DNA from: Halorubrum salinum
GTDB lineage: Archaea; Halobacteriota; Halobacteria; Halobacteriales; Haloferacaceae
Length of the DNA stretch: 64,000 nt
Direction of reading: 5' to 3'
Assembly: GCF_024494575.1 (NCBI RefSeq)
Contig: NZ_JANHDO010000002.1
Location: forward strand, 372,001 to 436,000
Shown: positions 1-64,000 of the stretch, piece after piece
Layout: every line of letters starts with the position of its first letter
How positions within the stretch are numbered: position 1 is the stretch's first letter
The notes under the pieces: model-generated
Seen by the model: the letters and a program-made list of their open reading frames with translations, nothing else
Told to the model about the DNA's origin: nothing
The model's database searches: none
Made by a program: the position numbers and the translations under genes

Positions 1-51
1 CGCGTCCTGCACCGCCGACTAGCGGTCCGACGGCCGCCGCCCGCTCGGTTC

Positions 52-378
52 TCACTCTCTCGACACCGCGCGTGCACCCCGCGCCGCCTCGGCGATCGTG
101 AGCGCGATGGCGACGAGAAGCCCGAACGTCGCGGCGAGCACGAACGCCAGCAGGGCGTACCAGACCTCGGGGCCGAATAGAGGGTACTCCCGGGTGTCGA
201 TGACCGGTCCGAGAAGTTCCAGCGCCCGCACGAGATACAGCGTCACCGCGAGCCCCGCCCCCGCGACGAGGCCCACGCGGACGTTCCGGTAGAACGCCAG
301 CGATTCGAGGAGGACGAGCATCGGCGGCTTGGATGTGTCGTCGTCGCTCACGGTCGTCACTATCGAGCGAGCGCGCAT
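52..378 (-). CDS. Small two-helix membrane protein, unknown function
   Basis: About 108 residues. The N-terminal third is polar and acidic (SDDDTSKPP), followed by a hydrophobic helix near residues 33-55 (RVGLVAGAGLAVTLYL) and a second near 72-98 (WYALLAFVLAATFGLLVAIALT), with a short basic tail, so it is probably a two-TM inner-membrane protein. The ATG at 378 is used here, but GTG codons at 360 and just inside it, directly before the acidic SDDD stretch, are equally plausible starts. It is divergent from the dehydrogenase gene that begins at 490. I do not recognise the family. Confidence 0.55.
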   Translation of the reverse strand: MRARSIVTTVSDDDTSKPPMLVLLESLAFYRNVRVGLVAGAGLAVTLYLVRALELLGPVIDTREYPLFGPEVWYALLAFVLAATFGLLVAIALTIAEAARGARAVSRE

Positions 379-489
379 AGACGCATCGAAAGCGCGGCGC
401 GGGACGTACGTCACGATCGAAAACCGACGTTTGAGGCGCTGAGGAGTGGAGTGACAGTCGTCAAGTGGATGGGGCTCGAAGCGACGAAC

Positions 490-1464
490 ATGTTTCGCGT
501 CGTGCTGTCGGCGTTCCCGATGATCGACCCGGAGACGTACCGAGAGGCGTTCGCCGAACGCGTCGACGAGCCGGTCACCGTCGACGTCGCCGAACTGGGT
601 TCGACGGAGCGGCTGATCGAGGCCGCGAGCGGCGCCGACGCCGTCGTGACCGACATCGACACGCCGGTCACGGCGGAGGCGCTCGATCGCCTCGACCTCG
701 CCGTCGTCGCGCGGGCCGCGGTGGGCGTCGACAACGTCGACGTCGCGGCCGCGACCGAGCGCGGCGTCACGGTCACTCGCGTCCCCGACTACTGTACCGA
801 CGAGGTGGCGACTCACTCGGTGTCGCTGTTTCTGGACTGCCTCCGGTCGCTGAAGCGGTACGACGACGACGTCGCCGGCGGCGGCTGGAGCTGGCGGGCG
901 GGCCGTCCCGTTCACCGCGTGAGCGCCTCGACTATCGGTCTGCTCTCTTTCGGCCCCATCGCCCGCCGGGCGGCGGACCGGTTCGCCGGCTTCGACGCCG
1001 ACCTGATCGCGCACGACCCCTTCGTCGGCGACGAGCGGATGGCCGACCGCGGCGTCGAACCGGTCGGGTTCGACGCGCTGTTCGAGCGCGCCGACCACGT
1101 CGCCGTGTACGCGCCGCTGACCGAGGCCACACGCGGGATCGTCGACGCCGACGCGCTCGCGAAGCTCGGCTCGCACTCGGTGCTCGTCAACGTGGGGCGC
1201 GGGCCGGTCGTCGACGCCGACGCCCTGCTCGACGCCCTGGAGGCCGACGCGATCAAGGGGGCGGGCCTCGACGTGCTGGACGAAGAGCCCCCGACAGCGG
1301 ACCCGCTCGTCGGTCGAGACGACACGATAGTCACGCCGCACGCGGCGTGGTACAGCGAGGAGGCCCGCGACGACCTGAACCGGAGCGCGGCCGCCGACGT
1401 CGCGGCCGCGCTCACCGGCGAGACCCCGCCGGGACGAGTCGATCCGAACGCCGACTGGCTCTGA
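490..1464 (+). CDS. D-2-hydroxyacid dehydrogenase family protein (CtBP-like)
   Basis: 324 residues, usual length for NAD-dependent D-2-hydroxyacid dehydrogenases. An N-terminal substrate lobe is followed by a Rossmann lobe near residues 105-285. The catalytic trio is visible: Arg237 in VNVGRGPV, Glu266 in DVLDEEPP and His284 in TPHAAWYS. The nucleotide-binding glycine motif is unusual: SFGPIA at residues 153-158 replaces the expected GxGxxG. This, with the overall look, suggests the C-terminal-binding-protein-like subgroup rather than SerA or a dedicated lactate enzyme. An upstream GTG at 451 is in frame, but the ATG at 490 (MFRVVLSAFP) fits the family start better. Substrate unknown. Confidence 0.8.
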   Translation: MFRVVLSAFPMIDPETYREAFAERVDEPVTVDVAELGSTERLIEAASGADAVVTDIDTPVTAEALDRLDLAVVARAAVGVDNVDVAAATERGVTVTRVPDYCTDEVATHSVSLFLDCLRSLKRYDDDVAGGGWSWRAGRPVHRVSASTIGLLSFGPIARRAADRFAGFDADLIAHDPFVGDERMADRGVEPVGFDALFERADHVAVYAPLTEATRGIVDADALAKLGSHSVLVNVGRGPVVDADALLDALEADAIKGAGLDVLDEEPPTADPLVGRDDTIVTPHAAWYSEEARDDLNRSAAADVAAALTGETPPGRVDPNADWL

Positions 1465-1544
1465 TCGGCGGCCGGGAGGTGCCGTCCGATTCGTCGACTC
1501 GCGCGGCCGGTGTCGCTCTCCCACGTGCGCGGACTGCCGGTCGG

Positions 1545-2342
1545 TTACAGCCGGTCGAGCGCGTCGAAATCGCCGTCCGCGTCCGCCGTGTCGTCCTCGC
1601 CCGCCCTCGCCGCGTCGGGCACGCCCGACTCGAGTCCAGCCGCCAGCCCCGCGCCGAGGCCGTAGGTGTCACGCACCGTCTGTGCGAGCACGCCCTCCCG
1701 GTCGAAGACGACGTAGACCGCGACGAACTCGTGGTCGGCGGGAGCGAGCACGAACACCTCGCGGGGGTCGTCGTCACCGCGTGAGGCGTTCACCCGCGCG
1801 ACGAGGGGCTCGACCGGGAGCCGTCCGGCCCGCAGGTCGTCGAAGGTGTCGGCCCCCGGACCGTCGGCGAACAGGTAGAGCGCCCCGTTCGGGTCGCCGT
1901 CGTTCGACCGGGTGGTGACCGATCCGACGGCCTCTCCGTCCGCGCGGAGCGACCGCCACGCGTCGACGGCGGCCTCGAACATGCCCTCGACCGCGTCGGA
2001 GTAGCGGAATCTGGTCTCGCGGACGACCTCGACGTCCGCGAAGCGCGCCGACCCGTCCGTCCACGCCAGCGTCGCGTCGACGACGTAGCCGGGCTCTAGC
2101 GACGCCACACGGTCCGCGAGGTCGCCCTCGTACCCCTCGGCGGTCGCGTACAGGGGATCGAACCGGTCGTCAGCGCCGGGTTCGGTCGGATCGACGGGAC
2201 CGGCCGCGTGTTCGACCAGGACGAACTCCTCGTCGGCGCCGTCCGTGTCGGGCTCTCCACCGGCCTCGTCGTCCGCCCCCTCGATGTCCGGCCGCGGGCG
2301 GCGGTCGTGGACGCGGAACCGGCCGCTCGTCGTCGGATCCAT
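1545..2342 (-). CDS. Conserved haloarchaeal protein, unknown function (DUF6663-like)
   Basis: 265 residues, very acidic and apparently soluble; no signal peptide or membrane helix. It opens with MDPTTSGRFRV, has a low-complexity acidic stretch near residues 25-60, then an alpha/beta-looking core with LADRVASLEPGYVVDATLAW and REVFVLAPADHEFVAVYVVF, ending in an Asp-rich tail. From memory it resembles the haloarchaeal family labelled DUF6663, but I could not check this. It is convergent with the dehydrogenase upstream and divergent from the methyltransferase at 2520. Confidence 0.6.
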   Translation of the reverse strand: MDPTTSGRFRVHDRRPRPDIEGADDEAGGEPDTDGADEEFVLVEHAAGPVDPTEPGADDRFDPLYATAEGYEGDLADRVASLEPGYVVDATLAWTDGSARFADVEVVRETRFRYSDAVEGMFEAAVDAWRSLRADGEAVGSVTTRSNDGDPNGALYLFADGPGADTFDDLRAGRLPVEPLVARVNASRGDDDPREVFVLAPADHEFVAVYVVFDREGVLAQTVRDTYGLGAGLAAGLESGVPDAARAGEDDTADADGDFDALDRL

Positions 2343-2519
2343 GTCCCCGGATCAGTCGTCCGGGCGGATAAGCCGGTCGGAACGGCCGTCGTCGCCGCTT
2401 TGTGCGGTGCTCGCACCGTCGGACCGCTGCCCCCGCCGCCCGGCAGCGAGTCGCGGCGGCGGACGCGGTCAGCGGCGGATCCGTGCCGTTATGGGGTGGG
2501 CGACCCAACGAATCGGTAA

Positions 2520-3143
2520 ATGGGGATCCTCGAGGACAAGTCGAACGCCCGCCTGTTCTACAAGTACCTCTCGAAGGTGTACGACCAGGTCAACCGGTTC
2601 AACTGGACCGAGGAGATGCGGTCGGAGGCGCTCTCGTGGCTGGAGTTCGGCGACGACCCGAAAGTGCTCGACGTCGGCTGCGGCACCGGGTTCGGCACCG
2701 AGGGACTGCTCGACCACGCCGACGACGTGCACGGGCTCGACCAGAGCGTCCACCAGATGGAGAAGGCGTTCGAGAAGTTCGGGAAACGCGACCGCGTGAA
2801 CTTCTACCGCGGCGACGCCGAACGGCTCCCCTTCCGAGACGACACCTTCGACGTCGTCTGGTCGTCCGGCTCGATCGAGTACTGGCCGAACCCAGTCGAG
2901 GGGCTTCGAGAGCTTCGCCGCGTCGCGAAGCCGGGCGGACAGGTCCTCGTCGTCGGTCCCGACTACCCGCACAACCGCGTGCTCCAGCGGCTCGCCGACG
3001 CGATCATGCTGTTTTACGACGAGGCGGAAGCCGACCGGATGTTCGAGGCGGCGGGCTACGAGTCGTTCGAACACCACATCCAGCAGGCGACCCCGAGAAG
3101 TCCGCGCGCGATCACGACCGTCGCGCGCGTCCCCGAGGAGTAG
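2520..3143 (+). CDS. Class I SAM-dependent methyltransferase (UbiE/MPBQ-like)
   Basis: 207 residues. Motif I VLDVGCGTGFGT (residues 49-60) binds S-adenosylmethionine; the post-I acidic residue is in HGLDQS, motif II is FDVVWSSGSIEYWPNP, and motif III is LRRVAKPGGQVLVVGP. The order and the N-terminal FYKYLSKVYDQVN segment are typical of UbiE/COQ5-type quinone or MPBQ/MSBQ methyltransferases, so a role in menaquinone or another lipid-quinone methylation is possible but not shown. An AT-poor TATA-like element sits about 30 bp upstream and the ATG follows at once, suggesting a leaderless mRNA. Confidence 0.85.
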   Translation: MGILEDKSNARLFYKYLSKVYDQVNRFNWTEEMRSEALSWLEFGDDPKVLDVGCGTGFGTEGLLDHADDVHGLDQSVHQMEKAFEKFGKRDRVNFYRGDAERLPFRDDTFDVVWSSGSIEYWPNPVEGLRELRRVAKPGGQVLVVGPDYPHNRVLQRLADAIMLFYDEAEADRMFEAAGYESFEHHIQQATPRSPRAITTVARVPEE

Positions 3144-3180
3144 CCCGCCTCCGTCGACCGCTCGCGCGGACGCGACTCGT

Positions 3181-3238
3181 CTCACCCCGGAGACGACACC
3201 GCCTCCAACCTCACCCCGGAGACGACACCGCCTCCAAC
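3181..3238. repeat. Perfect 29-bp tandem duplication at the 3' end of the pilin-like gene
   Basis: Bases 3181-3209 and 3210-3238 are identical (29 bp, two copies). The right copy contains the stop codon and last codons (AVSSPG) of the minus-strand pilin-like gene; the left copy lies outside the gene. The period is not a multiple of three. Confidence 0.9.
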
Positions 3239-3759
3239 GACGCGACCGGTCGTCCGTCGACCGAGAGTTCGACCGCGACGGTCCGTCCCGGTTCGAGCGT
3301 CGGCCGGTTCGTCCCCGCCACGCGAAACGAGGCCGTATCGCCGGCCCGCAGGACGTTCCCGCTCGCGGTGTTGAACGCTCCGGACGGTCCCGGGCGGAAT
3401 CCGGCCGCCGAAAAGAACGGGAGCGACGGCTGTCTGGCGAGCGGCTCGCCGTCGACGCGAACGCGAACCGTCAGCTCGGTCACGTCGAGCGGGTCGCCCC
3501 CGCGGTGGGCGACGGTGATCCGGTCGTCGGTCACCGAGAGCGACAGCACCGCGGACGGCGCGGGCTCCGGCGGCGCGTCCATCGCGGCCGCGACGACGCC
3601 GCCCGCGAGAACGACGGTGATCGCGAGCAGCAGGACGCCTGCGACCGGCGCGGTGCCGCGGTTCGAGCGCGAGCGCCGCGGCCGTCGTGGCCGTCGTCGA
3701 CGGAGACGACGCTCACGGGTGTCTGTCCGCGTTGGGTCCGGCGGGCTGTTGGGTCGCAC
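3211..3759 (-). CDS. Type IV pilin N-terminal domain (archaeal pilin-like) protein
   Basis: 182 residues starting at GTG 3759. An Arg-rich cytoplasmic leader (residues 1-33) ends in RGTAPVAGVLLLAITVVLAG, which matches the haloarchaeal type IV pilin class III signal: a charged residue and small residues before a hydrophobic H-domain, normally cut by the PibD prepilin peptidase. The remainder (from residue 60) is a beta-rich extracellular domain (AVLSLSVTDDRITVAHRGGDPLDVTELTVRV) as in other haloarchaeal pilin-domain proteins. The leader is longer and more basic than usual, so the true start may be internal. The stop codon lies in a tandem duplication. Confidence 0.8.
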   Translation of the reverse strand: MRPNSPPDPTRTDTRERRLRRRRPRRPRRSRSNRGTAPVAGVLLLAITVVLAGGVVAAAMDAPPEPAPSAVLSLSVTDDRITVAHRGGDPLDVTELTVRVRVDGEPLARQPSLPFFSAAGFRPGPSGAFNTASGNVLRAGDTASFRVAGTNRPTLEPGRTVAVELSVDGRPVASLEAVSSPG

Positions 3760-3862
3760 GGGATGTCTGCTGCGGTATCTAATAAGAAGTGACCGCGAGA
3801 ATCGCGTCGCACAGCGCGTCTGTGTCTGTCAGTTCGTCACGCTTGACAGTCCGTCACGGCTA

Positions 3863-4273
3863 TCAGTTCACGTCGACTCGGTGGCCGGCGTCGGTCTCTT
3901 CGCCGGCGCGGGGGACCGTCACCGTGAGCACGCCGTGCTGGTACGTGGCGGTCGCGTCCGTCTCGTCGACAGAGGCCGGGAGTTCGATCGATCGGGTGAC
4001 GGACTCGCTGCGGCGCTCGCGCTGGAGGTACCGGCGGCCGGCGTCCTCGTGTTCCGCCTCGCGCTCGGCGCGGATCGTGAGCCGGCCGTCCGCGACGCGC
4101 ACGTCGATGTGTTCGCGGTCGTAGCCGGGGAGATCGGCCACGACCACGAACTCGTCGTCGTACTCGGCGACGTCGACGTCCGCCGTCCGGAGGTCTCGCC
4201 CCCACGATCGGGCGTTCCCGAACGGGCGGCCGAGGAACTGTTCGATCTCGTCGAATGGGGTACTGCTGTTCAT
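3863..4273 (-). CDS. Hsp20/alpha-crystallin family small heat shock protein (1)
   Basis: 136 residues. After a short N-terminal region (PFDEIEQFLGRPFG) comes a complete alpha-crystallin domain: VDVAEYDDEFVVVADLPGYD, then the beta strands and the conserved Ala-x-Tyr/Gly-Val-Leu motif seen as ATYQHGVLTVTVPR near the C terminus. It should act as an ATP-independent holdase oligomer in the cytoplasm. The ATG at 4273 lies about 30 bp downstream of a TATA-like element (4302-4310) on this strand. It is followed upstream by a paralogue at 4376-4990 in the same orientation. Confidence 0.92.
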   Translation of the reverse strand: MNSSTPFDEIEQFLGRPFGNARSWGRDLRTADVDVAEYDDEFVVVADLPGYDREHIDVRVADGRLTIRAEREAEHEDAGRRYLQRERRSESVTRSIELPASVDETDATATYQHGVLTVTVPRAGEETDAGHRVDVN

Positions 4274-4301
4274 GAGTATCAGACATACAGACGCTCCGTG
4301 A

Positions 4302-4310
4302 GGTATTAAA
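4302..4310 (-). promoter_or_regulatory. TATA box for hsp20 (1)
   Basis: Minus-strand TTTAATACC, about 30 bp upstream of the ATG at 4273, consistent with a leaderless or nearly leaderless transcript. Confidence 0.5.
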
Positions 4311-4375
4311 CGGAGATGCACCGCTGCTAGCTCGTGGCACGTCACGCTCCGGGACCGGCGACGAATCGGCGACGC

Positions 4376-4990
4376 TCAGTTCACGTCGATGCGATGGCCG
4401 CCCGCGTCGGACGCCGACCGCTTCGGGAGGGTGACCGTGAGCACGCCGTCGTCGTAGGAGGCCGTCGCCTCGGCGCGTTCGACCGGCTCGGGGAGGCGTA
4501 TCGTTCGGGAGACCGACCGACCGCGACGCTCGCGCCGGTGATATCTGACGCTGGGCGCGTCGTCGCGGGCCGCGCCGGCCGTCCCGTCTCCGCCAGTAGC
4601 TGTCTCGCCCGCGTCGGTCTCGCCGCTGTTTCCGTCGGGTTCGTCTCCGTCGGGTTCGTCTCCGTCGCTCTCGCCGCCGTCGCTCGGGGTGTCATCGGTC
4701 GTCGCGGCGTCGATCGTCGCCTCGCTCGTCTCTTCCCGCGTGGCCGCGACGGTCAGCGCGTCCTCACGGAGTTCGACGTCGATGTCGTCGTCGTCGAAGC
4801 CGGGGAGGTCGACGAGGACGGTGAGCGCGTCGTCGTCTTCGAGCACGTCCACGGGCGGGTCGCGAGCGCCGAACAGGCCGGGGGCTCCCGTCGCATCGGG
4901 GGCTCCGAACGTCTCGCCGAGCTCCTCGAACTCGCGCCCCATTCGGTCGAGCAGGTCGTCGATCTCGTCGAAGGGATCGCGTCGTGTCAT
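4376..4990 (-). CDS. Hsp20/alpha-crystallin family protein (2) with acidic insertion
   Basis: 204 residues, about 60-70 longer than its neighbour. It begins DPFDEIDDLLDRMGREFEE and has the alpha-crystallin start PPVDVLEDDDALTVLVDLPGFDDD, but between that half and the second half (SVRYHRRERRGRSVSRTIRLP and ATASYDDGVLTVTLPK) lies a roughly 60-residue low-complexity Asp/Glu/Gly/Thr segment (about residues 83-143) with DGDEP repeats. The insertion falls in the loop between strands, so the fold may be kept with a long acidic loop. Likely a holdase chaperone; same orientation as the first hsp20 with about 100 bp between them. Confidence 0.88.
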   Translation of the reverse strand: MTRRDPFDEIDDLLDRMGREFEELGETFGAPDATGAPGLFGARDPPVDVLEDDDALTVLVDLPGFDDDDIDVELREDALTVAATREETSEATIDAATTDDTPSDGGESDGDEPDGDEPDGNSGETDAGETATGGDGTAGAARDDAPSVRYHRRERRGRSVSRTIRLPEPVERAEATASYDDGVLTVTLPKRSASDAGGHRIDVN

Positions 4991-5045
4991 ACGGGTCAGG
5001 ATTCGAGACGGAGCGACTTGAACGTGCGGACGGGGATCGGCCCGC

Positions 5046-6554
5046 TCAGACGAACGGTCGCCAGTAGTACGGGCTGATGAACCCCTCGATGAAGCCGGCG
5101 ACGGCGAGCAGAATTCCGAGTCCGACGAGCACCCAGAAGGCGTTTTCTAAGGCGTTCGCGAACGCCTCGCCGGAGAGCCGCCCGCGATACGTGCGCCACG
5201 AGACGACCCCGAGTCGGATCCCGAGCGCGCCGGAGACGAAGAGCGCGGGGATCTCGAAGACGCCGTGCGGGAGGACGAACGCGGCGAGCGCGAGGGGGTT
5301 CGACTCCAGCGCCGCGGTGGCACCCAGCGCGACGCCGTTGAACGCGATGGACGAGAGCGCCGGGATCACGAGCGCGACGCCCGCGGTCGCCGTGGCGATC
5401 GCGACTCCCCAGTTGTTCCCGAAGAAGTTGACGGCGGCGGCCGGGGGAACGTGCCCGACGAGTCGCGACTCGATGGACGTGGTGACCGCGCCGACGAGCG
5501 GGTCGACCGCGAGCCAGCCGAGCGCGCCGAACCCGACCCCGACGGCGATCGAGACGACGTGCGCGCCGGGCGACCGCCGGACGAACGCGAGGAGTTCGAC
5601 CCACCCCCGTCGGACGCCCCCGCGGAACTGGTCTATCGGACCGGTTTCCGGCGGGGAGACGGGGACGACCGCGTCGCGATAGTCGCCGTACAACGCGGTC
5701 TTGAGGACGTCGAGTGCGGGGGCGACGACGACGGCGCTCAAAAGCGCCACGACCGCGCCGGCACCGAGGTACGCGAGCCCCGAGGCCGCGGAGCCGGTCC
5801 CGATGAGGACGCCGATCGCGATAACGAGGTACGCGGCGGCGTCCGCGGGGTTCGAACGGACGAACCCCACAGAGGCCGCGATCGCCTCGAACGCGGTCGC
5901 GTCGTCGACCACTATCGCCGCGGGCGCGAACGCGAAGACGATCCGGACCGCGAGCAGGCCCACGAACCCGACGAGGAGCACCCCGAGCGCGACGGCGGCA
6001 CCGAGGAAGGGGTTGACTGCGAACCCGCCCGCGACCGCGGCCGCACCCGAAAGCGCCGCGCCGGTCCATATCAGAAGCTCGGCGACGTAGATTCCGAGAA
6101 ACGAGAGCCACCGGCCGCGAACACCGGCGATGCCCGCGGTGAGTCCCCGCTCGCCGCGGAGGCGGCCAGCGACCGCCGACAGCTGGCCGGCGGAGATCGC
6201 GGCGTACGCGAGGACGGCGATGAGCGCGGTCGTCAGCACCCCGGCGACGAGGAGGAGTATCGCGGTGGGTGACGCGAGCGGAGAGAGAGCCGGCTCGACG
6301 CTCTCGGCCCACGCCTGCATCGCCTCCGGGTCCTGTGGGTCCGGCGGGCTGAGGTCCGCGTCCGCGAGCGCCGCGCGGGCGTCGGCGAGGCGACCGGTCA
6401 GCTCGAAGTGGAGGTACATTCCGGCGAGGGCGACGAACATACCCACGCGGGCGATGACGGGGACCGCCGTCCCGAGGAAGTAGAACGGGAGCAAGTCGCC
6501 GGGACGCCGTCGGAGGGTCGCAGCCGTCGTCGTGACAGCGGAGGACAGGTCCAT
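5046..6554 (-). CDS. Stage II sporulation protein M (SpoIIM)-like multispanning membrane protein
   Basis: 502 residues with about ten hydrophobic helices. The N-terminal half is a five- or six-helix haloarchaeal membrane domain (LRRRPGDLLPFYFLGTAVPV...). The C-terminal 200 residues match the SpoIIM/DUF95 pattern: FFGNNWGVAIATATAG, a PALSSIAFNGVALG segment and VLPHGVFEIPALFVSGALG. Homologues are widespread in archaea, but their function is not known; sporulation is not implied. Leaderless start: a TATA-like element lies 27 bp upstream of the ATG. Confidence 0.85.
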   Translation of the reverse strand: MDLSSAVTTTAATLRRRPGDLLPFYFLGTAVPVIARVGMFVALAGMYLHFELTGRLADARAALADADLSPPDPQDPEAMQAWAESVEPALSPLASPTAILLLVAGVLTTALIAVLAYAAISAGQLSAVAGRLRGERGLTAGIAGVRGRWLSFLGIYVAELLIWTGAALSGAAAVAGGFAVNPFLGAAVALGVLLVGFVGLLAVRIVFAFAPAAIVVDDATAFEAIAASVGFVRSNPADAAAYLVIAIGVLIGTGSAASGLAYLGAGAVVALLSAVVVAPALDVLKTALYGDYRDAVVPVSPPETGPIDQFRGGVRRGWVELLAFVRRSPGAHVVSIAVGVGFGALGWLAVDPLVGAVTTSIESRLVGHVPPAAAVNFFGNNWGVAIATATAGVALVIPALSSIAFNGVALGATAALESNPLALAAFVLPHGVFEIPALFVSGALGIRLGVVSWRTYRGRLSGEAFANALENAFWVLVGLGILLAVAGFIEGFISPYYWRPFV

Positions 6555-6576
6555 ACGGGGGCCATCGGTCGGGCGA

Positions 6577-6585
6577 CACTTAATC
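6577..6585 (-). promoter_or_regulatory. TATA box for the SpoIIM-like gene
   Basis: Plus-strand CACTTAATC (minus GATTAAGTG) centred 27 bp from the start codon at 6554. Confidence 0.45.
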
Positions 6586-6606
6586 GGTCCGCGTACCCAA
6601 GCGCGG

Positions 6607-8085
6607 TCAGTTCGTCCGCAGACCGTCGTCAGTCGCGGGATCGTCGCTCGCGGAGTCGTCTGTCCCGCGATCGTCTCCCGTCGCGGAGCCGCCGCCCGCC
6701 GCGCGGTCAGCGGTCCCGCGCTCGGCCATCAGGTCGCCCGCGCGGCCGGCCCAGTCCGTGTACCGGAACCCCGCGGCGACGAGGAGCGCCATCCACGCGT
6801 ACGCGAGCAGGACCCCGACGTAGGCCCCCGTCGGCCCGACCCCCGCCGTCCGGCCGAGCAGCCACGAGAGCCCGACGAAGAAGCCGACCATCCCCGAGAG
6901 CCGCGCCACGAGCGGAATCCGCGTCTCGCTCGCGCCCTGAAGCGACCCGGAGAGCGCGGAGAAACAGACGAGCGCGACGCCGGCGACGCCGTAGACTCGG
7001 GCGAACGCGACCGCGTACGTGACGGTCTCCGGGTCGTCGCTGAAGGCGGGGACGAGCCGAGGCGCGGCGGCGACGAGTCCGAGACCGATCGCGCCCACGG
7101 TGACCACGCCGAGCCCGGTGACCGCCCACCCGTTGAACCGCGCGGCCTCGGGGTCGCCCGCGCCGAGCGCCTGCCCGACCAGCACGGAGGCGGCGACGTT
7201 GTATCCGCGCGAGAGCGGCCCGGTGACCTGCTGGTACACTCGCCTGCCGATCTGGAACCCGGCGTTGACCGGCTCGCCGAAGCCCAAGAGCAGGGCGTTG
7301 AACGGGAACTCGGCCAGCTCCGACCCGAACCCCTCGACGACCCGCGGCGCGCTCACGCGGAGGAGCTGACTCGCGACGGTCGGATCGCGCGGCCGAGCGA
7401 AGCTCGCGTCCGTCCACGGCCCCCAGACGGCGACACAGAGCAGGCCAGCCGTCAGGACGTTGGCACCCGCGGTCGCGAGGCCGACGCCGACGACCTCCAG
7501 CCTCGGGAGGCCGAACAGGCCGAGGCCGAGCAGGACCGAGCCGGCGATGTTGGCCGAGTTGCCCGCGACGTTCACGTACATCGGCGTGCGGGTGTCGCCG
7601 GTCCCCTGCAGCGCCCGGGCGGCGATCAGCGCGACGTGGCGCGCCGGAGCGGTCGCGAAGATTATCGCGAGGTACGTCGATCCGAGCGCGACGACCTCGG
7701 GAGCGGTGCCCTCCCCCACGAGCCGCCCGAAGACGTCGATCGCCGGCTCGCCGAAGCGGAGGCCGAAGAGGACGAACGGGACGCCGGCGAGCGCGCCGAG
7801 GAGGATCGCCTGCGTCACCGCCTCGTCGCGGGATTCGGTCACGCCAGCGCCCGTGTCCTGTGATGACAGCGCGATGGCGCCCCCGCCGAGGCCGAGCCCG
7901 ATCCGGAGCGGGAACCGGGCGTACAGGTCGGCGAGCCCGATCGCGACCACGGCGGCGGGCGAGAACAGCGCGGTGACCAGGACGTCCGTCGTCCGCATCG
8001 CGGTGCGAAACGTCTGTTCGGCCATCACCGGCCACGCGAGTCCGAACACGCGGCTCCAGGCGTCTCGAAGCCGCGGGACGTCCAT
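6607..8085 (-). CDS. MATE family efflux transporter
   Basis: 492 residues, twelve predicted helices arranged in two similar halves, as in multidrug and toxin extrusion Na+/H+ antiporters. Characteristic parts include LAWPVMAEQTFRTAMRTTDV in helix 1, ALQGTGDTRTPMYVNVAGN (conserved QGxGdtrtPm) after helix 6 and GYNVAASVLVGQALGAGDP (conserved VGQxLGAG) near residue 310. A Thr/Asp/Gly-rich hydrophilic tail covers about the last 40 residues. The ATG at 8085 is preferred: a TATA box at 8111-8118 is 29 bp upstream. Substrate unknown. Confidence 0.92.
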   Translation of the reverse strand: MDVPRLRDAWSRVFGLAWPVMAEQTFRTAMRTTDVLVTALFSPAAVVAIGLADLYARFPLRIGLGLGGGAIALSSQDTGAGVTESRDEAVTQAILLGALAGVPFVLFGLRFGEPAIDVFGRLVGEGTAPEVVALGSTYLAIIFATAPARHVALIAARALQGTGDTRTPMYVNVAGNSANIAGSVLLGLGLFGLPRLEVVGVGLATAGANVLTAGLLCVAVWGPWTDASFARPRDPTVASQLLRVSAPRVVEGFGSELAEFPFNALLLGFGEPVNAGFQIGRRVYQQVTGPLSRGYNVAASVLVGQALGAGDPEAARFNGWAVTGLGVVTVGAIGLGLVAAAPRLVPAFSDDPETVTYAVAFARVYGVAGVALVCFSALSGSLQGASETRIPLVARLSGMVGFFVGLSWLLGRTAGVGPTGAYVGVLLAYAWMALLVAAGFRYTDWAGRAGDLMAERGTADRAAGGGSATGDDRGTDDSASDDPATDDGLRTN

Positions 8086-8110
8086 GTGACCGTGTCGTCG
8101 GCCGGACGCG

Positions 8111-8118
8111 GCTTTTAG
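8111..8118 (-). promoter_or_regulatory. TATA box for the MATE gene
   Basis: Minus-strand CTAAAAGC element 29 bp upstream of ATG 8085. It overlaps the 3' end of the upstream histidine kinase gene. Confidence 0.45.
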
Positions 8119-9254
8119 GTGTCGGCGTCGGCGGTCGTCGCCGCCGACCGCGCCGGGTCGAACCGCGGAAAGGTCACGACGAACCGCGCGCCCCCGCGAT
8201 CCGACTCGCCGACCGTGACGTCGCCGCCGTACTCGGCCGCGAGCGTCGCGACCAGCCACAGGCCGCCGTCATCGTCGTCGCCCGCGGTCAGCGGACCGTG
8301 GCGCTCCGGCGGGAGACCGGGGCCGTCGTCGCCGACCGTCAGGACGACCGTCTCCTCGCCCTCGCGGACGGTGACGCGAACGGTCGGATCGGTGCCGCCG
8401 TGTTCGACCGCGTTCTCGATCAGGTTGTCGACGATCGAGCGGACGCCGTCGGTGGCCGCTATCGCGGCTCCGTCGTCGATGTCGGTCTCGACGGTCACTC
8501 CGGGGCGATCGGCGACCCCTGCCGTCACGCGGCGGACCGCGTCCGTCAGGTCTATCCGGCGGAGTTCGGCGTCCCCGAGGAGCGCGTCCGCGACGGCGCT
8601 CGCCTCCTCGATCCGGTCGACGCCCGCCTCCGCGGCCTGCGCGATGACGTCGGCGGCGTCGGATCGACCGTTCCCCTCGGCCGCGAGGTCGGCGTAGCCC
8701 CGGATGGTCGTGAGGTCGTTGCGGAGGTCGTGACGCAGGAGGTGGTTCACGATCGAGAGCGCGCGGACCGCGTTCCGCGCCCGGCGAGTCTCGGCCGCCT
8801 GCCGGGCCGCGTGGTAGCCGGCTATCGCGCCGCCGAGGCTGCCCGCTCCGGCGGCGACGAGGAGGGGGAACGCCGGCTCCGCGAGCGGGCGACCCTCGAA
8901 CCCGCGGACCGCGAGCGTCGCCCCGATAGCGGCGACAGAGAGAACGGTTCCGGCGAGCGTGAAGCGGGCGATCCGCCACTCCTCGGAGGGTGAGAACTCC
9001 GCGGCTCCGACCCGTCGTCCGGCGTAGACGACGGCGACGGCGATCCCGCCGTCGACGGCCAGCGCGACGAGCGGGCCAGTCAGACTCGGCGTCGACCTGA
9101 GTTCGGATCCGTGGTGGACCACGGACGCGAGGAACGCGGCGGCCCCGAGCGCGACGATCGCGTGGTGGCCGCGGGGTGTCCGCATGGCCGCACCAACCGC
9201 GGCGACGAGCAAAGCCGTTGCGGATCCGAGGACACGCCGCGGATACGAAGCCAT
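8115..9254 (-). CDS. Membrane-bound sensor histidine kinase
   Basis: 379 residues. Five or so TM helices fill residues 5-150 with no recognisable extracellular sensor, followed by a HisKA-type helix pair with the phospho-acceptor His in NHLLRHDLRNDLTTIRGYADL and an HATPase domain with the N box (NLIENAVEHGG), G1 box (GDDGPGLP) and a shortened G2 region (DDDDGGLWLVATLAAEYGG). No receiver domain is attached and no response regulator is adjacent, which is common in haloarchaea. An upstream GTG at 9269 is also in frame. Signal and partner unknown. Confidence 0.88.
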   Translation of the reverse strand: MASYPRRVLGSATALLVAAVGAAMRTPRGHHAIVALGAAAFLASVVHHGSELRSTPSLTGPLVALAVDGGIAVAVVYAGRRVGAAEFSPSEEWRIARFTLAGTVLSVAAIGATLAVRGFEGRPLAEPAFPLLVAAGAGSLGGAIAGYHAARQAAETRRARNAVRALSIVNHLLRHDLRNDLTTIRGYADLAAEGNGRSDAADVIAQAAEAGVDRIEEASAVADALLGDAELRRIDLTDAVRRVTAGVADRPGVTVETDIDDGAAIAATDGVRSIVDNLIENAVEHGGTDPTVRVTVREGEETVVLTVGDDGPGLPPERHGPLTAGDDDDGGLWLVATLAAEYGGDVTVGESDRGGARFVVTFPRFDPARSAATTADADT

Positions 9255-9259
9255 CTCCC

Positions 9260-9306
9260 CGTGTGACACGCGCGGCGGGACGGATGCAGTTGGTGTGTCT
9301 CACACC
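9260..9306. promoter_or_regulatory. Two short palindromes in the kinase/ilvA divergent region
   Basis: CGTGT-G-ACACG (9260-9270) lies just upstream of the kinase ATG; GGTGTG-TCT-CACACC (9292-9306) follows 21 bp later. Both have perfect arms and share a GTGTG/CACAC core; a third TCACACG lies at 9414-9420 in the ilvA leader. Candidate operator sites for an unknown regulator. Confidence 0.35.
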
Positions 9307-9378
9307 CGCAAAATCCGTCTGACAGAGGGATGACGCCGCCGCAGTCTGTCGGTTACACTTTCACCTCGCTAGCCGCAC

Positions 9379-9389
9379 CTTTTTATATT
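9379..9389 (+). promoter_or_regulatory. TATA box, probably for ilvA
   Basis: CTTTTTATATT is the most AT-rich element in the 277-bp spacer. The predicted start of transcription near 9412 would give ilvA a leader of about 120 nt. Confidence 0.5.
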
Positions 9390-9531
9390 CAGGCGCGCTT
9401 GTTTCACCTGCACGTCACACGCGTGCATTCCCCCTTCCACAGCCTCGGAGCCCCCGGCTCGTCGACACGAGCGTCGAGCCGACGCCGCCCAGACCGGAAC
9501 CGATTAGCGGCCGGCCGGGCGATACCGAGCC

Positions 9532-10743
9532 ATGCTGACGCTCTCCGATGTCCGCGAGGCACGCGAGCGGGTTGACGGCGTGGCCCGACACACGCCGCTG
9601 GAGCGATCGCGGACCTTCTCCGAGATGAGCGGGGCGGACGTCCACCTCAAACTGGAGAACTTCCAGCGGACGGGCGCGTTCAAGATCCGCGGCGCGATGA
9701 ACCGGATCGCGACGCTCACGCCCGAAGAACGCGACGCCGGCGTCGTCACCGCGAGCGCGGGCAACCACGCGCAAGGGGTCGCGCTGGCGGCCGACCGTGC
9801 CGGCGTCGACGCCACCGTCGTGATGCCGAAGTTCGCGCCGGTCTCGAAGGTGAAAGCCACCCGCGGCTACGGCGCGAGCGTCCGGTTGGAGGGCGTCGAC
9901 TACGACGAGGCGCAGGCGTACGCCCACCAGTTGGAGCACGAGGAGGGGCGGACCTACGTCCACGCGTTCGACGACCCGGTCGTGATGGCCGGACAGGGGA
10001 CGCTCGGGCTGGAGATCGTCGACGACTGCCCCGACCTCGACACCGTGGTCGTCCCGATCGGCGGCGGCGGGCTCATCTCGGGCGTCGCCGTCGCGATCAA
10101 AGAACAGCGGCCCGACGTTCGCGTGGTCGGCGTACAAGCCGAGGGGGCCGCCTCGGCCGCGAAGTCGCTCGCCGCGGGCGAGGTCGTCGAGATCGACAGC
10201 GTCGACACGATTGCAGACGGGATCGCGACGCGAGCCGTCGGCGAACGGACCCTCGAAGTCATGGCGGAGTACGTCGACGAGGTCGTCACCGTCGACGACC
10301 GCGAGATCGCCTTGGCGCTCACCCTCCTTTTGGAACGCTCGAAGACGCTCGTCGAGGGGGCGGGCGCGGTCGCGCTCGCGGCCGTCCTCTCGGAGGCGGT
10401 CGAGTACGCGGACGACGAGACGATCGTCGCCGCGCTCTGTGGCGGCAACATCGACCTCAACCGGCTCGGCACCGTGATCCGGCGGGGGCTCGTCCAGATG
10501 GGTCGGTACCTCAAGATCACTATCGACCTGAAAGACCGGCCGGGCGAGCTCGAACGCGTCTCCAGTATCGTCGCGCGCACCGGCGCGAACGTGTACGCGG
10601 TCCACCACGACCGCACCTCCCGCGACGTGGCCGTCAACGCCGCCGAGCTCGAACTCGAATTAGAGACCGACGACGCCGAACACGCCGCCGACATCGTAGA
10701 CGCCCTCGAAGCCGACGGCTACGACGTCGAGATCCTCTCGTAA
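9532..10743 (+). CDS. ilvA: Threonine ammonia-lyase (biosynthetic-type, with ACT domain)
   Basis: 403 residues. PLP fold type II enzyme deaminating L-threonine to 2-oxobutanoate, the entry to isoleucine synthesis or a catabolic route. The PLP lysine is Lys51 in GAFKIRGA; the phosphate loop is SAGNHAQGVA near residue 77, and the glycine cluster is VVPIGGGGLISG. Residues from about 325 form one ACT domain (LKITIDLKDRPGELERVSSIV), like TdcB-type enzymes with an added ACT rather than the double ACT-like domain of E. coli IlvA. ATG 9532 is the natural family start. Convergent with the antiporter gene. Confidence 0.93.
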   Translation: MLTLSDVREARERVDGVARHTPLERSRTFSEMSGADVHLKLENFQRTGAFKIRGAMNRIATLTPEERDAGVVTASAGNHAQGVALAADRAGVDATVVMPKFAPVSKVKATRGYGASVRLEGVDYDEAQAYAHQLEHEEGRTYVHAFDDPVVMAGQGTLGLEIVDDCPDLDTVVVPIGGGGLISGVAVAIKEQRPDVRVVGVQAEGAASAAKSLAAGEVVEIDSVDTIADGIATRAVGERTLEVMAEYVDEVVTVDDREIALALTLLLERSKTLVEGAGAVALAAVLSEAVEYADDETIVAALCGGNIDLNRLGTVIRRGLVQMGRYLKITIDLKDRPGELERVSSIVARTGANVYAVHHDRTSRDVAVNAAELELELETDDAEHAADIVDALEADGYDVEILS

Positions 10744-10782
10744 GGACGAACCCCTCGACGACGTCAGGCTCTCCCGGACCGC

Positions 10783-10824
10783 GAGACGGTAGGCCCCGAA
10801 CTGGAGACGGCAGGCCCCCGGACC
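10783..10824. repeat. Imperfect 21-bp tandem repeat between convergent genes
   Basis: GAGACGGTAGGCCCC (from 10783) and GAGACGGCAGGCCCC (from 10804) differ at one position and are spaced 21 bp. They lie in the space between ilvA and the antiporter gene. Confidence 0.6.
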
Positions 10825-10858
10825 GCCGGACTGCAGGGCCGCCGCAGACCCGGCGGAG

Positions 10859-12076
10859 CTAGGTCGGATCGTCTCCGCCCAGCCACGAGACCGCGATCGA
10901 CTCGAACGGCTCGGAGTACTGCATGAGCGTCGTCCCGAGGACGGCCATCACGAGCACGTATCCGACCGCGAAGGCGTTGATCGTCGCCGCCAGCGCGGGG
11001 TCGAACGCGCCGCTTTCGGCCCCGGTGACGGCGACCGTCGCGATGATGAGCGAGAACTCTCCCCGCGTCGTCATCCCGAGTCCGACCCGCGTCGAGCGCC
11101 GCGTGCCGAGGTCGAACGCGCGCCCGGCGAGGAACCCCGTGACGAGCTTCGTCGGCGTGGTCACGACCACCGCGAGCGCGATGAGCGCCGCGACCCCGCC
11201 GAACAGCAGCGGGTCGGTGACGAGCCCGATCCAGAAGAAAAACACCGCCGCGAAGGTGTCCCGGACGGGCTCTAAGAGGGTCTCGACCTCGTGGGCGTAG
11301 TCAGTCGCGGAGAACGCCATCCCGACGAAGAAGGCCGCGACAGCCTCGCTGACGCCGAGCGCGAGCGCCGCACCCGCGACGAACACGACCGCCGCGATCG
11401 ACCGCAGCGCGACGAACTCCGTGTTGTCGGTCGCGACCAGCCGGTCGAACACCGGCGTCCCGAACTGCACGAGGGCGAGCAGTCCGGCGATGAACCCGAG
11501 CGCGATCCCCACGTCGACCGCGGCCGCGGCGACGTCGCCGCCGCCGAGCACCAGCGCGGACGCGACGGAGAGGTAGACGGCGATGAACAGGTCCTCGTAC
11601 ACCAGCGTGCCCAAAAGCGGCTCCGCCTCGTCGTTGGCGATCCAGCCGAGGTCGATGAGTGACTTCGTGATCACCGCCGACGAGGAGATGTAGACGATTC
11701 CCGCTATCAGGAACGCCGGAAGGAACGCGTCGAAGACGAGCCAGCCGAAGACGAGCCCGACGCCGAAGTTCGCGAGGTCTATCGTGCCCGCCGTCCCGAT
11801 CTGCGAGCGCCGCGCGAGCAGCCGGTCGAGGTTGAATTCCAATCCGAGGAAAAAGAGGAGGAAGACGATCCCGAGTTCCGCGCCGAGCGCGATGAACTCC
11901 GTCTCGGGAACGGAGACGGTTCCGACCACCGGCAGCGGAACCCGGCCGAGCACGTACTCGCCGAGCCCCATCCCGACGAGGATATAAAAAGGGATCACGG
12001 ACTGGCCGAGCCGGCTCGCGAGCGCACCGGCGAGTGCGATCGCGGCGAACATGACGCCGACGTCGAGGAGCGCCAC
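10859..12076 (-). CDS. Cation:proton antiporter, CPA2/KefB-type membrane subunit
   Basis: 405 residues, about twelve TM helices, no attached regulatory domain. Monovalent cation:proton antiporter-2 hallmarks: LGLEFNLDRLLARR after helix 3, VYISSSAVITKSLIDLG, GTLVYEDLFIAVYLSV with the conserved acidic pair region, and FFFWIGLVTDP plus TRGEFSLIIA near the end. It should exchange K+ or Na+ for H+ across the cytoplasmic membrane. The next gene upstream in transcription (12135-12614) encodes a matching cytoplasmic regulatory subunit, 58 bp away, so the pair probably forms a KhtTU-like complex. Confidence 0.9.
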   Translation of the reverse strand: MALLDVGVMFAAIALAGALASRLGQSVIPFYILVGMGLGEYVLGRVPLPVVGTVSVPETEFIALGAELGIVFLLFFLGLEFNLDRLLARRSQIGTAGTIDLANFGVGLVFGWLVFDAFLPAFLIAGIVYISSSAVITKSLIDLGWIANDEAEPLLGTLVYEDLFIAVYLSVASALVLGGGDVAAAAVDVGIALGFIAGLLALVQFGTPVFDRLVATDNTEFVALRSIAAVVFVAGAALALGVSEAVAAFFVGMAFSATDYAHEVETLLEPVRDTFAAVFFFWIGLVTDPLLFGGVAALIALAVVVTTPTKLVTGFLAGRAFDLGTRRSTRVGLGMTTRGEFSLIIATVAVTGAESGAFDPALAATINAFAVGYVLVMAVLGTTLMQYSEPFESIAVSWLGGDDPT

Positions 12077-12134
12077 TAGCGAGCACCCCCGACGAGTGCG
12101 GCCGTCAGGCGCGGTCCGCCGCTGTCTCCACAGA

Positions 12135-12614
12135 TCATTCCGTCAGGAGGTCTTCGAACGCGGCGCAGTCCTCGCGAGTGCCGACCGCGATCACCGTGTC
12201 GCTCTCCTGTAACACCGTGTCTGCCTCCGGGCTGTCGACGACGCCCTCGCCGCGCTGGATTGCGACGATCGAGATGCCGGTTCGGTTGCCGATGTCGGCG
12301 CTCTCCAGCGTTTCACCGACGAGCGGCGATCCCGGCGGTAGTTCGTACCACTCCAAGAGGATCCCGCCGGGGAGCGTCGTCTCCTGTGTGTCCGGCTCGA
12401 TCGGCTGGAAGTGCGCTCCCTCGATGATCGAGCCGATCGTCCGCGCGAGGTCGTCGGAGAACTCGAACACCTTCTCCGAGTCGGCGTTCGGGTCGCTCCG
12501 GCGGAACACCTCCCGTTTGCCCGTGTTGTGGATGACGACGACCATCTCTCCGTCGTCCAGGTCGATCTCGAACTTCTTTCCGACGCCCGGGAGATCTGAC
12601 TCGCTGATCGGCAT
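12135..12614 (-). CDS. Cation:proton antiporter regulatory subunit, KhtT-like with TrkA-C domain
   Basis: 159 residues. The N-terminal half (LPGVGKKFEIDLDDGEMVVVIHNTGKRE...) resembles KhtT-type regulatory subunits; the C-terminal half from about residue 82 is an RCK_C/TrkA-C ligand domain (LEWYELPPGSPLVGETLESADIGNRTGISIVAI and QESDTVIAVGTREDCAAFEDLL). It lies directly upstream of, and in the same direction as, the CPA2 antiporter gene. Known relatives gate the antiporter in response to nucleotides or pH; the ligand here is not known. Confidence 0.88.
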   Translation of the reverse strand: MPISESDLPGVGKKFEIDLDDGEMVVVIHNTGKREVFRRSDPNADSEKVFEFSDDLARTIGSIIEGAHFQPIEPDTQETTLPGGILLEWYELPPGSPLVGETLESADIGNRTGISIVAIQRGEGVVDSPEADTVLQESDTVIAVGTREDCAAFEDLLTE

Positions 12615-12699
12615 ACCGAGGGAAGCGACCCCACGCTAATAGGTGTGTACGTTGAGACGTGTGCCCCGTCACGCGCTGTTCGGGAGGGGTCCCCCGGAC

Positions 12700-14187
12700 T
12701 CAGGCGAACCGATACGTCGTCCCCTCGGGCCCGTCCTCTATCTCGACGCCGACCTCGCCGAGCGCGTCGCGAAGCTCGTCGGCGCGCTCGTAGTTCCCCG
12801 CCTCTCGCTCCGCCTCTCGGATATCCACGACGAGTTCGACCAGCTCGTCGGCCAGACCGACCTCGCCGTCGCTTTCGGCCTTGAACTGGAGTCCGAGCAC
12901 GCCGACGGCGAGGTCGTCAAACGCCTCGACGGCCTCGCGGAGCCCGCGGTAGTCGTACGCGTCGCCGCCCTCGCTTACCCCGTCGACGTGGCGGTTCACG
13001 GCGTCGGTGAGCTCCAAGAGCGCCGCGGTCGCCTCCCGCAGGTTCAAGTCGTCGTTCATCGCCGCGGCGAACTCCTCGCGGGCGGTCGCGACGCCCGCGC
13101 GCAGGTCGTCGTCTTCGGCCTTCGCACGAGCGTCGACGGAGTCGAGCGCCTCCACCGCGCGATCGTACGTCCGCGAGAGGCGGTCCCACCGCTCCTCGGC
13201 CTCGGCGATCGCCTCCTCGGTGAGCGCCTGCTCGGAGCGGTAGGCGGCCCCGGCGTAGAACGTCCGGACCACGTTGACGCCCAGTTCCTCTAGGGCGTCC
13301 GGCACCGTCCAGAAGTTGCCGATCGACGAGGACATCTTCTCACCGTCCATCTCCAAGAGGCCGACGTGGAGCCAGTGGCGCGCGAACGTCTCGCCCGTCG
13401 CCGCCTCCGACTGCGCGATCTCGTTTTCGTGGTGCGGGAAGACCAGATCACGTCCGCCCATGTGGACGTCGAGCGTGTCGCCGAGGTGCGTCGTCGACAT
13501 CGCGGAGCACTCGACGTGCCAGCCCGGTCGGCCCTCGCTCCACGGCGAGTCCCACGTCTCGCCCGACGGGACCGAATCGCCGTGGTCGTGTTTCGCGTGG
13601 TCGCGCGCGGCGGTCTCGCTCACGCCGCCGGCCTTCCACAGCGCGAAGTCCGCCGGATGCCGCTTCTCCGACCGCTCGTCCGGCTCGCCCTGCGCCTCCA
13701 GTTCCTCGACGTTCTGGTTCGAGAGCGCCCCGTAGTCGTCGAAGCGGGTCACGTCGAAGTAGACGGAACCGTTCGACTCGTAGGCGTACCCCTTCTCCAC
13801 AAGGGTCGCGACGAGGTCGACGATCTCGGGGACGTGCTCCGTGACGCGGGGGTACACCTCCGCGCGCAGCAGGTTCAGCCCGCGCATCGCGGAAAAGGTC
13901 GACGCGGAGAACGTCTCTGCGACGTCGCGCTCTGCGGTCCACTCGTCGCGCTCGCCCACTCGGGCCGTGATCTTCTCGTTGACGTCGGTGACGTTCTCGA
14001 CGTGGCGCACGTCGTACCCCTCGTGTTCCAGCCAGCGGTGGAGCACGTCGGCGTGGAACCAGAGGCGGGCGTGTCCGAGGTGGGGGTCGTCCGACACCGT
14101 CAGGCCGCAGACGTACAGCGTGACGTCGCCATCGGCCGTGAACTCGACGCGCTCGTCTTCGAGGGTGTCGGTAACGACGAGACTCAT
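12700..14187 (-). CDS. cysS: Cysteinyl-tRNA synthetase
   Basis: 495 residues, normal length. Class I signatures: HIGH as PHLGH (residues 35-39) and KMSKS as KMSSS (284-288). Zinc ligands are present as Cys27 in YVCGLT, Cys227 in GWHVECSAM and the PHHENEIAQSE segment. A short acidic insertion with His (ARDHAKHDHGDS, about 194-205) is typical of haloarchaeal CysS. It charges tRNA-Cys with cysteine in the cytoplasm. Confidence 0.96.
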   Translation of the reverse strand: MSLVVTDTLEDERVEFTADGDVTLYVCGLTVSDDPHLGHARLWFHADVLHRWLEHEGYDVRHVENVTDVNEKITARVGERDEWTAERDVAETFSASTFSAMRGLNLLRAEVYPRVTEHVPEIVDLVATLVEKGYAYESNGSVYFDVTRFDDYGALSNQNVEELEAQGEPDERSEKRHPADFALWKAGGVSETAARDHAKHDHGDSVPSGETWDSPWSEGRPGWHVECSAMSTTHLGDTLDVHMGGRDLVFPHHENEIAQSEAATGETFARHWLHVGLLEMDGEKMSSSIGNFWTVPDALEELGVNVVRTFYAGAAYRSEQALTEEAIAEAEERWDRLSRTYDRAVEALDSVDARAKAEDDDLRAGVATAREEFAAAMNDDLNLREATAALLELTDAVNRHVDGVSEGGDAYDYRGLREAVEAFDDLAVGVLGLQFKAESDGEVGLADELVELVVDIREAEREAGNYERADELRDALGEVGVEIEDGPEGTTYRFA

Positions 14188-14280
14188 TACCGGCTCGTTG
14201 CTGCGGTGAGCGTTTTAAATCGTCGGATTCGCCCTCACCGCGGTCCGTTCGCGTCCCGACCCGCGACCGTCCCGCTCCGA

Positions 14281-14450
14281 CCGCCGCGCCCCATACCACT
14301 CCGCTCCGACCACCCCGCGACCGCCCCGCGACCGCGCCTCACGCCTCCCCAGCCTCGCGACTCCCTCCGCTTCGCTTCGGTCGCCGCGTCCCTCGCGCGT
14401 GCTGTTCGCACCCTTCGGGCGCTCACAGGCGCGCGCCACGGTGGTCTGCT
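14281..14450. repeat. Candidate dispersed intergenic repeat element with hairpin
   Basis: The cysS-photolyase spacer (14188-14465) has no gene. It carries iterated CCGCGACCG words, then a hairpin-capable block GCGAC(14357-14361)...GTCGC(14380-14384) with an inner CCG...CGG and CTTCGCTT loop, followed by CTCGCGCG. This composition, ending in GTCCCTCGCGCG, resembles a repetitive intergenic family I recall from Halorubrum genomes; only one copy is in this window. Confidence 0.4.
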
Positions 14451-14465
14451 CGCACACCGCTGTTT

Positions 14466-15872
14466 CTATCGCTTTCCGAGCGCCTCCTCGAACACGCGCT
14501 TTGCGCGCTCGTACGCCGCGTCGCGGTCGACGATCGGTTCCGGGTACTCCGGCGCGAGTTCCTCGCGTTCGTCCGCCGGGAGCGTCGGCCAGTCGACGAT
14601 CTCGTCGGCGGGAACGTCTCGGAGCTCCGGCACGTACGCCTTCACGAACCGGGCGTCCGGGTCGTACTTGGCGGTCTGGCTCACGGGGTCGAAGATCCGC
14701 ACGTCGACGGAGTCGGTGCCGGTGGAGGCGATCCACTGCCACATCCCGTGGTTCGTCGCGTGGTCGTGGTCGACCAGCCGCGCCGTGAAGTGACGCGCTC
14801 CCCGCCGCCAGTCGATGAGGAGGTGTTTCGTGAGGAAGCTCGCGACCACCTGCCGCGGTCGGTTGTGGACGTACCCCTCCGCTTCGAGCTGTCGCATCCC
14901 GGCGTCGACGAGCGGGTACCCCGTCTCGCCCCGGGTCCACGCCTCGAACGCCGCGTCGTCCTCGCGCCACGCGATCGGGTTCGGGAGCGTCCTGTAGTTC
15001 TCCTCGGCCAGATCGGGAGCGTAGTAGAGCAGGTGGTACTGCTGCTCGCGCCACGTCAGCTCGTCGCGGTACTTCTCCACGTTCCGCCGCCCGTCGTCGC
15101 TCGCGCCGCCGAGACAGCCGCCCGCGGCCTCCCACACCTCGCGGATCCCGATCGCGCCCGCGGCGAGATACGGCGACAGTCGCGAGACGGCGACCCCCGG
15201 GGCCTCGACCGCCCGCGCGAGGTCGTCCCGGGTGTCTGCGTACGACCGGATCCCCCCGTCGAGGAAGCGATCGAGCCGCCCGCGAGCGGCCTCGTACCCC
15301 GGCTCCGGCAGGTCGATGTCCGCGCTCGCGGTCGGAAGCTCGGCGGAGGCCGCGTTCGCGGCCGGAGCGTCGGCCGAACCGACCAGCGCGTCGGGATCGG
15401 GTTCGGGATACGGCTCCGCCTTCGGGACCGCGTCCCAGTCGTCGCGGAACGCGCCGTGGTTCGGGTACGCGTCCGTCAGCCGGCCGGGGTCGACCAACAC
15501 GATGTCGGTCCGCGACGCCGTCTCCACGTCCCCCGACGCGAGCGCCTCCCTGACCGCCCGGGCGCGCTCCCTCCGCGCGGGTCGGTAGTGCTCGTTGTAG
15601 ACCACCCGCTCGACGCCGCGCTCGGCGGCGAGGTCGGCGAGGACCGTCTCGGGGTCGCCGACTCCGACGACGAGGTCGCTTCCGAGGTCGCGGTAGCGCG
15701 CCCGGAGTCGAGAGACGCACCCGAGGTAGAAGGCGCGCTGTCGCGTCCCGAGCGTCGCGAGCAGGTCGTCGTCGACGACGAACACCGGGAGGACCGTCCC
15801 CGCCCGCGCGGCCGCCGCGAGCCCGGCGTTGTCGCGCGTCCGCAGGTCGCGCCGGTGCCAGAACAGCTGCAT
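14466..15872 (-). CDS. phr: Deoxyribodipyrimidine photolyase (cryptochrome/photolyase family)
   Basis: 468 residues. Light-driven repair of UV dimers using FAD. The N-terminal antenna domain begins MQLFWHRRDLRTRDNAGLAA; the C-terminal FAD domain has the core motifs LTWREQQYHLLY, LVDAGMRQLEAEGYVHNRPRQ and FTARLVDHDHATNHGMWQWI, including the Trp-rich electron path (WQWIAST). The YDPDARFVKAYVPELRDVP segment is family-typical. ATG 15872 starts exactly at the conserved N terminus. The reading frame extends further upstream, but that part is Arg-rich and non-coding in appearance. Confidence 0.95.
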   Translation of the reverse strand: MQLFWHRRDLRTRDNAGLAAAARAGTVLPVFVVDDDLLATLGTRQRAFYLGCVSRLRARYRDLGSDLVVGVGDPETVLADLAAERGVERVVYNEHYRPARRERARAVREALASGDVETASRTDIVLVDPGRLTDAYPNHGAFRDDWDAVPKAEPYPEPDPDALVGSADAPAANAASAELPTASADIDLPEPGYEAARGRLDRFLDGGIRSYADTRDDLARAVEAPGVAVSRLSPYLAAGAIGIREVWEAAGGCLGGASDDGRRNVEKYRDELTWREQQYHLLYYAPDLAEENYRTLPNPIAWREDDAAFEAWTRGETGYPLVDAGMRQLEAEGYVHNRPRQVVASFLTKHLLIDWRRGARHFTARLVDHDHATNHGMWQWIASTGTDSVDVRIFDPVSQTAKYDPDARFVKAYVPELRDVPADEIVDWPTLPADEREELAPEYPEPIVDRDAAYERAKRVFEEALGKR

Positions 15873-16029
15873 ACGACCGACACGGGCTCCGTCGGCTAGT
15901 GTCTTCGGCCGACCGGGTGTCCCGCGTCGTCGTCCCGTCTCGCGTCGTCGTCCCGTCTCGCGCCGCCGGCGCGGTCTCTCGTCGTCGGAACCTCCCGTGC
16001 GCTTATGTCTGTGTGCGCGAAGCGGCGGT

Positions 16030-16392
16030 ATGGACCCGCTCGTCGCCGCCATCCTCGTCGGCGTCCCGCTCGTGTGGCTCGTCGGATTCGCGGCGTACGT
16101 CTACGTCGACGCCCCCCGTCACGGGATGGACCGCCGGAAGTGGACCGCGCTCGCCTTCTTCGTCCCGCTTTTCGGCTTTCTCGCGTACGTCTTCGAGCGG
16201 GGCGAACTGGACTACGACCCCGCGGACGATCCCTACGCCGGCGGCGGCGAGAGCCGCGAGGCCGGCTTCGCGGTCCACGAGTCCCGCCGCGGCGAGAAGT
16301 CCCTCGGACCGGCCGGAACCGAGGCCGACGGCGGGGCTCCCGACGACGGCGACGAAGACGAGTGGAACGACCCGGACGGCGTCGACCTCTGA
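16030..16392 (+). CDS. Two-TM membrane protein with acidic tail, unknown function
   Basis: 120 residues. Two helices, residues 3-26 (LVAAILVGVPLVWLVGFAAYV) and 40-55 (TALAFFVPLFGFLAYVF), separated by VDAPRHGMDRRKW, then an acidic soluble tail. The spacing resembles phospholipase-D N-terminal-like (PLDc_N) membrane proteins of haloarchaea, a weak match. ATG 16030 begins directly at helix 1. Convergent with the secreted protein gene at 16469. Confidence 0.65.
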   Translation: MDPLVAAILVGVPLVWLVGFAAYVYVDAPRHGMDRRKWTALAFFVPLFGFLAYVFERGELDYDPADDPYAGGGESREAGFAVHESRRGEKSLGPAGTEADGGAPDDGDEDEWNDPDGVDL

Positions 16393-16468
16393 GGGGCCGT
16401 GTCGGCCGGCGGTCGGCTGACGCCGCGGGTTCGCGGGCCTGTGAGCCCCCGAGCGTGATCGGCGCGGC

Positions 16469-17803
16469 CTACCCGTCCTCGACGGGCGCGGGCGTCGCGA
16501 TCGGATCGAGCCCCTCCACGACGACGACTCGGGGTTCGTCGACGACCGTGATGCGATAGGTGTCCGCAGGCGAGAGGGTTCGGACGACGCCGTCGCCGTT
16601 CGTGTCTCCGATCGCTCGGCTGTCGGCGTCGCCGACGCGTTTCGTGACGGTGACGCCGGAGACGGGATCGCCGCTCTCCTCGTCGCGGACGGTGACGGTC
16701 ACCGGACCGCCGACGTAGCTCCGGTCGACCGTCACGTCGAAGCCGTCACCCGCCTCCGTGACCGGCTCGGTGTCGGCGAACGCGTCGAGGTCGATCCGTT
16801 GATGCTCGACGAACACCCGCGTCGTTCCGCCGCTGACGTACGTCCGGAGGAGTCCGAACTCGTGTGGCACGGTGATCCGCTGAACCGATCCCGCCCCGAA
16901 GGCGTCGGGCTGGCGGAGCGCCACCGTCTCCGGATACGCGTCGGAGACCGCGTCGATCGCCGCGTCGTTGCTGATCGAGTCGCCGTCGCGGTCCCACCGG
17001 TCCAGCCGGATCACCTCCCGGACGTACTGGCCGTCGGCGATCGTCGCCAGCACGAGCGCGTCGTCGCTCGACTGAACGTGCACGTCGGCGGTGGTGACGG
17101 CGGCGCTGGCGGCGGCGAGCGCGTGGGCGCGGACCGGTCCCTCGTACACCTGAAGCCGAACGCGTAGCTCGGCGAGCCGCGGGGGTGCGCTGAAGCCGCT
17201 CGTCTCGTCCGCGAGCGTGTCCAGCGTGTCGAGACGCTCGTCGTACTCGCGGGCGGCGGCCGCGATCCGGACGAGCTCATCGAGCAGCGCCCGGTTCGAG
17301 AGGTCGCCAGAGGCGTGTTCACGGATGGCGGTCCGTTGCCGCTCGTAGAGTCGCGCCTCGTCGCGCTCGACCCTGTCGAGCGCGTCGAGGATCCGCTGTC
17401 GGCGGTCCCCGCTCGTCTCGGCGGCGTCGACCCGCTCGACGATGGCCGCGGTCTCCATCGCCGCGTCCGTCTCGTCGACCGCGACGTCGAGTGAGGGGCC
17501 GAGGTTCGCGCCGCGGGTGGCGCTCTCGACTCGCACCGGACCGCCGTCTGCCACCGACAGCGTCCGGAAGGTGCGGTTCTCGCCCGACGCCTGCCGGGGA
17601 GCGGATGCACCGAGTCTCGCGGACGTGGACGGCGACGAGACCGCCTCGACCGGCGCGGTCGACGGCGACGAGGCGGGCGAGCGCGCGTCGGTCGGCGCTG
17701 TCGTTGCGGCGGGCGCTGTCGGGCCCGGATCGGTCGACAGGCTGGTGGCCGCGACCGGCGCAAGCAACAGGAGGACTGCGACGGCGACGGGGAGGGCCCT
17801 CAT
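16469..17803 (-). CDS. Secreted haloarchaeal protein with carboxypeptidase-regulatory-like domain
   Basis: 444 residues. A clear Sec signal peptide (MRALPVAVAVLLLLAPVAA) is followed by a Thr/Pro/Ser/Ala-rich low-complexity linker (about 20-75), a helical Glu/Arg-rich region (about 110-220, possible coiled coil), a beta domain, and a C-terminal Ig-like/CarboxypepD_reg-like fold (VTVTVRDEESGDPVSGVTVT, residues about 370-430). No C-terminal anchor. It resembles haloarchaeal secreted proteins labelled with DUF7096, from memory. Divergent from the membrane-anchored winged-helix protein at 17933, with 129 bp between them. Confidence 0.7.
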   Translation of the reverse strand: MRALPVAVAVLLLLAPVAATSLSTDPGPTAPAATTAPTDARSPASSPSTAPVEAVSSPSTSARLGASAPRQASGENRTFRTLSVADGGPVRVESATRGANLGPSLDVAVDETDAAMETAAIVERVDAAETSGDRRQRILDALDRVERDEARLYERQRTAIREHASGDLSNRALLDELVRIAAAAREYDERLDTLDTLADETSGFSAPPRLAELRVRLQVYEGPVRAHALAAASAAVTTADVHVQSSDDALVLATIADGQYVREVIRLDRWDRDGDSISNDAAIDAVSDAYPETVALRQPDAFGAGSVQRITVPHEFGLLRTYVSGGTTRVFVEHQRIDLDAFADTEPVTEAGDGFDVTVDRSYVGGPVTVTVRDEESGDPVSGVTVTKRVGDADSRAIGDTNGDGVVRTLSPADTYRITVVDEPRVVVVEGLDPIATPAPVEDG

Positions 17804-17823
17804 TAGGCGACGGTTCGCCGCGC

Positions 17824-17832
17824 GATATAAAA
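17824..17832 (-). promoter_or_regulatory. TATA box for the secreted protein gene
   Basis: Plus-strand ATATAAAAA, minus TTTTTATAT, about 25 bp upstream of the ATG at 17803. Confidence 0.5.
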
Positions 17833-17932
17833 AATCCACCCCACTGCGCCGGGCGCGTTCGCCGTCCCGTGCCGCCGTTCCATCCCGCCCATGGAAAGCG
17901 TTTTGCCCGGTGCCTGAGTGGTTTTGAGGTGT

Positions 17933-19375
17933 ATGCGGAACCCTCCGTCTCGCGTTCTCCTCGCCGCGGCCGTCGGCGTGCTCCTCCTCGCGGGCGTCTT
18001 CGCGTCCGCCGCGGGAGCCGCGGCCGCCTCCCCCTCCGCGTCGCCGGCCGACCGGGCGGCGGCCGTGACCGGTGGTCCGGTGGTCGAACAGACCGACGAC
18101 GGCGTCGATCCGACCACGGCGACGCGGATCCGGATCGAGCCCGCCTCCGACGGCGACGCCCGCTGGACCGTGTCCGTCAGGTACGCGCTCACCGACGAGG
18201 CCGATCGGGCGGCGTTCGAAACGGTCGGAGACCGGTTCGCGAACGGCGACATCGGTCCGAGCGCGAGCCTGTTCGCGGGGTTCGCCCGCGAGGCCAGCCG
18301 GAACCTCAACCGCACGATGCGGATCGAAGAGGCCGAACGCGAAGCCGTCGTCCACGAGGACACGTCGTCGTTCGAGGTCGCGGGCGAGGACGCGGTCGCC
18401 GTCGGCGAGCTTCGCCTGTCGTTCGTCTGGACGGCGTTCCTGGCGCAGGACCGCGAGGAGCTCGTGTTGGGCGACGCCTTGACGACGCCCGACGGAACGT
18501 GGCTGCGGTCGCTCGAACCGGGGCAGACGCTCGAAGTGACGACGCCGGACGGCTACACGGTCACGAGCACGACGGCGTCGCTGCGGGACAACGCCGTGGT
18601 GATCGAGGGGCCGCGGACGTTCGACGAAGGCGAGGGCGTCGCGGTCGTGTACGCGTCGACCGGGACGCCCGGACCGCCGTGGTCGATGCTCGCCGCCGCG
18701 ATCGTGGTCGGGGCGCTGATCATCGCCGGCAGCATCGTCGGCTATCGCCGACGCGAAGGCGACGCCGCCGCGGGATCCGTCGACGCGGTCGCGTCGACGG
18801 CCACCGGGGGCGACGCGAGCGCCGGCGACTCCGGTACGAGCGACGCCGGTACTGCCGAGTCGGATGCTGGCGGCCTCGCGGCCGACGGTACCGAGGCGAC
18901 GCGAAGCGGTACCGCGGCGGAGTCCGGTGGCACGGCCGAAACCGGTGCGGCTGACGAGAGCGGGACCGAGCCGCCGGCAGCCGGCGCGAGCGACGACACG
19001 CCGACCGATCCTGGTCAGGACGAGAGCGGACCGACGGGCCCGTCCGACTCGGTAGAGGGAAGCGAACAGGTCGACGAGACCGACCGGTCGCTGCTCTCCG
19101 ACGAAGAGCGCGTCGAACACCTCCTCGCCGACAACGGCGGGCGGATGCGACAGGCCGACATCGTCTCGGAGACGGGCTGGTCAGACGCGAAGGTGTCACA
19201 GCTCCTGTCGGCGATGACCGACGAGGACCGCGTCGAGAAGCTCCGGCTGGGTCGTGAGAACCTGATCTCCCTTCCCGACAGCGGAACGGACACGGGTGCG
19301 CGAAGCGGCGCCGCCGACGGCGGCGGGAGCGACCCCGACGCCGGAGTCGACCCCGACGAGCGCGGCGATCGGTAG
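17933..19375 (+). CDS. Membrane-anchored protein with extracellular domain and cytoplasmic winged helix
   Basis: 480 residues. Signal peptide or first TM (VLLAAAVGVLLLAGVFASAAGA, residues 6-28), an extracellular beta-rich domain with a motif such as WTVSVRYAL and LRLSFVWTAF (about 55-255), a TM helix near 260-282 (MLAAAIVVGALIIAGSIVGYRRR), a long Gly/Thr/Ser/Glu-rich linker (about 285-385), and a helix-turn-helix domain (DEERVEHLLADNGG, MRQADIVSETGWSDAKVSQLLSAM, about 387-445). This order suggests direct signalling from outside the cell to DNA. The divergent secreted protein gene is a natural candidate partner or target. ATG 17933 is chosen over a GTG five codons upstream. Confidence 0.8.
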   Translation: MRNPPSRVLLAAAVGVLLLAGVFASAAGAAAASPSASPADRAAAVTGGPVVEQTDDGVDPTTATRIRIEPASDGDARWTVSVRYALTDEADRAAFETVGDRFANGDIGPSASLFAGFAREASRNLNRTMRIEEAEREAVVHEDTSSFEVAGEDAVAVGELRLSFVWTAFLAQDREELVLGDALTTPDGTWLRSLEPGQTLEVTTPDGYTVTSTTASLRDNAVVIEGPRTFDEGEGVAVVYASTGTPGPPWSMLAAAIVVGALIIAGSIVGYRRREGDAAAGSVDAVASTATGGDASAGDSGTSDAGTAESDAGGLAADGTEATRSGTAAESGGTAETGAADESGTEPPAAGASDDTPTDPGQDESGPTGPSDSVEGSEQVDETDRSLLSDEERVEHLLADNGGRMRQADIVSETGWSDAKVSQLLSAMTDEDRVEKLRLGRENLISLPDSGTDTGARSGAADGGGSDPDAGVDPDERGDR

Positions 19376-19415
19376 TTCCGAAAGCCATTACACACCGAAC
19401 GCCGGAGTATCGATC

Positions 19416-20204
19416 ATGAAGGTTCTGGTGACCGTCAAGGAGGTCGCTGAGGTGAGCGATGACTTCGCGATCGAGGGGACGGATATCGCGCCGGCGGATC
19501 TCGAATACGGCCTCAACGAGTGGGACGACTACGCGGTCGAGGCGGCGGCACAGCTGGCCGAAGCCGGGATCGCCGAGGAGGTCGTCGCCGTCACGATCGG
19601 TCCGGAGCGGGCCGAGGAGACGATCCGGACCGCCTTGGCGAAGGGCGCAGATCGCGCCGTCCGCGTCTGGGACGACGCGTTCGAGACGGGGTTCACGGAC
19701 GTCAGGGCGAAGGCGACTGCGCTCGAGGCGGTCGTCGAAGACGAGGATCCGGGCCTGATCCTCGGCGGCGTCCAGGCGGCCGACACCGGGTTCGGCGCGA
19801 CGGGCGTCGCGCTCGCGGAGCGGATCGGCTTCGAGCACGCCGCGGTCGTCAACGATCTGGAGATCGATCCCGACGCGGGCGTCGCGCACGTCCACCGCGA
19901 ACTGGAGGGAGGCGTCGAGGAGCTGACGGACGTCGACCTCCCGGCCGTGTTGACCGTTCAGACCGGGCTCAACGAGCCGCGGTACGCGAGCCTCCGCGGG
20001 ATACGACAGGCTCAACAGAAGGAGATAGCCGCGCGAGAGCTGGCCGATCTGGGACTCGCCGCCGCCGACGTCGAGAGCGACGTGACGATCACGTCGATGA
20101 CCGAGCCGGAGAGCGAGTCCGACGCCGAGCTGATCGAGGGCGACGCGACAGCGGCCGCGGGCCGCCTCGCCGAGGTCCTGCGGGAGACGGGGGTGGTGGC
20201 GTGA
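19416..20204 (+). CDS. etfB: Electron transfer flavoprotein subunit beta
   Basis: 262 residues. Begins MKVLVTVKEVAEVSDDF, with the ETF-beta signature region LEYGLNEWDDYAVEAAAQLAE and the AMP/FAD-binding stretch near VVEDEDPGLILGGVQAADTG. It forms a heterodimer with EtfA to carry electrons from acyl-CoA or other dehydrogenases to the respiratory chain. A weak ribosome binding sequence (GGAG) precedes the ATG. The stop codon overlaps the GTG start of etfA (GTGA). Confidence 0.94.
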   Translation: MKVLVTVKEVAEVSDDFAIEGTDIAPADLEYGLNEWDDYAVEAAAQLAEAGIAEEVVAVTIGPERAEETIRTALAKGADRAVRVWDDAFETGFTDVRAKATALEAVVEDEDPGLILGGVQAADTGFGATGVALAERIGFEHAAVVNDLEIDPDAGVAHVHRELEGGVEELTDVDLPAVLTVQTGLNEPRYASLRGIRQAQQKEIAARELADLGLAAADVESDVTITSMTEPESESDAELIEGDATAAAGRLAEVLRETGVVA

Positions 20205-21151
20205 CGGACGACGCGCTCGTCGTCGCCGAACACCGCCGCGGAGAGCTTCGAGACGTCTCCTACGAGGCGATCACCGCGGGTCGGGAGCTAGCCGACGCAC
20301 GCGGGGGCGACTGCCACGTCGCGGTCGTCGCCGGCGACGTCGACGCCTTCGCCGAAGACCTGAACCGCGAGGGAGTCGACGCGATCCACGCGGTCCCGAA
20401 CGGCGAGGAGTTCGACCACACCGTCTACCAGGCGGCCGTTCGGCAGCTCGCAGAGCGGATCGACGCCGGATCGATCGTGACCCCGAACTCCGTCAACGGG
20501 CTCGACTACGCGCCCGCGCTCGCGGAGGACCTCGGCGTCCCGATCGTCACCGACGCGATCGGCGTCGCGTACGACGACGGGCTGACCGTCACCCGCGAGA
20601 TGTACGGCTCGAAGGTCGAGACGACCGTCGACGTGGCAGGCGATCGCTTCGTCGTCACGGTCCGGGGCGGCGAGTGGGCCCCGGCGGAGGGCGTCGGCGA
20701 CGCGGCCGTCGAGACGAGCGAGGTCGACCTCCCCGAGTCGGGCGCTCGCGTCACCGGCTTCGAGGAGGTCGGCGGCGGCGACGTCGACATCGCGGACGCC
20801 GACGTGCTCGTCTCTGTCGGCCGCGGGATCGGCGAGGAGGAGAACCTGGAGCTGGTCGAGGAACTGGCCGACGCGCTCGGGGCGACCCTGTCCGCGTCGC
20901 GGCCGATCGTCGACAACGGCTGGCTGCCGAAGAACCGGCAGGTCGGCCAGTCGGGCAAGGTCGTCACCCCCGACGTGTATCTCGCGGTCGGCATCTCCGG
21001 CGCGGTCCAGCACGTCGCCGGCATGAAGGGCGCAGACACGATAATCGCGATCAACACCGACCCGAACGCGCCGATCTTCGACATCGCCGACTACGGGATC
21101 GTCGGCGACCTCTTCGACGTGGTGCCCGCGCTCGTCGACGAGTTCGAGTGA
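20201..21151 (+). CDS. etfA: Electron transfer flavoprotein subunit alpha
   Basis: 316 residues from GTG 20201, which overlaps the etfB stop by 4 bp and implies translational coupling. The N-terminal ETF domain is followed by the C-terminal FAD domain with [43 protein letters not shown] and [16 protein letters not shown], ending in the conserved [25 protein letters not shown]. No FixC/FixX-like quinone oxidoreductase gene lies nearby. Works with EtfB in the cytoplasm. Confidence 0.95.
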
Positions 21152-21165
21152 GCGCCTCTCGGTTC

Positions 21166-21172
21166 GTTTATC
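21166..21172 (+). promoter_or_regulatory. TATA box for rfcS
   Basis: GTTTATC about 29 bp upstream of ATG 21198, consistent with a leaderless transcript. Confidence 0.5.
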
Positions 21173-21197
21173 ACCCCGCCGGTCGTCCGATCGGGCA

Positions 21198-22181
21198 ATG
21201 AGCGAGGCCGACGAGCAGCCGGCTGCGACCGCGACGGGCCGGGAGATCTGGATCGAGAAATACCGGCCGCAGTCGCTCGACGACATCCACGGCCAAGAGG
21301 AGATAGTCGAGCGGCTCCAGAGCTACATCGCACAGGACGACGTGCCCCACCTCTTATTTTCAGGGCAAGCAGGAGTTGGTAAAACAACTGCTGCAACCGC
21401 CATCGCCCGCGAAATCTACGGCGAGGACAACTGGCGCGGGAACTTCCTAGAGCTCAACGCCTCCGACCAGCGCGGGATCGACGTGGTGCGCGACCGGATC
21501 AAGGGGTTCGCGCGCTCGTCGTTCGGCGGCGACTTCCGGATCGTGTTTCTCGACGAGGCGGACAGCCTCACCGATGACGCACAATCAGCGCTCCGCCGGA
21601 CGATGGAGCAGTTCTCCGATAACACCCGATTCATCCTCTCGTGTAACTACTCGTCGAAGATCATCGACCCGATCCAGTCTCGGTGTGCCGTCTTCCGGTT
21701 CTCGCCGCTGTCGGACGAGGCGGTGGCCGCGCAGGTGCGCGAGATCGCCGCCGCGGAGGGGATCGAGGTGACCGACGCGGGCGTCGACGCCCTCGTCTAC
21801 GCCGCAGACGGCGACATGCGCCGCGCGATCAACTCGCTGCAGGCCGCGGCGACGACCGGCGAGGTCGTCGACGAGGAGGCGGTGTACGCGATCACCGCCA
21901 CGGCCCGGCCCGAGGAGATCGAGTCGATGGTGACGGACGCCTTGGACGGCGACTTCACCAAGGCGCGAGCGACGCTCGACACGCTCTTGACCGAGACGGG
22001 GATGGCCGGCGGGGACGTGATAGACCAGCTCCACCGCTCGGTCTGGGAGTTCGACCTCACGGAGCGGGAGGCCGTCCGCCTGATGGAGCGGATCGGCGAG
22101 GCCGACTACCGGATCGCGGAGGGCGCGAACGAGCAGGTGCAACTGGAGTCGCTTCTCGCCGCGCTGTCGCTCGCGGAGTAG
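21198..22181 (+). CDS. rfcS: Replication factor C small subunit (clamp loader)
   Basis: 327 residues. AAA+ ATPase that loads the PCNA sliding clamp. Walker A is GQAGVGKTT (residues 56-64), Walker B is [10 protein letters not shown], sensor 1 is [10 protein letters not shown], and the arginine-finger SRC motif is [11 protein letters not shown]; the collar domain follows. No intein is present, although archaeal RFC small subunits often carry inteins at the P-loop. Codons 53-66, over Walker A, are strongly AT-rich at third positions (13 of 14), unlike the rest of the gene; a weaker cluster covers the DDAQSA codons near 21573-21587. Confidence 0.96.
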
Positions 22182-22225
22182 CCGACCGAACGAGAGGCCG
22201 CGGGAGATCACCTGCGTCGACCGAT

Positions 22226-22735
22226 TCAGTCGAGCAGGTCCTCGACCGCGTCGTCGACGGCCTCGGCGTCGGGGAACTCGGGGTGTTCGCTCGCGACCCA
22301 CGCGTACTCGACGGTCCGGTCGGCGTCGAGGAGGAAGACGGCCGGGCGGGTCTCCGTGATCCCGGTCATGCCGTCGATGTCGTGGGCGAGGCCGTACTCC
22401 TCGATCACGCCCGCGCCGGGGTCGGAGAAGATCCGGACGCCCTCGGCGCGCTCTCCGAGCAGGCGCTTGTGGGCGTACGGCGTGGAGACGGACAGTCCGA
22501 CCACGTCGAGGTCCTCGGCCCATCCGTGCTCGTCGACCGTGTTGTAGAGGTACGTCGCCTGGAACGCGCCGTCCATCGGGTGGAAAACGAGGAGCGTGGG
22601 TCCGTCGACGACGGAGTCGAGCGATCGGTCTTCCCAGTACTCCGTGTCGACGAGCGGGCGGGTGAAGTCGGGAGCGGTGTCGCCCTCGGCGACGTGGTCG
22701 GTCTCGGGCAGGGAAACGACGTCGAAGTCGGGCAT
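22226..22735 (-). CDS. Peroxiredoxin-fold (AhpC/TSA-like) protein lacking cysteine
   Basis: 169 residues with a thioredoxin/peroxiredoxin-like layout: VAEGDTAPDFTRPLVD, then LLVFHPMDGAFQATYLYNTV where the peroxidatic Cys normally stands, then VVGLSVSTPYAHKRLL, FSDPGAGVIEEYGLA and TRPAVFLLDADRTVEYAWV. There is no Cys anywhere, so it cannot act as a normal peroxidase. The upstream glutaredoxin-like gene ends one base before this ATG, so they form one operon. A scaffolding or binding role is possible; function unknown. A GTG three codons upstream is an alternative start. Confidence 0.82.
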   Translation of the reverse strand: MPDFDVVSLPETDHVAEGDTAPDFTRPLVDTEYWEDRSLDSVVDGPTLLVFHPMDGAFQATYLYNTVDEHGWAEDLDVVGLSVSTPYAHKRLLGERAEGVRIFSDPGAGVIEEYGLAHDIDGMTGITETRPAVFLLDADRTVEYAWVASEHPEFPDAEAVDDAVEDLLD

Positions 22736-22736
22736 C

Positions 22737-22997
22737 TCAGGCACCCCCCTCGCCGTAGGTACCTTCGAGGTACTCGACGATGTTCGCGCTCTCGGACATC
22801 GTCACGCCCGTCTCCGGGTCGACGATCGCCGGGACGCTCCGGGCACCGGAGACGCGCTTGACGACGTTGCGCTCCGAGTGCATCGGCTCGACGTACCGGG
22901 ACCGGTACGAGACGTCGAGCTCGTTCAGCGTCCGGACGACGCGCTCGCAGTACGGACACGCCTGTAGTCGGTACAGGGTGATCTGTGGTTCAGTCAT
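22737..22997 (-). CDS. Glutaredoxin-like / GST N-terminal domain protein
   Basis: 86 residues. Thioredoxin fold with the dithiol active site CPYC (RLQACPYCERVVRTLNEL), the cis-Pro segment ARSVPAIVDPETG and the C-terminal SESANIVEYLEGTYG helix. It lies in one operon with the cysteine-free peroxiredoxin-like protein. Haloarchaea lack glutathione and use gamma-glutamylcysteine, so the reductant is probably not glutathione (known for the group, not visible here). ATG 22997 starts directly at the domain. Confidence 0.88.
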   Translation of the reverse strand: MTEPQITLYRLQACPYCERVVRTLNELDVSYRSRYVEPMHSERNVVKRVSGARSVPAIVDPETGVTMSESANIVEYLEGTYGEGGA

Positions 22998-23127
22998 GCG
23001 CGTCGTTTCGGACGCGGAACGGGTAACCGTATCGGCGGCGGCACGCTGTGTGCGGCCGCGGTGCCCGGTTCGCACCCGACGACACCGCCCGAAGGTAATC
23101 CTTTAACCCCGTGCCGCCGGAAGACGA

Positions 23128-24513
23128 ATGAACATGGGCCCGTCGTCGCTCGCGCTGGCTGTCGACCCCCTCCAGCTTCCGCTGCCGGGACTGGATATGA
23201 TCGCCGTCCTCGGAATCCTGGCGATCCTCTTGTTAGTCGCCCTGTCGGCGTTCTTCTCCTCCTCTGAGATCGCGATGTTCTCGCTCCCGCAACACCGCGT
23301 CGACAGCCTCGTCGACGAGGGCGTCGCGGGCGCGGAGACGATCCGCGAGATGAAGGCGAACCCCCACCGACTGCTGGTGACGATCCTCGTCGGCAACAAC
23401 ATCGTCAACGTCGCGATGACCTCCATCGCGACCGCGCTGTTCGGGATCTACCTCTCTCGCGGACAGTCGGTCCTCGCGTCCACGTTCGGGATCACGACGC
23501 TCGTGCTGATCTTCGGCGAGAGCGCGCCGAAGTCGTACGCCGTCGAGAACACGGAGTCGTGGGCGCTGCGGATCGCCCGCCCGCTGAAGCTCTCGGAGTA
23601 CGCGCTCTACCCGCTGGTGGTGACGTTCGATTACATCGTCAAGGGGGTCAACAGCGTCATCGGCGGCTCCGCGGCCATCGAATCGACGTACGTCACCCGC
23701 GACGAGATCCAGGACATCATCGAGACGGGCGAGCGGGAGGGCGTCATCGAGGAGGAGGAACGCGAGATGCTCGACCGCATCTTCCGGTTCAACAACACCA
23801 TCGCCAAGGAGGTGATGACGCCGCGGCTCGACGTCACGGCGGTCGCGAAGGAGTCGAACGTCGAGGAGGCGATAGAGACGTGCATCCAGGCGGACCACGA
23901 GCGCGTCCCCGTCTACGAGGGGAACCTCGACAACATCATCGGCGTCGTGACCGTCCGGGACCTGGTCCGTGAGCTGCGCTACTCGGAGGGCGAGCCGTCC
24001 CTGGCCCGGGTCGTCAAGCCGACGCTGCACGTCCCCGAGTCGAAGAACGCCGACGAGCTGCTCGCGGAGATGCAGGACAACCGCCTCCAGATGGTCACCG
24101 TCATCGACGAGTTCGGCACGACGGAGGGGATCATCACCCTCGAAGACATGGTCGAAGAGATCGTCGGCGAGATCTTGGAGGGCGACGAGTCCGCGCCCGT
24201 CGAGTTCATCGAGGAGAACGTCGCGGTCGTGCAGGGCGAGGTGAACATCGACGAGGTGAACGACTTACTCGACATCGACCTCCCGGAGGGCGAGGAGTTC
24301 GAGACGCTCGCCGGGTTCGTGTTCAACCGCGCCGGCCGCCTCGTCGAGGAGGGGGAGGAGATCGAGTTCGACGGCGTTCGCATCCGGATCGAGCGCGTCG
24401 ACAACACCCGGATCATGTCCGCTCGGGTAACGGTGCTCGACGTCGACGACGTCGACGCGGCCGCAGCGGGCGAGCCGGGCGGGACCGAGGCCGCCACGGA
24501 CGACACGGCCTGA
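23128..24513 (+). CDS. CNNM/CorC-type membrane protein (DUF21, two CBS, CorC_HlyC domains)
   Basis: 461 residues. A DUF21/CNNM transmembrane domain (three to four helices, about residues 20-190, starting LLVALSAFFSSSEIAMFSLP) is followed by a CBS pair (about 205-330; EVMTPRLDVTAVAKES, VPVYEGNLDNIIGVVTVRDLV, DEFGTTEGIITLEDMVEEIVGEI) and a CorC_HlyC ligand domain (about 345-440). Family members are linked to Mg2+/Co2+ homeostasis; the old label is hemolysin-like. A TATA-like CCTTTAACC near 23100-23106 precedes the ATG. Convergent with the HExxH protein gene. Confidence 0.92.
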   Translation: MNMGPSSLALAVDPLQLPLPGLDMIAVLGILAILLLVALSAFFSSSEIAMFSLPQHRVDSLVDEGVAGAETIREMKANPHRLLVTILVGNNIVNVAMTSIATALFGIYLSRGQSVLASTFGITTLVLIFGESAPKSYAVENTESWALRIARPLKLSEYALYPLVVTFDYIVKGVNSVIGGSAAIESTYVTRDEIQDIIETGEREGVIEEEEREMLDRIFRFNNTIAKEVMTPRLDVTAVAKESNVEEAIETCIQADHERVPVYEGNLDNIIGVVTVRDLVRELRYSEGEPSLARVVKPTLHVPESKNADELLAEMQDNRLQMVTVIDEFGTTEGIITLEDMVEEIVGEILEGDESAPVEFIEENVAVVQGEVNIDEVNDLLDIDLPEGEEFETLAGFVFNRAGRLVEEGEEIEFDGVRIRIERVDNTRIMSARVTVLDVDDVDAAAAGEPGGTEAATDDTA

Positions 24514-24539
24514 GCGACCGCCGTCGACGCGGTGATCCG

Positions 24540-24599
24540 CTACCTCTCAACGGTACGCTCTACCTCTCGACGGCGAGTTCTACCTCTCAGATGGCGTAT
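24540..24599. repeat. Three 20-bp-spaced CTACCTCTC repeats
   Basis: CTACCTCTC begins at 24540, 24560 and 24580 with exactly 20 bp between copies; the intervening bases are also partly alike. The third copy includes the stop codon of the gene at 24587. The repeats fill the space between two convergent genes. Confidence 0.85.
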
Positions 24600-25318
24600 G
24601 CGCGAGCGGCGTCGACGAGGGCCTTCCGGTAGTCGCTCTCGGAGGGGTCGGGACCGAGCGCGAGGAACCGCCCTTTGAACGCGTCGACGTCGACCGCGTC
24701 GGTGTCGCTGCCGGCGGCCCGCGCGAGGTCGTAGATCCGGTGACCGGGGCCGGCGATGTCGTGGCGTTCGACCAGCGCGAGCGCGAAGGCGGCGTTGACG
24801 GCGGTGATCTCCGGGTCCGCACCACCCGTGACCGGCGGCGAGCCGTCTCGCGACACGGTCGGCCTGTCGGCGACGGCGGCCGCGAGGGTCGATTCGAGGA
24901 AGCCGAGTAGCTTGTCGGCGGGCGCGACCGAGAGCGTGATGTCGTCGGCGTAGATGTCTTTCATGTGATTTGCGATCTGATAGCAGTGCGCGAGCTTCCG
25001 TCGCTCGACGCGCTCGCCGGAGAGACCAAGGTACAGCGCCTCCTCCGTCGACTGGACGTGCGAGGCGTGGCCCTCCTCGTAGCGGGCCATGTGCGATAGT
25101 TCGTGGACCGCCAGCTCGCGGGCCATCGCGCTCGTGGCGGCGCGCTTCGAGACGTTCAACACGTGGTAGCCGTCGTAGTGACCGGCCCACGTCCGCTCGT
25201 CGGGGTCCTCGCGCACCTTCACGTGGACGGGATCGGCGAGCGAGCACTCGGTCTCGAACAGGTCTGCGGCACCGAGGAACGGATCGGGAGGGACGTCTCC
25301 CTGCACGCGGAGATCCAT
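24587..25318 (-). CDS. DUF5781-like protein with HExxH metalloprotease motif
   Basis: 243 residues, soluble. A zinc-metalloprotease-like motif HELSH sits in ELAVHELSHMARYEEGHASH at about residues 71-76, the typical HExxH layout, with a nearby His-rich helix. The rest (HYDGYHVLNVSKRAATSAMA before, and IYADDITLSVAPADKLLGFLE after) suggests a helical domain. It resembles the haloarchaeal DUF5781 family, from memory. Substrate is unknown and proteolysis is not shown. Convergent with the CorC-type gene. Confidence 0.72.
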   Translation of the reverse strand: MDLRVQGDVPPDPFLGAADLFETECSLADPVHVKVREDPDERTWAGHYDGYHVLNVSKRAATSAMARELAVHELSHMARYEEGHASHVQSTEEALYLGLSGERVERRKLAHCYQIANHMKDIYADDITLSVAPADKLLGFLESTLAAAVADRPTVSRDGSPPVTGGADPEITAVNAAFALALVERHDIAGPGHRIYDLARAAGSDTDAVDVDAFKGRFLALGPDPSESDYRKALVDAARAYAI

Positions 25319-25395
25319 GTGTATACTTCACACGGGTGCGGCCGATAAGTCTCTTGCGCCGGCGGCAGCCGTCCGATCGACGCTTCGCGCGCCGC

Positions 25396-26121
25396 TCACT
25401 CGCTGACGAGCCCGACGACGAGGTAGACGATCGGCGTGTCGAGGAGGGCGATCGCGAGCTTGAGGAGGTACTGGCCGAGCCCGAGCGCGAGCAGGACGGC
25501 GGGCGGGAGCGGCGAGCCGACGCCGAGCAGCGTCGGGGCCGCGTAGAACGCGACGCCGACGAAGATGGCGGTGTCGAGCGCCTGACTGGTGGCGGTCGAC
25601 GCGATGTTGCGAAGCCACAGCAGGCCGCTGCCGGTGCGCTCGCGGATCGCGTGGAAGACGAACACGTCCCAGTTCTGGCTCACGACGTACGCCAGCAGGC
25701 TCCCGGCGACGACGTTACTCGCGGGGCCGAGCGCGGTCTCGAACGCGGCCGATATCTCGGGGTTCACGCCGGGTGCGGCGAGCGTCGACCACACGAGCGC
25801 GAGCACGAGGAAGTTCGCGAGAAAGGCGACGTTGACGACCACCTGCGTCGCGCGGCGACCGTACAGCTCGGCGTAGCAGTCGGACGCGAGGAAGGTGAGC
25901 GCGTACGCGAGCGCGGCACCCGGAAGCGTGATCTCCGGCCCGACGACGGGGAGCGCGACGGGAAGCGGCAACGCGATCACCTTCGCGGCGGTGAGCTGTG
26001 CCGTCGCGAGCGCGACGGTGAACAGCGTGACGAGCGCGATCGCGGCCACCGCGGACCGGTCCAGCGGGTCGACCGCGAAGGGGCCGTCGGTGCCGGCGAG
26101 GCCGTCCGCTCGGCTACTCAT
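25396..26121 (-). CDS. Queuosine precursor transporter family protein (VUT/YhhQ-like)
   Basis: 241 residues, about six TM helices. VUT-family landmarks: TAQLTAAKVIALPLPVA, an FLASDCYAELYGRRATQVVV signature (conserved D-x-x-x-E-x-Y-G), and SQNWDVFVFHAIRERTGSGLLWLRNIASTATSQALDTAIF. In bacteria the family imports preQ0/preQ1; in haloarchaea it probably supplies deazaguanine for archaeosine in tRNA. The start overlaps the end of the ribbon-helix-helix gene by 8 bp, so they are co-transcribed. Confidence 0.9.
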   Translation of the reverse strand: MSSRADGLAGTDGPFAVDPLDRSAVAAIALVTLFTVALATAQLTAAKVIALPLPVALPVVGPEITLPGAALAYALTFLASDCYAELYGRRATQVVVNVAFLANFLVLALVWSTLAAPGVNPEISAAFETALGPASNVVAGSLLAYVVSQNWDVFVFHAIRERTGSGLLWLRNIASTATSQALDTAIFVGVAFYAAPTLLGVGSPLPPAVLLALGLGQYLLKLAIALLDTPIVYLVVGLVSE

Positions 26122-26332
26122 CGGTTCCCTCGCGGTCAGTCGTCCCGTCGCTCGCTTCGCCCCCGTCCTCCAACCGGTCGTGGCGGGCGTCTATCTCGTC
26201 GAGCACGTCGAGCGTCTTGCGGATCGACGCGCGGACGGCGTCGCTGCGGTTCACGAACTTCCCGTCGTCGCCGACGTGGTCGTCGAGGTCGGCGAGCAGT
26301 TCGGCGGGTATCTCCACGCTGATTTTGGGCAT
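26114..26332 (-). CDS. Ribbon-helix-helix (CopG-type) transcriptional regulator
   Basis: 72 residues. The N-terminal 50 residues are a full RHH fold: MPKISVEIPAELLADLDDHV, then a turn and NRSDAVRASIRKTLDVLDEI; a short acidic tail follows. RHH dimers bind palindromes in operator DNA. The gene precedes and overlaps the transporter gene, and a perfect 12-bp palindrome covers its predicted TATA box, so autoregulation with control of the transporter is likely. ATG 26332 begins at the first beta strand. Confidence 0.88.
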   Translation of the reverse strand: MPKISVEIPAELLADLDDHVGDDGKFVNRSDAVRASIRKTLDVLDEIDARHDRLEDGGEASDGTTDREGTDE

Positions 26333-26357
26333 GCCGCTCCGTCCACCGCGGACGGTC

Positions 26358-26369
26358 AAGAACGTTCTT
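26358..26369. promoter_or_regulatory. 12-bp palindrome AAGAACGTTCTT over the RHH promoter
   Basis: Perfect palindrome overlapping the minus-strand TATA-like AGATAAG, 26-37 bp upstream of the RHH ATG at 26332. Good candidate operator for the RHH protein itself. Confidence 0.55.
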
Positions 26370-26452
26370 ATCTGAGTGCTCTTCAGAGAATATCTACGGC
26401 GGCCACCGTCTCTCCGGGGTAGCCGCGTCGGCGGAAAAACACGCTCGGGCGT

Positions 26453-26884
26453 TCACTCGTCGCCGCTGGCGCGGGTGAGAAACGCGAGCGCGGCACCGAA
26501 AAGCGTCAGGTTCTGGAGGAACGACGTGAGCTCTTCGTCGCGCGAGTCCTCGTCGGCCGCCCAGAAGTCGTGCATGATCGGCGTGACGCCGGCGAAGAAG
26601 GCGGCGACGCTGCCCGCGGAGAGCTTCGGGAGTCTCCACGCGCCGATGCCGAGGCTCCCGCCGAGCAGGAGGCCGCTCGCGGCGGGGACCAGCGCGTCGG
26701 CTTTGGGGACGCCCTTCGCGTCCGCGTAGGCGATCCGACCGTCGAGGTCCGTGAGGTTCCGAATCGCAAGCGCGAACAGCCCGCCGGCGAAGAGCAGTCG
26801 GCCGATGAGCGGTGCGGGGTCGCGTGAGTCCGTGTCGGTCTGCGCGTCGGCGGTACTCGCCGAGGTCTGGTCAGTCTCTTCCAT
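26453..26884 (-). CDS. DoxX-like membrane protein
   Basis: 143 residues. An acidic Thr/Ser/Asp N-terminus (about 25 residues) is followed by four hydrophobic helices (LIGRLLFAGGLFALAI, LVPAASGLLLGGSLGIG, AAFFAGVTPIMHDFW, NLTLFGAALAFLTR). The pattern R-L-L-F-A-G-G-L-F and HDFW is DoxX/DoxD-like. The role is unclear; no redox partner is seen nearby. Confidence 0.75.
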   Translation of the reverse strand: MEETDQTSASTADAQTDTDSRDPAPLIGRLLFAGGLFALAIRNLTDLDGRIAYADAKGVPKADALVPAASGLLLGGSLGIGAWRLPKLSAGSVAAFFAGVTPIMHDFWAADEDSRDEELTSFLQNLTLFGAALAFLTRASGDE

Positions 26885-26983
26885 CTACTCGATCGAGGGT
26901 CGTCGCGATGTTAACGGATCCGTTTCCGAGACGGACGCGCGTCCGGACGCGCTCGGCCGACGCGGGCTCTCGCGTCTGACACA

Positions 26984-26992
26984 ACTTAATAC
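26984..26992 (+). promoter_or_regulatory. TATA box upstream of the first cetZ
   Basis: ACTTAATAC, predicting transcription near 27013 and a leader containing the 30-codon ORF at 27022. Confidence 0.5.
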
Positions 26993-27021
26993 GCGTCGAG
27001 TACGAGACATCCAACAACCCC

Positions 27022-27114
27022 ATGAACACCGAGATCCGCGTCCGTACCGACCGCGTCGGACGACAGCCGCATTCGCACTGTCTCACAGAGCAGCCGCGGA
27101 GGACCGGCCGATGA
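27022..27114 (+). CDS. Possible 30-aa leader peptide ORF overlapping cetZ (ATGA)
   Basis: ATG at 27022 opens a 30-codon frame starting MNTEIRVRTDRVG and ending in TGA 27112-27114, which overlaps the ATG of cetZ (27111) by 4 bp. The predicted start of transcription is only a few bases upstream of its ATG. The composition is basic with no known domain. A GGAGG sequence for cetZ lies inside its last codons. It may be translated and coupled, or may be chance. Confidence 0.35.
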   Translation: MNTEIRVRTDRVGRQPHSHCLTEQPRRTGR

Positions 27115-28283
27115 AGCTCGCGACCATCGGCGTCGGCAACGCCGGCAGCAAGCTCATCGACCAGATGATCGAGTTCGAGGTCGAGACCGGCCGAGACCTC
27201 TGTCGGCACGCCCTCGTCATCAACACGGCCCGGACCGACCTCGCCAAGCCGGAGAACATCCCCGACGACCGCCGCGTCCTCATCGGCGACACCCACAAGA
27301 AGGCTCGCGGACACGGCGTCGGCGGCGACGCGGAGATCGGGGCCGAGGTGGCCAAGACCGATATCGACGAGATCCGCCGCGTGTTCGACGACATCGAGAT
27401 CCACGAGGTCGACGCGGTGCTCGTCGCGGCCGGCCTCGGTGGCGGGACGGGGAGCGGAGCCGCGCCGGTCGTGATCGAGGAGCTACAGAAGATGTACGAC
27501 GAGCCGATCTACGGGCTCGGCGTGCTCCCCGGCCAGTACGAGGGCGGCCGGCCGGCGCTCAACGCCGCCCGCTCGCTGCAGTCGTTCGTCACCAAGGTCG
27601 ACAACTTCATCGCGTTCGACAACGACGCGTGGCGCTCGCGCGGCCAGACGATAGAGCAGGGGTACGCGGAGATGAACCGGGAGCTGGCGACCCGGATCGT
27701 CACGCTGCTCGCGGCCGGCGAGGTCGACGAGTCCGACGTGGGCGAGAACGCGATGGACTCCAGCGACATCATGCGCACCCTCGACGTCGGCGGCGTCTCC
27801 TCGATCGGCTACGCGTCGACCGACCTCGACGTCCCGAAAGAGGGGCTGCTCTCGAAGTTCAACGACGCGGAGGAACCGCAGGCGGAGTCGACGGACGCGG
27901 CCAAGATCAAGGGGCTCGTCCGGCGGGCCGTCAACTCTCGGCTCACCGTTCCCTGTGAGGTATCGAGCGCCGACCGCGCGCTCATAGTCTTCGCCGGGCC
28001 GCCGGATGTCATCTCCCGGAAGGGCGTCGAGTCCGCCCGCGAGTGGTTAGAGAACGAGGCCGACACCGTCGACGTGCTCGCCGGCGACGACCCCCGTCCG
28101 AACTCTTCGACGCTCGCGGCGGTCGTCCTGCTCTCGAACGTCACGGAGACGCCCCGGATCGACGAGATACAGAATCAGGCCGTCGACGCCCAGAACAAGA
28201 TCCGCGAGCTGGACGCGGTCCGCGACGAGGAGATCGAGTCGCTGATCACCGACGACAACAATGACCTCGACCCGATCGTCTGA
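27111..28283 (+). CDS. CetZ-family tubulin-like GTPase (1)
   Basis: 390 residues. Tubulin/FtsZ fold: N-terminal MKLATIGVGNAGSKLIDQ, nucleotide loop VLIGDTHKKARGHGVGGDAEIGAE, and the tubulin signature GGGTGSG (residues 110-116). The C-terminal half contains PCEVSSADRALIVFAGPPDV and ends with a short acidic tail. CetZ proteins control cell shape and motility in haloarchaea, and their second halves lack the FtsZ-type catalytic loop sequence. GGAGG at about 27099-27103 is an ideal ribosome binding site 8 nt before ATG. A second cetZ follows 60 bp downstream. Confidence 0.94.
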   Translation: MKLATIGVGNAGSKLIDQMIEFEVETGRDLCRHALVINTARTDLAKPENIPDDRRVLIGDTHKKARGHGVGGDAEIGAEVAKTDIDEIRRVFDDIEIHEVDAVLVAAGLGGGTGSGAAPVVIEELQKMYDEPIYGLGVLPGQYEGGRPALNAARSLQSFVTKVDNFIAFDNDAWRSRGQTIEQGYAEMNRELATRIVTLLAAGEVDESDVGENAMDSSDIMRTLDVGGVSSIGYASTDLDVPKEGLLSKFNDAEEPQAESTDAAKIKGLVRRAVNSRLTVPCEVSSADRALIVFAGPPDVISRKGVESAREWLENEADTVDVLAGDDPRPNSSTLAAVVLLSNVTETPRIDEIQNQAVDAQNKIRELDAVRDEEIESLITDDNNDLDPIV

Positions 28284-28343
28284 CGATCGGAATCGACGGT
28301 CCACCGGCGTGGGTCGACGGCGGCGAACGGCCGCGAGGAACAC

Positions 28344-29828
28344 ATGAAACTCGCGCTGATCGGCGTCGGCGATGCGGGGACGCGGATCGTCGACCGGCTG
28401 GTCGCGGCCGAGGCGGAGACGGGTCGGTGGTTCACCGAGGGGAACGTCCTCGCGTTCAACACCGCGGCGCACGCGTTCGACGAGACCGAGTCGATCCCGG
28501 ACGAGCGGCAGGTCCTGATCGGCGACACGCACCCGGCCGTCACCCAGCGCGTCGCGGACGACGCGGACGAGACGGCTCCCACCGCTGCAGACCGCGACGA
28601 GGCGGACGTTAGCGGTGCGACGGGAGGCTCGACCGCCGAACGTCCCGGCGTCGGCGGCGACCCGGAGATCGGTGCCGAGGTCGCCGCGGCCGATCTCCCG
28701 GAGATCCGCCGCGCGCTGGACCGTATCGACGAGACGGAGGTGGCGGCGACGATGGTCGTCGCCGGGCTCGGCGGCGGCACGGGCTCCGGCGTCGGGAGCG
28801 TGCTCGTCGAGGAGCTGCAGGCGGTCCACGAGAGCCCGGTGTACGCGCTCGGCGTCCTCCCGGCGTCGGCCGAGTCGGACAGGCGGGCGCTGACCGCCGC
28901 CCGTGGAGTCCGGACGCTCGTCCCGCTCGCCGACGCCGTCTTCCCGGTCGACAACGAAGCGTGGAGTCACGGCACCGAGCCGATCTCGGACCGATACGAC
29001 GCGATCAACGACGCGATCGCGACGCGGATCGTGGGGCTGTTCGGTGCCGGCGAGCGCGACCCAACCTCTCCCTCCGAGATGCGGATCGACCCCGCCGATA
29101 TCCGGCGGACGCTCGACGTCGGCGGTATCGCCTCCATCGGCCGCGAGACGGTCACCATCGATACCGACTCGTCGGGCTGGATCGACCGCCTGCTTCGGAT
29201 CCTCGGGCTCGCAGACGACGATCGCGGGGGAAGAGAGACCGACGCGGCGACGGTCAAGCGGCTGGTCCAGCAGGCGCTCAACTCCGCGCTGACGCTGCCC
29301 TGTGACATCGCGTCGACCGACCGCGCGCTGTTGATCCTCTCGGGTCCCCCCTCGGCGATCTCGCGGAAGGGGTTCGAGACGGGGCGGTACCTCCTCGAAG
29401 AGGAGACGGGGACCGTGGAGGTGCTCGCCGGCGACGAGCCGCTGCCCGACGCGGAGACGATCACCGCGACGGTGCTCTTCGCCAACGTGACCTCGGTCCC
29501 GCGGATCGACGAGCTACAGGCGCGGGCGACGGAAGCGGACGCGTTCGAACCGAGCGGCGGGGACGCGGCCGGTGCGAGCGGCGGGGACGCGGCCGGTGTG
29601 ACCCCGACCGACACCGACGGCGGAACCGCCGACGTCGACCCCGTTGCGACCGACGCGGGCGAGTCGAATGCGGCCGAACCGGACGAGAGAGAACCGGACG
29701 AGAGAGAACTGGACGTGGACGAATCGAACGCGAACGGACCGGACGCGGGCGACCGCGAGGCCGGCGCGGCTCGCGAGCACGACTTCGAGTTCGCCGACGA
29801 CGCGGCGGGCGACGACGCGGAGAGCTAA
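28344..29828 (+). CDS. CetZ-family tubulin-like GTPase (2), divergent with long acidic tail
   Basis: 494 residues, about 100 more than CetZ (1). The core is clear: MKLALIGVGDAGTRIVDRL, GGGTGSG at about residues 144-150, and PCDIASTDRALLILSGPPSA. Two differences: a roughly 35-residue hydrophilic insertion after the GDTHPAVTQRVADDADE loop, and a C-terminal tail of about 90 residues with GGDAAG and EPDER repeats. Similarity to CetZ (1) is moderate, so it is an old paralogue, not a fresh duplicate. GAGGA precedes ATG as a ribosome binding site. It probably polymerises with or modulates other CetZ proteins. Confidence 0.9.
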   Translation: MKLALIGVGDAGTRIVDRLVAAEAETGRWFTEGNVLAFNTAAHAFDETESIPDERQVLIGDTHPAVTQRVADDADETAPTAADRDEADVSGATGGSTAERPGVGGDPEIGAEVAAADLPEIRRALDRIDETEVAATMVVAGLGGGTGSGVGSVLVEELQAVHESPVYALGVLPASAESDRRALTAARGVRTLVPLADAVFPVDNEAWSHGTEPISDRYDAINDAIATRIVGLFGAGERDPTSPSEMRIDPADIRRTLDVGGIASIGRETVTIDTDSSGWIDRLLRILGLADDDRGGRETDAATVKRLVQQALNSALTLPCDIASTDRALLILSGPPSAISRKGFETGRYLLEEETGTVEVLAGDEPLPDAETITATVLFANVTSVPRIDELQARATEADAFEPSGGDAAGASGGDAAGVTPTDTDGGTADVDPVATDAGESNAAEPDEREPDERELDVDESNANGPDAGDREAGAAREHDFEFADDAAGDDAES

Positions 29829-29848
29829 GCCGAGATAGCCGAGCTAAG

Positions 29849-32329
29849 CTACGCTCCCGTCACGCGCACCGCGAAAGCGTCCCACGCGCCGTGATACCGC
29901 TCCCACAGCAGCACTGCTGGCGGGAGGGCGACGACGGTGAACGCGAACGAGTAGGCCACGCTCAGCGCCATCAACAGACCGAAGTCGCCGAGCACCGGCG
30001 TGATAGCGAGCGCGAGCGCGCCCGTCCCGAGCGAGGTGGTGAGCATGCTCCCGAGGAGGGCCCCGCCGGTCCCGGAGAGCGTGATGACCATCGACTCGTA
30101 GGCGTCCGCGCCCGCGTTGAACTCGTCGATGAACCGGTGGGTCGCGTGCACCGAGTAGGCGATCCCGAGCCCGATCGAGATTGAGAGAATCGTCGCCGTC
30201 AACGCGTTCAGCGACATGCCGAGGTACCGCATCGTTCCGAGGAGGAACGCGATCGCGATCAGGATCGGAAAGAGGTTCACGATCCCGAGAAGCGGCTTGC
30301 CTTCCAAGGTGGCGTACGCGATGACGAGGAACACCCCCGTCAGCGCCATGGCGAGGATCAGCCCCTGGATCGCGGAGTTGAAGATGATGTCCGTCACCGC
30401 GTCGAAGACGACGAGCTGACCGGTCGCGGTCGCCTCATACCGGAAGTCGTCAGCGAACTCCCGAGCGTCGACGGCCGCCTCGGCCTGTGACGCGCTGGAG
30501 TCGATCGCGTAGTCGACCTGCGCGCTCCGCCGGTCCGGCGTGAGGTACTGTTCGGCGCGGTCGCCGGCCGACGAGGCGAACAGCGCGTCGTATATCCGGC
30601 CGAGGTTGCGGTCGGGGATCCCGTCGCCGTCGACGTCGTTGCGGGCGACCAGCGCGGCGAACTCGGGGTCTCGCTCGGCGTGTCCCCGAATCACGGTCAC
30701 GATGCTGGTCGGTTGGGCGCTCCCGCCGTCGCCGACGGCGAGCGCGCCCGTCGCGTCGTCGTTCGGGTCCGCGAGCGCCTCAAGCGCGTGGCCCTCCTCG
30801 AAGTTCCCCTCGACGTACAACTTCACCGACTGGTCTTGGTTCGTCGAGAAGCGGTCTTCGAGCAGGTTCAGCGTCTCGGTGACGGTGTACTCGCTCGGCG
30901 CGAACGGTTCCGGAAGCCCGGTCACGTAGTCGGGCTGTTCCTCCGGCGGGAGGAAGTCCTCGGTCTCGAAGGAGGTGTCCACGCCGCTGCCGTACGCCGC
31001 GGCCATCCCGCCGGTCACGAGCAACACGACGACGAACGCGACCGGCGCGTACCGGCTGACCTGCGCCGGGAACGTCAGGAGTTTCCCCAGCGTCGACTCC
31101 TCCGAGGAGATCGGCGCGGAGTTGAACTCGGGGACGCCGTACCGCTCTCGAAACCGGTCGACCTCCAGTTTCGCCGCCGGGAGAAACAGCCCGAAGATCA
31201 GGAAGGTGAAGATGATCCCGATCCCCGAGGCGAGCCCCATGTTCCGGATCGGCCCGAGGTCGGAGATGACGTTCGCGCCGAACCCGAACACGGTCGTCAC
31301 GGTGACGATAATGAAGGCGATCATCAGCTGGTTGTTCGCCTCGCGCATCGCCTCGGTGGCCTCGTAGCCGTCGACGACCTCCTCGCGGTAGCGGTTGATG
31401 ATGTGGATCCCGAAGTCCACCCCGACCGCGAGCAGCAGCACGGGAACCGCGATGAGCTGCTGGCTGAACGGGATCCCCGAAAATCCGAGGAAACCGAACG
31501 TCCAGACGACGGTCATCAGGAGCGACAACAGCCCGAGCGCGAGGTCGATCGGGTCGCGGTAGGCGACGACTAAGAACAACAGCAGCAACAACACGACGAC
31601 GGGCATCACGATGGTGAGCGAGTCGCCGATGACGTTCGCCGTCTCGGCGTTCGTGACGCCGCTGCCGAACGCGGTTATCTCGCCGGGTTGGTCCGCCGCG
31701 ATGGACCGGATCGTCGTCTGGATGTCCTGGAGGTCACCGCTAGAGAACCCCGCCGGGACGTCGTGTGAGACGACCGTGATCGACGCCGATGCGCTCGCGC
31801 TCGTCGGGTTGAAGTCCGTCGCGAGCGTCCCGGTGAACCGCGGGTTCTCGGAGAGGTCGCGGACGGTCTGCCGGACGCGGGTCGCGCTCGTCGACTCCAT
31901 CGCGCGCCGCTGTTCGGCCGCCGTGGTCGCCGAGGGGTCGAGCCGCTGGGCGACGACCGTGGCCGGGCCGTTCGCGGAGGCGACGCGGAGGTCGTCTCGC
32001 GACTCTATCTCCTCTAAGACCCGTAGGTCCCTGAGGAGCGCCTCCTTCGTCAGGACGTTACCTCCCGAGTGTATGAGCTGCGTCGACTCGCTTTCCGGTT
32101 CGAACGGGTCCTCGAACTCCTGGTTGACGGCGTCGAGCGCCTCCTGCTCGTCGAGGCCCTCGGTGAACGAGTCGGTCGCTTCGGTGTCCGTGCTGACGAG
32201 CCCTATTCCGCCGGCGAACACCACCGTGAGCACGAGGAAGACGACGATGACTCGGCGCGGGCTGTCGACGATCGCGTCGTTGAGTCGCCGCGTCCACGCC
32301 TCGGTCTGCTCGCCGAGCGACCGCGACAT
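29849..32329 (-). CDS. RND/MMPL-family transporter
   Basis: 826 residues with the two-half RND plan: TM1 near 27-48 (RRVIVVFLVLTVVFAGGIG), a large extracytoplasmic loop (about 50-225), helices 2-6 in about 230-400 including LAVGVDFGIHIINRYREE (SSD-like charged helix), then a second TM, loop (about 455-665) and five further helices with ISIGLGIAYSVHATHRFIDE. Such proteins export lipids or hydrophobic compounds, or handle sterol-like substrates. The S-layer-like gene upstream ends 3 bp before this ATG, so the two are one operon; a TetR gene is divergent. Confidence 0.9.
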   Translation of the reverse strand: MSRSLGEQTEAWTRRLNDAIVDSPRRVIVVFLVLTVVFAGGIGLVSTDTEATDSFTEGLDEQEALDAVNQEFEDPFEPESESTQLIHSGGNVLTKEALLRDLRVLEEIESRDDLRVASANGPATVVAQRLDPSATTAAEQRRAMESTSATRVRQTVRDLSENPRFTGTLATDFNPTSASASASITVVSHDVPAGFSSGDLQDIQTTIRSIAADQPGEITAFGSGVTNAETANVIGDSLTIVMPVVVLLLLLFLVVAYRDPIDLALGLLSLLMTVVWTFGFLGFSGIPFSQQLIAVPVLLLAVGVDFGIHIINRYREEVVDGYEATEAMREANNQLMIAFIIVTVTTVFGFGANVISDLGPIRNMGLASGIGIIFTFLIFGLFLPAAKLEVDRFRERYGVPEFNSAPISSEESTLGKLLTFPAQVSRYAPVAFVVVLLVTGGMAAAYGSGVDTSFETEDFLPPEEQPDYVTGLPEPFAPSEYTVTETLNLLEDRFSTNQDQSVKLYVEGNFEEGHALEALADPNDDATGALAVGDGGSAQPTSIVTVIRGHAERDPEFAALVARNDVDGDGIPDRNLGRIYDALFASSAGDRAEQYLTPDRRSAQVDYAIDSSASQAEAAVDAREFADDFRYEATATGQLVVFDAVTDIIFNSAIQGLILAMALTGVFLVIAYATLEGKPLLGIVNLFPILIAIAFLLGTMRYLGMSLNALTATILSISIGLGIAYSVHATHRFIDEFNAGADAYESMVITLSGTGGALLGSMLTTSLGTGALALAITPVLGDFGLLMALSVAYSFAFTVVALPPAVLLWERYHGAWDAFAVRVTGA

Positions 32330-32332
32330 CGG

Positions 32333-33991
32333 TTACTGCCGCCTCCTGTAGAGGACGAGCGCCCCCGTCCCGACGACGAGGAGCGCCACGACGATGACCG
32401 GCAGCGGCAGCCCGCCCTCCTCGCTCTCGGTCACGTCGATCGGGACGCGGTAAGTGTCGGTGAGCTGGCTGTCGCCGTCGGCGTCGTCGTACCGGAAGTC
32501 GAACGAGACGGGGTAGGTGCTCCCGGCCGTCGCGGAGCCCGTGGTGGTCAGCTCGAAGGTCATCGTCGTGGTCTCGCCGGGGTCGAGCGACTGGACGTAC
32601 CCCGTGTCGGTGGTGCCGGTGTCCAGCGGGTCGTCGGCGAACAGGCGGGCCTCCACGTCGCTCGCGGGCTCGTCGAGGTTGTTCGTCACCGCGACGTCGA
32701 CGGTGCGGGTCCCGCCGGACGGGATGGTTCGGTTCTCGATCGCGACGTCGAACCGGTCGCGCTCGGGGGCGACCTCGGCGTCGACGACCAGTTCCTCGAA
32801 GACTCGGGACTCGCCCTCGTCGTTGCGGTACTGGACCGCCATGTCGAGCGAGCGCAGCCCGGCCTCCGCCTCGCCGCCGATCGCGATCGGCAGCGAGAAG
32901 TTGGCGGACTCGCCGGCGCCGAGCGTCCCCACGGCGGTCGACCGCTCCGCGGGAAGCACGCTCTGGTCGTCGCCGGCGTACCGCACGACGACGCTCTCGG
33001 CCCGAACCGGGCCGTCGTTGCGGACGGTACCGACCAGGTCACCGTCCTCGGCGACGCGGAGCTGTGAGTCCACGTCGGTGAGCGCGAACTCCTGTTCGGC
33101 GAGCGGGAGGACGCCGAGCGAGAGCCCGTCGTCGGTGCGGGTGATACCGTCGGGGTCCTCGAACGCGACGGAGCCGGAGAGGGTGTACTGCTGGACCGGG
33201 AGGTCCGATGCGACGCCCACGTCGTAGGCGACCGTCGCCGTTTCGCCCGGACCGATCTCCGGGACGCGGACCGTGTCGGACTGGCCGCCGCTCACGGTGA
33301 CGCTGTTGCTCTGCGTGCTGAAGGTCACGTCCGCGCTGCGGGCCGTCTCCGCGCCGACGTTCTCGATCGTCGCCTCGACGGTGCCGCTGTCGCCGACCTG
33401 CGTGTCGCTCTCGACGTCGACGACCTGGAAGCGGGCGTCGTCGCGGACGCGGAGGTCGACCTGTCGAGACACCGTCACGGTGCGGTCCTCGCCGGAGGAG
33501 TAGTACGCGTAGGTGAGGTCGAGATCGAGCGTGTACGTGCCGGGGTCGACGCCCTCGGGAACGTTGAGGCTCACCGGGACCGACCCCGGCGCGGTGGTCG
33601 TCACGCCGCCGATCGCGGTCTCGCCGGACTCGACGGAGAGCGGCCCCGACGCCTCGGCGTCGACCCGGACGTTCCGCGCGGTGGTCGCCGTCTCGGCCGC
33701 GGCCGGGCTGCCGAACCGGAGGTTCCCGTCGTTGGCGATCGTCAGCTCGACCTGGTTCGTCCGACCGGGGACGAGGTTCGGGTTCGAGACGAACACGTCG
33801 AGGTCGGGCGACCCGCCGACGTTCGAGGCCTGCGCGGGTGCCGCGCCGCCGGCGATCGCAGCGGTTCCGGCCGGCGCGTCGCTCGCGCCGGCCGACGTCC
33901 CGGCCAACTCCGCGCCGACGGCACCCGCGCCGACGCCGCTCGCGAGCAGCAGGGCGCTCACGAGGATCGCGGTCAGCGTTCGCGTCCGCAT
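32333..33991 (-). CDS. S-layer-like (COG1361/CARDB) surface protein
   Basis: 552 residues. Signal peptide MRTRTLTAILVSALLLASGV, then several CARDB/alpha-macroglobulin-like beta repeats (DNVGAETARSADVTF, VRNDGPVRAESVVVRY, VTNNLDEPASDVEARL), a C-terminal acidic linker and a single TM helix near 525-547 (LPLPVIVVALLVVGTGALVLY) ending RRRQ. Family members often stand next to RND transporters, as here, where the transporter follows 3 bp downstream. Likely a surface-anchored adapter for the exporter. Confidence 0.85.
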   Translation of the reverse strand: MRTRTLTAILVSALLLASGVGAGAVGAELAGTSAGASDAPAGTAAIAGGAAPAQASNVGGSPDLDVFVSNPNLVPGRTNQVELTIANDGNLRFGSPAAAETATTARNVRVDAEASGPLSVESGETAIGGVTTTAPGSVPVSLNVPEGVDPGTYTLDLDLTYAYYSSGEDRTVTVSRQVDLRVRDDARFQVVDVESDTQVGDSGTVEATIENVGAETARSADVTFSTQSNSVTVSGGQSDTVRVPEIGPGETATVAYDVGVASDLPVQQYTLSGSVAFEDPDGITRTDDGLSLGVLPLAEQEFALTDVDSQLRVAEDGDLVGTVRNDGPVRAESVVVRYAGDDQSVLPAERSTAVGTLGAGESANFSLPIAIGGEAEAGLRSLDMAVQYRNDEGESRVFEELVVDAEVAPERDRFDVAIENRTIPSGGTRTVDVAVTNNLDEPASDVEARLFADDPLDTGTTDTGYVQSLDPGETTTMTFELTTTGSATAGSTYPVSFDFRYDDADGDSQLTDTYRVPIDVTESEEGGLPLPVIVVALLVVGTGALVLYRRRQ

Positions 33992-34129
33992 GCGTTACCG
34001 CGCCTCTGTCGCTGCGGCGTCCGTGGTCGGCACGGGGATGACGGAGCGCGCTCGTCGCGGTCGGAGGGGCGTCGTATCTGGACTGTTCGGGGCGGAGAAA
34101 CTAGCTCGGTGCACGACCGACAGTTGGCT

Positions 34130-34156
34130 CACGAATCAATAAATATTTCGTTCGTG
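34130..34156. promoter_or_regulatory. Inverted repeat CACGAA-N15-TTCGTG over the tetR TATA box
   Basis: Arms at 34130-34135 and 34151-34156 flank the AT-rich CAATAAATATT, whose centre lies about 27 bp upstream of the leader ORF ATG at 34173. Symmetry and position fit a TetR-family operator for autoregulation. Confidence 0.6.
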
Positions 34157-34172
34157 GAATCTCATAGGCGGT

Positions 34173-34235
34173 ATGGAACCGAGAGACCGGGAGTTCGAGA
34201 CGGGCCGGCGGTCGGCGTGTGGGGGCGCGCAGTGA
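34173..34235 (+). CDS. Possible 20-aa leader peptide ORF overlapping tetR (GTGA)
   Basis: ATG 34173 lies at the predicted start of transcription (TATA near 34138-34147). The 20 codons (MEPRDREFETG...) end in TGA 34233-34235, which overlaps GTG 34232, the likely tetR start. The tetR GTG has no clear GGAGG, so it may depend on translation of this ORF. Confidence 0.35.
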   Translation: MEPRDREFETGRRSACGGAQ

Positions 34236-34942
34236 CGCGGTTCTCCGAGGAGGACCGCGAGCGCATCCGCGCGGATCTGATCGACGCGGGCCACGACCTG
34301 TTCGCGAGGTACGGGTTCGACCGGACGCGCGTGAGTGACGTGACGGACGCGGCCGGGATCGGGACGAGCACGTTCTACCAGTTCTTCGACTCGAAGGAGG
34401 CGCTGTACCTCGCCGTGCTGATCGCCGAGCGCGGGCGGCTGTTCGAGACGTTGGAGGCCGAGGTCGCCGCCGCGGAGACGCCCCGGGAGGAGGCGGAGAC
34501 GATCCTGCGGACGACGCTCGGACAGGTGCGGTCGAACCCCCTCATCCGGCGGCTGTTCGTCGATGGCGAGATCCGGCGGATCGACGAGCGGCTGAACGGG
34601 ACGAGCTACGACGACACGCACGACTCCGGAGGCGACGGGGAAACGGTCGGATGCGGCGACGGCGGCGACCACACCGCAGACAGCGGCGAGCGGGTCGCCT
34701 TCGACCGGGTGTTACCGCAGCCGGACGAGTGGGTCGAACGGGACGACTTCCGGATCGACGATCCGGAGGTCGTCCGCGGGCTCATGCGGTCGCTGCTCTT
34801 CGTCACGCAGGCGCGGGAGACGCCCGTCGTGCCGGACGGGACCTACGACGAGGTCGAGGAGGCGCTGATCGAGACGGTCATCGAGGGGCTGTTCGCGGAC
34901 TCACGAACGAAATCGCACACAGACTCACAAACGGAGCCGTGA
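34232..34942 (+). CDS. TetR/AcrR family transcriptional regulator
   Basis: 236 residues. N-terminal HTH (LIDAGHDLFARYGFDRTRVSDVTDAAGIGTSTFYQFFDSKEALYLAVL, canonical TetR) then a ligand-binding helical domain with an acidic/Gly-rich insertion (about 128-160). The start could be GTG 34232 or GTG 34217; the first is preferred because it begins just before the HTH and overlaps the leader ORF. Divergent from the S-layer/RND operon across an inverted repeat, so it probably represses this operon and itself. Confidence 0.88.
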   Translation: MTRFSEEDRERIRADLIDAGHDLFARYGFDRTRVSDVTDAAGIGTSTFYQFFDSKEALYLAVLIAERGRLFETLEAEVAAAETPREEAETILRTTLGQVRSNPLIRRLFVDGEIRRIDERLNGTSYDDTHDSGGDGETVGCGDGGDHTADSGERVAFDRVLPQPDEWVERDDFRIDDPEVVRGLMRSLLFVTQARETPVVPDGTYDEVEEALIETVIEGLFADSRTKSHTDSQTEP

Positions 34943-35031
34943 GCGGGGGCGGCGGCCGAGGCGAGTCGCGTCCGCCGGAACCGCCGTGACGCCAACCCTT
35001 AGGCCTCCGCGAGCACGACGTGACCGCGTGA

Positions 35032-35979
35032 ATGTCTCGCGACTCCGACGGTACCGTCCTCCTCTTCGATCCCGACCCCGAGCGGGCGTCCGAGTACGCG
35101 GCGTGGCTCGACGCGCACGCGGTTCGCATCGCGGCGGACGTCGAGAGCGGGCTCGACGCGCTCGACGACGAGATCGACGTCGTGCTCCTCGACGCCGGAC
35201 TCATCGAAGCTGATCCCGCCGCGACGGTCGGTCGGATCCGCGCCCGCAACGGGGACTGTCAGATCGGGCTGCTGTCGGGGGACACGAGCGGTCTCTCCGT
35301 CCTCGGCCTCGACGTCGACGAGTACGTCCCGCGGCCGATCGACCGCGAAGAGCTTCGCGAGACGGTCGCCCGGCTCGTCGATCACGGCGCGGTCGAGGGA
35401 GCGCTCGACCGGTACCTCTCGCTCGTCGAGCGGCGTCGACGCGTCGAGGCCAGACGCGACCCCGAGGAGTTGGACGACGACGAGCGATACCGGGAGCTGA
35501 CCGGCGAGATCGCCGCCCGGCGCAGCCAGATAGACACGCTGTTGGAGCGGACGACGGGCGGGACCGACGGCGCGGACGCGGCGACCGCTGACGACGCGGA
35601 CGCCCGCCCCGCCGCCGCGGTCGAGCCCTCGAGCGTCGCGGAGCCGCCACTCTACCGCAGTCGGCCGGGAGCGTTCTACGCGCTCTGGTTCGTCGCGGCG
35701 CTCGCCTACGGCGTGGGCGACGTCGTCTCGACCCTGTACGCGACCGTCGCCGTCCCGGGGCTGATCGAGGGGAACCCCGTCGTCGGGGGACTGCTCGCGA
35801 CCGTCGGCGTCCCCGGGTTCCTCGCCTTGAAGCTCCTCGTCTTCCTCGTGTTGATATCGATCAGCGTGCAGGGGGGACGCACCCGCGAGCGGTACTCCTA
35901 CTACTGGCCGCCGGTCGCGGCGACCGGGCTCGGACTGCTTCTCACGGGGTGGAACCTCCGGCTGATCCTCGGGACGTGA
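35032..35979 (+). CDS. Receiver-HalX-membrane fusion protein
   Basis: 315 residues in three parts. Residues 8-110: CheY-like receiver with Asp54 as likely acceptor (DVVLLDAGLI), acidic residues near 13-15 and Ser82, but Arg101 where the conserved Lys should be (VPRPID). Residues about 112-175: HalX helical domain (LDRYLSLVERRRRVEARRD...ERYRELTGEIAARRSQIDTLLER). Residues about 217-315: three hydrophobic helices with ALAYGVGDVVSTLY and GNPVVGG, resembling DUF5658 integral membrane proteins. I know receiver-HalX proteins as soluble; a membrane-tethered version seems unusual. Ligand and targets unknown. Confidence 0.8.
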   Translation: MSRDSDGTVLLFDPDPERASEYAAWLDAHAVRIAADVESGLDALDDEIDVVLLDAGLIEADPAATVGRIRARNGDCQIGLLSGDTSGLSVLGLDVDEYVPRPIDREELRETVARLVDHGAVEGALDRYLSLVERRRRVEARRDPEELDDDERYRELTGEIAARRSQIDTLLERTTGGTDGADAATADDADARPAAAVEPSSVAEPPLYRSRPGAFYALWFVAALAYGVGDVVSTLYATVAVPGLIEGNPVVGGLLATVGVPGFLALKLLVFLVLISISVQGGRTRERYSYYWPPVAATGLGLLLTGWNLRLILGT

Positions 35980-36012
35980 CGGCTCGGCGGAGCGACGCGC
36001 TCGCGGCCGCGC

Positions 36013-37200
36013 TCACAGCCACTTGCGGATCCGTCGGCGGACGCGGTCGGCGAGGGCGAGGTCGCGGTCACGGTCGCGGAACCGGAACGGTTCGAGTCCG
36101 ACGGCGACGACGTAGACGGCCGTGACGACGACGACGATGACGGCGTTTATCGCCGCGACCGCGACGAACGGGTGTATCGCGTGAAGCGCGAGTATCACCG
36201 ACGCCGGGAGGAACTGGACGTACTGCCACTCGCCGACGGACCGGACGTACGCGCCGGTCTCGTTCGGTGCGTGGATCGTCACGGTCGAGGAGGCGGTCTC
36301 GCCGCGACCCGCCACCAACGCGGACCGGCTCACGTCGACGCCCGTGCTCGCGGCTTCGACGACCGCGATCCGCGGGACGAACCCGTCGTTCGTGAAGTTG
36401 TACGTGTACTCCACCGAGCCCCCCCGCTCGATGACGGTCGGGTTCCCGCTCGGCGTCTGCGAACTCACGATCGTGATGTCGTTCGTCCCCGACGGGACGA
36501 CCATGCTCGCGGTCGCCGGCACGGTGATGAGAAGCAGGATGACGACGAGCACGAGCACCGCGCTCGTCTCGCTCCGCCGGCTGCGCGACCGCTCCGACCG
36601 GTCCGGCCGCCCCCGCCCGCCGCCGCCGACCATCTCGGCGACGACGCTGTAGGCCAAGAGCAGCAGTCCGACGCCGACCATCGACGTGCCCACGTCGCCG
36701 TCGGCCAGTCCACCCAACCCCGGCACGCCGCTGAGAGCCGACGCGCCGATAGAGAACGCCTCTTGCATCCCCAAGACGAGGAGGCCGATATTCGGTATCA
36801 CCACTACCTCGCCGTCGAGTTGCAGCGCGACGGAGACGATCTGCGACTCCTGTACCGGCGGCTCCGGGCCGTCCTGATCGGTGAAGGGGTTGGCGTCGCC
36901 GCGGGTGATGTACCCCTCGTCCGTCTCGTCGACGATCCGGTGAGTCGTCAGCCCGCCCCCTTGCAGCTCCCTGGCCTCGAAGGTCACCACGTCGCCCTCG
37001 CCGACGTCGCCGGCGAGCGACGGCGGGACCGCGACGAACCCGTCGCCGGGAGCCATGTCGGCCGGCTCGGCGTTCATGCTGCCGGTGAGCACGAACCCGA
37101 GGAGGATCGGCTGACCGAGCTGTTGGCCGATCAGCATGACGACGACGAGGCCGACGAGGAGGGCGGTCGCGCCGGAGCCGGCGAGCGATCTGAGAGTCAT
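36013..37200 (-). CDS. Signal peptidase I (S26B type) fused to extra membrane domain
   Basis: 395 residues. TM1 (GATALLVGLVVVMLIGQQ) precedes the peptidase core: Ser41 in LTGSMNAEP, His87 in TTHRIVDET and Asp102 in ITRGDANPFTDQ form the archaeal/ER-type Ser-His-Asp catalytic set. The core ends near residue 175. Then follow a TM (VGVGLLLLAYSVVAEMV), an Arg-rich loop, a TM (AVLVLVVILLLITVPATA), an Ig-like beta domain (about 240-330) and further helices before a basic tail. Cleaves Sec signal peptides; the C-terminal half has no known role. Confidence 0.85.
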   Translation of the reverse strand: MTLRSLAGSGATALLVGLVVVMLIGQQLGQPILLGFVLTGSMNAEPADMAPGDGFVAVPPSLAGDVGEGDVVTFEARELQGGGLTTHRIVDETDEGYITRGDANPFTDQDGPEPPVQESQIVSVALQLDGEVVVIPNIGLLVLGMQEAFSIGASALSGVPGLGGLADGDVGTSMVGVGLLLLAYSVVAEMVGGGGRGRPDRSERSRSRRSETSAVLVLVVILLLITVPATASMVVPSGTNDITIVSSQTPSGNPTVIERGGSVEYTYNFTNDGFVPRIAVVEAASTGVDVSRSALVAGRGETASSTVTIHAPNETGAYVRSVGEWQYVQFLPASVILALHAIHPFVAVAAINAVIVVVVTAVYVVAVGLEPFRFRDRDRDLALADRVRRRIRKWL

Positions 37201-37323
37201 CGTGCTGGGGCGCTTCGGTGCGGTGTACGCTCGCCCTCGATAAATGCCGTTCGGCGGTACGAGAGGCGTGTGCGGCGTACGGAGCGTTCGAGGCGCACGC
37301 CCGGTTCTGCGGCGCTTCGTCGG

Positions 37324-37794
37324 TCAGTTCCCGGTGAAGTCGATCCGCGAGTCGCCCGCGTCGCCGTCGCGCTGGGCGGGACCGAGTCGGACGAACTCGT
37401 AGGCGTCGTCGGTGAGGTACACCGCGCCGCCGTCGACGGTCACGTCGACCGTTTCGAGGACCGCGCCCTCGCAGGGGCCGAAGTTGCAGTAGCCGGAGTC
37501 GGCCTCGAACGTCGCGCCGTGCTTCTGACAGAACACCTCGCCGTTGCGGACGAAGGCGCCGTCGTCCTTGTCGAGGCGCACGTCGGTCCAGTGTTGACAG
37601 TAGTTGCGGAACGCCGCCACCTCGCCGACCGCCCGCGTGAGGATCGCCTCGGCCTCCGGCCGGCCGTCGTCGGACTCGCCCACGTCTCCCTCGCCGTCGT
37701 CGACCGCGTCGGCGTCGACGGGGCGGAGCGTCACGAGCAGCGTGCTCTCCTCTGGAACCTCCTCCACGGCGGCGATCCGGCGGTCCGCGTCCAT
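37324..37794 (-). CDS. Rieske [2Fe-2S] domain protein
   Basis: 156 residues. Cluster ligands are all present: Cys66-x-His68 (NYCQHW) and Cys89-xx-His92 (VFCQKH), with the following GATFEADSGYCNFGPCEGA. The N-terminal part has an acidic insertion (DDGEGDVGESDDGRPEAEA, about 32-50). There is no TM anchor, so it is a soluble ferredoxin-like Rieske protein, perhaps a partner of an oxygenase; no such gene is nearby. ATG 37794 begins the domain. Confidence 0.88.
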   Translation of the reverse strand: MDADRRIAAVEEVPEESTLLVTLRPVDADAVDDGEGDVGESDDGRPEAEAILTRAVGEVAAFRNYCQHWTDVRLDKDDGAFVRNGEVFCQKHGATFEADSGYCNFGPCEGAVLETVDVTVDGGAVYLTDDAYEFVRLGPAQRDGDAGDSRIDFTGN

Positions 37795-37919
37795 ACCCGT
37801 CCGTGGCCTGCGTCCCGCTTCAACGTTCCGCGTTCGTCGCTCGCACCCGAGACCGTCGACGCGACTGAGCGGGCTGGCCGGGCTAGCTGGGGTGGTCGTA
37901 CTGCGTGGCGTCGGCCGTC

Positions 37920-38519
37920 TCAGACCCCGAGCCACTCGTCGTCGCGCACCTCGTGGCCGTTCTCCCGGCAGTACGCTGCCGCCCGTCGGCGCACGTCCCT
38001 GGAGCCGGGGACCGTCCGCCTCTCGTGAACCTCGGCGACGACCCAGTCGGCGACGGTCCGAACGCCGTCGTCGTCGTCGAGTCCGTCGACATCGCTCAGC
38101 GCCCGAAAGCTCCGCTCGAAGGCCTCGTGCTGTGACCGACCGAACTCCTCGTCCGGGAGGGTCGCCGCCGCCTCGACGACCCGTTTCATCGCGACCCCGA
38201 CAGCGGGTCGCCGGACCCGCTTGCTGACGGCCGCGGGCGCGTCGAACGACTCCATGTCGGCGTCCGGGAAGAGGTCCGCGACGGCGTGCGTCCCGTCGAC
38301 CGACCCGACCTCGTGGTCGCCGGCAGTCGCGATTATCTCGCGGCCCGTCGCCGGGAAGGACAGCGATTCGAGCGCCGCCTCGAGGTCGGCGAGCGCCGCG
38401 TCGGTGACCGCGGGCTCGCCCTCGTCGCCGCGCTCAAGTTCGTCGGCGATCTCGCGCTCGCGCTGTCGGCGGTCCTCGTCTGCCGCCTGTTTTTCGCGTC
38501 CGTTTTTGTCGTCTGCCAT
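37920..38519 (-). CDS. Acidic conserved haloarchaeal protein (DUF5789-like region)
   Basis: 199 residues. A charged, Gln/Arg/Glu-rich N-terminus (about 1-40) is followed by LADLEAALESLSFPATGREI and a conserved-looking stretch (HEVGSVDGTHAVADLFP, about 45-85) that recalls the DUF5789/DUF2795 family. The C-terminal part is mostly helical with a His/Cys-containing segment. No signal peptide. Function unknown. Confidence 0.6.
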   Translation of the reverse strand: MADDKNGREKQAADEDRRQREREIADELERGDEGEPAVTDAALADLEAALESLSFPATGREIIATAGDHEVGSVDGTHAVADLFPDADMESFDAPAAVSKRVRRPAVGVAMKRVVEAAATLPDEEFGRSQHEAFERSFRALSDVDGLDDDDGVRTVADWVVAEVHERRTVPGSRDVRRRAAAYCRENGHEVRDDEWLGV

Positions 38520-38605
38520 CCGTCACCTACGGCCCGTGGCGGGATAACGGTGTGCCCGCGGCGGGCGTCTCGCACGGCTGCACGTCGGGAACGCGACGCC
38601 GGGCC

Positions 38606-39598
38606 TCACAGCCGCTCCCCGTCGTAGTACCTTTCCTCCACGCGCCGGTCGAACAGCCGCGAGAGGAGCGTGGTGAGCGGGCCCGCGGCGGCGTCCGTCT
38701 CCCCGCTGGGTCTCTCCCCTCCCGTTCCGCCGACCGCGATCCCGTCGACGGTCGCGACCGGTCGGACCTCCCACGTCGAGTTGGTGAGGAACACCTCGTC
38801 GGCCTCCCGGACCGCGTCGGGCGCGTACGTCCCCTCCTCGACGGGTATCCCCTCCTCGTCGGCGATCTCGATCACCGCGCGCCGAGTGATGCCGGGGAGC
38901 ACCGGCCCGTCGAGCGACGGCGTCTTGAGCGCGGTTCCGTCGGAGAAGAAGACGTTCGACGTCGCCCCCTCGGCGACGTTTCCCTCGGCGTCGAGCATGA
39001 GCGCCTCGTCCGCGCCCGTGACCCGGAGTTCGAGCCGAGCGAGGATCCCGTTCAGGTAGTTGTGCGTCTTCGCGTCTGCGGGGAACGCGCGCGGCGAGGG
39101 CTTGCGTGTCTTCGTCGTCTGGAGCGCGGCCGGCCCGTCGTAGACGGTTCCTTCACCCCTGTCTCCCGAGCCGTCAGCGCCCGCGCCGTCCGCGCCTGTG
39201 CCCTCGTCTCCCGCTCCGACCCCCCCGCGAGGCAGGGGCTTCGCGATCACGACGACTGTCGGGTCGACGTCGGGTTTCGGGTCGAGCGTCCCGGGCTGGA
39301 CTCCCCTCGTGACCGAGCACTTCACGTACGCGTCCGCGAGGCCGTTGGCCGCGAGGGTCTCGTCGATCCGGGCTTTCAACTCCGAATCTGCGACGCCGTG
39401 ATCGAGCCCGAGCGTCTCGCAGGTGTCCGCGAGCCGCGCCGCGTGCGCGTCCCACCGGAAGACCTCCCCGCCGTAGGCCCGCAGCGTCTCGAAGGCGGCG
39501 TCGCCGTACGCGAACCCCCGGTCTTCGACGGAGACCGTCGCCTCGTCGGCCGGGACGAGATCGCCGTCGACGTGGTACCGCAGCGGGTCCTCAGGCAC
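38606..39598 (-). CDS. pabC: Aminotransferase class IV, probable aminodeoxychorismate lyase
   Basis: 330 residues. PLP fold type IV: RGFAYGDAAFETLRAYGGEVF near the start, catalytic Lys in DAKTHNYLNGILARLEL, ALMLDAEGNVAEGATSNVFF, and the conserved VFLTNSTWEVRPV near the C terminus. A Gly/Asp/Ala-rich linker interrupts the middle. Third gene of the pabB-pabA-pabC set, with an 8-bp overlap with pabA. Likely releases pyruvate from aminodeoxychorismate to give p-aminobenzoate, though branched-chain aminotransferase activity cannot be excluded. GTG 39598 is chosen; GTG 39607 is possible. Confidence 0.85.
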   Translation of the reverse strand: MPEDPLRYHVDGDLVPADEATVSVEDRGFAYGDAAFETLRAYGGEVFRWDAHAARLADTCETLGLDHGVADSELKARIDETLAANGLADAYVKCSVTRGVQPGTLDPKPDVDPTVVVIAKPLPRGGVGAGDEGTGADGAGADGSGDRGEGTVYDGPAALQTTKTRKPSPRAFPADAKTHNYLNGILARLELRVTGADEALMLDAEGNVAEGATSNVFFSDGTALKTPSLDGPVLPGITRRAVIEIADEEGIPVEEGTYAPDAVREADEVFLTNSTWEVRPVATVDGIAVGGTGGERPSGETDAAAGPLTTLLSRLFDRRVEERYYDGERL

Positions 39599-40274
39599 GG
39601 TCCGCACACACCTCCGCGAAGTTCCGGACCATCGCCTCGCCGCGCGGCGTCAGGATGCTCTCGGGGTGGAACTGCACGCCGACGTGCGGCTTCTCCCGGT
39701 GACGGACGCCCATCACGACCGACCGCTCGTCCTCGGTACGCGCGGTTTCGATCAGGTCCTCGGGGAGGTCCCCGCGCGTGACACAAAGCGAGTGGTAGCG
39801 CCCGACGCGGAGCCGGTCGGGGAGCCCGGCGAACACGCCAGCGCCGTCGTGGCTGATAGTCGACGGCTTCCCGTGGACGACCTCGGGCGCGTGACTGACC
39901 CGGCTGCCGCCGCTCGCGCACATCGCCTGGTGGCCCAGACAGACCCCGAAGACGGGGCGGTCGAGGTCGAAGACGGCGGTCGAGACGCCGGCGTCGGCGG
40001 GGGTCCCCGGCCCGGGCGAGACGACGACGCCGTCGGGGTCGATCGCGCGGATCCCCGCGAGGTCGACCGCGTCGTTCCGTCGCACCGTCACCGCGCCGGC
40101 GACCTCGCCCACGTACTGGACGAGGTTGTACGCGAACGAGTCGTAGTTGTCGATCACGAGGATCCGCGCGTCGAGGTCGCCTTCGCCGGCCCGCCAGCCG
40201 CCACCGGCCGGCGAGTCTCTTCCGGTCTGTCGGCCATCCGCGGCGGCGCTCTCCCCGCGGCGCGCGTCAGTCAT
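39591..40274 (-). CDS. pabA: Aminodeoxychorismate/anthranilate synthase component II (glutamine amidotransferase)
   Basis: 227 residues. Class I glutamine amidotransferase with the triad Cys112 ([10 protein letters not shown]), His202 and Glu204 (FHPES). [18 protein letters not shown] and [11 protein letters not shown] are typical. An N-terminal extension of about 36 residues (Gly/Arg/Asp-rich) precedes the domain and may be dispensable or a start-site artefact. Supplies ammonia to the synthase subunit encoded immediately upstream; overlaps with it and with pabC. Confidence 0.9.
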
Positions 40275-41901
40275 CCGTCACCTCCGGCCGGTCGACGGCC
40301 ATCCCGCCGGCCGCGAGCGCCTCGTCCGTGGCGCTCACGAGCGCGCGGGCCTTCGCCAGCGTCTCGTCGTACTCGGCGTCCGGCTCGGAGTCGTGGACGA
40401 TCCCCGCGCCGACCCGCAGGTGGTACTCGTCGGCGTGCCGGACCAGCGTCCGTATCACGATGTTCAACGCGGCGCGGCCGTCGAACCCCGCCGCGATCAT
40501 CGACCCCGTGTAGGGGCCGCGTCGGGTCGCCTCCAACTCGTCGATGATGGCCATCGTCTTCGGCTTCGGCGCGCCGGTGATCGTCCCGCCGGGGAAACAC
40601 GCCGCGATCGCGTCCGCGAGTCCCACCCCCGGCCGCGCCTCGCCTTCGATCAGGCTCACGAGGTGCATCACCTCGCTGTAGCGGTCGACGCGGCGGTACT
40701 CGGTCACGTCGACCGTTCCGAACCGGGAGACCTTGCCGAGGTCGTTGCGTTCGAGGTCGACCAACATGGCGTGTTCGGCGCGCTCTTTGGCGTCGTCGGT
40801 CAGCTCCGCCTCAAGCGCCTCGTCCTCCTCCCGCGTCTCGCCCCGCGGACGAGTCCCAGCGATGGGCTCCGTGCGCAGGCGAGTGCCCCCCTCCGGATCG
40901 CCGGTCTCGTCGTCCGGAACGCGCTCCAAGAGCAGCTCCGGGCTCGCGCTCACGAGGTCGACGCCGCGCCGCGCGTCGCCGCGCTCGACGCCGGAGAACT
41001 CGATCAGCCCCGAGTACGGTGCCGGGTTCACCCGCCGCAGGGCGTCGTAGGCGGCGACCGGGTGGACCGCCGCCGGCGCGCGGAGCCGCTGTGAGACGTT
41101 GGCTTGAAACGTGTCGCCCGCGCGGATCGCCGCCTTCACCCGCCGGACCGCCTCGGTGTACCCCTCGCGGCCGGTGTCGCTCTCGAACGCCGCCGTCGAC
41201 GCGTCCGAGGCGGGTGCCGGTCCGACCGCCGGATCGCCGGACTCGACCCGGTCTATCAGGTCGTCCGCCCGCGCCGCCGCCGCGTCGAACAGACCGTCGA
41301 GCGCGTCCCGGTCGCTCTCGGGGTCGTCGAGGCCGGCCGGCACCCGCGGACACGCTGTCACGCGGAGCGTGACGCTCTCGCCGTCGCCGCCCGTCGGACA
41401 CTCCCACGCCGCCACGCGGTCGAAGACGCCGACCTGCAGCCGCGGGAGCCCCCGGTCGTCGACCGCACCCCGCCCCTCCGGCGGCGACGCCGGGAACGAC
41501 TCCAGCTCGCGCGCGACGTCGTACGAGAGCCAGCCGAACGCGCCACAGGGGAAGGGAACCTCGCAGTCGCCGCGCGCGAGCGTCTCTCCCTCGACGAGGC
41601 CCTCCAGGGCCGCGAGCGTCGGTGACGGTCGACGGTAGTCCCCGGTCGAGGACTCGGCCGCGACGGCCGCGTCGGCGGAGACGGTGAGCCGCTCGACCGG
41701 GTCGACGCCGAAGTAGCCCCAGCCGGACTGGCCGCCGGTGGTCTCGTAGAAGAAGCCGCCCGGCCCGTCGCGTGCGCGTCGGTACGCCGCGAACGGGTCC
41801 GCGACGGTGACGCGACACTCGACCGGAACCCGAGCGCCGGCCGACGCCGCGGCTGCGGCGGCGCGGAACCTGTCTCGGCCGGTGCGTACCGGTCGCTGCA
41901 T
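40267..41901 (-). CDS. pabB: Aminodeoxychorismate synthase component I (PabB/TrpE family)
   Basis: 544 residues. Chorismate-binding domain with [16 protein letters not shown] (PabB-like), [38 protein letters not shown] and [20 protein letters not shown]. The PIAGT motif has Ala where E. coli PabB has its active-site Lys, like TrpE. The genes for the amidotransferase and lyase follow, so a p-aminobenzoate pathway is most likely, although anthranilate synthase activity needs testing. ATG 41901 is the natural start; the frame extends upstream in Arg-rich non-coding DNA. Confidence 0.87.
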
Positions 41902-42002
41902 GAGAGACGGTTCGGGGGCGCGGAGGAAACAGTTGTGGTCCCGCCGGTCGACACCGGTTCGGGCGGGGATCCGACCGCGACGGGCCCGCCGAGAGAGCCC
42001 GG

Positions 42003-42488
42003 TTAGAACTCGTTCGCCCGCTCGATCCACGTCGCGGCGCGCTTTTCGCCGACGCTGGTTCGCTCGGCGACGTCGCCGGCGTCCGCGGCCGCGAGTTCCT
42101 CGATCGTCTCGATCCCGACCTCGGCCAGCCGCTCGGCGTACGCCGGGCCGATCCCGGTGATGTTCTCGACGCCGGGACCGACGTCGTCGTCGTCGACCGC
42201 CGCCTCCTCGTCGGCTCCCTCTGCGGCCTCCGCCGGCTCCGCGGCCTCCTCGGTCTCGCCGGCCGCGCCGTCCTCGTCGACCAGCGCCTCGGTCGAGGCG
42301 GCGGCGTCCGTCTCGGCCGCGACCGGCTCCCCCTCGCCGTCCGAACCGTCGTTCGGAGCGGATTCCACCGGATCTGCGTCCGCGTCGTCCGGTTCGTGTT
42401 CGACCGTCACTTCGGTGTCCGTCTCGTCGCGTTCGGCGGAGGCGCTCCCGAACCCGAGCGTCTCTTTGATCTTCTGGAGTAGGGCCAT
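42003..42488 (-). CDS. Acidic protein with C-terminal helix-hairpin-helix domain
   Basis: 161 residues. Short N-terminal amphipathic segment ([14 protein letters not shown]), then about 75 very acidic Ala/Glu/Asp residues, then HhH motifs from about residue 105 ([52 protein letters not shown]). The HhH part resembles the DNA-binding or protein-contact end of RecA/topoisomerase-type proteins. Likely nucleic-acid or protein interaction; no enzymatic domain. Confidence 0.82.
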
Positions 42489-42569
42489 CGACCGGTGGTA
42501 CGACCGTGGAACAGTTAAAAGCACTCGACGCGAGAGCGCCGGGATCCGGCCCGCGGATCGGTCTCGCCG

Positions 42570-42578
42570 GTATATAAG
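42570..42578 (+). promoter_or_regulatory. TATA box for the CopD-like gene
   Basis: GTATATAAG, centre 28 bp upstream of ATG 42602, giving a leaderless mRNA and supporting that start over a GTG at 42596. Confidence 0.6.
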
Positions 42579-42601
42579 TGTCCTCGGCGCGTTCGGTGAG
42601 T

Positions 42602-43060
42602 ATGGACGCGCTTAATCCCGTCATGTGGTCGGTCCACGTCGGCTTCGCGGTCCTGTGGACCGGCAGCGTGCTGTTCGTGTCGATCGCCGTGCTCCCGTCG
42701 GCGCTCCGCGGCGACGTCGCCGGCGACGCGCTCTCGCGTATCGTCGGCCGCCTCAGGTGGATCACCCGGATCGGCGCGCTGGCGTTCCTCGCCACGGGCG
42801 GCCACATGGCCGGCACGCTGTACACGGTCGAGTCGCTCACGGGGAGCGGTCGGGGTCACCTCGTGTTGACGATGCTCGCGCTCTGGTTCGTGATCACCGG
42901 CCTCGTCGAAGTCGCGAGCGGAAAGCTCCTCTCGGGCGTCGACACCGGCAAGCTCCGCGAGCCCGCCCGCGACGCGAAGCCGTTCTTCTACGGCGCCGCC
43001 GGGCTCTCCGTCGCCCTCCTCGTCGTCGCCGGCCTGCTGGCGACGCCCGGGTTCGCCTAG
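42602..43060 (+). CDS. CopD-like membrane protein
   Basis: 152 residues, four TM helices: 7-27 ([21 protein letters not shown]), 52-72, 82-100 ([19 protein letters not shown]) and 125-148. The pattern [14 protein letters not shown] with [20 protein letters not shown] resembles the CopD/DUF2269 family of membrane proteins linked to copper or to haem quinone complexes. Function not shown. ATG 42602 is supported by the TATA box. Confidence 0.78.
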
Positions 43061-43104
43061 TCGCGGTCGGCTGCCTCACCGGCCCGCCGAGCCGAACCCC
43101 CCGC

Positions 43105-43929
43105 TCACTCCAGTTCCGCTCGCAGCGCCGCGTTCATCGCCTCGACCGGCGCGTCCGCGCCGGTCCATAGCTCGAACGCCTCGACGCCCTGAAACAGCAG
43201 CATCCACGCGCCGTCGACCGTCGTCGCGCCCGCGTCGGCCGCCTCTCGGAGCAGCCGCGTCTCGATCGGCGCGTACACCGCGTCGAGGACGGCCAGGTCC
43301 CCGTGGAGATGCTCTGCGGGCACCGGGGTCTCGTCCGGCGACTCCATCCCGACGCTCGTCGCGTTGACGAGCACGTCCGCCGCCGCGACCCGTTCGCTCA
43401 GGTCGTCGAGGCCGCCGCCGCTCGCCCCGGTGATCTCCGCCGCCAGCGACGACGCGCGCTCCGGGGTTCGGTTCGCGACGTGTACCGCCGCGCCCGCGTC
43501 GGCCAGCGCGAACGCCGCGGCCCGCCCCGCCCCGCCGGCCCCCACGACGACCGCGGACGCCCCGTCGAGCGAGACGTCGTGGTGTGCGAACGCGCGCGTC
43601 ACGCCCGCCGCGTCGGTGTTGTATCCGCGGGGACGGTCGGCGTCGCCTTCGTGGACCGGAGAGAAATCGACCGTGTTGACCGCGCCGATCCGCTCGGCGA
43701 GCGGATCCGCGTCGACCGCGTCCGCGACGTCGCGCTTGAACGGGATGGTCGCGTTGAGTCCGGCGACGCCGAGGTCGGCCGCGCCCGCGACCGCCGCGGC
43801 GGCGGCGTCGGCGTCCGGTTCGAACGTCACGTAGCGCGCGTCGATCCCGAGCGCCTCGTAGCCCGCCTCGTGAAGGGGCGGCGACAGCGAGTGGCCGACC
43901 GGGTTCCCTATCAGTCCGTATACGTCCAT
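43105..43929 (-). CDS. aroE: Shikimate dehydrogenase (NADP+)
   Basis: 274 residues. Shikimate binding: [10 protein letters not shown] (residues 8-17) and [10 protein letters not shown] with the catalytic Lys; NTVDFS and NTDAAG follow. The NADP site is [20 protein letters not shown] with [20 protein letters not shown] closes the enzyme. It makes shikimate in aromatic amino acid synthesis. Not in an obvious aro cluster, although pabB, which uses the downstream chorismate, lies about 1.2 kb away. Confidence 0.95.
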
Positions 43930-44006
43930 GCGCGTTCACGCGACTGCGAGCGACAAAAGGAGCGCGGTCACGTCACCGCGCAGATGGCCGCGGGGCGCGG
44001 CCGCGG

Positions 44007-45131
44007 TCACTTCCCGTCCCGGTCGGCGTCAATGACCTCTTCGAGCGTCTCCGTCCCGACGTCGCTCGCGACCTTGACGCCGACGAGCGAGACCACGATC
44101 CCGCCGACGATGAACGCCGCGAGCCGCTGGACCGGGCTCACGACGAACCCGGCCATCTCAAAGGGGTCGAGGATCGCCTCCTGTGCGAGGAAGTACCCGG
44201 CGAACCCGCGGACGACGAGCCCGACCGCGACGATGACGAACGGGAGGTTGAGGTACTGGGTGCGGATCCCCTCGTCGCGGATCAGCTCGTCGAGCAGCCG
44301 GCCGACCGCCGCCGTCACGCCCGCGACCGCGACCCACGGGACCGCGGCGAACGCGAACTCCACCGCCCGCACGATCGCTGGCTCCGCCGGTCCGAGATCC
44401 GAGGCCGAGAGCACGCCGAAAAAGCCGCCGACGAGCGCGAGGCCGGCCGCGACGACGTACGTCACGACCGACACCTGACCGGCGTACAGCGCCTCGCGGA
44501 CCCGCTCCGGCGCGCCCGCGACGACCCTGTCTATGGCGAGGCCCTTGTACAGGAGCGCGGCACCGAGCAGCCCGGCGACGCCCGCGAGCGCGGCGCCGGC
44601 CGAGAACCAGTAGAACAGCGCCGGCAACAGGAGCAGCGCGACGCCGAAGGGAACGAGCACCGTCGACCGGAGCTGTTCGTCGGCGAGGAACTGCTTGAGC
44701 AGGTAGTACGTCGACTCGATGTCGCGGGCCTGCCGGACGACGACGCGGTCGACCGAGTCGACGGGGATCCGGGACTCGACGATCGGAAGGACGCGTTCGT
44801 CCTCCGCGGAGTCCACCACGACGATCGCCGCGCGGGGGTCGTACCGGTCCACGAGGTCGTCGAGTTGCGCGGCGAGAGAGCGGTCCGCGCCGACCGCGCT
44901 GTCGCTCTCGGCGGAGACGACCGCGACGACCGACTCCTCGCGCTCGTCGCGCAGGTCGCGAGCGACTCGGAGCGATTCGAGGAGACAGTTGACGCTGGCG
45001 TCTTCCGGGTCGCTGAGCCCGGCGTCCGTGACGAGCGACCGGACGGCCTCCCACCCGGCGACGGGCATGGGGACGTTCGTGGCCCGGCCGATCGCCCCCG
45101 AGCGATCGATACAGATGACCAGCGTCGTCAC
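44007..45131 (-). CDS. DUF373 family membrane protein
   Basis: 374 residues. A soluble N-terminal domain (MTTLVICIDRSGAIGRATNVPMPVAGWEAVRSLVTDAGLSDPEDASVN), with RPDPRAAIVVVDSAEDERVLPIVESR-like content, is followed by about seven TM helices (from about 155). The layout (about 150 soluble residues, then the TM bundle) is that of archaeal DUF373. Function unknown. Same orientation as aroE and sppA but with 77-78 bp gaps. Confidence 0.9.
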   Translation of the reverse strand: MTTLVICIDRSGAIGRATNVPMPVAGWEAVRSLVTDAGLSDPEDASVNCLLESLRVARDLRDEREESVVAVVSAESDSAVGADRSLAAQLDDLVDRYDPRAAIVVVDSAEDERVLPIVESRIPVDSVDRVVVRQARDIESTYYLLKQFLADEQLRSTVLVPFGVALLLLPALFYWFSAGAALAGVAGLLGAALLYKGLAIDRVVAGAPERVREALYAGQVSVVTYVVAAGLALVGGFFGVLSASDLGPAEPAIVRAVEFAFAAVPWVAVAGVTAAVGRLLDELIRDEGIRTQYLNLPFVIVAVGLVVRGFAGYFLAQEAILDPFEMAGFVVSPVQRLAAFIVGGIVVSLVGVKVASDVGTETLEEVIDADRDGK

Positions 45132-45208
45132 GTCTCGACACTCTATCTGCCCGAATAAAAAGCTCCCCGTCGCCCGACTGTGAGGGAGTCACACCCGCCG
45201 AGGCGTCG

Positions 45209-46144
45209 TCACCGCAACTCGACGTCGACGTCGCCGCCCTCGCCGGTGAACACGCTCGCCGCCCCGCTGCCGGCGGCGAACGCGACCCGCTGTGCGCCTA
45301 ACCCGAGCCGCTCTGCGATCCCCCGTTCGGGCTCGAACTCGCGTATCTCGGGCTCTGAACCGATCAGCGACTCGACCCGCGATTCCACGTCGCTCTCGGT
45401 GCCCAACTCGTCGACGAGGCCGATCTCCGCGGCGTCGCTGCCGAGGTAGACGCGCGCCTCGGTCTCGCGGACGTCTTCCGGGTCCATGTCTCGGCCCTCG
45501 CTCACCGTCTCGACGAACTGCTCGTAGTACCCGTCGATGATGCCCTGTAAGTACTCGCGCTCGTCGTCTTCGATCTCGCGGAGCGGAACGCCGGCGTCCT
45601 TGTACTCGCCCGCGGTAAACTGCTCGTAGGAGATGCCGAGCTTGTCGGCCAACCCCGCCGCGTTCGGCCGCGAGCCGACCACGCCGATCGATCCGACGAG
45701 GCTCGCGTCGCGCGCCCACAGCTCGTCGCAGCCGCTCGCGATCCAGTAGCCGCCGGACGCACAGAGGTCGGTCGCGTACGCCACCGTCGGCCCGTCGAAC
45801 GCCGCCGCGGCGCGCCTGATGTCGTCGCTCGGGAGCACCTCCCCGCCGGGCGTGTTGAGTTCGACGAGGAGCGCCTCCACCTTCTCGTCGTCGTCGGCCG
45901 CTTCGATCTGTTCGACGACGTCGTCCGCGGTCGCTCCCCCCGGTCCCGACAGCGGCGAGGGCCGTCCGGTGTCGCGGGTGATCGGTCCGGACACGGACAC
46001 CTTCGCGACGTTGTACTCCGCCGTGTCGCCGAACCGGCCTCGGGTGAGTCGAGCGACGACCCGCGTGCCGGCCACCGCCGCCGTCGCACCGACCGCTGCG
46101 GCCGCGAGGAGATCCGTCCCGTTCGAGCGATGATCGCGTTCCAT
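45209..46144 (-). CDS. sppA: Signal peptide peptidase SppA (S49 family)
   Basis: 311 residues. Ser/Lys protease: TM near 11-30 (DLLAAAAVGATAAVAGTRVV), ELNTPGGEVLPSDDI, nucleophile Ser130 in DLCASGGYWIASG and Lys182 in AGEYKDAGVPLRE; GSIGVVG lies between. It degrades leftover signal peptides or small membrane peptides. Leaderless start from a TATA box at 46168-46177. Divergent from the NCS2 permease. Confidence 0.92.
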   Translation of the reverse strand: MERDHRSNGTDLLAAAAVGATAAVAGTRVVARLTRGRFGDTAEYNVAKVSVSGPITRDTGRPSPLSGPGGATADDVVEQIEAADDDEKVEALLVELNTPGGEVLPSDDIRRAAAAFDGPTVAYATDLCASGGYWIASGCDELWARDASLVGSIGVVGSRPNAAGLADKLGISYEQFTAGEYKDAGVPLREIEDDEREYLQGIIDGYYEQFVETVSEGRDMDPEDVRETEARVYLGSDAAEIGLVDELGTESDVESRVESLIGSEPEIREFEPERGIAERLGLGAQRVAFAAGSGAASVFTGEGGDVDVELR

Positions 46145-46167
46145 GCCTTCGGTTAGACGTGCGGCCG

Positions 46168-46177
46168 TATATATACT
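46168..46177 (-). promoter_or_regulatory. TATA box for sppA
   Basis: Minus AGTATATATA, about 28 bp upstream of ATG 46144. Confidence 0.6.
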
Positions 46178-46386
46178 GTCGACGAGAGCGCTCTCGGCGT
46201 GCCGGGCGCTTGTCCGGATCTGCCGCCCACGCGCCGAGGCGATCCGCCGCCCGCGCGCCGAGACGGACGACCGTCTCCGCCGCTCGGCCACGCGTTCGAT
46301 CCGGCTCCGGCGTCTGTCGACCCCCGTCCGCCGTCACGCTGCAACGATTGAACTTTTGTAGCCCTGCGGCGATTGACGCCACAACG

Positions 46387-47916
46387 ATGGCAGGGAACGA
46401 GGACGAAAACGCATTCGTACAGTACGGGATCGAGGACAAACCGCCGCTCGGGAAATCGCTCCTATTGGGCGCCCAACATTACCTCACGATGGTGGGCGCG
46501 AACATCGCCGTCCCCCTCATCCTCGCCGGCGCGATGGGGATGCCCGACGCGGTCATTCCGCGCTTCGTCGGCACGTTCTTCGTCGTCTCCGGAATCGCGA
46601 CCCTCGCGCAGACGACGCTCGGCAACCGCTACCCGATCGTACAGGGCGCACCGTTCTCGATGCTCGCGCCCGCGCTGGCCGTCATCGGCGTCGTCACGGC
46701 GAATCCACCGGAGGGTATCGTCGCGTGGCGGGCGGCGCTGCTCCAACTCCAAGGCGCGATCATCGTCGCCGCGTTCGCCGAGGTGGCGATCGGGTACCTC
46801 GGGCTCGTGGGGCGGTTGCGACGGTACCTCTCACCGGTCGTCATCGTGCCGGTCATCGTCCTCATCGGTCTGTCGCTTTTCAACTCTCCCGACATCACGA
46901 CGGCCACGCAGAACTGGTGGCTCGTCGGTCTCACGCTGGTCGCGATCGTCCTGTTCTCACAGTACCTCGGGGCGAAATCGAAGGTGTTCCAGCTGTTCCC
47001 GGTTCTCCTCGGTATCGTCGTCGCGTGGATACTCGCCGCCGCGCTGTCCGTCTCCGGAGTCATCGGGCCGGACGCGCCCGGCTACGTCGACTTGGCGAGC
47101 GTCGCCGCGGCCGATCCGGTCCACCCGATATACCCGTTCCAGTGGGGGACGCCGAGCGTCACGCCCGCCTTCGTCATCGGCATGCTCGCCGGTATCGCCG
47201 CCTCGATAGTCGAGTCCATCGGCGATTACCACGCCGTCGCCCGCCTCTCCGGCATGGGCGCTCCGAGCAGCGAACGGATGACTCACGGCATCGGCATGGA
47301 GGGGGTCATGAACGTCTTCTCGGGGATCATGGGAACCGGCGGGTCGACCTCCTACTCCGAGAACATCGGTGCCATCGGCCTCACCGGCGTGGCCTCGCGG
47401 TACGTCGTCCAGATCGGTGCCGCGCTCATGATCCTCGTCGGGTTCGTCGGCTACTTCGGCCAGCTCGTCGCAACCATCCCGGGGCCGATCATCGGCGGCC
47501 TCTACATCGCGATGTTCGCACAGATCGTCGGCGTCGGGCTCTCGAATCTCAAGTACGTCGACCTCGACTCGTCGCGGAACATCTTCGTCATCGGGATCGC
47601 GCTCTTCTCCGGACTGGCCATCCCTGAGTACCTACGGAGCGTCGGGAACGCGGGCGCGTTCCAACAGGGACTGGCCGAAACCGCCCTGCTCGGTCCCCTC
47701 CTCGGTGCCGACGTCGTCGCGAACACCGTCTACGTCATCGGGTCGACGGGCATGGCCGTCGGCGGGATAGTCGCGTTCGCACTCGACAACTCCATCGCCG
47801 GGACGGCCGCGGAACGCGGTCTCACCGCGTGGGAGGACGCGGCCGAAGAAGACGGAGAGTTCACGTCCGCGTACGACCGCTTCGTCGCCGAAGAGGAGAC
47901 GGCCCGCAGCGACTGA
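46387..47916 (+). CDS. NCS2 family nucleobase permease (uracil/xanthine type)
   Basis: 509 residues with about 14 helices in a 7+7 arrangement. NCS2 signatures: GAQHYLTMVGANIAVPLILA at helix 1, NRYPIVQGAPFSMLAPALA, ESIGDYHAVARL (central motif), and a stretch near TGGSTSYSENIGAIGLTG. Imports uracil, xanthine or urate coupled to H+ or Na+. An acidic C-terminal tail follows. A perfect hairpin follows the stop codon and may be a terminator. An ATG at 46387 starts at MAGNEDENAF. Confidence 0.93.
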   Translation: MAGNEDENAFVQYGIEDKPPLGKSLLLGAQHYLTMVGANIAVPLILAGAMGMPDAVIPRFVGTFFVVSGIATLAQTTLGNRYPIVQGAPFSMLAPALAVIGVVTANPPEGIVAWRAALLQLQGAIIVAAFAEVAIGYLGLVGRLRRYLSPVVIVPVIVLIGLSLFNSPDITTATQNWWLVGLTLVAIVLFSQYLGAKSKVFQLFPVLLGIVVAWILAAALSVSGVIGPDAPGYVDLASVAAADPVHPIYPFQWGTPSVTPAFVIGMLAGIAASIVESIGDYHAVARLSGMGAPSSERMTHGIGMEGVMNVFSGIMGTGGSTSYSENIGAIGLTGVASRYVVQIGAALMILVGFVGYFGQLVATIPGPIIGGLYIAMFAQIVGVGLSNLKYVDLDSSRNIFVIGIALFSGLAIPEYLRSVGNAGAFQQGLAETALLGPLLGADVVANTVYVIGSTGMAVGGIVAFALDNSIAGTAAERGLTAWEDAAEEDGEFTSAYDRFVAEEETARSD

Positions 47917-47917
47917 C

Positions 47918-47934
47918 CGAGCCGTGACGGCTCG
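47918..47934 (+). terminator. Hairpin after the NCS2 permease
   Basis: CGAGCCG-TGA-CGGCTCG, 7-bp perfect arms and a 3-nt loop, one base after the stop codon. No poly-T tract follows, so the assignment is tentative. Confidence 0.4.
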
Positions 47935-48119
47935 ACGAGAGGGACGATCCGGCACCCGACCGCCGTCGCGCGACACCCGATCGGCGACCGAAACGGCCTC
48001 TCACGCCGCGGCCTCGGGCATCCCTTCGACACCGCGGAAATTCGCGTCTGAGCGCGATCGCGGCCGCTCACCGGGAGTGCCGCCTACCGCAAAAAGACCG
48101 CAGAAACGTCGATGCCGGC

Positions 48120-49043
48120 CTACAGGAGACCGGTCTTCTGGAGCTTCATCAGGTCCTCGGTGTCGAGCGTCTCGCCCTCCTTGAACTTCTGATAGATCTC
48201 CTCGGCTTCCTCCTTCTCCTCTTCGCGCTTCTCGGCGCGCTCGTCCTTGCGCTCGCGCTCCTCCTCTTTGTCGAGTTCGCGCAGACGCTTCTGGACGCGC
48301 ACGAAGTCCTCGTGGTGCTGGTCGGCCGCCTCCTGTGCCTCCACGAACAGCTCGTGCATCTCGTCGGCCTCGTCGCGGATGTCGTCGGCCTCGCGATAGG
48401 CCTCGATCATCTGGTTGTGATGCTCTTGGGCCTTGTCCGCGAGTTCAGTCACCTTCTGGTGGTGCTGAGACGCCTCGGACCGGACCTCTTCTGCCTCCTC
48501 GACGAGTTCGTCGAGCTCGCTCGTGTCGTCGACCTTCTCCTTCTTCTCGGCGAGCTTCTCGCGTTTCTCGTCGATCTTCTCGATGAGTTCGCGCTCGTCT
48601 TCGGCGTCGAGGACCTCCGTCTGCTGGCGGAACTCCAGGTCTTCGATCTCGGATTCGAGCTCCTCGATCGACTTGCCCGAGCCGAGCTCCATGTCCTGTT
48701 TGAGCTCTTCGACCTCGTCGAACAGTTCGTTGGCCTCGGCGTTGAGCTCGTTGCGCTTGTCCTTGTGCTCTTGGACCTGCTCGTTGAGCTCGTCGCGTTT
48801 CTCGCGGTGTTCCTGGGCCTCGTCGACCTTCTCGCGGGTCTTCGCGTTGAGGTCGTCGCGCTTGGAGGCGCGCTCGGAGGCCATCTGGTTCAGCTCGTTG
48901 CGTCGGTCTCGCAGCTGACCGGCGCGTTTGATGAGCTGGCCCTTGGAGCCGTTCTCCAAGTCGTCTTCAGAAAGGTCCACGTTGTCCGCCTCGTCCATCG
49001 CCTCGATATCGTACTGTTCGATGACTTCGTCTTTCGTTACCAT
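48120..49043 (-). CDS. Long coiled-coil protein (COG1340-like)
   Basis: 307 residues, almost all Glu/Lys/Arg/Asp/Gln heptads from about residue 30 to 290 (LRDRRNELNQMASERASKRDDLN and many more), with short non-coil regions at both ends (DTEDLMKLQKTGLL at the C-terminus). Matches archaeal COG1340 coiled-coil proteins, sometimes mislabelled phosphoserine phosphatase. It may act in ribosome, chromosome or cell-organisation complexes. A GGAG-like element precedes ATG. The minus-strand TATA box lies about 145 bp upstream, giving a 115-nt leader with a short ORF ending 3 nt before the start. Confidence 0.85.
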   Translation of the reverse strand: MVTKDEVIEQYDIEAMDEADNVDLSEDDLENGSKGQLIKRAGQLRDRRNELNQMASERASKRDDLNAKTREKVDEAQEHREKRDELNEQVQEHKDKRNELNAEANELFDEVEELKQDMELGSGKSIEELESEIEDLEFRQQTEVLDAEDERELIEKIDEKREKLAEKKEKVDDTSELDELVEEAEEVRSEASQHHQKVTELADKAQEHHNQMIEAYREADDIRDEADEMHELFVEAQEAADQHHEDFVRVQKRLRELDKEEERERKDERAEKREEEKEEAEEIYQKFKEGETLDTEDLMKLQKTGLL

Positions 49044-49046
49044 TTT

Positions 49047-49124
49047 TTATCTCTCCATCACCGCTCCGGGGATAGCGACCGCTCGCCGTCGTGTGTGGGG
49101 CCGTTCACAAGAGCTCCCGTTCAT
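49047..49124 (-). CDS. Possible 25-aa upstream ORF of the coiled-coil gene
   Basis: ATG 49124 to TAA 49047-49049, 25 codons (MNGSSCERPHTRRRAVA...), ending three bases before the coiled-coil gene ATG at 49043. Basic, with no homology recognised. Its stop is next to the downstream start, so translational coupling is possible. No other evidence. Confidence 0.2.
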   Translation of the reverse strand: MNGSSCERPHTRRRAVAIPGAVMER

Positions 49125-49181
49125 TTCAGCGTGCGATCCACCAGCGCCGGAGGCGTTCTGGTACCGAACAATACCGTCGGG

Positions 49182-49193
49182 GTATATATAAAG
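49182..49193 (-). promoter_or_regulatory. TATA box for the coiled-coil gene
   Basis: Minus TTTATATATAC, predicting transcription near 49160 and a leader of about 115 nt. No gene is seen on the plus strand here. Confidence 0.55.
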
Positions 49194-49276
49194 ACTTCGG
49201 TGATTCGAGTGCAAACCGGTAGCACGGACCGTGTACCGGCCGATCCGTGCTGAGGGGTCACACACCATGGTGGCGG

Positions 49277-49957
49277 TCAGGGGGCCGCATCCACCTCGTA
49301 GGAGAGCACGATCCCGTCGTCGAGCCGTTCGGTCCCGACGAGATCGAGTGTCGGAAACGCCGAATCGAACCCCTCACCGTCGGCGAGCGTCGGCGCGTCG
49401 CGGCCGCCGATCACCATCGACCCGACGTACACGTGGAGTTCATCGACGAGCCCGGCCGCAAAACACGAGTAGATAACCTCGCCGCCCCCTTCGACCATGA
49501 GTCGGTCGATCCCCCGCTCGGCGAGCGCGTCCATTCCCGACGCCAGACCGACGCGCTCGCCGTCGTCGCTCTCGGCGACGATCACCTCCGCGCCGGCCTC
49601 CGCGAGCGCCTCCCGGCGTTCCGCGGACGCTCCCGGCGAGACGAGGATGTACGTCGTCGCCGCATCGTCGAGGACGCGTGCGTCGAGCGGCGTCCGCCCC
49701 GACGAGTCGACGACGACCCGAGCGGGATGTCCCGACCGGCCGTTCCGCAGGCGCTCGACTCGGCGGTCCTCCTCGTCGAGCGTGAGGTGCGGGTCGTCGG
49801 CGAGGACGGTTCCGACGCCGACGAGCACCGCGTCGGCCGCCGCCCGCACCCGATCGACGCGGTCGAAATCTTCCGCCCCAGATATTCGGAGCTGCTCCCT
49901 GTCTCTCGCCGCGAGCTTCCCGTCCACGCTCTGGGCGGCGTTGACGACGACGTGCAT
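49277..49957 (-). CDS. arfC: 2,5-diamino-6-(ribosylamino)-4(3H)-pyrimidinone 5'-phosphate reductase
   Basis: 226 residues. RibD C-terminal reductase-type fold: MHVVVNAAQSVDGKLAAR, then VRAAADAVLVGVGTVLADDP, RVVVDSSGRTPLDARVL and a C-terminal IDRLMVEGGGEVIYSCFAAGLVDELHVY. This is the archaeal/fungal-type reductase of riboflavin synthesis that acts before deamination, using NADPH. No deaminase domain is fused. Not in a riboflavin cluster here. Same orientation as the decarboxylase, with a 245-bp spacer. Confidence 0.88.
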   Translation of the reverse strand: MHVVVNAAQSVDGKLAARDREQLRISGAEDFDRVDRVRAAADAVLVGVGTVLADDPHLTLDEEDRRVERLRNGRSGHPARVVVDSSGRTPLDARVLDDAATTYILVSPGASAERREALAEAGAEVIVAESDDGERVGLASGMDALAERGIDRLMVEGGGEVIYSCFAAGLVDELHVYVGSMVIGGRDAPTLADGEGFDSAFPTLDLVGTERLDDGIVLSYEVDAAP

Positions 49958-50180
49958 ACTCAGACGGTGGCGCGCTCGTCGCATGATCGTTTCGGTCCGC
50001 CGCGTCCGCCGCGTCGGGATTCCGTCGCGTCTCTCTCCGAGCATGCGACCGACGGTTCACATACGAACCCGAACGATCGGTTCCCGTGACGTAACGCTCG
50101 CCCCGAGTCGGTCGAGACGGTCGCACGGCGAACCGCTCGGGACCCCCACTGCCGTCTGTCCGCCACCGCAGCAGACGCGG

Positions 50181-50196
50181 CCGCCGAGCGCGGCGG
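50181..50196 (-). terminator. GC hairpin after the MfnA-type decarboxylase gene
   Basis: Perfect CCGCCG-N4-CGGCGG hairpin a few bases beyond the stop at 50203 on the minus strand; no U-tract. Weak support. Confidence 0.3.
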
Positions 50197-50202
50197 TTTC
50201 GT

Positions 50203-51270
50203 TCAGTCTCGTATCCGGTCGAGGTCGGCGACGAACGCTCGGAGACCGTCGCGGGTCACGTGCGGCATACACACGACGCGGAGCGCGCCGCTCGCCGTCC
50301 GCGCCACCTTCCATCCGGACTCGCGGAGGGCGTCGAACTCGGACTCGGGAACGCTCGCGGCGACGAGCGGCAGCGACGGCTCCACCACGTCGTATCCACG
50401 GTCGTCGAGCGCCGCGGCGAGCCACTCGGTGTTGTCGCTGGCTCGCTCGACGGCGTCTCTGTAGCCCTCCGGCCACAGCGCCTCCATCGCGGCGACAGCA
50501 CCGGCGACGCCGGCCCCGCTCCGCGTGCCCGTCAGCGTCGCCTGCGATCGGGTCTCGAGGTAGGGCGTGTCGACCGCGAGGGCGTCCAGCGCCGCCGCGT
50601 CGCGCGCGAGGAGCCCGCCGGCCGGAACGGGTGCCTGTCCGAACTTGTGCGGGTCGATCGTCAGCGTGTCTACCGCGGCGTCGCCGAAGGACCACTCCCG
50701 GTCCGTGAACGGGAGGACGAAGCCGCCCCACGCGGCGTCCACGTGCATCAGCGCGCCTGCGTCGTGTGCGATCTCTGCCAGCGCCGCGATCGGGTCGACG
50801 CGGCCGTACTCCGTGCTGCCCGCGACCCCGACGACCAGCGCCGTCTCTCCGTCGACCGCCGCGGCGACGGCGTCGGTCCGCGCTCGGTGGTCGTCGTCAA
50901 CCGGGACGGTCCGGAGTTCGACGCCGAGCAACTCGGCGGCCTTGTGAAACGAGAAGTGGCCGCTCTCGGGGACGACGACGTTCACGTCGCTCGCGTCGTG
51001 TCGGTTCCGCGCCGACCGGACCGCCTGCACGTTCGCCTCTGTTCCGCCCGACGTGACGTATCCCGCCGCGTCGGTCGGAGTCGGGTGGTCCGCGAGCGTC
51101 GCCAGCAGTTCGACCGCACGCTCCTCTAACGACGCGACCGTCTCGTAGGTGGCCGGGTCGCCCGGGTTCGCTGCGAGGAAGCGTTCCGCCGCCTCCCGTG
51201 CCGCCGGATGCGGCTCCGTGCACATCGAAGAGAGCACCCGGTCGAACGACTGCGGCTCGGGCTGCTGCAT
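50203..51270 (-). CDS. mfnA: L-aspartate/L-tyrosine decarboxylase, MfnA type
   Basis: 355 residues. PLP group II decarboxylase: the PLP Lys is in [19 protein letters not shown], with [14 protein letters not shown] at the N-terminal half and [13 protein letters not shown]. In haloarchaea, MfnA-like enzymes are usually taken as aspartate decarboxylases that supply beta-alanine for coenzyme A, since methanofuran is absent. Which substrate is used here cannot be read from the sequence alone. Confidence 0.9.
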
Positions 51271-51354
51271 TCGGAGAGGCGTTGTCGCGGAGCGTCTTAC
51301 CCGTTCCGCTCTCGGCGTCGCGATCCGCTCACGACGCGGGCCGACCGGCTCCGA

Positions 51355-53670
51355 TCAGCGAACCGAGTCGAGGAGGAGCCGCTGTTCGGTCCGCTTCACC
51401 TCGTGTTGGACGTCGCGAACCGCGTCGATGTTCGCCGAGATGGACGAGACGCCCTCCTCGACGAGGAAGTCGACCATCTCCGACTTCGAGCCGGCCTGCC
51501 CGCAGATGCTGGTGTCGACGCCGAGCTCTCGACACGTCTCGATCGTGTTCCCGATGAGTTTCAACACGGCCGGGTGAAGCTCGTCGAAGCGGCCGGCGAC
51601 GTGCTCGTTGTTGCGGTCGACCGCCAGCGTGTACTGGGTGAGGTCGTTGGTCCCGAACGAGGCGAAGTCGATCCCGGCGGCGGCGAGCTCCTCTATCTGT
51701 AGCGCGCTCGCCGGCGTCTCGATCATCACGCCCCACCGGTTCGTCTCGGGATCGATCCCGGACTCTCGCATGTGGCGTTTGATCCCCTCGATGTCGGCCG
51801 CGTCGTTGACGAGGGGGAACATCACTTCGAGGTTGTCATAGCCCATCTCCAGCAGCCGCGCGAACGCGGTGAGCTCCTGTCGGAACGGTTCGGGCTTGTC
51901 GAGGCTCCGGCGGGTCCCGCGCCAGCCGAGCATGGGGTTGTGTTCGTTCGGCTCGCCGTCGCCGCCCTCTAAGTCGCGGAACTCGTCTGTCGGGGCATCT
52001 ATCGTCCGAACGCGGACCGGCCGCGGGTAGAACTCCTCTGCCACCCGCCGGACGCCCTCGATCAGCTCGTCTTGGTACGCCCGAGCGCCGTGGTCGGCGA
52101 TATACCGCTCCGGCGTCTTGCCGAGCGAGAGCACCATGTGCTCGATGCGGAGAAGGCCGACGCCGTCTGCGCCCGTCGCCGCCGCGCGCTCGGCCGCCTC
52201 CGGGATCGAGACGTTCACTTTCACTTCCGTGGCCGTCATGGGCTTGACCGGGGTCTCCGGGCGCGCCGCCTCGACGGGCTCGAACTCCTCGCCCGGTTCG
52301 GCCTCGTCGTCGGTGCCGGCGCGGATCGTTCCCTTGTCGCCGTCGAGCGTGACGTTCCGTCCGTCTTCGAGCAGCCGCGTGCCGTTGCCGGTGCCGACCA
52401 CCGCCGGCACGCCGAGCTCGCGCGAGATGATCGCCGCGTGGCTCGTCATCCCCCCCTCGTCCGTGACGATGCCGGCGGCTCGCTTCATGGCCGGAACCAT
52501 GTCAGGCATCGTCATCTCCGTGACCATCACGTCGCCCTCCTGTACCTGGTCGAGGTGGTCGAGCTTGTGCACGATCCGGACCGCGCCCGAGACGACGCCG
52601 GGGCTGGCACCGAGGCCGTCGACGAGCACGTCCGCGTCGGCGTCTCCGGCGGCGTCGACGGCGTGGTCTGTGGTGTCGCCGGTACCGGACGCTGCGTCCG
52701 CCGTCGTGCTGTCGTCGTCGCTCTCTTGGATCGTCGTGATCGGGCGCGACTGGAGCATGAATATCTCTCCGTCGTGGATCGCCCACTCGACGTCCTGTGG
52801 CGTTCCGTAGTGGTCCTCGACGCGTTCGCCGAGGGCGACGAGGCGATCGATCTCCTCGTCGGAGAGGACGCGGCTCTCGCGACGGTCGTCCTCGATGTCG
52901 AGCTGTACGGTCTCGCCCGTCTCCGGGTCTTTGACCATCTCGACTTTCTTCTCGGCGACCGTCACCTCGTCGACGGCACCGCGTTCGCGGTCGTACACGT
53001 AGTTGTCGGGGGAGACGGTGCCGGAGACGACCGCCTCGCCGAGTCCCCACGCCGCCTCTATCGTGATCTGCGGGTCCCCGGTAGAGGGGTGGCTGGTGAA
53101 CATCACGCCGGATTTGTCGGCGTCGACCATCCGCTGAACGACGACGGCGATGTCGACGTCGGCGTGCGGGAAGCCGCGTTGCTGCCGGTAATAGATCGCT
53201 CGCTGCGTGAAAAGCGAGGCCCAGCACTCCTTGACCCGGCGGATGAGGTCCGCTTCGCGGACGTTGAGGAACGTCTCCTGTTGTCCGGCGAACGACGAGT
53301 CGGGAAGGTCCTCCGCGGTGGCGGACGACCGAACGGCGACGAACGCCTCGCCGTCGTCTCCCATCGACCGGTACCGTTCGAGGATCTCGTCGCGGACCTC
53401 GTCGGGGAGCGGGGTTTCGAGGATCAGCTCCTCGGCCGTCTCCTCCGCTTCTCGGAGCGCGGCGGAGTCTTCGGGGTCGACGTCGACGGCCGAGAACAGC
53501 TCGTCGTCGATCCCGCTTTCCTCGATGAAGGCGCGGTACGTTCCCGCCGTGACCGTGAATCCGGGCGGTACCGGGAGGCCGGCACCGATGAGTTCACCGA
53601 GCGAAGCCGCTTTCCCGCCGACGGTCCCAACGTCGCCGGCGTCGACATCCTCCAGCCAGAGTACTGCCAT
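51355..53670 (-). CDS. ppsA: Phosphoenolpyruvate synthase
   Basis: 771 residues, the normal length. It has an ATP-grasp domain (VGGKAASLGELIGAGLPVPPGF), the swivelling phosphohistidine domain with catalytic His in GGMTSHAAIISRELGVP, and a PEP-binding TIM barrel with ICGQAGSK. An acidic linker (Asp/Thr/Ala/Gly, about 40 residues) joins the first two, as usual in haloarchaea. It converts pyruvate, ATP and water into PEP, AMP and phosphate for gluconeogenesis. The TATA box and a TrmB-like operator lie just upstream. Confidence 0.95.
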   Translation of the reverse strand: MAVLWLEDVDAGDVGTVGGKAASLGELIGAGLPVPPGFTVTAGTYRAFIEESGIDDELFSAVDVDPEDSAALREAEETAEELILETPLPDEVRDEILERYRSMGDDGEAFVAVRSSATAEDLPDSSFAGQQETFLNVREADLIRRVKECWASLFTQRAIYYRQQRGFPHADVDIAVVVQRMVDADKSGVMFTSHPSTGDPQITIEAAWGLGEAVVSGTVSPDNYVYDRERGAVDEVTVAEKKVEMVKDPETGETVQLDIEDDRRESRVLSDEEIDRLVALGERVEDHYGTPQDVEWAIHDGEIFMLQSRPITTIQESDDDSTTADAASGTGDTTDHAVDAAGDADADVLVDGLGASPGVVSGAVRIVHKLDHLDQVQEGDVMVTEMTMPDMVPAMKRAAGIVTDEGGMTSHAAIISRELGVPAVVGTGNGTRLLEDGRNVTLDGDKGTIRAGTDDEAEPGEEFEPVEAARPETPVKPMTATEVKVNVSIPEAAERAAATGADGVGLLRIEHMVLSLGKTPERYIADHGARAYQDELIEGVRRVAEEFYPRPVRVRTIDAPTDEFRDLEGGDGEPNEHNPMLGWRGTRRSLDKPEPFRQELTAFARLLEMGYDNLEVMFPLVNDAADIEGIKRHMRESGIDPETNRWGVMIETPASALQIEELAAAGIDFASFGTNDLTQYTLAVDRNNEHVAGRFDELHPAVLKLIGNTIETCRELGVDTSICGQAGSKSEMVDFLVEEGVSSISANIDAVRDVQHEVKRTEQRLLLDSVR

Positions 53671-53727
53671 TCGTGTACCCGGAGGATCCGAGAGCCGACG
53701 TATGAAGCTTCCGACCTGTGCAACGAT

Positions 53728-53754
53728 GAATAAAACACAACTCAGAACCGAGTA
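53728..53754 (-). promoter_or_regulatory. ppsA promoter: TATA box and TrmB-like operator
   Basis: Reading on the minus strand, TACT-N7-GAGT (53754-53740) is followed by the TATA-like TTTTATTC (about 53735-53728), 60 bp before the ATG. The spacing and 8 of 9 defined bases fit the halobacterial TrmB site TACT-N7-8-GAGTA. Its position upstream of TATA fits activation of a gluconeogenic gene. Confidence 0.55.
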
Positions 53755-53854
53755 GTCACGGGAGTTTCGTTGACCAGATACGGGGTGGACAGAGGGGTCG
53801 TCGACGCGGAGCCGCGGCCGCACGGACCGGAACGGTGGCCTGCCAACCGTCGAT

Positions 53855-53892
53855 GGACGAATGAGGGCCGGAAGGACGAATGAGGGCCGAAA
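53855..53892. repeat. 19-bp tandem duplication
   Basis: GGACGAATGAGGGCCGGAA (53855-53873) is followed directly by GGACGAATGAGGGCCGAAA (53874-53892), with one mismatch. Confidence 0.85.
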
Positions 53893-53986
53893 ACGCGAGG
53901 GGTGGGGACGAACCGCCGATCGGTCCGTACGCTCCGATACGCGCCGTGCCTGCCTATACTTACCTTCTGCGCGCTCGATCGCGCCA

Positions 53987-54011
53987 GTAACGTGTTACAG
54001 GTACTGTAACA
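53987..54011. promoter_or_regulatory. Nested palindromes of GTAAC/GTTAC half-sites
   Basis: GTAAC-GT-GTTAC (53987-53998) overlaps TGTTACAG-GTA-CTGTAACA (53993-54011). Three half-sites in alternating orientation, both palindromes perfect in their arms. Likely protein-binding site; the gene it controls is unclear. Confidence 0.6.
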
Positions 54012-54096
54012 TCGTGAACTCACCGATCGAACCCGCCCCGCGACCGTCGGGAGAGCGAGCGACCGAACCAACGCACGTCGGCAAACTGCGGGCAGA

Positions 54097-54732
54097 TCAC
54101 TCGTCTCCGGCGGCGAGTCGTTCCCGTTCCCGTCGAAGGAGCCGCTCCCAGAGGCGGAACAGCGGGCTGTCGAGGTCGTACCGATCGTTTACTCGACCGA
54201 CCCACGCGTCGTCGGCGAACAGGAGCCGCTGGAACCGACGGACCGTCGGCGAGAGCCGGTTTCGGTCGCCGCCGTAGTATGCCAGCGATTCCTCGCGGGT
54301 CCGTTCGACGAGGGCGCTCGGCACGTCGACGCCGTCGGCGGCGGCGACGCGGACGAACCAGTCGAGGTGGATGATCGAGTCGGCGAGCAGGAACCGCTCT
54401 CGGAACCCGGACACGCCGTCGAGTGCGGGCCCGCCGTCGACGATCACGTCCTGCGGTCGGGAGTACCGCGGGGCGGTCACCGTCACGCCCGCCGCGCCGG
54501 CGACGGTCGCGGCAACCCGACGCAGCCGCCACTCGCCGTACCGCACGGGGGCGATCAACCCCAGTTCGTACCAGAGGGGGAGCCACTCGCAGTACGGTTC
54601 GGAGAACGCCCCGTCCGCGAGCAGCGTGGCCGCGACCGAGCGCGCCTCCTCCGGCGACAACGCCGTGTAGTCCTCGCGGAGGCGGGCCGCGGTTCGAGGG
54701 CCGTCGATCGCGGTGGCACCGTCGAACCCCAT
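54097..54732 (-). CDS. Unknown protein, third gene of the MinD-like cluster
   Basis: At least 211 residues from the first ATG. The sequence upstream of this ATG continues in frame with clear coding character for about 32 codons (RLLRLTTPADFAEWYAASRAYTSHVAEG) with no ATG, GTG or TTG before an amber stop at 54859-54861, so the true start is uncertain and may be non-canonical. Content: WLPLWYELGLIAPVRYGEWRLRRV and FLLADSIIHLDWFVRVAA; no TM helix. Function unknown; same frame and direction as the gene at 54859. Confidence 0.7.
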   Translation of the reverse strand: MGFDGATAIDGPRTAARLREDYTALSPEEARSVAATLLADGAFSEPYCEWLPLWYELGLIAPVRYGEWRLRRVAATVAGAAGVTVTAPRYSRPQDVIVDGGPALDGVSGFRERFLLADSIIHLDWFVRVAAADGVDVPSALVERTREESLAYYGGDRNRLSPTVRRFQRLLFADDAWVGRVNDRYDLDSPLFRLWERLLRRERERLAAGDE

Positions 54733-54858
54733 CCCCTCGGCGACGTGGCTGGTGTACGCGCGGCTCGCCGCGTACCACTCGGCGAAGTCGGCCGGCGTCG
54801 TCAGACGGAGCAGGCGAAAGACCGTGATGCAGACCGTAGCGGCGTCCGGAGCAAAACG

Positions 54859-55509
54859 CTACCGCTCGGACGCGGCCGCGTCCGATTGCACGCCGGAACC
54901 GTCGGGGTCGGCCGGGTCGTCGCATCCGTCCTCGTCCGCCGAGCCGTCGAGCGCGTCGCCGATCCCCCACTCCTCGGCGCGAGCGGCCGCTTCCGCCCGG
55001 GCCTGCTCGCGGATCGCCGCGATCCGGTCGTCGTCTTCGAGGAACGCCGTGACGGCGTCGGTGTCGTCTTCGTCGGCCTCGGCGAGCCGTTCATCGGGTG
55101 CGGCGGCCCGCGTCCGGTCGGCGAGCCGCTGGTCGTCGGCGAGTTCGGTCGCCACCGCTCCCGGCGGCACGCGGAGCGCGTCCGCACGGTGGGCGGCCTC
55201 CAGTCCGTCGGCGTCGACCGCGTACAGTTCGACGCGGTACGGACCGGGGACGGCGAGTTCGGCGAGCGCGTCGCCCCCGCCGCTGTCGCTCACCGTGTTG
55301 TACGCCAACACCGGAACGCCGTCGTCGAACGTGATGACGCCCTTCGCCTCGCCGGACAGAAGCAGCGTCTCCTGCGGAACCACCGTCGCGTAGCCCGTCA
55401 CCTCGCGATCGAGCGCGCGGGACAGCGTCGTCCCGATCTCCGAGACGACGCGGGAGCGCAGGAGGTTCCCCCGCGGAATCCGCAGCGTCGGCGACGCGTC
55501 TCCGCTCAT
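54859..55509 (-). CDS. Unknown acidic protein, second gene of the MinD-like cluster
   Basis: 216 residues. Starts MSGDASPTLRIPRGNLLRSRVVSEIG, with GYATVVPQETLLLSGEAKGVITF and VPGPYRVELYAVDADGLEAAHR in the first 120 residues and then an acidic, helical C-terminal half. No known domain is recognised. It starts 4 bp inside the end of the MinD-like gene (ATGA), so it should be co-translated with it. It ends in TAG; the next gene is in the same frame just after. Confidence 0.75.
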   Translation of the reverse strand: MSGDASPTLRIPRGNLLRSRVVSEIGTTLSRALDREVTGYATVVPQETLLLSGEAKGVITFDDGVPVLAYNTVSDSGGGDALAELAVPGPYRVELYAVDADGLEAAHRADALRVPPGAVATELADDQRLADRTRAAAPDERLAEADEDDTDAVTAFLEDDDRIAAIREQARAEAAARAEEWGIGDALDGSADEDGCDDPADPDGSGVQSDAAASER

Positions 55510-56273
55510 GGCGTGTCGGGGACGACCGCGCTGCGAAACCGGTCTGCGACGGCGTCGCCGTCGCCCTCGCGCACGTCGAGCCGTCCGGCCGCGCGCCGGT
55601 AACGAGCGGCGGGGTCGCTCTCCGGCGCGTGCGCGAGGAGGGGTTCGCCGGCGCGGCGGGCCGCCCGGACCGCGTCGCTGTCGGGGACGCTCGCGAGCAC
55701 GGGGCCGCCGAAGTGTCGCTCCGCCTGCGCCGTCACGTCGGCGGCTCCCTCTCGGACCTTGTTGAAGAGGACGCCGGCCGTCTCGGTGCCGTACGACCGG
55801 GCGTACTCCTGGACCTTCAGCCCGTCAGAGAGCGCGGGGATCGTCGGCTCGACGACGATCACGACGCGGTCGGCGAGCACGACGGGGAGGACCGCCGACT
55901 TCGATCCGAGCGCGGCCGGCGAATCGAGAAGCAGCACGTCGGCGTCGGCGGCGAGCTCGGCGACGACCGCCCGGAGACGCGCCGGTTCGGCCGCCGAAAA
56001 ACCCGCGAGCGACGTGCCGCAGGGCACGACGGAGAGGCCGAACCGATCGTAGGTCGCCTCCGAGACGTCGGTCGCGGTCTCCCCGACGAGCAGGTCGTGA
56101 AGCGTCACGGTCGCGTCGTCGAGTCCGGTGTGAAAGAGCAGGTTCGCCATCCCCGTGTCGGCGTCGACGACCGTGACGTCGTGCTCGTCGGCGAGCGCCA
56201 TCCCCAGGGCGAGCGTGCTCGTCGTCTTCCCCGTGCCGCCCTTGCCGCTGGCGACCGCGAACGCCTCAACCAT
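55506..56273 (-). CDS. MinD/ParA-family ATPase
   Basis: 255 residues. Deviant Walker A GKGGTGKTT (residues 10-18) with the signature Lys, switch I DADTGMANLLFHTGLDD, and VLLLDSPAALG as Walker B. The short C-terminus carries no amphipathic membrane-targeting helix of bacterial MinD type. Archaeal MinD paralogues position motility and chemosensory machinery or other cargoes; partner not known. Translation of the next gene is coupled by a 4-bp overlap. Confidence 0.9.
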   Translation of the reverse strand: MVEAFAVASGKGGTGKTTSTLALGMALADEHDVTVVDADTGMANLLFHTGLDDATVTLHDLLVGETATDVSEATYDRFGLSVVPCGTSLAGFSAAEPARLRAVVAELAADADVLLLDSPAALGSKSAVLPVVLADRVVIVVEPTIPALSDGLKVQEYARSYGTETAGVLFNKVREGAADVTAQAERHFGGPVLASVPDSDAVRAARRAGEPLLAHAPESDPAARYRRAAGRLDVREGDGDAVADRFRSAVVPDTP

Positions 56274-56324
56274 GCACAGTCTGCCCCGCGACCCAGCTAA
56301 AAGCTGTCTATCGGCCGCTGACGG

Positions 56325-56597
56325 TCACTCGTCGTGGATGAACACGAGCCGCTTCGAGTCGGTGTTGACCAGACAGAGGTCGATCCCGTCGCGGGTCGCG
56401 CCTATCTGCTGCCAGCCGTGGTCGCTCACGAACAGCGTCTGGAACACGCCGCGGTCGCAGTCCGGGTTCGGACAGCCGACGCCGGCCGCGTTCTTGTAGA
56501 CGGTCGTGCCGCCGCCGGAACTCTGCCGCACGAGCCCGTCCCGCAGCGATCTGAACTGCTCCGCAGACATCGGTCCGTCCATGTCCTCGTCTCCCAT
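56325..56597 (-). CDS. Small protein with CPNPDCD zinc-ribbon-like motif (DUF7385-like)
   Basis: 90 residues. Short cysteine motif CPNPDC near residue 42, followed by RGVFQTLFVSDHGWQQIG and DLCLVNTDSKRLVFIHDE, with a third Cys in DLCLV. From memory it resembles haloarchaeal proteins labelled DUF7385 or flagella cluster protein. ATG 56597 is supported by a TATA box centred 26 bp upstream, giving a leaderless mRNA. Confidence 0.72.
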   Translation of the reverse strand: MGDEDMDGPMSAEQFRSLRDGLVRQSSGGGTTVYKNAAGVGCPNPDCDRGVFQTLFVSDHGWQQIGATRDGIDLCLVNTDSKRLVFIHDE

Positions 56598-56618
56598 GCG
56601 CCCCTGTTTTGGCCCACA

Positions 56619-56627
56619 GTATATAAA
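56619..56627 (-). promoter_or_regulatory. TATA box for the small zinc-motif protein
   Basis: Minus TTATATACT, about 26 bp from ATG 56597, one of the clearest promoters in the window. Confidence 0.6.
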
Positions 56628-56714
56628 CCGCCTGTCTGTGGCAATCGGTGGCACGGGTAGGCGGCGGAGACGCCACCGTCGCCGCGGCGGTCGGTATCGA
56701 CCTCGGCGGGGGAG

Positions 56715-57581
56715 TCAGTCGTCGCCGCGCTTCGCCGCGTCCGCGGCCGCGTCGGCGAGACGGGTCGGCTCCGGGAGCTTGTACCCGGCACACAGCGCCT
56801 CGACGAGGCCGACCGCCGTCTCGGCGGACACGCGGTGGCCCGGACTCACGTACAGCGGGTTCACGCGGCGGCTGTTCGGGTACTGACGCGACTGGAACGC
56901 GTGGCCGATCACGGGCTGGGGGTCGTCGCCGCCCGCGTCGCTCGCCGCCGTCTCTACCGCGCCGTCGGCGCGGACCGGCGTCCGCCACCCGGCCGGGCGG
57001 CCGTCGACGGCCTCGTCCGGCTCGCCGCAGAGGAGGCTCTTCGCGACGCCGACGCTCGGAACGTCGAACAGGACGCCGAGGTGCGTCGCGAGGCCGGCCT
57101 CGCGGTAGTGGATGCGCCCCGACCCGTCACAGACGAGGAGGTCGGGATCGGCGTCGAGCGCGCGGAGCGCGGCACAGGCCGGCTCGCCCTCGCGGAACGC
57201 GAGCAGGCCGGGAATGTACGGGATCGACAGCGTCGTCGTCGCGGTCGCGTACTCGATCACCTTCCCGCCCCGGACCGCGACCGCCGCGGAGACGGCGCGC
57301 TCCGCCTCGTCGCCCGTGAGAAACGCCTGATCGACGCCGACGACGGTCGGTGCGTCGGGAGCGTCGGCGGATTCGGCGAGGTCGGCGGCTGAAGCGGTGT
57401 CCGGAACGGCCGTCGGCAGTCCGGTCGTCAGGTCCGCCGCCTCCGCTATCGCGACCGCCTCGGGCGTGAGGTCGTGGTCGTCCGCGAACGTCGCCGCCGC
57501 CGCGATCCCTCGCTGGAGCGACTTCATCTCGGTCCGCGAGAGGGCGGGGTCCGGTCGGAACGCCGGGTTCACGAGGTCCAT
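56715..57581 (-). CDS. nfi: Endonuclease V
   Basis: 288 residues. Cleaves DNA next to deaminated adenine (hypoxanthine). Core: TVVGVDQAF with catalytic Asp84, SIPYIPGLLAFREGEPACAAL, LLVCDGSGRIHYREAGLATHLG, and VGVAKSLLCGEP. The N-terminal part (about residues 1-75) is longer than in E. coli Nfi. It begins one base before the stop of the rhomboid gene, so the two are co-transcribed. Mg2+-dependent enzyme. Confidence 0.94.
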   Translation of the reverse strand: MDLVNPAFRPDPALSRTEMKSLQRGIAAAATFADDHDLTPEAVAIAEAADLTTGLPTAVPDTASAADLAESADAPDAPTVVGVDQAFLTGDEAERAVSAAVAVRGGKVIEYATATTTLSIPYIPGLLAFREGEPACAALRALDADPDLLVCDGSGRIHYREAGLATHLGVLFDVPSVGVAKSLLCGEPDEAVDGRPAGWRTPVRADGAVETAASDAGGDDPQPVIGHAFQSRQYPNSRRVNPLYVSPGHRVSAETAVGLVEALCAGYKLPEPTRLADAAADAAKRGDD

Positions 57582-58535
57582 TCAGAACCGGCCGCCCGGA
57601 CCGCCGGGGCCACCGGGGCCGCCCGGCCCGCGCACGCCGCCCATCTGCACGCCGCCCGCGCCGCCGGCGGAGCGGGCGAGCCCCTCGTTGCGCTTGCCGA
57701 ACGCGAGCCCGATCGCGAAGCCGATCAGGTGCGCGAGGTGGGCGATCCCGCCGACGCCGCCGGTCCCGCTCGTGACGACGAGGAACGCGGAGACGATCGC
57801 GACCCCCCACGTCAGGTACTTTATTTTCATCGGAATCACGAAAAAGAGGAGCACCTGCATGTTCGGCCGCCAGACCGTGAGCACGCCGAGTATCGCGAAC
57901 CCCGCGCCGCTGGCTCCGAGCACGCCGGTCGGCGGCGCGCCCGTCGCGACCGCGAAGAGGACGTGGCCGAGCCCCGCGAGTATCCCCGAGACGAAAAAGA
58001 ACGCCACGAACCGCCTCGATCCGACGGCGCGCTCGACGAGCGGGCCGAAAAACAGGATTACGGCGCTGTTGCCGATGATGTGGAAAAGCGAGAACGGCGA
58101 GTGCGCGAACACCGACGTAACGACCGTCCACACGTTTCCGAGCGCGCTCGACTGGAGCACGAACAGGGTGTTGTGGAGCGCCTGTCCCCCGACGAACAGC
58201 GCGACCTGCTGTGCGAGGAACGTGATCCACATCGCCGCGAGGATCGCGTAGGTCGCGTTGCCCCGCACGTAGCTCACGACCCCGCCGGTGCTCGTCTCGC
58301 GGTTGATCCGACGCTTGAGGCGGCTCGCGACGCCGCCGTCCCTGTCGCCCCCGGTGCCGCCGTCGACGCCCTCGTCGAACCCGCTGTCGAAGACGCCGCC
58401 CGGGTCGTTCCACTCGCCGATCCCCGGACAGTCGTGGTTCTCCGGAAGGCGGTGCTCGGCGCAGAACGTCTGACCGCACCGTTTACACTGGTACGGGAGG
58501 TTCTCGTACTCCCCACACACGTCGCACGTCGCCAT
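57582..58535 (-). CDS. Rhomboid intramembrane protease with N-terminal AN1 zinc finger
   Basis: 317 residues. Residues 4-36 form an AN1-type zinc finger with all eight ligands (Cys4, Cys7, Cys17, Cys20, Cys25, His28, His34, Cys36). A linker with a Gly/Asp-rich region leads to the six-TM rhomboid domain: catalytic Ser209 in GVLGASGAGFA and His269 in HLAHLIGFAIG; Asn156 near the first-helix region. The C-terminal end is GPGGPGGPGGPGG. The AN1 rhomboid layout is known from haloarchaea. Confidence 0.93.
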   Translation of the reverse strand: MATCDVCGEYENLPYQCKRCGQTFCAEHRLPENHDCPGIGEWNDPGGVFDSGFDEGVDGGTGGDRDGGVASRLKRRINRETSTGGVVSYVRGNATYAILAAMWITFLAQQVALFVGGQALHNTLFVLQSSALGNVWTVVTSVFAHSPFSLFHIIGNSAVILFFGPLVERAVGSRRFVAFFFVSGILAGLGHVLFAVATGAPPTGVLGASGAGFAILGVLTVWRPNMQVLLFFVIPMKIKYLTWGVAIVSAFLVVTSGTGGVGGIAHLAHLIGFAIGLAFGKRNEGLARSAGGAGGVQMGGVRGPGGPGGPGGPGGRF

Positions 58536-58604
58536 TACCCGCCCTTGTGCGGGCGCTCCTAAAGCGGTTTGGCTCCGCGTGGCGTCCCGCCGACCGCCCT
58601 CCGG

Positions 58605-59123
58605 TCACTGACCGTCCCCGTCCGCGGGTCCGGCCCCGTTCCGGACGCTCACGGCCGGCCCGGTGTCGAACGCCGCGATCTCGGGGCCCGACAGCTCCGC
58701 GCGGCCGACGGCGAACAACGCGTCGCCGTCGTCGACGACGAGCACCTCGTCGCCGGGACGAATCTCGTCGTCGACCGCGGTGACGAACTTCGCGAAGGCG
58801 TTTTTTCCCTCCCGGACGAACGGCTCGCTCTCCTCGCCCACGACGACCCGGTGTCGGGGTGCCGGAAACGCCGAGCGGAGCCGCCGCCCGCCGGCGACCC
58901 CGAGCGTGAACCGGCCGTCGGTCCCGTAGGAGACGAGCCGCTCTCCCGCGGCGCTGCCGGGCGTGTCGTCGACGTCGCCGACGAGCACCTGTCGCGGTCG
59001 GCCGCCGCTCGACCGGCGAACGGTGAGCGTCTCGTCGGGCGGGAACAGCGCCGCCCCCGCCCCGGAACCGAACTGGTAGTCGGCACCGGTCCGCAGGTCG
59101 GCGAGCGTCTCGGCGTCGGTCAT
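58605..59123 (-). CDS. PUA domain protein
   Basis: 172 residues. The C-terminal 90 residues are PUA-like (VDDEIRPGDEVLVVDDGDALFAVGRAELSGPEIAAFDTGPAVSVRNG); the N-terminal part resembles the pre-PUA region of archaeal tRNA-guanine transglycosylase-like proteins, GSGAGAALFPPDETLTVRRSSGG. Probably RNA binding, perhaps in tRNA or rRNA modification. Its start overlaps the HD domain gene stop by ATGA, so they are co-translated. Confidence 0.85.
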   Translation of the reverse strand: MTDAETLADLRTGADYQFGSGAGAALFPPDETLTVRRSSGGRPRQVLVGDVDDTPGSAAGERLVSYGTDGRFTLGVAGGRRLRSAFPAPRHRVVVGEESEPFVREGKNAFAKFVTAVDDEIRPGDEVLVVDDGDALFAVGRAELSGPEIAAFDTGPAVSVRNGAGPADGDGQ

Positions 59124-60028
59124 AGCTCGATCCGGTCGACGATCGACCCGTTGCCGTCGCCGTCGCGGTGCGTGTTGATCGCCACCGTCCGAATCTGGTC
59201 CTCGAGCATCGACCCGTCGATCTTCGCTTTGAGCAGCGAGTCGACCTGATACACCCCGGCGGCGTTGTTCATGCGGATCACGACCTGTGCGGGCGTCTCT
59301 TCGCCCTCCCGCAGCGAGACGCGCTCGATCGCCTGCGAGGAGACGGTGTTTATCCCCCGACCGCCCTCCTCGTACGGGACCCGCGAGCGGCCGCGCTCCA
59401 TGTCGAGCCCGTCGGCGATCCGGACGACGCCGGCCTCGCGCGTCAGCGGCTGTTCCTCCGTGTGGTGACACAAGATAGCGTGGAGCACCTCGGCTTTGAC
59501 CTTCACCTGATCCGGAACGCCGTAAAACGAGGCGAGGAACTCGTCGAGGAGGTCGGCCGCGAGCGGGATCGAGTAGTACGGGTGGTCGTGCCGGTGGACG
59601 ACGTGGCCGATGTCGTGGAGCGTCGCCGCGAGCGCGACTATCACCGGCTCGTCCGCCTCGTCGAGCCCCTGCTGGAGCGCGCCGTTGAACTCGACGCCGC
59701 CGGCTTTCAACAGGTCGTACAGCCGGAGCGCGCGATCCCGCACGATCTCGACGTGTTTCGCGCCGTGGTCGTTGTACCCCTTCCGGTCGACCGGATTGAC
59801 GTTCTGTGCCTCCAGGTACGCCGTGATCTCCGGGTCAGACTCGATTCGGTCTAACACCTCGTTGAGCCGGTCGTCCGGGAAGGCGTGCTCGGCGCTCGGG
59901 TCGTACTCGTGGCGGCCGGCGTCCGTGTTCTCGTCGACGTCGGCGTGCGGTTCCGGCTCCGCGCTCGGGTCGGCCGCCTGTCCCGCGTCTTCGGGGACCG
60001 GCTCCGGCTCGTCCGCGTGGTCGGTCAT
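59120..60028 (-). CDS. HD domain phosphohydrolase
   Basis: 302 residues. An acidic N-terminal stretch (about 1-50) and then the HD domain: GYNDHGAKHVEIVRDRALRL, ATLHDIGHVVHRHDHPYYS with the metal-binding His-Asp, ILCHHTEEQPLTREA and VVRIADGLDMERGRSR. Likely phosphohydrolase on nucleotides or a signalling nucleotide. Co-expressed with the PUA protein gene through a 4-bp overlap. Confidence 0.87.
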   Translation of the reverse strand: MTDHADEPEPVPEDAGQAADPSAEPEPHADVDENTDAGRHEYDPSAEHAFPDDRLNEVLDRIESDPEITAYLEAQNVNPVDRKGYNDHGAKHVEIVRDRALRLYDLLKAGGVEFNGALQQGLDEADEPVIVALAATLHDIGHVVHRHDHPYYSIPLAADLLDEFLASFYGVPDQVKVKAEVLHAILCHHTEEQPLTREAGVVRIADGLDMERGRSRVPYEEGGRGINTVSSQAIERVSLREGEETPAQVVIRMNNAAGVYQVDSLLKAKIDGSMLEDQIRTVAINTHRDGDGNGSIVDRIEL

Positions 60029-60167
60029 GCGACGAGAGAGGCGGCGTCGGGTTAAAACAGCCTCGGGCGAGCGCGTCCGGCGGCCGTACGGCTCGCAGGC
60101 TCGCGGTCGGTCCGGCGGATCGCCGCCGTCCGGAGGCTTATGTCGAGAGCCGTCGATCCGTCGTGAC

Positions 60168-60851
60168 ATGGGACTCGACGCCGAGCGGGTGTCGACGGTG
60201 ACGTTCGACTCGTACAGCACGCTCGTGGACGTGGACGCCGCGGAGCAGGCGCTCGCCGACCGCGTCGACGACCCGGAGCCCGTCTCGCGTCTCTGGCGGT
60301 CGCGCTCTCTGGCGTACACGTTCGTCGCCAATCAGGTCGACGCGTACAAGCCCTTCTACGAGATGAACCGCGACGCGCTCCAGTACGCGCTCGACGCCCA
60401 CGGCGTCGCCCTCTCGACCGAAGAACGCGACGAGATCCTCGCCGTCTATCACGAGCTCGACGTGTTCGACGACGTCCGCGAGGGGATCGAGCGGCTGCGC
60501 GACGGCGGCTACGACTGTTACGCCCTCTCGAACGGGAACCCGGAGATGCTCGCGTCGCTCGTCGACCACGCCGACATCGCGGACCTCGTGGAAGACACGA
60601 TAAGCGCCGACGAGGTCCGGACGTTCAAGCCGGCCGCCGAGGTGTACCGCCACGGTGCCGCCCGGACGGGGACCCCGATCGACGAGGTCGTCCACGTCAC
60701 CGCGGGGTGGTTCGACGTGCTCGGCGCGGGCCACGCCGGGATGCAGGCCGCGTGGGTCGACCGGAAGGGGACGCCCTGGGAGCCGTTCGCCGGCGACCCC
60801 GACGCGACCGTCGAGACGCTCCACGAACTGGCCGACGCGCTCGGGGTATAG
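60168..60851 (+). CDS. HAD-superfamily hydrolase (haloacid dehalogenase type II-like)
   Basis: 227 residues. HAD motif I TFDSYSTLVDVD with the nucleophile Asp, motif II LSNGNPEM, motif III KPAAEVYRHGAARTG and motif IV with HVTAGWFDVLGAGHAG. The pattern is type II dehalogenase-like, but true haloacid activity is not shown by motifs. A leaderless start is likely: GCTTATGT lies 27 bp before ATG 60168. Upstream of the dap operon in the same direction. Confidence 0.87.
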   Translation: MGLDAERVSTVTFDSYSTLVDVDAAEQALADRVDDPEPVSRLWRSRSLAYTFVANQVDAYKPFYEMNRDALQYALDAHGVALSTEERDEILAVYHELDVFDDVREGIERLRDGGYDCYALSNGNPEMLASLVDHADIADLVEDTISADEVRTFKPAAEVYRHGAARTGTPIDEVVHVTAGWFDVLGAGHAGMQAAWVDRKGTPWEPFAGDPDATVETLHELADALGV

Positions 60852-60892
60852 CGGGCGAGCCGCTCCCGCGGCAGGTTCGGCCCGAGCCACAA

Positions 60893-60899
60893 TCTATAA
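60893..60899 (+). promoter_or_regulatory. TATA box for the dapA leader
   Basis: TCTATAA centred about 27 bp before the GTG codons at 60922/60924. Confidence 0.5.
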
Positions 60900-60923
60900 G
60901 CGACGGAGGCGTCCACTACGGGT

Positions 60924-60998
60924 GTGAATCGAACCGCGTCCGGACGCGGCTCGCCGTCGCCGTCAGCGACGCGGCTCTTCTCGAAAAAACGCGCGTGA
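60924..60998 (+). CDS. Possible 24-aa leader peptide with Lys-Lys codons upstream of dapA
   Basis: GTG 60924 opens 24 codons ending in TGA 60996-60998. The last residues are FSKKRA: two adjacent AAA lysine codons, the only lysines in the peptide and rare codons in this genome. The start matches the predicted transcription start. No homology expected; it may be chance, but the context (first genes of lysine synthesis) makes a role in sensing lysyl-tRNA plausible. Confidence 0.35.
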   Translation: MNRTASGRGSPSPSATRLFSKKRA

Positions 60999-61031
60999 GA
61001 CGTCCACCGGCGGGAGTGGCAACCCCGTCTC
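60997..61031 (+). promoter_or_regulatory. Stem-loop overlapping the stop of the leader peptide
   Basis: GAGACG (60997-61002) pairs with CGTCTC (61026-61031); an inner CCAC/GTGG stem extends it. The stem begins at the leader peptide stop codon, so ribosome position could decide whether it forms. Confidence 0.35.
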
Positions 61032-61148
61032 GGACGACCCCCGACCGCGCGGACGCTCCGTTGGACGACGATCGCGCGATACACGACTATCGGCGCGGAC
61101 TCGTGACGCGCGACCCCACGACCCAGACCGAACACACGACGCGAACCC

Positions 61149-62135
61149 ATGACGAACACGACAACAACGACCCCGTACACGGCACAGGCGGAGACGGACC
61201 GAGACGCGACAGACGAACCGTTCGAGGGCGTCTACCCCGCGATGACGACCCCGTTCACCGAGGACGACGAGGTGGACCACGACCAGCTCGCAGACAACGC
61301 ACAGTACATGGAGCGGGCGGGCGTCGACGGCGTGGTGCCCGTCGGCTCGACCGGCGAGTCGGCGACGATGAGCCACGACGAGCACGTCGCGGTGATCGAG
61401 ACCGTTCGCGACGCCGTCGACGACATCCCCGTGATCGCCGGAACCGGCTCGAACAACACCGCCGAGGCGCTCTCGCTCTCCGAGCGTGCGGCCGACGCCG
61501 GCGCTGACGGTCTGCTCCTCATCTCCCCGTACTACAACAAGCCCGAGGCCGCCGGCTTCCTGGAGCACTACCGGACGATCGCCAACGCGGTCGACCTCCC
61601 GCAGATCGTCTACAACGTGCCGAGCCGAACCGGCCAGTCGATCCCGGTCGACGTCACCGTCGAACTCGCGGAACATCCGAACATCCAGGGGTACAAGGCC
61701 GCCTCCGGCGATCTGAACCTCATCAGCGAGGTGATAGAGCGCACCCGCGGCGAGGCCTTCTCGGTGCTCTCCGGCGACGACGGGCTCACGCTCCCCGTGG
61801 CCTCCATCGGCGGCACGGGGACGATAAGCGTGGTCGCCAACGTCGAGCCCGAGCGGTCCTGCGCGATGGTCGGCGCGGCGCTCTCCGGCGACTACGACCG
61901 CGCGCGGGCGCTCCACCACGAGCTGTCCCCGCTCGTGCGCGAGCTGTTTGCCGAGACGAATCCGATCCCGGTGAAGGAGGCCATGCACATCCGCGGGCGG
62001 GGCGGTCCGCGGGTCCGCTCGCCGCTCTCGCGGCTCTCCGAGGAGCGCCGCGGTCAGCTCCGTGACCTGCTCGCCGAGTACGAGACGAGCGAGCCGGGGG
62101 CGGTCGACGTCCCCGCCGTCGGAGGCGCGGAATGA
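61149..62135 (+). CDS. dapA: 4-hydroxy-tetrahydrodipicolinate synthase
   Basis: 328 residues. Schiff-base Lys183 in GYKAASGDL, Tyr155 in VYNVPSRTG and GSTGESATMSHDEH are the class I aldolase motifs. A Thr-rich N-terminal extension (about 25 residues) precedes the core FEGVYPAMTTPF. It condenses pyruvate with aspartate semialdehyde, the first step of the lysine/diaminopimelate branch. Overlaps dapB by 4 bp (ATGA). Confidence 0.95.
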   Translation: MTNTTTTTPYTAQAETDRDATDEPFEGVYPAMTTPFTEDDEVDHDQLADNAQYMERAGVDGVVPVGSTGESATMSHDEHVAVIETVRDAVDDIPVIAGTGSNNTAEALSLSERAADAGADGLLLISPYYNKPEAAGFLEHYRTIANAVDLPQIVYNVPSRTGQSIPVDVTVELAEHPNIQGYKAASGDLNLISEVIERTRGEAFSVLSGDDGLTLPVASIGGTGTISVVANVEPERSCAMVGAALSGDYDRARALHHELSPLVRELFAETNPIPVKEAMHIRGRGGPRVRSPLSRLSEERRGQLRDLLAEYETSEPGAVDVPAVGGAE

Positions 62136-62944
62136 GCGGCCCCGAACCGCCGCTCCGCGTCGCCGTCACCGGCGCGGGCGGCCGGATGGGACGGGAGGTG
62201 ATCGAGGCCGCGATCGACCGCGAGGGCGTCGCGGTCGCGGTCGCGGTGAACCGCTCGCCGATGGAGCCCGTCGCGGGCGTCGAGGTCCGCGACGCGGCCG
62301 ACCTCCCCGAACTGATCGCGGGCGACCGCGGCGAGGAGGGCGACGCCCCCGACGTCCTCGTCGACTTCACCGGTCCCGCCTCGGCGGTCGCGTACGCCGA
62401 GGCGTGCGCCGACGCCGGCGTCCCGATGGTCACCGGCACGACCGGGTTCGAGGGCGGTCAGCTGGACAGCCTCCGCGCCGCGGGCGACGCGGTCCCGGTG
62501 CTCAAGGCGTCGAACTTCGCGCGCGGCGTCGCCGCGCTCCGCCGGGCGGTCCGCGAGGCCGCGGCCGCGCTCCCCGGCTACGACGTGGAGCTGACGGAGA
62601 CGCACCACAACGGGAAGCGCGACGCACCCTCGGGCACCGCGAAGTCGATCCTCGACGACGTGGAGTCGGTCCGCGACGACCTCGACCGGCGCGTCCACGG
62701 CCGCGAGGGCGACACGCCGCGCGAGGCTGGCGATATCGGCGTCCACGCCCGGCGCGCGGGCGACGTGACCGGCGAACACGAGGTGCTCTTCGCCGGCAAC
62801 CGGGAGTCGATCGAACTCACGCACCGCGCCGGCGACCGCGGCGTGTTCGCCGAGGGGGCGCTCGACGCCGCCGTATGGCTCGCCGGCCGCGACCCGGGCC
62901 GGTACGACTTCGGGGACGTGCTCGACGCGGGGGACGACGCGTGA
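62132..62944 (+). CDS. dapB: 4-hydroxy-tetrahydrodipicolinate reductase
   Basis: 270 residues. NAD(P)-binding GAGGRMGREV (residues 14-23), GTTGF and the family signature ETHHNGKRDAPSGTA with the catalytic His/Lys. Same operon as dapA through ATGA overlap. A separate TATA box just upstream of dapD indicates that the downstream part may also be transcribed separately. Confidence 0.95.
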   Translation: MSGPEPPLRVAVTGAGGRMGREVIEAAIDREGVAVAVAVNRSPMEPVAGVEVRDAADLPELIAGDRGEEGDAPDVLVDFTGPASAVAYAEACADAGVPMVTGTTGFEGGQLDSLRAAGDAVPVLKASNFARGVAALRRAVREAAAALPGYDVELTETHHNGKRDAPSGTAKSILDDVESVRDDLDRRVHGREGDTPREAGDIGVHARRAGDVTGEHEVLFAGNRESIELTHRAGDRGVFAEGALDAAVWLAGRDPGRYDFGDVLDAGDDA

Positions 62945-62988
62945 GCCCGCCGCGGGTGCCGCCACGACCGCCGGCCCCACACCGACGG

Positions 62989-62996
62989 GTAAATAC
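62989..62996 (+). promoter_or_regulatory. TATA box for dapD
   Basis: GTAAATAC about 28 bp before ATG 63021, so dapD can be transcribed leaderless in addition to read-through from dapB. Confidence 0.55.
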
Positions 62997-63020
62997 CGAC
63001 CCTCGCCCACGTACCACGCA

Positions 63021-63860
63021 ATGACGCTCCGATCCGACGTATCCGATCTGTGGAACCGCTATCAGGACGGGCTGACGGCCGCCGACGCGACCGCCGAGGA
63101 CGCGGACACGCTCGACGCGTTCCTCGAAGCGCTGGAGGCCGGCGAGGTGCGCGCCGCCGAGAAGACCGGCGACGACGTGACCTCGTGGGAGGCCAACGAG
63201 TGGGTCAAGCGCGGCATCCTGCTCAACTTCGGGCTGCGCGCGACCGAGCCCCGCGAGTACGGGGACGTGCGCTACCACGACGTGCTCCCGCTGCGCGACA
63301 CCGCCGACCTCGGCGAGCGCGGCACGCGGAACACGCCCGACGGGACCGCGATCCGCCGGGGCGCGTACCTCGGCAGCGACTGCATCATGATGAGCCCCTC
63401 GTTCGTCAACGTGGGCGCGCACGTCGGCGACGGCACGCTCGTCGACTCCTGTGACACGGTCGGCTCCTGCGCGCAGCTCGGCGCGAACGTCAAGCTCGGC
63501 GCGAACACCCTGATCGGCGGCGTCCTCGAACCCGTCGAGGACGCGCCGGTGATAATCGAGGACGGCGTCTCGCTCGGCGCGGGCTGTCGCGTCACTTCGG
63601 GCTTCCGCGTCGGCGAGGACTCGATCGTCGGCGAGAACACCCTGCTCACCCCCCGGATCCCCGTCTACGATCTCGTCGAGGAAGAGGTACTCTACGGCCA
63701 CCTCCCCGCCGAGCGCCGGGCGTTCACCCGCATGGTCGAGTCGTCCGTCGGCGACCACGACCTGTTCGAGGGCGGCGCGTACAAGCCCGCGGTCGTCGCC
63801 ACGCACGTCGAGGAGGAGACGCTTGAGGCGACGCAGCGCGAGGACGCGCTCCGAGAATGA
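63021..63860 (+). CDS. dapD: 2,3,4,5-tetrahydropyridine-2,6-dicarboxylate N-succinyltransferase
   Basis: 279 residues. Left-handed beta-helix hexapeptide transferase: TAIRRGAYLGSDCIMM-like region, FVNVGAHVGDGTLVDSCDTVGSCAQLGANVKLGANTLIGGVLEP. It makes N-succinyl-2-amino-6-ketopimelate, so this organism probably uses the succinylase branch of diaminopimelate/lysine synthesis. ATGA overlap with the next gene at 63857. Confidence 0.95.
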   Translation: MTLRSDVSDLWNRYQDGLTAADATAEDADTLDAFLEALEAGEVRAAEKTGDDVTSWEANEWVKRGILLNFGLRATEPREYGDVRYHDVLPLRDTADLGERGTRNTPDGTAIRRGAYLGSDCIMMSPSFVNVGAHVGDGTLVDSCDTVGSCAQLGANVKLGANTLIGGVLEPVEDAPVIIEDGVSLGAGCRVTSGFRVGEDSIVGENTLLTPRIPVYDLVEEEVLYGHLPAERRAFTRMVESSVGDHDLFEGGAYKPAVVATHVEEETLEATQREDALRE

Positions 63861-64000
63861 GCGACGTCGGTTCCGACCGCGGCTCCGGCGACCGGGCGGC
63901 GAGCGACGCCGACGGCTCGGGGACGGCTGGCGACGCTCGCTCCGGCGGCCCCGCGGTCCGCCGCGTGTCCGACTGGGACGGCGAGGGGCTCCGGTCGATC
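63857..64000 (+). CDS. lysA: Partial gene, probably diaminopimelate decarboxylase
   Basis: First 48 codons only; cut by the window edge. A low-complexity Ser/Gly/Asp N-terminus is followed by AVRRVSDWDGEGLRSI, which resembles the start of haloarchaeal LysA. Placement after dapD and the ATGA overlap support the assignment, but catalytic motifs are outside the window. Confidence 0.6.
   Translation, partial: MSDVGSDRGSGDRAASDADGSGTAGDARSGGPAVRRVSDWDGEGLRSI

Follow-up and report, generated by a model that had tools for sequence, protein, structure and literature searches.

The window, by which we mean the whole stretch of 64,000 nucleotides of Halorubrum salinum DNA that was analysed, carries a gene in which a receiver and a HalX domain are joined to a DUF5658-like membrane domain (35032-35979, forward strand, 315 residues). 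We find this order at 16 loci, in 15 genomes from Halorubrum and relatives, and the gene is always accompanied by that of a SipW-like signal peptidase. We read the fusion as a membrane-anchored response regulator dedicated to this peptidase and to a Tat-fimbria-like (TasA-type) surface-fibre module, an interpretation that stands about an even chance of being right. The fixed pairing of the fusion and peptidase genes, together with shared gene content, points to a common process. Given this linkage, and the Tat-fimbria-like genes in most of the loci, the protein is more likely to serve specifically in a surface-fibre system than to be a generic regulator. An earlier note on this DNA had proposed a membrane-tethered regulator; the combination of receiver and HalX with a membrane domain is borne out, but a generic role sits poorly with the constant peptidase and frequent fimbrial linkage.

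The fusion is encoded by a single intact frame with an ATG start, and rests on the open reading frame, on Pfam and on 16 full-length family members. The receiver occupies residues 9-112 (35056-35367, +), as delimited by Pfam, alignment and Foldseek. In the window protein itself the Pfam match (residues 10-112, E 9e-5) reaches 23 bits and thus stays below the cut-off of 30.2, while Response_reg is above cut-off in the four fusion homologues scanned (35-60 bits) and receiver domains are the top PDB matches when the full model is searched with Foldseek (best E 4.6e-6). HalX (PF08663, residues 123-173, 35398-35550, +) is supported by the model and clears its Pfam cut-off in the window protein (E 3e-8, 34.3 bits vs 23.2) as well as in three of the four homologues. 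That HalX follows the receiver and precedes a three-helix membrane domain had already been noticed from the letters of the window, and all three parts do lie in one frame whose domain order is that of the other loci. According to the predicted full-length model (mean pLDDT 70.8, 12 sequences), receiver helix 5 is continuous with HalX, forming one helix at 105-141 that is followed by another at 151-175. A variable linker at residues 176-206 (35557-35649, +) is marked by its dN/dS and by a pLDDT mostly below 50, with low confidence over 177-210. The window protein matched no DNA-binding family of Pfam. By eye, a TATA-like CTTAGG lies at 34998-35003, about 30 bp 5' of the start, and other Halorubrum copies have CTTATG or a similar box at about that place, which suggests that the fusion gene has its own promoter.

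The C-terminal membrane domain (residues 207-315, 35650-35976, +; Pfam, AlphaFold and alignment) is predicted by AlphaFold to comprise three long helices and one short one (mean pLDDT 89.4). Hydropathy gives two clear peaks in this part, the third helix being supported by the model alone. Twelve of its residues are invariant in all 16 fusions: Asp230, Ser233, Thr234, Glu246, Asn248, Pro249, Lys267, Tyr290, Tyr291, Pro293, Pro294 and Asn308. With DUF5658 (PF18902) proteins the fusion shares a small membrane domain with a G-x-G-D-x-x-S-T plus E-x-N-P signature; it differs in that the domain is joined to receiver and HalX and remains below the Pfam cut-off. A DUF5658 score was obtained in relatives alone (at best 23.2 vs 25.2 bits), and the window protein has no Pfam match to the family, for which no paper naming it was found in the literature searched. 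Of the 60 matches that a Foldseek comparison with the PDB gave at E <=10, none reached E <=0.001. The best row of a VIA-align comparison is 8g2y, a GPCR (Z 6.2, rmsd 3.8 over 98 residues; next Z 4.9), a likeness that may reflect a common helical arrangement only. Stand-alone DUF5658-like membrane proteins of about 121 residues occur across Halorubrum (L018-L035; L036:4758-5246 in the window genome), and most other members of the genus hold, among the matches listed, only the stand-alone protein and no fusion. The stand-alone gene of the window genome is divergent to an endonuclease-III-like gene (named by eye).

The membrane-domain signature is thus invariant, whereas the switch residues of the receiver erode across the family. 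Asp54 (35191-35193) is retained in 16/16 fusions, but only this residue and Pro102 are invariant among the eight receiver positions checked. Position 101 holds Lys in four fusions, Arg in eleven and Gln in one, so that Lys is lost in 12/16. Position 14, which we take to be equivalent to CheY Asp13, is Asp in twelve and replaced in four (the window, Hrr. trapanicum, the metagenome-assembled genome (MAG) B1Sed10 and G112). The window receiver lacks the full active site of acidic pair, Thr/Ser and Lys, since Lys101 is Arg (35332-35334) and Asp14, the second acidic-pocket residue, is Pro (35071-35073); three other copies (L085, L016, L017) retain the acidic pair, Asp, Ser/Thr and Lys. The earlier note was correct on Asp54 and Arg101 but overlooked the change at Asp14, and its suggestion of an altered switch holds for the family at large. 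Some members may thus signal more weakly or differently by phosphorylation, as the loss of Lys101 and Asp14 suggests, a reading that draws on the effect of a Lys-to-Arg exchange in CheY.

The search for the same domain order in other genomes, proposed together with the original observation, was carried out in several collections, and the count of 16 loci covers REC-HalX joined to the DUF5658-like domain. Among the matches listed for a set of 97 genomes, 52 of them (including the window's own) from the genus of Halorubrum salinum, full-length fusions lie at 13 places in 12 genomes, i.e., 11 of the same genus and G071 of the same order. A scan of a genome collection brought up 45 loci, of which 11 are full-length. 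Across 391 genomes of the class, the matches listed include full-length copies at 12 places in 11 genomes, among them G112 and G330 of another family, and the next best match (E 3.8e-51) covers only positions 6-178. In this set and in that of 97 genomes the full-length fusions head the list of matches. Hosts of full-length copies include Hrr. laminariae, Hrr. trapanicum, Hrr. halodurans, Hrr. californiense, a Natronomonas MAG and a MAG labelled Mollicutes, which is counted apart from G071 in the 16-locus set. This last record (B1Sed10, L086), titled Mollicutes bacterium, carries a haloarchaeal cluster, and its label is probably wrong. A plasmid or viral origin of the fusion was also considered and rejected: 23 matches were obtained among 72,556 plasmid records, none of which covers 80% of the query, and no fusion was found in the viral contigs.

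In a tree of receiver-HalX parts, the 16 fusions group in a single clade (support 100/99), apart from the 15 other receiver-HalX rows. In the tree of the membrane domain the separation of the fusions from the stand-alone paralogues as a clade of their own has a support of only 34/0, with long branches. For seven pairs, NG86 estimates of dN/dS are about 0.27-0.54 in the receiver, 0.18-0.61 in HalX and 0.09-0.28 in the membrane domain, which has the lowest value of the three domains in six pairs, while the linker gives 0.53-1.5. Receiver, HalX and membrane domain are therefore under purifying selection, and the linker is not.

Downstream of the fusion and convergent with it, 33 bp from stop to stop, lies the gene of an archaeal type I signal peptidase of 395 residues (36013-37200, -), which we call SipW-like; its match to NCBIfam TIGR02228 sigpep_I_arch (E 8.9e-11, 41.9 bits) falls below the cut-off of 51.85. 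The convergent peptidase gene is found downstream of the fusion in all 16 loci, with a stop-to-stop gap of 6-57 bp in 15 of them. In the sixteenth, that of G071, the gene of a HisKA_7TM membrane histidine kinase (L043:1523-3187) is placed between the two, and this kinase is a candidate partner of the fusion. Among the matches listed for the 97 genomes, the peptidase subtype (best match >=400 bits) occurs in exactly the 12 that have the fusion; a further 67 genomes have weaker homologues of at most ~325 bits, and 18 have no match. Bits and not identity define this co-occurrence, because short partial matches (52-59% identity over ~57-149 residues) also occur in four other genomes (G046, G042, G031 and G064). 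The single peptidase match listed for the window genome is the one paired with the fusion. In 18 loci of weaker homologues, viewed with 1.5 kb flanks, the neighbours are rhomboid-like, DUF5305-like or other genes, and no fusion lies beside the peptidase gene. A second type of cluster (L058-L075) is seen in many Halorubrum and related genomes, in which a rhomboid-like gene and the SipW-like peptidase gene are often followed by that of a DUF5305-like membrane protein (DUF5305 was assigned by Pfam in one relative, the other neighbours of the 18 loci being named by eye).

A Bat-type REC-PAS-GAF-BAT-HTH_10 regulator and a PAS histidine kinase adjoin the peptidase in three of the 16 loci (LUM.57, G071 and G112). 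Next to an intact fusion, the peptidase gene is spread over different frames in G007 (one copy of two) and in Hrr. californiense (L079:5624-6732 and L083:6994-8248), through either pseudogene formation or sequencing error. Directly upstream of the window fusion lies a TetR-family regulator gene (34211-34942, +; Pfam TetR_N, E 1.4e-13), a neighbour that only the window and Hrr. laminariae have in common among the 16 loci. Tandem genes for an MMPL exporter and a CARDB repeat protein (29849-33991) adjoin the TetR gene, and the same set is present in Hrr. laminariae.

TafE/TafC-like genes lie within 6 kb upstream of the fusion in 13/16 loci, and a DUF7344 HTH gene lies upstream in 10/16. The three loci without nearby Taf-like genes are the window, Hrr. 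laminariae and G071, where the contig holds only 506 bp upstream. The window genome keeps its TafE, lipoprotein, DUF7344 and TafC-like genes together at 343-349 kb of the same contig (G000:C2; L122:5443-9975); the fusion, at 407 kb, is about 59 kb away, and in Hrr. laminariae the fimbrial genes are likewise apart from the fusion/peptidase pair, by ~126 kb. No TafA, TafC or TafE above the NCBIfam cut-off was found in the window genome, only matches below it, and the Taf-like proteins scanned from the fusion loci are likewise all below cut-off. Tat-fimbriae (taf) clusters resemble the fusion loci in that a SipW-like peptidase gene shares the neighbourhood of fimbrial genes whose starts look twin-arginine-like by eye, an arrangement that also recalls the SipW/TasA system of Bacillus. 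However, among the matches listed for the 97 genomes, TafE exceeds the cut-off in eight; in seven of these a peptidase gene of the wider family stands no more than 5 kb from it, and none of the eight has the fusion. Canonical Tat-fimbriae therefore do without it.

HalX is a large haloarchaeal output family, with more than 550 proteins listed in PMC5847659, for which no function is known to have been documented. In the available part of that paper, the census of archaeal two-component systems gives only HalX, REC-HalX and HxlR-REC-HalX. REC-HalX regulators (PF00072-PF08663) share with the fusion the haloarchaeal order of receiver then HalX. Nevertheless, the four other HalX proteins of the window genome, read as receiver-HalX, end after HalX and keep the E-D...D...T...K site, whereas the fusion adds a membrane domain and has an altered site. 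HVO_1357, a REC-HalX-GAF-BAT-HTH10 protein, likewise carries further domains behind HalX and has a role in motility, a surface behaviour, but its last domain is a DNA-binding one, and no membrane domain is mentioned in the available portion of PMC7824242. Hybrid TTRs, i.e., membrane transcription regulators with receivers, have in common with the fusion a receiver in a membrane-anchored protein, but as far as the accessible text of PMC10269533 goes they are reported solely from bacteria, and a DNA-binding domain is part of their definition. The REC-HalX-membrane architecture was not found described in the literature searched on HalX, DUF5658, haloarchaeal SipW, Tat-fimbriae and membrane response regulators, although the main paper on Tat-fimbriae (Galeva et al. 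2025) may mention the gene.

How a membrane-anchored regulator dedicated to fibres might work can be proposed in outline. A histidine kinase would phosphorylate the receiver at Asp54, although some members may work without this step. The HalX hairpin, continuous with receiver helix 5, could then relay the change as a dimer or coiled coil, while the three-helix domain would keep the cytoplasmic switch beside the peptidase or the site of fibre assembly, such that the processing or assembly of fibre precursors would await the right signal. The narrower proposal that the receiver, through a HalX coiled coil and the DUF5658-like domain, directly gates the peptidase that matures Tat-exported fibre subunits is put forward tentatively and is rather unlikely. 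Several observations weigh against the reading as a regulator dedicated to a fimbria/peptidase module: the distance of the pair from fimbrial genes in the window and Hrr. laminariae, the erosion of Lys101 and Asp14, the canonical TafE genomes without a fusion, the sub-threshold scores of the scanned Taf-like proteins, and the copy of G007 in which an intact fusion stands beside a frame-broken peptidase gene.

The fusion could instead be a membrane-tethered transcription regulator, with HalX binding DNA and the receiver, the membrane domain or both controlling transcription of the fimbrial and peptidase genes, which we regard as possible but somewhat doubtful. The available parts of PMC5847659 and PMC6944256 suggest that HalX might be a helix-turn-helix, the Haloferax regulator mentioned above affects motility (PMC7824242), and membrane-bound transcription regulators exist in archaea according to the consulted section of PMC10269533. 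However, DNA binding by HalX is undocumented in the available text of PMC5847659, and in the predicted model HalX is a long helical hairpin that extends receiver helix 5 and includes no distinct winged or HTH fold. Moreover, the product of the separate DUF7344 HTH gene found in 10/16 loci may be the transcription factor, and within what is accessible of the survey of membrane regulators (PMC10269533) no archaeal member has a receiver.

Another explanation is a phosphorylation-independent accessory subunit, in which the DUF5658-like domain would be the working part that partners the peptidase or fibre assembly, with receiver-HalX as a decaying scaffold or dimeriser. The twelve invariant membrane-domain residues, set against two (Asp54 and Pro102) of eight receiver positions, the lowest dN/dS of the three domains in 6/7 pairs and the stand-alone relatives in most members of the genus all speak for such a subunit. 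Yet the receiver itself is under purifying selection, Asp54 is never lost, and L085, L016 and L017 retain the acidic pair, Asp, Ser/Thr and Lys; we consider this explanation quite improbable. That the fusion is due to chance or artefact, or that its gene hitch-hikes without serving a fibre system, is hardly credible, even if the window copy lies away from fimbrial genes: one frame and one domain order in 16 loci, a single clade, purifying selection and 16/16 peptidase pairing all argue against it. A frameshift or assembly join, the alternative that the earlier note had named as fatal to its observation, is in particular excluded by the identical frame and order in these loci.

In culturable Halorubrum species, the fusion links HalX with the membrane and with a single concrete process, that of signal-peptide processing and surface fibres, and HalX function thereby becomes testable. 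As an archaeal response regulator anchored in the membrane, the fusion would be of a type that the survey of PMC10269533 did not find, as far as its available text extends. If gating of the peptidase is true, fibre biogenesis would be regulated post-translationally at the membrane and not at the promoter.

Follow-up and report, generated by a model that had tools for sequence, protein, structure and literature searches.

The dapA-dapB-dapD lysine operon in the 64,000-nucleotide stretch of Halorubrum salinum DNA analyzed here (the window) is preceded by a segment (coordinates 60895–61042) that is probably its control leader, in which a ribosome translating a short leader peptide would sense the supply of charged Lys-tRNA and set expression of the operon, in a manner resembling bacterial leader-peptide attenuation. 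We put the probability of this explanation as a whole, which is drawn from sequence comparison, at about 0.8. The first structural gene, dapA (61149–62135), encodes a 4-hydroxy-tetrahydrodipicolinate synthase (NCBIfam TIGR00674, 325.6 bits with a cut-off of 206) whose nearest relatives are in Halorubrum species; dapB (62132–62944) and the tetrahydrodipicolinate N-succinyltransferase gene dapD (63021–63860) match TIGR00036 and NF008808 respectively, both above cut-off, and all three genes and the leader lie on the forward strand. The gene preceding the leader encodes a HAD-hydrolase and ends at 60851, and a search for plasmid matches by megablast returned none.

Several features of the leader are apparent. 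First, a TATA box (TATAAG, 60895–60900) for the leader/dap transcript is followed by an ORF of 24 codons with a GTG start and a TGA stop (60924–60998; MNRTASGRGSPSPSATRLFSKKRA), ending in FSKKRA and containing two adjacent AAA codons (60984–60989), the putative Lys-Lys control codons; all of these were correctly recorded in a preliminary description of this DNA. The GTG follows the first base of TATAAG by 29 nt, and the ORF is therefore predicted to be leaderless. A leaderless GUG ORF is normal in this group, since 72% of Haloferax volcanii transcripts are leaderless and 118 of the leaderless ones begin with GUG (PMC4983044). Secondly, a hairpin begins directly past the leader stop codon (60999–61038; a 39.8-bit match to our covariance model R1), with an outer stem P1 (5′ arm CGTCC, 61001–61005; 3′ arm GGACG, 61032–61036), an inner stem P2 (5′ arm GGCGGG, 61009–61014; 3′ arm CCCGTC, 61024–61029) and a loop (AGTGGCAAC, 61015–61023) whose core, GTRGC, is conserved in sequence in alignment A1 (see below). 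Thirdly, the hairpin is followed by a pyrimidine tract (61038–61042), which is CCCCC here and U-rich in AT-richer lineages. The spacer from the leader stop codon to the dapA ATG is 150 nt, and not the 297 nt given previously.

We compared 186 regions upstream of dapA, from Halorubrum and from some 74 genera belonging to 13 families of the order (Halobacteriales), for ORFs of 14–42 codons that start with ATG or GTG, have at least two Lys among their last 12 codons, and stop 50–340 nt short of the far end of the retrieved sequence, which lies just inside dapA. Such an ORF is present in 172 of the 186 regions, and the same test finds 2 on the reverse strand and 1–7 in Markov sequences; the Lys-ended ORF before dapA is not due to chance. 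By inspection, most of the other loci have a single Lys codon at the same place, so that some leaders carry only one. The leader ORFs are mostly 22–32 codons long and, apart from their tails (e.g. FSKKRA, FSKAKRP, FPKRKRV, LLKKRAY, GKRSKR, RRKKRP and SPKRKRS), the peptides are wholly different between families; the last ten residues are 21% Lys, and the remainder of the peptide 0.3%. Within the Halorubrum set the GTG start and the 24-codon length are kept, and codons 15–24 are nearly invariant as protein. This good conservation within one genus would suit a small functional basic protein encoded next to an independent hairpin (e.g. a protein-binding or processing site), but families share only the Lys-containing tail, whose flanking residues vary freely, Lys is nearly absent from the rest of the peptide, and the distance between the Lys codons and the hairpin (see below) ties the two parts together, making such a protein a very improbable explanation. 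A leader of the arrest-peptide type, as in SecM or TnaC, was also rejected, because Lys, often followed by Arg, is all that is kept beyond a single genus. We note that the residue after the last Lys is Arg in 154 of the 172 leaders (AAA CGY), for which a Lys-sensing model gives no reason.

The choice of Lys codon differs strongly between leader and structural gene, with 256 AAA and 25 AAG codons in the leaders (91% AAA) as opposed to 3 AAA and 166 AAG codons in the dapA coding sequences of 63 loci (2% AAA). Of 48 Halorubrum-type ORFs, 35 have AAA and 12 have AAG at codon 21, and all have AAA at codon 22; the swap at codon 21 is a synonymous change through which Lys is conserved, and the Lys codons are thus kept among close relatives, as a Lys-sensing role had been expected to entail. 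Near the ends of the ORFs, and outside A runs, AAA and AAG triplets number 165 in frame and 12 and 10 in the other two frames, a count that is biased because the ORFs were selected for Lys. The position of the promoter provides evidence that is independent of choosing ORFs by Lys: in 64 of 118 non-redundant loci, the leader start is preceded at a distance of exactly 30 nt by an nnTAAR hexamer. No promoter is visible from which transcription could start just before dapA, the arrangement that the preliminary description had set against its own proposal, and 14,845 nt of hairpin-to-dapA spacers contain one TATA hexamer.

Four genomes (L366–L369), from two families in which DapA is divergent, f8 and f10, have no such leader; both families are basal in the order. 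Three of these genomes have a TATA-like box 27–29 nt before the dapA ATG, and in the fourth dapA directly follows another gene; thus, genomes that lack the leader transcribe dapA by other means, and in those that have it no promoter but that of the leader is visible. In these families dapA is found after a cold-shock-protein-like gene and has its own TATA-like box in two genomes, and directly follows such a gene in one.

The P1/P2 hairpin is the minimum-energy fold of the window sequence. It overlaps a different stem that had been proposed at the leader stop codon, GAGACG (60997–61002) with CGTCTC (61026–61031), which does exist in the window but is not kept in relatives, where the letters at the stop codon read TGAACC, TGATCC, TGACTC and so on; a covarying stem is kept among relatives, though it is another than the one first drawn. 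Alignment A1, with 50 sequences, supports both P1 and P2 (GGCGGG/CCCGUC), and has the consensus GGCGGGnGTGGCGnCCCCGTC with the loop core GUGGC or GUAGC. In this alignment 91.2% of cells are paired compared to a mean of 82.4% after shuffling, there are 61 double-change cells compared to a shuffled mean of 21, and double changes occur at 8 of the 12 pairs; none of 500 shuffles equalled the alignment in paired cells, double-change cells or covariation score, and structures slid along the alignment reach only about 39–51% pairing. Both sides have changed at P1 columns 4/39, 5/38 and 8/35, and P2 has compensatory changes in other genera from G-C to A-U and from G-C to C-G. The changes from G-C to A-U, C-G and U-A recur across families, and the shuffles remove relatedness only in part. 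RNAalifold, unprompted, gives an almost identical fold.

We also note that P2 and the loop core (GTGGC or GTAGC) are conserved in sequence beyond what pairing explains, which hints at a bound protein or other factor, or at contact with the ribosome. A sequence-conserved loop and P2 would also be expected of a lysine-binding riboswitch or other ligand-sensing RNA, with the ORF incidental. We regard this as highly improbable, as the hairpin is only about 40 nt long, and a riboswitch leaves the kept Lys codons, the choice of AAA and the Lys-to-hairpin distance unexplained; an Rfam scan of 56000–64000 gave no match to the lysine riboswitch (RF00168), even at E values up to 5, and no other relevant family at the leader region.

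The element is tightly associated with dapA, with one strong R1 site per genome, located before this gene. In nearly all of 40 genomes the best R1 match is upstream of dapA, with other matches near noise, and the best match in the H. salinum genome (G000:C2:432999–433038) is the dapA leader site itself. The strongest second match (G223:C8, 33 bits) is antisense within an aldehyde dehydrogenase-like coding sequence and was taken to be a chance match. A scan of 148 genomes across the phylum, with stricter filters (E ≤ 1e-4), gave matches only within the order. The hairpin of the window does lie 3′ of the HAD-hydrolase gene, as a terminator of that gene would, but it is downstream of the conserved TATA box and ORF start, it is present where the upstream neighbor appears divergent (e.g. 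Halolamina L068 and L073), and it tracks dapA genome after genome; because this linkage holds across different upstream neighbors, the terminator interpretation is refuted, and we give an upstream terminator, or simple chance, next to no weight.

The Lys codons lie at a fixed distance from the hairpin. Across 131 loci, P2 lies 22.6 ± 1.3 nt past the last Lys codon, counted from that codon's first base, whereas its distance from the stop codon is 12.4 ± 3.2 nt. The stop codon lies inside the hairpin in two loci (L071 and L152) and touches P2 in a third (L127), yet the Lys distance is unchanged in all three. Because the Lys distance is fixed while the stop codon moves, it is the Lys codons and not the stop codon that are tied to the hairpin. 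P1 starts some 8 nt ahead of P2, and hence 14–15 nt downstream of the last Lys codon's first base. By the dimensions of the bacterial ribosome footprint, the start of P1 is near the leading edge of a ribosome waiting at the last Lys codon, and a ribosome at the leader stop codon covers the 5′ arm of P1. From geometry, the codon placement would thus let a stalled ribosome and a stop-codon ribosome affect the hairpin differently.

These features suggest how the Lys-sensing leader may work. Transcription would begin at the GTG itself, and a ribosome would load on the emerging 5′ end and translate the 24-codon peptide, of which only one to three Lys codons near the end are kept across families. 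When charged Lys-tRNA is plentiful, the ribosome would pass the Lys codons, reach the stop codon and cover the 5′ arm of P1, so that the hairpin could not form in the meantime. When it is short, the ribosome would wait on the AAA codons and, with the last AAA about 14–15 nt before P1, would just abut the hairpin and allow it to fold. The state of the hairpin would then decide whether expression continues into dapA, with the ON state expected when lysine is short, and the role of the hairpin could be likened to that of the 2:3 antiterminator of trp.

The coupling of Lys-leader translation to an RNA fold, as first proposed, is therefore strongly supported across the order, but not in the form of two competing hairpins. 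We found no conserved competing or terminator hairpin in the 3′ arm taken together with a further 50 nt (mean z +0.33), and no conserved alternative pairings among the ORF, the hairpin arms and the downstream sequence (mean z −0.36 to +0.20, with a positive control at −3.14); classical attenuation with two competing hairpins is thus not supported. Candidates for the output step are termination, either through FttA/aCPSF1 or at U tracts, and effects on translation or mRNA decay. In archaea, U stretches or FttA/aCPSF1 can bring transcription to an end (PMC8116511), and a Rho-like surveillance of coupling has been proposed for FttA (PMC11616081); thus, ribosome-gated termination that depends on a factor or a U tract is the leading candidate. 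The more specific scheme, in which the ribosome on a leaderless mini-ORF gates one hairpin and the hairpin, or the strand left exposed, governs termination by FttA/aCPSF1 before dapA, attenuation having evolved independently in archaea, we put forward tentatively, at odds somewhat short of even. If true, ribosome-mediated attenuation would have been built on a basis other than intrinsic terminators.

Alternatively, the same Lys-sensing leader could work in the opposite sense, with the hairpin and the pyrimidine tract forming a terminator. With lysine plentiful the ribosome would finish and leave, the hairpin would form and RNA polymerase would stop; an AAA-bound ribosome touching the base of P1 would keep it open, and transcription would continue. 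This fits with a conserved GC-rich hairpin placed directly before a tract that is 75–96% C/T (at positions 15–18 past the start of the P2 3′ arm), with the 14 of 98 loci that have T runs of at least four between +10 and +35 (an interval free of A runs of three or more), and with the fixed distance being that of the last Lys codon, which is nearest to P1. However, none of these T runs is in Halorubrum, and without a U run the element would be a poor terminator in Halorubrum and in most GC-rich genera. Moreover, bacterial footprints place a ribosome stalled at the last Lys codon so that P1 is just free and one at the stop codon so that P1 is covered, and a stall on the first Lys codon would leave P1 entirely free. 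We consider a terminator role for the hairpin unlikely, though not remote.

A further alternative is post-transcriptional, with the leader ribosome and the hairpin controlling the start of translation or the stability (RNase processing) of the dapA mRNA. Both the lack of a conserved terminator/antiterminator pair and the position of dapA behind a long leader, with no promoter of its own, would be in keeping with this, but no pairing was found between the hairpin arms and the downstream sequence, and the leader stop codon is 50–340 nt from dapA (150 nt here), which is beyond the range of translational coupling in Haloferax, which works over 30–40 nt and fades beyond (PMC12548453). We think a post-transcriptional output rather unlikely. 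A uORF coupled to dapA by termination and reinitiation was rejected as unlikely at these spacer lengths for the same reason. Lys-tRNA sensing coupled to a single hairpin remains the preferred explanation of the leader.

A similar arrangement does not appear to be a general scheme for amino acid genes in Halorubrum and seems to be special to lysine, because no leaderless-type ORF with matching codons was found before trpE, hisG, the two leuA-like genes or pheS, although weaker designs could escape this search. Two other loci were noted in passing. One is a leuA-like gene of the 2-isopropylmalate/citramalate synthase family (L350/L420 in the H. salinum genome, G000:C5:136466–136566; also L336–L349 and L426–L431), for whose frame (..EFFQGT..RIFDTTLRDGEQ) Halorubrum offers no usable start codon; upstream, in a different frame, lies an ATG ORF that looks leaderless (MTDITEASSDTPADRVLPGHDSF, then a stop codon). 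About 100 nt of this locus are nearly invariant at the DNA level, and of 59 genomes from the order 30 contain a similar core; the sequence suggests a conserved +1 programmed frameshift or an unusual start. The other is a second TrpE-like (chorismate-binding enzyme) frame of about 860 amino acids on the reverse strand of the window (approximately 40327–41229); the better TrpE match is on another contig.

Attenuation by leader peptides depends on coupling between transcription and translation. Whether archaea use such coupling for regulation is an open question (PMC8116511), and a sensor present in almost all of an archaeal order, and simple to read out genetically, would make it directly testable. 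The leader would also supply haloarchaea with a lysine-responsive genetic part, and would show a use for leaderless GUG and AUG mini-ORFs. No such archaeal leader-peptide system was found in the open-access papers that were searched; most subscription papers fall outside that search, and an earlier report is possible.

The dapA leader has features in common with several known systems. As in the lysine riboswitch (L-box, RF00168), an mRNA leader would control lysine biosynthesis genes in cis, but in place of a large aptamer there is a hairpin of about 40 nt, and it is the Lys codons of an ORF that are kept. In H. volcanii, 16 uORFs have been reported in long 5′ leaders, including those of the Trp-tRNA ligase gene and pheS (PMC4983044). 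These resemble the dapA leader in being ORFs of 15–31 amino acids that start long-leader transcripts, but they have low isoelectric points and were reported without a regulatory mechanism (PMC4983044), whereas the dapA leader peptide is basic. The study does not list dapA and takes a low isoelectric point as a sign of validity (PMC4983044); a lysine sensor before dapA would suggest that regulatory uORFs are to be found among the basic peptides which such filters miss. We note that the H. volcanii uORFs of 23 and 26 amino acids before the Trp-tRNA ligase gene and pheS (PMC4983044) are candidates for similar control.

Amino acid leader-peptide attenuators are classical in bacteria, which also have Rho-dependent leader-peptide control by mgtL and similar leaders. 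As in the mgtL type, translation of the leader could control termination by a factor, with no need for a terminator hairpin; archaeal FttA/aCPSF1, a functional analogue of Rho (PMC11616081), would be a candidate for this output step. The layout resembles that of E. coli trpL, hisL, thrL, leuL and pheL: a short ORF is the first on the transcript of the matching amino acid operon, cognate control codons are located near its end, and a hairpin lies a few nucleotides past the stop codon, with a distance from control codons to hairpin that resembles that between the trp control codons and segment 2. The haloarchaeal leader differs in acting on a leaderless (often GUG) mRNA with an archaeal ribosome and RNA polymerase, in having one to three control codons, with Lys as the amino acid, and in its single conserved hairpin without a detectable competing terminator hairpin; because it lacks a terminator/antiterminator pair, we describe it as probably working like a bacterial attenuator, rather than as a strict member of that class.
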